Of a stretch of 13,844 bases of DNA, positions 1-13,844 are shown in pieces; the first letter of the stretch is position 1, and every line of letters starts with the position of its first letter. The translations under genes were made by a program, and so were the position numbers. Source of the DNA: an uncultured Butyricicoccus sp. (GTDB lineage Bacteria; Bacillota; Clostridia; Oscillospirales; Butyricicoccaceae); contig USLE01000008.1 in assembly GCA_900555465.1 (NCBI GenBank), positions 1 through 13,844 on the forward strand, read 5' to 3'. A model generated the notes under the pieces. That model saw only the letters and a list, made by a program, of their open reading frames with translations, ran no database searches and had not been told where the DNA came from.

Positions 1-8
1 AGCTGGAA

Positions 9-395
9 ATGGAATATAAAGTCGATGACCGGGGACTGGACACCGCGGTGTTCCTTCCCTTTGTCAACCAAATATGGCCGGGGGAGTACGACAGGGAGCG
101 GACGCAGGCCGCCCTGACCAAAACCATGAATATCACCGCATACGACGGCGAACGGCTTGTGGGCTGCCTGCGCATCCTGTCGGACGGCTGTTATTTCGGG
201 ACCATCACCGAGCTGCTCGTCCTGCCGGCCTATCAGAAGCGGGGGATCGGCAGCAGGCTCCTGCAGCTTGCCCGGGAAAACACCCCGACAATGCTGTATT
301 TCGGCGCGCAGCCGGGGCTGGAAGCGTTCTATGAGAAAAACGGGTGCCAGAGAAGCCTGCAATCCTATGTGATAGAGCCGGAAGGGCGGGATTAG
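9..395 (+). CDS. GNAT family N-acetyltransferase
   Basis: This 128-residue protein has the single-domain GNAT layout. Motif A appears as VLPAYQKRGIGSRLL at about residues 71-85, matching the acetyl-CoA pyrophosphate loop Q/RxxGxG/A. A C-terminal segment, TMLYFGAQPGLEAFYEKNGC, matches the usual motif B beta-bulge and alpha-helix where an aromatic residue lies near CoA. GNAT proteins transfer an acetyl group from acetyl-CoA to an amine; the substrate cannot be read from the sequence. Only eight bases precede the ATG and they keep the frame open, so an earlier start outside the window is formally possible. However, the protein begins like full-length relatives that I remember from Clostridia. 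No clear terminator follows; the next gene starts 74 bases downstream with its own promoter-like sequence. Confidence 0.88.
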   Translation: MEYKVDDRGLDTAVFLPFVNQIWPGEYDRERTQAALTKTMNITAYDGERLVGCLRILSDGCYFGTITELLVLPAYQKRGIGSRLLQLARENTPTMLYFGAQPGLEAFYEKNGCQRSLQSYVIEPEGRD

Positions 396-416
396 GCCGC
401 GGCTTGCAAATCCCCC

Positions 417-446
417 TTGCTTTTCGCGCGCCGCTTGCGGTATACT
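417..446 (+). promoter_or_regulatory. Candidate sigma-A promoter for the 80-residue protein
   Basis: TATACT at 441-446 is a good -10 element. TTGCTT at 417-422, 18 bases upstream, is a weak -35. The start codon of the next gene is at 470, leaving a short leader with a GGAGG ribosome site at 458-462. Confidence 0.5.
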
Positions 447-469
447 GAAAAGCGAACGGAGGCGTCAAG

Positions 470-712
470 ATGACGATCGCATATCAGGATATCGTGCTGC
501 TGAACGCCGCGCTGCGTGCGCGAGGTCTGCGCTACCGCGTGAGCTGGCAGGATGCGTCCACCGCCTGTGTCGAGCCGCCGGGCGAATGCTGCCTGACGGA
601 CGAACTGAAGCGGCAGGCATACGCCTGCATCGAGGAGTGGTTCGCGGCGCGCGGCGCACGGGTCGTGTGGCGCGCGGACGGGCTGTATTTTTCGCTCGAG
701 CCGCGCGACTGA
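470..712 (+). CDS. Small conserved-type protein, possibly RDAC-like
   Basis: An 80-residue protein starting at ATG 470 behind a well-placed ribosome site (gaacggaggcgtcaag). It has no signal peptide and no membrane segment, so it is probably cytosolic. The pattern is an N-terminal helix (YQDIVLLNAALRARG), a beta strand (YRVSWQDAS), a short Cys-Cys turn (GECCLTDELK), a helix (RQAYACIEEWFAARG) and a final strand (RVVWRADGLYFSLE), suggesting a compact alpha/beta fold. The order resembles the small RDAC family proteins I recall from Clostridia, with QDAS where RDAC has its signature, but this is from memory and weak. The function is unknown. It is followed by its own hairpin terminator, so it looks like a single-gene unit. 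Confidence 0.65.
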   Translation: MTIAYQDIVLLNAALRARGLRYRVSWQDASTACVEPPGECCLTDELKRQAYACIEEWFAARGARVVWRADGLYFSLEPRD

Positions 713-738
713 CGCACAAAACAACATACTGCACAGAG

Positions 739-771
739 AAAACGCCTTGTTGCGCGAGCGGGCGTTTTTCT
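739..771 (+). terminator. Probable intrinsic terminator after the small gene
   Basis: The stem aaaacgcc (739-746) pairs with ggcgtttt (761-768) over a 14-base loop, followed by more T residues. It separates the small gene from DUF4317. The large loop makes it moderate quality. Confidence 0.6.
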
Positions 772-800
772 TTGTCCCAAACCAAAGGAGAAATACATCT

Positions 801-2057
801 ATGAACATCACCAAGGGCGACGTGCTCGAGCTGCGCCGCCGTCTCAAGAAAACCGAATGCACCTTCGGCAACCTGTGCGGCTGCTATGTCAACAGCGGCA
901 AGCAGGTCGTTGTCAAATTCAGCGAGCCGTTTTCCGAGCTGGAGGAGGACGAGTTCTACAAATACCTCGAGATTGCGAAAAAGACCCTGTCCGGCACACT
1001 GGGCAGCAACCTGCTCGAGCTGGAATTCGACCGCAATGAGGCGGCGGAGGAGCGGCAGAAGTATCTGCTGCTGCTGAAATCCAGCAAGCTGACGAATGAG
1101 GAACTGCTCGACCGCCTGTATGAGCAGGTCATTGAGCAGTACTCCTATCCGGGCAACTACCTGATCCTGGTCTACCACGATATTTACGACGTGCCGTCCA
1201 AGGCGACCTCGGGCGAGGAGCAGGAGGAGTCCGAGGAGATCTACGAGTACATATTGTGCGCGGTCTGCCCGGTCGATCTGGCCAAGCCCGCGCTTGGCTA
1301 CCGTGAGGACGAAAACCGCATCGGCGCGCGCGTGCGCGACTGGGTGGTCGGCCTGCCCGACCTCGGCTTTGTCTATCCGGCGTTTAGTAGCCGCGGCAGC
1401 GACGTCAACGCGGTGATGTACTACGTCAAGACCGGCAAAAGCTCGCACCCGGAGTTTATCGAGAACGTGCTCGGCTGCGTGTCCCAGCGCACCGCGGCGG
1501 AGGACAAGCAGGCGTTTGAAAGCGTGGTCAAAAATGCGTTCGGCGAGGACGAAGAGCAGGCGGACGCGGCGTTTTTCAAGATCCAGAAGACCATCAGCGG
1601 CATGGTGGCCGAGCGGGAGGAGGACGAATCCCTGCCGCCGGTCAGCCTGACCGCGGAGACGCTGGCCGACCTCGCGGCGGAGGCCGAGGTGCCGGAGAGC
1701 GTGCGCGAGCAGATCGGCAAGTCCTATGCGCACGTGTTCGGCGAGACGCCGCCCGCGGCGCACAACGTGCTGGACAACAAGCTGGTTGAGGAGGGCACGC
1801 GCCGCGCGCACACCGCCCAGCTTGAGCAGAAGGTCGCCGCCCTGCAGCAGGAGCTCGCCGCGCAGGCGGCCGAGCGCGCAGACGAGGACGACAGCGCGCC
1901 GTGGGATGAGGACGCGGCCGCGCCGATCGAGCTGCGCGTGCCGGAAGAAAAGGCGGAGCGCATCCACACAGGCGTGGTGGACGGGCAGAAGTGCCTGCTC
2001 ATCCCGCTGGAGGAGGGCGAGTCCGCGCGCATCAACGGCAGGGATGCCGCGCTGTAA
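801..2057 (+). CDS. DUF4317 family protein
   Basis: This 418-residue acidic cytosolic protein is recognised as DUF4317 from its N terminus (MNITKGDVLELRRRLKK, then TFGNLCGCYVNSGKQVV) and its internal VYPAFSSRGSDVNAVMYYVK segment. The family is common in Clostridia; its function is unknown. The frame is open from 747, but ATG 801 has aaaggag at 784-790 and gives the usual family N terminus, so I chose it. Features visible: a GNYLILVYHDIYDVP core near the middle, an Ala/Glu-rich helical stretch with likely coiled coil (LEQKVAALQQELAAQAAERA) near residues 355-375, and a short C-terminal beta-rich tail. No signal peptide or catalytic motif stands out. No convincing promoter lies between the preceding terminator and the start, so it may rely on read-through. 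A strong shared terminator follows. Confidence 0.88.
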   Translation: MNITKGDVLELRRRLKKTECTFGNLCGCYVNSGKQVVVKFSEPFSELEEDEFYKYLEIAKKTLSGTLGSNLLELEFDRNEAAEERQKYLLLLKSSKLTNEELLDRLYEQVIEQYSYPGNYLILVYHDIYDVPSKATSGEEQEESEEIYEYILCAVCPVDLAKPALGYREDENRIGARVRDWVVGLPDLGFVYPAFSSRGSDVNAVMYYVKTGKSSHPEFIENVLGCVSQRTAAEDKQAFESVVKNAFGEDEEQADAAFFKIQKTISGMVAEREEDESLPPVSLTAETLADLAAEAEVPESVREQIGKSYAHVFGETPPAAHNVLDNKLVEEGTRRAHTAQLEQKVAALQQELAAQAAERADEDDSAPWDEDAAAPIELRVPEEKAERIHTGVVDGQKCLLIPLEEGESARINGRDAAL

Positions 2058-2070
2058 AAACAGGAATAAA

Positions 2071-2097
2071 ACAGGCCGCTTCTGCGGCCTGTTTTTT
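2071..2097. terminator. Bidirectional intrinsic terminator
   Basis: A perfect 9-bp stem, acaggccgc (2071-2079) with gcggcctgt (2084-2092) around a TTCT loop. It is followed by T6 on the + strand and preceded by an A-run that gives a T-tract on the - strand. It can end DUF4317 rightward and the LytTR/DUF3021 pair leftward. Confidence 0.88.
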
Positions 2098-2122
2098 GCT
2101 TTTCTGTCTTTTTGCCCATCGT

Positions 2123-2530
2123 TTACAACGTCCAGTTTTGAATATCTTTTGTCACTGCAGCTGCAGTATAGGTAAGATACCAGTAGCGCAGCATCAAAAA
2201 TACAGGATAGAAAACAAGGAAAACGACCGTATAAAATTTGAAAACCGGCGTGCTGTTCCAGCTGATCTGCTGTAGTCCACAATTTACGCACCACCAAAAC
2301 ACAGCGGTCATCAGGATTGCATAACAAGCCGCTGAATGAAGCAGATATACCGCCGGGCGCGGTATCCGCTCCAGCCGAAACAGCAGCGTTGCCGCGCCCA
2401 GCAGCATGGAGCACACCAGTGTCGGCGCAATGACTTCCTGCGAGCATAACCCCGACCAAATGTACTCGGTCGAAGAAACAATGATCGCGCCGGCCCCGGC
2501 CCAGCTCAGGAAATACTGGATCCATTTCAT
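2123..2530 (-). CDS. DUF3021-like membrane protein, LytTR partner
   Basis: A 135-residue protein with four predicted membrane segments at about residues 6-23, 34-51, 62-84 and 98-119, and short loops. This size, topology and position directly after a LytTR regulator match the DUF3021 family. Such membrane partners are known or suspected to hold the LytTR protein inactive until a signal releases it, as in the HdrRM and BrsRM systems of Streptococcus mutans. The start at 2530 is supported by an AAAGGAGG ribosome site inside the end of the upstream gene. Its ATG overlaps the upstream stop as ATGA (four shared bases), so translation is probably coupled and the stoichiometry controlled. The signal sensed is unknown. 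Calling it DUF3021 rests on context and topology more than on sequence motifs. Confidence 0.75.
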   Translation of the reverse strand: MKWIQYFLSWAGAGAIIVSSTEYIWSGLCSQEVIAPTLVCSMLLGAATLLFRLERIPRPAVYLLHSAACYAILMTAVFWWCVNCGLQQISWNSTPVFKFYTVVFLVFYPVFLMLRYWYLTYTAAAVTKDIQNWTL

Positions 2531-2982
2531 TTTGCTGCACCTCCTTTGACATAGTCCCAAAATCCGTGCAGATACCGTCGCGAGATCACCAGCCTCGTCC
2601 TGCCGTCCTTGAGTTCCGCAAGGTAGTTGCCCGAGAACTCCGCCGTCACCGAGCGGATGCAGGCCACGTTGACCAGCACGCTCTTGCTGATCTGCACAAA
2701 GCCGTACGGGCGCGTCATTTCGGCCAGCTCATACAGCCGCTGTTTTGCCTCGAGTGTTTGTGCGCCGATATGCGCAGCCACACCGCCCTCAGCGGCTTCC
2801 ATCCAGTCGATTCCGCGAATCTCCTGCACAAAGGTCCTGCCGTCCCGATACAGGAGCAAACGCGCCGTACCGCCCGCCGCGTTCCGACAGGCAGACAACA
2901 GCACCTGTACCAGCGGATCGTCCGCCGCACCGCGGATGATGACCTCCGGCTCGCCGGAAGTCTGTTCAAAGGTGATTTTCAT
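2527..2982 (-). CDS. LytTR family DNA-binding transcriptional regulator
   Basis: A 151-residue protein with no receiver domain. The first 45 residues form a short alpha/beta lead (MKITFEQTSGEPEVIIRG). A LytTR DNA-binding domain follows at about residues 45-148, seen in RTFVQEIRGIDWMEA, then YGFVQISKSVLVNVACIRSV, then GNYLAELKDGRTRLVISRRY. This is the stand-alone LytTR type paired with a small membrane protein rather than with a histidine kinase. ATG 2982 is preferred to the upstream in-frame start at 3018 because AGAAAGGGGGG sits just upstream and the family N terminus begins there. The gene lies behind its own promoter and a pair of 21-bp-phased repeats, so autoregulation is likely. Targets other than its own operon cannot be seen here. 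Confidence 0.9.
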   Translation of the reverse strand: MKITFEQTSGEPEVIIRGAADDPLVQVLLSACRNAAGGTARLLLYRDGRTFVQEIRGIDWMEAAEGGVAAHIGAQTLEAKQRLYELAEMTRPYGFVQISKSVLVNVACIRSVTAEFSGNYLAELKDGRTRLVISRRYLHGFWDYVKGGAAK

Positions 2983-3006
2983 GCACGTTCCCCCCTTTCT
3001 GTGACC

Positions 3007-3035
3007 AGTATACCGCATCTACCAGCGTTTGTCCC
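3007..3035 (-). promoter_or_regulatory. Promoter of the LytTR operon
   Basis: On the - strand, GGGACA (4/6 match to TTGACA) is followed after 17 bases by TATACT, whose complement is at 3007-3012. The weak -35 is what an activator-dependent LytTR promoter would show. Confidence 0.6.
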
Positions 3036-3045
3036 GCGTTTTCCC

Positions 3046-3075
3046 GCAAGCGGTTCCTGTTGCCCGCCAAGCGGT
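3046..3075 (-). promoter_or_regulatory. Candidate LytTR operator: two direct repeats
   Basis: On the - strand ACCGCTTGG (complement 3067-3075) and ACCGCTTGC (complement 3046-3054) are separated by exactly 12 bases. LytTR regulators bind 9-bp direct repeats with about 12 bp between them. The BrsR/HdrR-type consensus, as I remember it, is ACCGTTTAG-N12-ACCGTTTAG, close to this. The repeats sit 10 bp upstream of the -35 of the LytTR gene. Confidence 0.7.
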
Positions 3076-3096
3076 CGAAGCCGCGGCCTGCATATG

Positions 3097-3126
3097 AAAA
3101 AAGGACCGCTTTTTGCGGTCCTTTTT
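3097..3126 (-). terminator. Intrinsic terminator of the HIT gene
   Basis: The stem aaaaaggaccgc (3098-3109) pairs with gcggtccttttt (3115-3126). A/T-runs on both sides let it work in either direction; on the - strand it lies just past the HIT stop codon. Confidence 0.85.
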
Positions 3127-3138
3127 ACTGTTTGAAAA

Positions 3139-3561
3139 TCAGATGCCGAGCTCGTTCTTGAGCGCTGCGATCATTTCCTGATACTCCTCGTCCTTGAGGT
3201 GCACCGGCTCGGGGTTGGTGATGACAAAGCCGCCGCCGAACTCAAAGCCGCCCTCATACTTGGGCACGAGATGGAAATGCAGGTGCGGGTTGGTGTCGCC
3301 GAACGAACCGATGTTCATCTTGGTGCAGCCCCACAGCTTCTTGATCGCCTTGGTCGCTGCGGCCACGTCGGCCATGATCGCGTTGCGCTCCTGCTCGTCG
3401 CACTCGAACAGCTCCTTCTTGTGGCTGCCCAGCGCGAGCACGCAGCGGCCCTTGTGCGCCTGGTCCTTAAACAGATACAGCGTGCCCGCCGTCATGTCGC
3501 CAACCTTCATCATGATCGCTTCGCGCGCTTCATGGTGCTCATCGCAGTAAAAACATCCCAT
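3139..3561 (-). CDS. HIT family protein (histidine triad hydrolase)
   Basis: A 140-residue histidine-triad protein. The catalytic signature is NPHLHFHLVP at residues 91-100, with His93, His95 and His97 forming HxHxH. An N-terminal CFYC (Cys3, Cys6) fits the Zn-binding site found in many bacterial HIT proteins. HIT enzymes cleave phosphoramidate or dinucleoside polyphosphate bonds to release AMP or GMP; the natural substrate of this one is not shown by the sequence. The start at 3561 has an AAAGGAG ribosome site; the 19-residue upstream extension lacks one and is not family-like. The length is typical. It has its own promoter and terminator. The upstream FkbM gene on the same strand ends 70 bases earlier with no obvious terminator, so some read-through is possible. 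Confidence 0.92.
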   Translation of the reverse strand: MGCFYCDEHHEAREAIMMKVGDMTAGTLYLFKDQAHKGRCVLALGSHKKELFECDEQERNAIMADVAAATKAIKKLWGCTKMNIGSFGDTNPHLHFHLVPKYEGGFEFGGGFVITNPEPVHLKDEEYQEMIAALKNELGI

Positions 3562-3595
3562 TGTTATCTTCTCCTTTGCACAATACTGTACCTTT

Positions 3596-3624
3596 ATTAT
3601 ACCGCCAGTCCCCTGCAATTTCCA
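3596..3624 (-). promoter_or_regulatory. Promoter of the HIT gene
   Basis: On the - strand TGGAAA (complement 3619-3624) and a perfect TATAAT (complement 3596-3601) are spaced by 17 bases, 35 bases ahead of the start codon. Confidence 0.65.
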
Positions 3625-3631
3625 GCATTAT

Positions 3632-4702
3632 TTACGGACAGGCCGCATATAAATTCGTGTCCCATGCGGGCACATACGGATGGTGCCGCAGATACAGCCG
3701 GTAGTCCGGGCAGAGCGCGTGAATGAGAAGCGGGAGCTCGAAAAAGTCCGCGCTGCGGTGGTAGGCTGCGATGTTGAGCTTGGGGCGGTACTGCTTGATG
3801 GTCTGCGCCGCGCCGCGGATCGCCTCGCGCTCCGCGCCTTCGACGTCCATCTTGAGACAGGTGCAGGGCTGACCGTCCAGCACGCTGTCCAGCGCGCGCA
3901 TCCGGGTCTCCCGGCCGGTATCCGCGACCTTGGACTGCCGCCCGGCCTTGTCCGAAAAGCGCAGCACGGTGTCCTCGCTCCACGCGCCCGCCTGTTCGAG
4001 CCGCACCGCGCCGGACAGGTTCTGTTCCGCCCAGGCGGACAGCTTGCGGAAGTTGCGGCGGTCGGGCTCGAGTGCGGTGACGGATGCGAACGCGCCGCCC
4101 GTGTAGGAGAGCAGCTCGCGGATGGTGTCGCCGTTGTATGCGCCGAGGTCGGCAAAGTGCTCCTGTGTGGTCGGGCGCAGGACCGAACGAAAAATCTCGT
4201 CCTTATTCGTCTCGCTCGCGCGCAGGTATGGCAGCCTGCCGGACAGCTTGAAGCGCACCGTGTCGAGGAACACCCGCCGCGACGGCTCATCCGCCAGCAG
4301 GGCATAGGCCTGCGCGAGCTCCTCCTGATGCGCGCGCACGAACGCCGCGTCGAACACCGGGCCGGGCACGACCGGCACATCGGGCGCGACCACGTCGAAC
4401 CGCGCGTCCAGATCGTACATCTTTTCCAGCACCTCGGGGCGCTGGCTCGCGAACGCGATCACAATGACAATGTCCTCGCCGAGCGCCTCGACGATTTCGG
4501 ACAGCTTTTTCACCCGGAAGCCGCGGAAGCTGTGCCCGCGCACGAATTCATCGCTCGCGAACACGCCTGCGGCGGTGATGCCGAGCGTCTCGAACCGGTC
4601 GAGGATTTTGTCCGCGCCGTCGCCCCTGCCGTAAAGCACAATCGGGCGCGCCTCCTCCTGCAGCCGCGTCCAGACCGATTGCTCCAATGTCTCAAAATTC
4701 AT
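3632..4702 (-). CDS. FkbM family SAM-dependent methyltransferase
   Basis: A 356-residue two-part protein. Residues about 20-110 form a Rossmann-like region starting IVLYGRGDGADKILDRF, similar to the nucleotide- or CoA-binding lead seen in some FkbM and sugar-modifying proteins. Residues about 180-345 are the FkbM methyltransferase domain: motif I HFADLGAYNGDT (182-193), the acidic strand end ALEPD (210-214) and KMDVEGAEREAI (284-295). FkbM enzymes O-methylate small molecules, sugars or glycans using SAM; the acceptor here is unknown. The start at 4702 follows AAAAGGGGAG; the longer frame reaching 4858 runs through the promoter and is not coding. It is transcribed divergently from a repeat protein and a glycosyltransferase-like gene, which makes a shared pathway plausible but not proven. 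No signal peptide, so it acts in the cytosol. Confidence 0.88.
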   Translation of the reverse strand: MNFETLEQSVWTRLQEEARPIVLYGRGDGADKILDRFETLGITAAGVFASDEFVRGHSFRGFRVKKLSEIVEALGEDIVIVIAFASQRPEVLEKMYDLDARFDVVAPDVPVVPGPVFDAAFVRAHQEELAQAYALLADEPSRRVFLDTVRFKLSGRLPYLRASETNKDEIFRSVLRPTTQEHFADLGAYNGDTIRELLSYTGGAFASVTALEPDRRNFRKLSAWAEQNLSGAVRLEQAGAWSEDTVLRFSDKAGRQSKVADTGRETRMRALDSVLDGQPCTCLKMDVEGAEREAIRGAAQTIKQYRPKLNIAAYHRSADFFELPLLIHALCPDYRLYLRHHPYVPAWDTNLYAACP

Positions 4703-4729
4703 GGTTTTCTCCCCTTTTCCGTACTGCCC

Positions 4730-4758
4730 ATTATAAGCAAAAGCGGGCCGGTTGTAAA
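4730..4758 (-). promoter_or_regulatory. Promoter of the FkbM gene
   Basis: On the - strand TTTACA (complement 4753-4758), a 17-base spacer, and TATAAT (complement 4730-4735). This is a strong sigma-A promoter, back to back with the promoter at 4817-4845. Confidence 0.75.
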
Positions 4759-4816
4759 GCCTGTGCAAGATTGTCCGGCGGGCTGGAAAAAACTTCGGGC
4801 AGGCACAATATTTTGA

Positions 4817-4845
4817 TTGCGGTTTGCCCAGCGGTACAGTATAAT
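4817..4845 (+). promoter_or_regulatory. Promoter of the repeat-protein operon
   Basis: A perfect TATAAT at 4840-4845 with TTGCGG at 4817-4822 spaced by 17 bases. The -35 is poor (3/6), so an activator or a strong -10 may drive it. The two divergent -35 elements are about 58 bp apart. Confidence 0.6.
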
Positions 4846-4879
4846 TTGTATATACCAACCAAAAAGGAGGCGGCCGGTG

Positions 4880-5476
4880 ATGTCAAAGCCCAGCGGTATA
4901 CTGGATATGGACCCGGAGCAGTACCGGGAAATCGACGGGGTCGTTTTTGACCTGGACAGCTTTGCGCGGCATTGCCAGCCGGCCGAACCGGAGCCGGCGG
5001 AGGAGCCGCCTGCCCCGCAAGCCCCCATCCCTGCCCCGGAGGGCATCCTTGCCATGAACCCGGAGCAGTACCGCGCGCTGGACGGCGTGGCGATGGATGC
5101 GGACAGCTATGAGCGCCACACCCAGCCCCCTGCGCCTGCGCCGCAGGAAGCGCCGCCGCAGGAGGAGCAGGTGCCCGCGGGCGTGTTCGCGGTCGATCCC
5201 TTCCCGGACGGGTGGTATCCCGCCGAGGATGGACAGCCCCCGGTGCCGATCATGGGCGGCGCGCTGCCCCCGGTCGAGATCATGCAGGACGGCACGCATG
5301 TCGTCACGGTGATCCGCACTGTGTTCCTGCACACCGGTTCGGGATCGGGTTCGGGCTCGTATGTGACCTCGTATACGACCTCTTATCGGACGAGCTATGT
5401 GACCTCGGGGTCCGGGTCGTATGTGTTCGGCTCGTGCACCTATCTGGTGGGCGGCTACGGATTGGAGCTGGTTTGA
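4880..5476 (+). CDS. Repeat-containing protein with Gly-Ser / Ser-Tyr-x-Thr tail
   Basis: A 198-residue protein of unknown family. Two copies of a 29-residue motif, GIL(D/A)M(D/N)PEQYR(E/A)(I/L)DGV ending in DS(F/Y)xRHxQP, lie at residues 6-34 and 55-83, with a degenerate third start, GVFAVDPFPDGWYP, at 101. Pro/Glu/Ala-rich linkers separate them (period 49 residues). After a hydrophobic strand (THVVTVIRTVFLH) comes a low-complexity tail at 153-188: a Gly-Ser run, four Ser-Tyr-x-Thr units, another Gly-Ser run and one late Cys. There is no signal peptide or membrane helix. ATG 4880 has aaaaaggagg 10 bases upstream. The stop overlaps the next gene's ATG (TGATG), so the products are probably made together. 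The Ser/Thr/Tyr-rich tail would suit glycosylation by that neighbour. It could instead be a structural or adhesive peptide, or a ribosomally made modified-peptide precursor with repeated leader-like segments. Confidence 0.72.
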   Translation: MSKPSGILDMDPEQYREIDGVVFDLDSFARHCQPAEPEPAEEPPAPQAPIPAPEGILAMNPEQYRALDGVAMDADSYERHTQPPAPAPQEAPPQEEQVPAGVFAVDPFPDGWYPAEDGQPPVPIMGGALPPVEIMQDGTHVVTVIRTVFLHTGSGSGSGSYVTSYTTSYRTSYVTSGSGSYVFGSCTYLVGGYGLELV

Positions 5477-6336
5477 TGCTGCACGCCTTCCATTCCAACT
5501 GGACACGCCCTTTTTTTGCGCGCAATCCGGATGGGGAATACGCGGTCGAGCCGTTCGAGCTGCTGACGACCGCGCTTTCCGCGCTCGCGTGGCGGCGGGA
5601 AAACGGCCCCATCCGCATGATCTGCGATACCAGGGCCCAGCGGTACTATGACGCGCTCGGCCTTACTTTTTTGTGGGACGGCGGGGTGCATCCGCTGCTG
5701 GACGCCGTCCCGGAGGACGTAAACCCGATGGCGTTCTGGGCCGCGGGCAAGCTGTATGCGCTGTCCGCTATGCCCAGCCCCTGCGTGATGATCGACACCG
5801 ACTTTATCTGCTGGAAGCCGCTCGCCCCGCTGGTGGACGGGCTGGACGCCGCAGCGATCCACCGCGAGGACATCATGCCGGATATCTACCCCGGGCCAGA
5901 CGCCTTCCGGCAGACGCACGGCTTTGACTTCGCCCCGCTCGACTGGTCGGTGCGGCCGCTCAACACCGCGCTTTGCTATTTCGGCAGCGACAGCTTCCGC
6001 CGGTACTACACGGATCAGGCGATCCGATTTATCCGCTGCTCTCCCGGCGCGGACGATGTGCTGACCTATATGGTCTTTGCCGAGCAGCGGCTGCTCGCCA
6101 TGTGCGCCGCGCGGAAAAAAGCGCGCGTTGCCGCGCTTTCCGACCTCGCCGCGCTGTTCGGCGGGGAACAGCAGGGGTATTTCACCCATGTCTGGGGCTT
6201 CAAGCAGCAGATGCGCGACGAACCCGCGCTCTACGACGACTTCTGCCGCCGCTGCGCCGCCCGCCTGCGGCGGGACTTCCCGGACGCGGCGGAGCGCCTC
6301 GCGCGCGTGCCCGTGCTGGCGGCGTATTTTGCATAA
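5476..6336 (+). CDS. Glycosyltransferase-like protein (possibly DUF6734)
   Basis: A 286-residue protein. It opens MLHAFHSNWTRPFF, carries a DxD-type metal motif in PSPCVMIDTDFICWKPL (Asp107, Asp109), and has a late THVWGFK segment (237-243) that resembles the C-terminal His region of GT-A fold enzymes. PLNTALCYFGS (161-171) matches the short acceptor-site segment that follows the DxD in many such enzymes. From memory the start and layout fit the DUF6734 family, whose function is unknown; the glycosyltransferase reading is inference from the motifs. It has no signal or membrane segment. Its ATG shares one base with the stop of the repeat protein and it has no separate ribosome site worth noting, so translational coupling is likely and the upstream protein is the obvious candidate partner. 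A strong terminator follows, closing a two-gene operon. Confidence 0.72.
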   Translation: MLHAFHSNWTRPFFARNPDGEYAVEPFELLTTALSALAWRRENGPIRMICDTRAQRYYDALGLTFLWDGGVHPLLDAVPEDVNPMAFWAAGKLYALSAMPSPCVMIDTDFICWKPLAPLVDGLDAAAIHREDIMPDIYPGPDAFRQTHGFDFAPLDWSVRPLNTALCYFGSDSFRRYYTDQAIRFIRCSPGADDVLTYMVFAEQRLLAMCAARKKARVAALSDLAALFGGEQQGYFTHVWGFKQQMRDEPALYDDFCRRCAARLRRDFPDAAERLARVPVLAAYFA

Positions 6337-6338
6337 AA

Positions 6339-6370
6339 AAACGGCTGCGAAAGCAGCCGTTTGCTTTTTT
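6339..6370 (+). terminator. Strong intrinsic terminator
   Basis: A perfect 10-bp stem, aaacggctgc (6339-6348) with gcagccgttt (6353-6362), a GAAA loop and GCTTTTTT after. It ends the repeat-protein / glycosyltransferase operon. Confidence 0.9.
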
Positions 6371-6436
6371 GGGCGCAGCCGGGCGTGCCCGGAGACGGCA
6401 AAATGCAACAAAGTTTGAACAAACTCCAATTTCCTC

Positions 6437-6573
6437 TTTCTATTTGCGCAGGATTGTACTATAATATACCTTGTCTGGTGAAAATAACAGTACAGCGGCG
6501 CAAGGCGCTGCGTGATTTGCTCGGCAGGGCGCGGCAGCCCGCCGAAGAACGTTTGGGGAGGCTTTGGGGAATC
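6437..6573 (+). promoter_or_regulatory. murC promoter and leader
   Basis: TATAAT at 6460-6465 is perfect; the best 17-spaced -35, TTTCTA at 6437-6442, is weak. Transcription from here gives a leader of about 100 bases. It can form at least one hairpin, CGGCaGGGC (6522-6530) with GCCCgCCG (6537-6544), upstream of the GGGGAGG ribosome site. No riboswitch class is recognised. Confidence 0.5.
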
Positions 6574-7944
6574 ATGGCCCTGTCTATCAAGCCCTATATT
6601 GAAAATAAGGAAAGAATCCATCTGATCGGCATCGGCGGCGTTTCGATGAGCGCGCTCGGCGAGCTTCTGCTCAGCCTTGGCGTGCCGGTTTCCGGCTCGG
6701 ACCGGCTGAAAACCGATGTCACCGCGCGCCTTGAGTCGCTGGGCGCAAAGATTATTTATGAACACAAGGCGGAAAACGTTGCGGGCGCGTCGCTGATCGT
6801 GCGCACCGCGGCGGTGCACGACGACAACCCCGAGATCGTCCGCGCGCACGAGCTGGACATCCCGGTGATGGAGCGCGCCGAGGCGTGGGGCCACCTGATG
6901 CGTGACTACGACAACGTGGTCTGCCTGGCGGGTACGCACGGCAAGACCACCTCGACCTCGATGATGACCCTGATGACGATGGAGGCGGGGCTGGACCCGA
7001 CCGTCATGGTCGGCAGCAATCTGCCTGCGATTGGCGGCACGCTGCGCATCGGCGGCAAGGGCTGCTTTGTCGCGGAGAGCTGCGAATACTGCAACTCCTT
7101 CCTGCGATTTGCGCCGACGGTCGCGGTCGTGCTCAACGTGGAGGAGGACCATCTGGACTTCTTCAAGGATTTAAACGATATCATCCATTCCTTCCGTTCG
7201 TTTGTCGAGCTGACGCCGATGAACGGCCTCGTGGTGGTCAACGGCGACGACCCGAACGCCATGCGCGCAGTGGACGGGCTGGACCGCCGCATCCGCACCT
7301 TCGGCGTGAACGCGAATGCGGACGTGCGTGCAGCGGACATCCGTGACGAAAACGGCTACTACCGCTTTACCGTGCTGGTCGAGGGCAGGGAATACGCCAA
7401 GGTCGAGCTGTCCGTCCCGGGGCGGCACAATATGCTCAACGCGCTGGCCTGCTGTGCGGCGGCCGAGTTCCTCGGCGTGCCGGGCGCGGCTGCGGAAAAG
7501 GGGCTGAACAAGTTCACCGGCTCGTCCCGCCGGTTCCAGCTGGTCGGCAAGATGCCGAACGGCGCGACCGTGGTGGACGACTACGCCCACCATCCGAGCG
7601 AGATGAAGGCGACGCTCATGACCGCGAAGGAAATGCGGTTTGACCGCATCCTGTGCGCGTTCCAGCCGCACACCTACACGCGCACCAAGGCGCTGTTCCC
7701 GGAGTTCGTGGAGGCGCTGAAATTGTGCGATCAGGCGGTGCTTGCGCCCATCTATGCGGCGCGCGAACAGAACACGGTCGGCGTTTACTCGTCCGATCTG
7801 GCAAAGGAAGTGCCGGGCGCGGTCGCCTTCGACACCTTCGAGGAGATCGCGGACTACCTGCGAGGCGAGGCCGGGCCGAACGACCTCGTGCTCACGATGG
7901 GCGCGGGCAATATCAATCAGGTCGGGCCGATGCTCATCAAATAA
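6574..7944 (+). CDS. murC: UDP-N-acetylmuramate--L-alanine ligase MurC
   Basis: A 456-residue cytosolic ligase that joins L-alanine to UDP-MurNAc with ATP, the first amino-acid step of peptidoglycan stem-peptide synthesis. The N-terminal UDP-binding Rossmann domain shows HLIGIGGVSMSALGELL (16-32) and VSGSD. The central ATPase domain shows the P-loop AGTHGKTTSTSM (119-130), the Mg-binding Glu168 in CFVAESCEY and NVEEDHLDFF (188-197). The C-terminal domain shows VVDDYAHHPSEMKATL (333-348) and FQPHTYTRT. All Mur-ligase signatures are intact and the length is normal. ATG 6574 gives the standard N terminus; the frame is open further upstream through the promoter region, but that part is not family-like. 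It stands alone between two terminators, outside a dcw-type cluster, which is common for murC in Firmicutes. Confidence 0.97.
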   Translation: MALSIKPYIENKERIHLIGIGGVSMSALGELLLSLGVPVSGSDRLKTDVTARLESLGAKIIYEHKAENVAGASLIVRTAAVHDDNPEIVRAHELDIPVMERAEAWGHLMRDYDNVVCLAGTHGKTTSTSMMTLMTMEAGLDPTVMVGSNLPAIGGTLRIGGKGCFVAESCEYCNSFLRFAPTVAVVLNVEEDHLDFFKDLNDIIHSFRSFVELTPMNGLVVVNGDDPNAMRAVDGLDRRIRTFGVNANADVRAADIRDENGYYRFTVLVEGREYAKVELSVPGRHNMLNALACCAAAEFLGVPGAAAEKGLNKFTGSSRRFQLVGKMPNGATVVDDYAHHPSEMKATLMTAKEMRFDRILCAFQPHTYTRTKALFPEFVEALKLCDQAVLAPIYAAREQNTVGVYSSDLAKEVPGAVAFDTFEEIADYLRGEAGPNDLVLTMGAGNINQVGPMLIK

Positions 7945-7962
7945 AAGCAAAACGCAAAAGGC

Positions 7963-7997
7963 AAACCACGCCGCGGAAACCGCGGCGTGGTTTTTTT
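7963..7997 (+). terminator. Strong intrinsic terminator after murC
   Basis: A 14-bp perfect stem, aaaccacgccgcgg (7963-7976) with ccgcggcgtggttt (7980-7993), an AAA loop, then continuing T residues. Confidence 0.93.
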
Positions 7998-8085
7998 GTC
8001 CGTGGGCGGCTGCGGCGCATTTATGCGCAGTGCGAAAAAATCTTCTCATAATTCTGTGCACGATAGAAAAATTTCTCAAATCTGC

Positions 8086-8147
8086 TTGACAAAAATGATA
8101 AAATGGTGCATACTGAACATACAAAGAATTATGCAAAATGTATAATT
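8086..8147 (+). promoter_or_regulatory. Promoter with downstream dyad, cytidylate-kinase-like gene
   Basis: A perfect TTGACA at 8086-8091 and CATACT at 8109-8114 with 17 bases between. Just past the expected transcription start lies an inverted repeat, AATTATGCA (8127-8135) and TGTATAATT (8139-8147), matching at 8 of 9 pairs. It could be a repressor site. The region is much richer in A/T than its surroundings. Confidence 0.65.
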
Positions 8148-8178
8148 GCGTGATTCGAACTGGTAAGGAGGGTGCGTT

Positions 8179-8790
8179 ATGAATAACAATTTAATTATCA
8201 CTATCAGCCGTCAATATGGTACGGGTGGCCGCGAGATCGGTCAAAAACTTGCGCTCCGCCTTGGCATTCCGTTTTATGACCGCGAGCTGATCACGCGCGC
8301 GGCCAAGAAAACCGGTTTTGATGAAAAGCTGTTCGAGCAGCTCGACAAGCGCGCAACCAACAGCTTCCTGTATTCGCTGACCATGTTCGGCTCGGTCGGC
8401 CTCAACGGCATGAGCCTGACCGACCAGCTCTATCTGGCGCAGTCCAACATCGTGCGCGAGATGGCGGAGGATTCCGCCTGCGTCATTGTCGGCCGCTGCG
8501 CGGACCATGTGCTGCGCGACTTCCCGAACAAGTTTGATTTCTTTATCCACGGCTCGATCGAGGATCGCGTCAAGCGCATCCAGACCTGCGGCGACTACGA
8601 GATCGAGGGCAAGACGCCCGAGTCCGCACTCGAGAAGATGGATAAGCAGCGTTCTACGTATTACAACTACTACACCGGCAAGGTATGGGGCAAGTGCGAC
8701 CACTACGACCTGTGCATCAATGCCGGACGTCTGGGCGTGGAGTATTCGACGGATATCATCCTCGAATACGTTAACCGCCTGAAAAAATAA
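8179..8790 (+). CDS. Cytidylate kinase-like family protein
   Basis: A 203-residue P-loop protein of the cytidylate-kinase-like family (Cytidylate_kin2 type). The nucleotide-binding loop is ITISRQYGTGGREIGQKLA (7-25), followed by IPFYDRELITRAAKKTG, the typical next segment in this family. Other visible parts are VIVGRCADHVLRDFPN and FIHGSIEDRVKRI in the middle, then DKQRSTYYNYYTGKVWG, a conserved lid-like stretch. It differs from true Cmk in length and in these motifs, so the substrate need not be CMP. The family is widespread in gut Clostridia and poorly characterised. The ATG at 8179 follows TAAGGAGGG at good spacing. It has a strong promoter with a dyad at the start site and its own terminator, so it is a single-gene unit. 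Confidence 0.9.
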   Translation: MNNNLIITISRQYGTGGREIGQKLALRLGIPFYDRELITRAAKKTGFDEKLFEQLDKRATNSFLYSLTMFGSVGLNGMSLTDQLYLAQSNIVREMAEDSACVIVGRCADHVLRDFPNKFDFFIHGSIEDRVKRIQTCGDYEIEGKTPESALEKMDKQRSTYYNYYTGKVWGKCDHYDLCINAGRLGVEYSTDIILEYVNRLKK

Positions 8791-8828
8791 CCAGCCGGTT
8801 CTCCGGGAGAGGAAAGAGAGAGGAGAGG

Positions 8829-8860
8829 CGCCGCGTCGGGATGACGCGGCGTTTCGCTTT
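8829..8860 (+). terminator. Intrinsic terminator
   Basis: The 9-bp stem cgccgcgtc (8829-8837) pairs with gacgcggcg (8843-8851), followed by TTTCGCTTTT. It ends the cytidylate-kinase-like gene. Confidence 0.82.
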
Positions 8861-8915
8861 TCCGAGGGAACCTGCGCGGCTTTTCAGCGTCTAACTGGAT
8901 AAAAGGGAGGGATGT

Positions 8916-9554
8916 ATGATGAAAAAATGGATTATGGGACTGTTGGCAGCGGCACTCGCAGCGGGGGTTGCAGGCTGTATGCCAATGGATCCTGCGGAAC
9001 AAGAATCGCTGTCGGCCAAGCCGGTCATCTACCTCTATCCGGAGGAGCAGACCGAGGTCAGCGTCAAGCTGGATTACGACGGCGAACTGACCGTTACATA
9101 CCCGGCCTATGAGGACGGCTGGAACGTGACCGCCTATCCGGACGGCACGCTGTTTGACGCGGAAGGCAACGAATACGCCTACCTGTTCTGGGAGGGTGTG
9201 TCGGACACTGAATACGATTTCTCCAAGGGCTTCTGCGTGGCGAGCGAGGACACCGCGGACTTCCTGCGGGAGACGCTGGCAGAGATCGGCCTGACGCCCG
9301 AGGAGTACAATGAGTTCATTGTTTATTGGCTGCCGCGCATGCAGGAGAACGCCTATAACCTGATCTCCTTTCAGGCGGGGCGGTACACACAGGCGGCAGA
9401 ACTGACCATTACGCCCGAGCCGGACAGCGTGCTGCGCGTGTTCATGGCATGGAAGCCGCTCGAGCAGCCGCAGGAGATCGAGCCGCAGCAGTTTGCGCCC
9501 TTCCTGCGCGAGGGGTTCACCGTGGTCGAGTGGGGCGGCACGGAGGTATCCTGA
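8916..9554 (+). CDS. Predicted lipoprotein with conserved extracytoplasmic domain
   Basis: A 212-residue protein with a type II signal peptide: MMKKW, a hydrophobic core, and the lipobox VAGC with Cys21 as the predicted lipidated residue. The mature part begins SAKPVIYLYPEEQTEVSVKL and includes YPAYEDGWNVTAYPDGTLF and YEYDF-type aromatic stretches. I recognise this as a domain found widely in Clostridia, but I know no function or name for it. It is acidic and rich in aromatic residues, with no protease or hydrolase motif seen. It would sit on the outer face of the membrane. Two tandem ATG codons (8916 and 8919) follow an AAAGGGAGG ribosome site; either may be used. A terminator precedes and follows it, but I could not find a convincing promoter in the 8861-8900 stretch. 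Confidence 0.82.
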   Translation: MMKKWIMGLLAAALAAGVAGCMPMDPAEQESLSAKPVIYLYPEEQTEVSVKLDYDGELTVTYPAYEDGWNVTAYPDGTLFDAEGNEYAYLFWEGVSDTEYDFSKGFCVASEDTADFLRETLAEIGLTPEEYNEFIVYWLPRMQENAYNLISFQAGRYTQAAELTITPEPDSVLRVFMAWKPLEQPQEIEPQQFAPFLREGFTVVEWGGTEVS

Positions 9555-9562
9555 CCCATAGG

Positions 9563-9597
9563 AAAGCCGGTGCGTTGTATGCGCACCGGCTTTTTCT
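9563..9597 (+). terminator. Intrinsic terminator after the lipoprotein gene
   Basis: The 12-bp stem aaagccggtgcg (9563-9574) pairs with cgcaccggcttt (9582-9593), followed by further T residues. Confidence 0.9.
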
Positions 9598-9609
9598 GCC
9601 CGGCGGCGC

Positions 9610-9638
9610 TTGCAGCCGGCCGGCGGTTGTGGTATAGT
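9610..9638 (+). promoter_or_regulatory. Promoter of the zincin gene
   Basis: TTGCAG at 9610-9615 and TATAGT at 9633-9638 with 17 bases between, 22 bases before the start codon. Confidence 0.55.
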
Positions 9639-9659
9639 AGCCTTGGAAAGGAAGATGCT

Positions 9660-10040
9660 ATGATTTCCATTGACCGCTTTCAGGAAATATTGGAGGATTT
9701 GGCCGAGGAGCTGCCCGCGGAATTCTACGATGAATTGAACGGCGGCATTCTGGTCGATCCGGGACATCCGCTGCATCCCGCGGATGAGCACGGAGACCTG
9801 TATATCATGGGGGAATACCGCGTCGACCCGGCGATGGGCAAATATATCGTGATGTTTTACGGTTCGTTCCGCCGCGTCATGGAGGACGCGGACGAGTCCG
9901 AGTGGATCGAGGAGATGCGCGATGTGCTGCGGCATGAGTTCCGCCACCATATTGAGGGGCGCGCGGGCGTGCGCGACCTCGAGATCTGGGACGAGCAGCA
10001 GATCGCGGCCTACCGCGCGGAAAATCGGGAAGAGGAATAA
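9660..10040 (+). CDS. Zincin-like metallopeptidase family protein
   Basis: A 126-residue small protein with the zinc-protease signature HEFRH (His92, Glu93, His96) followed by a further His and Glu (HHIEG). This fits the metallopeptidase family of short bacterial zincins (Zincin_1 type) that are usually about 110-140 residues. Upstream pieces typical of the Clostridia version include ELNGGILVDPG and DLYIMGEYRVDPAMGKYIVMFYGSF. No signal peptide, so it is probably cytosolic; the substrate is unknown and proteolytic activity has rarely been shown for the family. ATG 9660 is preferred over the earlier in-frame ATG 9570, which lies inside the preceding terminator and has no ribosome site; GGAAAGGAAG lies just upstream of 9660. 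It converges on the NiaR-like gene across the repeat region. Confidence 0.85.
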   Translation: MISIDRFQEILEDLAEELPAEFYDELNGGILVDPGHPLHPADEHGDLYIMGEYRVDPAMGKYIVMFYGSFRRVMEDADESEWIEEMRDVLRHEFRHHIEGRAGVRDLEIWDEQQIAAYRAENREEE

Positions 10041-10044
10041 AAAG

Positions 10045-10072
10045 CTGGCAGGGCGCTTATGCGTCCTGCCAG
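10045..10072 (+). terminator. Stem-loop after the zincin gene
   Basis: ctggcagg-G-cgc (10045-10056) pairs with gcg-T-cctgccag (10061-10072) across a TTAT loop. There is no good T-run after it, so termination is uncertain; it may simply protect the 3' end. Confidence 0.5.
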
Positions 10073-10169
10073 TTGCAGTCTGTCGAAAAGTCCCCGCGCG
10101 GCGGAATAAGGATAGAGGCCTGCGGGCTATACAAACCGCGCCCGCGTGCGAGGGGGTATGTGTATAAAA

Positions 10170-10254
10170 CGTGGCAATGCGTGTCATTCCGTGGCAGATC
10201 GTAGAGAAAGGCATTCCGCCTGCCACGCTTTTCCACACTTTGCCACACTTTTTT
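10170..10254. repeat. Decamer array unit A: forward block then inverted block
   Basis: Forward units start at 10170, 10180, 10190 and 10200 (CGTGGCAATG, CGTGTCATTC, CGTGGCAGAT, CGTAGAGAAA). After an 11-base gap, inverted units start at 10221, 10231 and 10241 (TGCCACGCTT, TTCCACACTT, TGCCACACTT), followed by more T. The period is exactly 10 in both blocks. Together they can fold as an imperfect hairpin ending in a T-run. Confidence 0.88.
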
Positions 10255-10259
10255 CTATC

Positions 10260-10280
10260 TATACCGTGTTACCGTATATC
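10260..10280 (+). repeat. TATACCGT block, copy 1
   Basis: TATACCGTGTTACC followed by GTATATC. It sits just after the T-run of array unit A. The same block recurs at 10475 and, degenerate, at 10546. TATAC and GTATA form a small inverted repeat within it. Confidence 0.75.
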
Positions 10281-10310
10281 TGTTTATATACGCTTCTTAT
10301 TATGTAAAAA

Positions 10311-10360
10311 AGACCGTGGCAGACCGTGGCAGACCGTGGCAGACCGTGGCACATCGTTGC
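10311..10360 (+). repeat. Decamer array, outer forward arm
   Basis: Four perfect tandem copies of AGACCGTGGC at 10311, 10321, 10331 and 10341, then the variant ACATCGTTGC at 10351. Bases 10311-10340 are the inverted complement of 10508-10537 at 29 of 30 positions. Confidence 0.95.
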
Positions 10361-10380
10361 AGCGGGTGTCTGTAAATAAG

Positions 10381-10420
10381 AACGTAGCACATCGTAGCAC
10401 ATCGTAGCACTTCGTTGCAA
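10381..10420 (+). repeat. Decamer array, inner forward arm
   Basis: Units with CGTAGCA or CGTTGCA cores start at 10383, 10393, 10403 and 10413, in the same 10-bp phase as the outer arm. ATCGTAGCAC occurs twice in tandem. Confidence 0.92.
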
Positions 10421-10431
10421 ACGCGGTCCTT

Positions 10432-10468
10432 CCGCAACGATCTGCTACGGTAAGCAACGATCTTTTTT
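10432..10468 (-). repeat. Decamer array, inner inverted arm with T-run
   Basis: Inverted units GCAACGATCT, GCTACGGTAA and GCAACGATCT step by 10 bases from 10434. The arm pairs with 10389-10420 at 23 of 32 positions and is followed by T7. Confidence 0.88.
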
Positions 10469-10474
10469 TCTTTT

Positions 10475-10495
10475 TATACCGTATTACCTATACTC
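10475..10495 (+). repeat. TATACCGT block, copy 2
   Basis: TATACCGTATTACC followed by TATACTC, directly after the T-run of the inner inverted arm, the same relative place as copy 1. Confidence 0.75.
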
Positions 10496-10506
10496 TACAG
10501 TCTTTC

Positions 10507-10541
10507 CGCCACGGTCTGCCACGGTCTGACACGGTCTTTTT
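10507..10541 (-). repeat. Decamer array, outer inverted arm with T-run
   Basis: Three inverted units (GCCACGGTCT, GCCACGGTCT, GACACGGTCT) from 10508 to 10537, then T-rich sequence. The arm pairs with the outer forward arm at 29 of 30 positions, enclosing the inner hairpin. Confidence 0.93.
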
Positions 10542-10545
10542 CTTT

Positions 10546-10563
10546 TATACCGTGTTTATACTC
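10546..10563 (+). repeat. TATACCGT block, copy 3 (degenerate)
   Basis: TATACCGTGTT followed by TATACTC, lacking the second ACC. It again follows an inverted decamer arm and T-run, and is followed by an alternating TA stretch. Confidence 0.68.
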
Positions 10564-10637
10564 TTATATATATACTCTTTTGATAGCGGAAAGCGATACT
10601 CCCAGCCGTTTCATATGGGTCCCGCCTTAACGGATCG

Positions 10638-11165
10638 TCATTTGTCCTCGGAAAGCAAAAACCCTTTGTCCTTCAGCCCCTGCACGATGCGGTCGAGCGT
10701 CGCCTCGTCCGCGGCGCGCAGCGTGTGCAGGTGGATGCCGCCGGTCAGGTCGCACAGCGGCCTTGCGCCGGGCTGCTGGATCTTCTGATAGAAAGCGTCC
10801 GCATCATAGCGGGAAAAGATGTGCAGCGGCGCACAGATCTGGCCGTATACCGAATGTTCGACCGTCACGTCGATCAGCGCGCCACCCAGATCGACCACCG
10901 TGTACAGCTCTTCGAGCAGACGGTCCTCCTTGTGGCGGCAGACCACGCGCCGCTCAGCATAGGCGGGCGTGGCGGCGGCGTTCTCCAGAATATAGCCGCG
11001 GGGCGTTGCGAGCACGGCAAGACCGCCCGCGCGCAGCAGGGCGATATCGCCCACGATAATCTGGCGGCTGACGCCGCACTGCGCGGCCAGCACGGTAGCG
11101 GAGACCGGCTTGTCGGCTTTGGAAAGCAGTTGGGTGATTTTTGTGCGCCGATCAGCAGCGTTCAT
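10638..11165 (-). CDS. niaR: NiaR-type transcription repressor (HTH + 3H domain)
   Basis: A 175-residue regulator. Residues 5-58 form a winged helix of the HTH_11 type (RTKITQLLSKADKPVSATVLA, then CGVSRQIIVGDIALLRAGG). Residues 72-172 form a 3H domain, named for its conserved histidines: RHKEDRLLEEL (His78, Glu86), VEHSVYG (His104) and GGIHLHTL (His145, His147). The His/Glu spacing fits the nickel-binding set I recall from Thermotoga NiaR (TM1602). NiaR represses niacin uptake and NAD biosynthesis genes when nicotinic acid is bound. No niacin or NAD gene lies in the window, so its targets are elsewhere. The start at 11165 follows AAGGGAG. A dyad just downstream of the -10 suggests autoregulation. 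The family assignment is secure; the exact effector is inferred. Confidence 0.88.
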   Translation of the reverse strand: MNAADRRTKITQLLSKADKPVSATVLAAQCGVSRQIIVGDIALLRAGGLAVLATPRGYILENAAATPAYAERRVVCRHKEDRLLEELYTVVDLGGALIDVTVEHSVYGQICAPLHIFSRYDADAFYQKIQQPGARPLCDLTGGIHLHTLRAADEATLDRIVQGLKDKGFLLSEDK

Positions 11166-11180
11166 GATGCGTCACTCCCT

Positions 11181-11219
11181 TGATACCTCTATCATAGCAA
11201 AAGAATCCCCGGGATGCAA
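11181..11219 (-). promoter_or_regulatory. NiaR promoter with overlapping dyad
   Basis: On the - strand TTGCAT (complement 11214-11219), a 17-base spacer and TATGAT (complement 11191-11196). The perfect dyad TGATA-gagg-TATCA (11181-11194) overlaps the -10 and the start site, a typical repressor position. Confidence 0.6.
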
Positions 11220-11235
11220 GCGCCGCTGTCCTGCC

Positions 11236-11268
11236 AAAAAAGAAAGAGCCATGCGTAAAGCATGGCTC
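11236..11268 (-). terminator. Intrinsic terminator of the 3D-domain gene
   Basis: On the - strand GAGCCATGC (complement 11260-11268) pairs with GCATGGCTC (complement 11246-11254) over a 5-base loop, then TTTCTTTTTT. Confidence 0.9.
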
Positions 11269-11282
11269 CTGGAAATGCTGCC

Positions 11283-11948
11283 TTAGTCCAGCAGGTAAAC
11301 GTTTGCGTACTGCACGCCGAGGTCGTACGCACGGCTGTGGGAGGAGACCAGGATGTCGATCTTGTTGTTCTTGATCGCGCCGCCGGTGTCCTCAGCGATG
11401 AACACGCCGTAGCCCTCGATATAGACGCGGCTGCCCAGCGGGATGACCGAGGAGTCGACCGCGATCGTGCGGCCCTCGGTCGGGGTGGTGCCGGATGCCG
11501 TCTTAGCGCCCGCAACGCCGTTGCAGGTCGCGCAGGGGCAGTAGAAGGTCAGCTTGTAGTTGCCGAGCGAGGTGGCGTTGCTCTTGATCGCGTCGGTCGC
11601 CAGCAGGGAGGACGAATACGAAACCGTCTTCGCAGCGACCGGGTCGGTCAGCAGCTTGTTGTAAGCGTCCTGTGCGGCAGCCTTCTTGGCAGCCTCGGCT
11701 TCTGCTTTGGCCTTGGCTTCCGCCTCAGCCTTTGCCTTGGCCTCGGCTTCCGCCTTCGCCTTGGCGAGCGCCTGTTCCGCGGTGGTGATCTGGTCGCTGG
11801 TGAGCACCGTGCCGACCGAGGAATTTAAATTGGAAGAGAGCACCGCTACAGGCTGCTCCAGCGCCGCAGCGCTGACAGAAGCCATCGCGCTGACGGCCAG
11901 CGTCGCCGCAATCAGCTTGGACGCATGCTTTCGCAGGGAAATAGACAT
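11283..11948 (-). CDS. Secreted 3D-domain protein with Ala/Lys/Glu repeats
   Basis: A 221-residue secreted protein. Residues 1-28 form a Sec signal peptide (LRKHASKLIAATLAVSAMASVSA, likely cut near Ala27). Residues 63-89 are an octapeptide repeat, KAKAEAEA in three near-perfect copies, a highly charged helix or coiled coil that could reach across the cell wall. Residues 130-220 are the 3D domain: LTFYCPCATC, GRTIAVDSSVIPLGS, IAEDTGG and KIDILV carry the three aspartates (Asp165, Asp187, Asp198) that name the family. The fold is a double-psi beta barrel related to lytic transglycosylase MltA, so a peptidoglycan-cleaving role is probable but not shown. There is no LysM, G5 or SH3b anchor, so the charged helix may serve instead. 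The start has TTAGGAG upstream. Single-gene unit with strong promoter and terminator. Confidence 0.88.
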   Translation of the reverse strand: MSISLRKHASKLIAATLAVSAMASVSAAALEQPVAVLSSNLNSSVGTVLTSDQITTAEQALAKAKAEAEAKAKAEAEAKAKAEAEAAKKAAAQDAYNKLLTDPVAAKTVSYSSSLLATDAIKSNATSLGNYKLTFYCPCATCNGVAGAKTASGTTPTEGRTIAVDSSVIPLGSRVYIEGYGVFIAEDTGGAIKNNKIDILVSSHSRAYDLGVQYANVYLLD

Positions 11949-12065
11949 TTGTGTTACACTCCTAAAATCGTTTTGAAAACCCGCGCGGGGCGCGGCACCG
12001 GATGTTACCGATTTGTTTTCAGGCTGTTACTATTTTGTAGTCGATCTGTTTCCGATCTGTAACCT

Positions 12066-12094
12066 ATGATACTTCATACTCTCGGATTTGTCAA
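12066..12094 (-). promoter_or_regulatory. Promoter of the 3D-domain gene
   Basis: On the - strand a perfect TTGACA (complement 12089-12094), a 17-base spacer and TATCAT (complement 12066-12071). The leader is about 110 bases and holds a CAGATCG direct repeat and a GTTAC/GTAAC pair, but no riboswitch I recognise. Confidence 0.75.
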
Positions 12095-12367
12095 ACACTT
12101 TCGAGAAATTTTGTTCAATCTGTACAAGAGTCTTTCTCTGACAGGCCAAAGTCTGTACAGACAACTGAAAAAAACGGCCCCATTTTGAAAGAATGGGAGT
12201 GTTGTGCACAACGAACGGTTACAAAACCGGTAATCTGCCATGTGGGTGGGGAGGCGGAGAACGGTGCTTCACCACAATTCGACAGGAGTGGGGATTGCAG
12301 GCTAAAAGTATAACCGCTTGTCAAAAGCGGATACTATATCACAGCCTGTATGGATGAGGCGCGCGCT
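12095..12367. other. Gene-free divergent region with palindromes and stem-loops
   Basis: About 270 bases between the promoters of the 3D-domain gene and rnj, with no credible gene. It holds two perfect 12-bp palindromes, GTCTGTACAGAC (12151-12162) and GTTGTGCACAAC (12201-12212). It also has a stem CCCATT/AATGGG (12179-12197) that has a T7 tract four bases beyond it on the - strand, and a long nested stem-loop at 12296-12350. Its role is unknown. Confidence 0.7.
12296..12350. other. Three-tier stem-loop, possible structured RNA or operator
   Basis: Nested inverted repeats share one centre. The outer tier is tgCAGGCT (12296-12303) with AGCCTGta (12343-12350), including one G-T pair. The middle tier is GTAT with ATAC. 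The inner tier is CCGCTT (12314-12319) with AAGCGG (12325-12330) around a GTCAA loop. There is no T-run after it on either strand. Confidence 0.6.
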
Positions 12368-12410
12368 GCCGCAAAAAAAACTTTACATGGCTTTGCGGCT
12401 GTGGTATCCT
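12368..12410 (+). promoter_or_regulatory. Promoter of rnj, bracketed by an inverted repeat
   Basis: TTTACA at 12382-12387 and TATCCT at 12405-12410 with 17 bases between. A perfect 8-bp inverted repeat, GCCGCAAA (12368-12375) and TTTGCGGC (12392-12399), encloses the -35. The leader that follows, to 12615, is about 200 bases. It has a small ATACG/CGTAT hairpin with a T-run near 12450 and a GCGGG/CCCGC hairpin near 12550. Confidence 0.6.
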
Positions 12411-12615
12411 AATAATAAGTGCTTGCAGGCCGCGTGGGGATACGCCGCGTATTTTTCGCAGCGAAACCGGACTGCACGGCAGCGTATCAATTACTGTAAA
12501 TAAAGGCGGACGAACGGGATGGCAGGTCTGTCTTTGTAGAGAAAGCGGGCTGGAACCCGCGTCACCGAATTGGAATAAAAATAAACGACGAATAAAGGAA
12601 AGTGATAAAGCAATC

Positions 12616-13844
12616 ATGAAAGAAAAACTGAAGATTATACCGCTTGGCGGCCTCAATGAGATCGGCAAGAACATGACCGTGATCGAGTACGGCAACGACA
12701 TTCTGGTCATTGACTGCGGCGTAGCCTTCCCGGATGACGACATGCTGGGCGTTGACCTGGTCATCCCGGACACGACCTACCTCAAGCGCAACCTGAAAAA
12801 GCTGCGCGGCTATGTGATCACGCACGGCCATGAGGATCACATCGGTGCGATCCCGTATGTGCTGCGCGAGTGCAACGCGCCGGTCTACGCCACGCGCCTG
12901 ACCTGCGGCATCATCGAGACCAAGCTCTCCGAGCATAAGATGCCCCAGAAGGTCAAGCTCAATCACGTGCGCGCGGGCGATACGATCAAGCTGGGCTGCT
13001 TCAAGGTCGAGTTTATCCACACCAACCACTCGATCGCGGACTCGGTGGCGCTCGCCATCACCACGCCGCTCGGCACGATCCTGCACACGGGCGACTTCAA
13101 GATCGACCTGACGCCGGTTTCGGGCGAGATGATCGATCTGGTGCGCATCGGCGAGCTGGGCAAGAAGGGCATCCTCGCGCTGATGAGCGACTCGACCAAC
13201 GTCGAGCGCCCGGGCTATACGCCGAGCGAAAAGATCGTGGGCAAGTCGCTGGAGAAATTCATCATGGAGAGCGACCAGCGCATCATCATCGCGACCTTTG
13301 CGTCCAACGTATCGCGTTTGCAGCAGATCCTGGATATCGCGGCCAAGGCGGGGCGCAAGGTGGCGGTCTGCGGCCGCAGCATGGAGAAAATCTCCAAGGT
13401 CGCGGGCGAGCTGGGCTACCTGCACGATCGCGGCAAGGTGATGATCGACATCTCCGAGATCAAGCGCTACGCGCGCAGCCAGCTGATCATCGTGTCCACC
13501 GGCTCACAGGGCGAGACCATGTCCGCTCTGTACCGCATGGCGTACGGCAGCCACAAACAGGTGGAGGTCAGCGCCGGCGACCGTATTCTGATCGCGGCTT
13601 CTGCCATCCCGGGCAACGAGAAGTCGGTCAACAATATGGTAAACGAGCTGTACAAGCAGGGCGCAGAGGTGATTTACGACCGCTCGGCGGCGATCCATGT
13701 ATCCGGCCACGCCTGCCAGGAGGATCTCAAGCTCATGCTGGGCCTGTGCAAGCCGAAGTACTTTATCCCCGTACACGGCGAGTACCGCATGCTGATGCGG
13801 CACGCTGCGCTGGCGCGCGAGATGGGCGTGAACCCCAAGAATTT
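12616..13844 (+). CDS. rnj: Ribonuclease J (3' end outside the window)
   Basis: The first 409 residues of a protein that is normally about 555 long; the C-terminal dimer domain lies beyond the right edge. RNase J is a zinc-dependent endonuclease and 5'-3' exonuclease that matures and degrades RNA in Firmicutes. Visible features: the N terminus IIPLGGLNEIGKNM, the metal site THGHEDHIGAIP (69-80), FIHTNHSIADS (134-142), ILHTGDFKID (155-164), SDSTNVERPGYT (191-202), the beta-CASP segment VSTGSQGE (293-300), RSAAIHVSGHA (356-366) and PVHGEYRML (385-393). All catalytic residues in view are intact. ATG 12616 gives the family start; the AAAGGAAAG site is slightly distant (about 13 bases). The frame stays open to the end of the window. 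Whether it is the J1 or J2 type cannot be told from this part. Confidence 0.96.
   Translation, partial: MKEKLKIIPLGGLNEIGKNMTVIEYGNDILVIDCGVAFPDDDMLGVDLVIPDTTYLKRNLKKLRGYVITHGHEDHIGAIPYVLRECNAPVYATRLTCGIIETKLSEHKMPQKVKLNHVRAGDTIKLGCFKVEFIHTNHSIADSVALAITTPLGTILHTGDFKIDLTPVSGEMIDLVRIGELGKKGILALMSDSTNVERPGYTPSEKIVGKSLEKFIMESDQRIIIATFASNVSRLQQILDIAAKAGRKVAVCGRSMEKISKVAGELGYLHDRGKVMIDISEIKRYARSQLIIVSTGSQGETMSALYRMAYGSHKQVEVSAGDRILIAASAIPGNEKSVNNMVNELYKQGAEVIYDRSAAIHVSGHACQEDLKLMLGLCKPKYFIPVHGEYRMLMRHAALAREMGVNPKN

Follow-up and report, generated by a model that had tools for sequence, protein, structure and literature searches.

BrickBuilt, described in Porphyromonas gingivalis, is a MITE that holds a minisatellite, with units of 23 nt and 19 copies in strain ATCC 33277, and it is short, intergenic and without a transposase, its tandem repeats standing between leader and tail parts (PMC4596501). 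The repeat considered here lies in the window, that is, the whole stretch of 13,844 nucleotides of bacterial chromosome that was analysed, and it shares these general traits, whereas its units are of 10 bp with 3-bp spacers, occupy both of a pair of inverted arms, and are present in three copies at one locus. By analogy, the element may work as the BrickBuilt combination of MITE and minisatellite does. REP and REPIN sequences, short extragenic palindromes treated as miniature mobile DNA and described as abundant within a genome (PMC3116915, PMC2817692), are also comparable, but the arms in the window are phased arrays and no dispersed copies were found in the genomes searched. Origins of lambda-type phages offer a third parallel, with repeated initiator sites adjoining an AT-rich tract; such iterons lie inside the initiator gene (PMC7466680), as do phage arrays reported below, whereas the array in the window contains no gene and runs in both orientations.

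A literature search by motif letters gave nothing relevant, and searches on the design of the element, judged by their listings, named no identical element. Centromeres of the ParR type are built of tandem sites at near-helical phase, as is the array in the window, and an earlier note on this DNA had drawn that comparison. It finds no support, since no partition gene or protein was found among the nine window proteins scanned, and a ParR centromere was rejected as a candidate on this ground. The units in the window differ from such a centromere in being inverted and nested.

Phased CGTNGCA units

It is clear that CGTNGCA units in strict 10-bp phase and in both orientations, as first noticed in the earlier note, are present between two convergent genes, one on the + strand ending at 10040 and one on the - strand ending at 10638. 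When at most one mismatch was allowed, CGTNGCANNNCGTNGCA matched 13 times in the window, each time within 10170-10533, compared with a mean of 0.17 and a maximum of 2 in 200 shuffled controls. Over 30 nt the outermost arms (10321-10350 and 10508-10537) show 97% complementarity, which agrees with the 29 of 30 matching positions already remarked upon. Selection of units by phase, with degenerate ones retained, gave 22 in-phase units, distributed as four left and three right in copy A, five and three in copy B, and four and three in copy C, and their consensus is approximately CGTNGCANAN.

Every one of these units has G2 and T3; C1, G5 and C6 are each kept in 20 of 22 and A7 in 18 of 22, and position 4 is variable, being mostly G in copies A and B and A or T in copy C. 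Information content is 0.62 bits at the variable core position, 1.2-2.0 bits at the other six, and 0.25, 0.92 and 0.12 bits at the three spacer positions. The core is better conserved than the spacers over the 22 units, which have been copied from one another and are not independent. The suggestion that the array binds protein is compatible with the strict phase and with this conservation of core over spacer; no protein that would occupy it was identified, and the mutual copying of the units reduces the weight of their agreement.

Three homologous copies, one within another

The array resolves into three homologous copies of one repeat, A, B and C, all within 420 bp and with C in the loop of B:

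10155 to 10285, + strand: copy A, consisting of an AT-rich head, left units (10170-10209) and, beyond a loop, right inverted units (10221-10247) followed by a T-run and an AT-rich tail; the most degenerate copy, with approximate ends
10297 to 10370, + strand: left half of copy B, consisting of the head and five left units (10315-10364)
10371 to 10499, + strand: copy C, in the loop of B, with left units at 10383-10422 and right inverted units at 10433-10459, then a T-run and a tail; ends tentative
10500 to 10572, + strand: right half of copy B, consisting of three inverted units (10507-10533) followed by a T-run and an AT-rich tail, the right end being approximate

Each copy follows a common plan of AT-rich head, left array, loop, right inverted array, T-run and AT-rich tail, the loops carrying a TTCCGC-like motif and the tails TATACCGTRTT (recognized partly by eye). 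With C excised, the alignment scores for B-C, B-A and A-C were 47, 32 and 30, and 500 dinucleotide shuffles of each pair reached at most 13, 15 and 13, respectively. The AT-rich tails align even by themselves (p of 0.009 for A-B, 0 for A-C and 0.003 for C-B, in 1000 shuffles). What had been read as a folded palindrome is indeed a nested structure, but the nesting is that of two homologous elements, C inside B, and the forward and inverted pair to their left is a third and more degenerate one. The symmetry had been attributed to selection or to recent copying. Since the arms of copy A carry differences from each other that are not compensated, recent copying suffices for the near-perfect arms of B, and the part of the claim that invoked selection is not borne out.

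Long inverted arms occur in every copy and defined tips in C only. Its candidate ends run tentatively from TGTA (10371) to TACA (10499), and a GTC adjoins each of them (10368-10370 and 10500-10502); these ends and the target duplication are put forward tentatively because scoring of all possible cuts gave them no distinction. No target duplication around A or B was seen by eye. No open reading frame of 80 aa or more lies within 10239-10589, so that the element, as would be expected of a MITE, is short and lacks a transposase. An antisense frame of 511 aa (8703-10238) extends into copy A, and we take it to be spurious.

The site of a lost gene

The left neighbour, ending at 10040, is zincin-like, its Pfam score falling slightly below the cut-off, and the right neighbour (10641-11165, - strand) is a 3H/HTH regulator that is 91% identical to its counterpart in the MAG Candidatus Agathobaculum stercoravium (locus L065). 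Among 17 genomes compared with the window, none proved to be of its species, and the nearest showed 85% DNA identity over 1435 bases. In L065 the same two neighbours enclose a gene of 207 codons for a predicted lipoprotein (lipobox identified by eye), of which the window retains the two ends, while the body between them has been replaced. These remnants and a further repeat that adjoins the array are as follows:

10057 to 10075, - strand: remnant of the lipoprotein-like gene, its last 19 bp including the stop; 17 of 19 positions identical in the L065 alignment, which runs on into the common gene end and the zincin-like gene
10076 to 10140, + strand: truncated copy of an intergenic repeat that is dispersed in this bacterial family, a neighbour outside the array; relatives match 10100-10139, and the part before 10100 was delimited by eye only
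10590 to 10614, - strand: remnant of the lipoprotein-like gene, its first 25 bp including the start codon; 22 of 25 positions identical in the L065 alignment, which runs on into the common 3H gene

Judged by these alignments, the site of the array is a ruined lipoprotein-like gene. The convergent pair is present in 7 of the 23 loci of relatives that were compared, with a lipoprotein-like gene between its members in two (L065 and L078, the gene in the latter being 48% identical) and none in the other five. Because L065 and L078 carry a gene there, placement between convergent genes is not a feature of the array's design. The dispersed repeat next to the array, with its GGATAGAGGCCTRCGGGCTATACAAACCG core, has at least seven matches in each of two genomes (G015 and G021). 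The loss of the gene, the loci of relatives and this neighbouring repeat together suggest that the convergent intergenic place is a scar that gathers repeats and not a conserved regulatory spot. In other genomes, several matches to this neighbouring repeat lie close to contig ends.

Distribution among relatives

The array is absent from 80 syntenic or homologous loci. The search of related genomes with the decamer, which had been proposed as a check, found no second instance: three tandem decamers were seen, at one mismatch or fewer, in none of the 19 genomes to which the loci led and none of the 87 genomes of the family, in exact form in 0 of 391 genomes of the class sample, and at one mismatch or fewer in 0 of 394 genomes of the order sample, in which the reversed control matched 2; these genome sets overlap. 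When 10100-10620 was compared with the family by BLAST, at least 72 of 87 genomes matched at E <= 1, and the dispersed repeat beside the array accounts for the strong matches. Outside that repeat, the best of the listed matches span 26 bases (G023, E 8e-5) and 33 bases (G054, E 0.002), and the 750 bases around each contain no array; nor is there one in 1.5 kb at a match in G044 that lies where a contig begins. The tail pattern, with 3 mismatches, was found in 1 of 87 family genomes, as was its reversed control. In viral contigs, exact tandem CGTGGCAGACC was found in none, and a tail pattern occurred at five loci, all of them lacking an array.

A proposed lineage-specific element of the MITE kind

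The most likely reading, to which we give a probability of roughly 0.45, is that of a MITE-like element, specific to this lineage, with arms that consist of arrayed, predicted protein sites. The three copies would be a gene-less mobile repeat, and the inverted arms of 10-bp CGTNGCA units its predicted binding sites, for a protein that may be supplied from elsewhere, either a transposase or a phage or plasmid replication initiator. Such a protein would occupy neighbouring units along the same helical face and would act on hairpin ends; the element would move as a unit, C having probably entered B by insertion. The locus may be a neutral scar on which repeats accumulate, the array having no effect on the flanking genes. 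Of the possibilities first raised, the best fit is a mobile or structural repeat family, given three homologous copies, one of them nested, at the site of a lost gene and not found in relatives. Against the MITE-like reading stand the confinement of the copies to 420 bp, with no fourth found in the relatives searched, and the fact that no transposase is linked to them; local duplication would look alike. If the element is mobile, it is a compact one with a recognition code that is legible from the sequence, as identical phased sites in both arms, and its protein should be easy to find.

Phased units in viral contigs and the possibility of an origin remnant

It is possible, though unlikely, that the array is what remains of a replication origin from a phage or plasmid, left behind or brought in by a mobile replicon, with the units as iterons and the AT-rich tails as unwinding tracts. 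Direct phased repeats beside an AT-rich tract, as in iteron origins, are indeed present, the tails having 24-29% GC in a window of 60% GC. In a viral collection, moreover, three exact tandem decamers occurred at 64 loci (39 clusters), compared with 15 loci (12 clusters) for the reversed pattern, an excess that favours an origin. Eleven of the 64 loci (5 clusters), and 0 of 15 controls, fall within genes whose products are related to five phage replication-initiation proteins, a count to be read with the caution that these query proteins were drawn from the same viral loci. They are the five of nine chosen viral-locus proteins that matched a replication-initiation PHROG; the remaining four matched no PHROG. 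Position 4 of the core is constant within the array in 34 of 39 viral clusters, and in 16 of 21 in which the spacers differ, compared with 6 of 12 and 0 of 3 clusters of the reversed control. This pattern of sequence conservation suggests that an initiator-like protein reads CGTNGCA at 10-bp phase in some phages. One array (L018:2617-2643, phased CGTAGCA decamers), from a cluster of seven, adjoins an AAA_25 helicase gene and is possibly a replication origin; 6 of 10 proteins scanned in L018 match no PHROG. The other members of this cluster are L033, L036, L050, L051, L057 and L058, the gene scan having covered L018.

Several results weigh against an origin remnant in the window. No replication initiator was found by Pfam among the nine window proteins scanned, where an adjoining initiator gene would be expected of an iteron origin, and phrog_21423 was found in 0 of 87 family genomes. 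Inverted arrays of the G or A type were found in 0 viral contigs. Neither phage nor plasmid records gave matches beyond chance level: at E 1e-5 neither matched the region, and with copy C at E up to 10 the phage records gave none and the plasmid records only four chance-level matches (E about 4). The sharing of a phased motif with some phage replication genes raises the idea that some gene-less bacterial repeats derive from phage origins.

Less likely readings: local amplification, hairpin RNA and iteron copies

A further explanation, which we consider about as unlikely as an origin remnant, is that of a local satellite, in which a decaying gene became the site of slippage and template switching that amplified a 10-bp unit together with its inverted counterpart, with neither mobility nor function. 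It would account for the position of every copy within one ruined gene, for left and right arms that are unequal in unit number, and for the lack of an array in the other genomes searched. The heads, loops and non-repetitive tails can also be aligned between the copies, which 10-bp slippage alone would not yield. If the array is merely such a satellite, it is of little importance.

More improbable still is a transcribed hairpin RNA, or a bidirectional terminator serving the convergent genes. In line with the hairpin proposed earlier, the fold predicted for 10150-10560 is very stable (-158.4 kcal/mol, compared with -107.3, sd 6.2, in 100 shuffles; z = -8.3), and an A-run and a T-run flank the outer ends of the array between the convergent genes; long inverted repeats of any kind, however, fold well. 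Rfam gave no match over the window at gathering score and three chance-level ones below it (best E 0.2), and a known structured RNA was rejected as a candidate. A simple scan, the loop limit of which (8 bases) excludes such long hairpins, showed no terminator or promoter. The uncompensated differences between the arms of copy A, and the five relatives that keep the convergent pair without an array, also speak against an RNA or terminator.

Very improbable, finally, is that the copies are gene-less chromosomal iterons of phage type, either mini-origins spreading by means of an infecting phage's initiator or decoys that titrate it, in which case copies differing at core position 4 would respond to different phages. 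Replication of lambda is reported to be blocked by a piece of its origin, together with oop, when this is carried on a plasmid (PMC3349717).

Long tandem decamer arrays are present in the viral contigs L024 (5892-6038, 15 units), L034 (2913-3059, 15 units) and L006 (2864-2950, 9 units); next to the arrays of L024 and L006, the scanned proteins are without a functional assignment. The viral contig L063 carries, at 43-195, CGTAGCA units in both orientations around an AT-rich middle, a resemblance to the window element by motif only.
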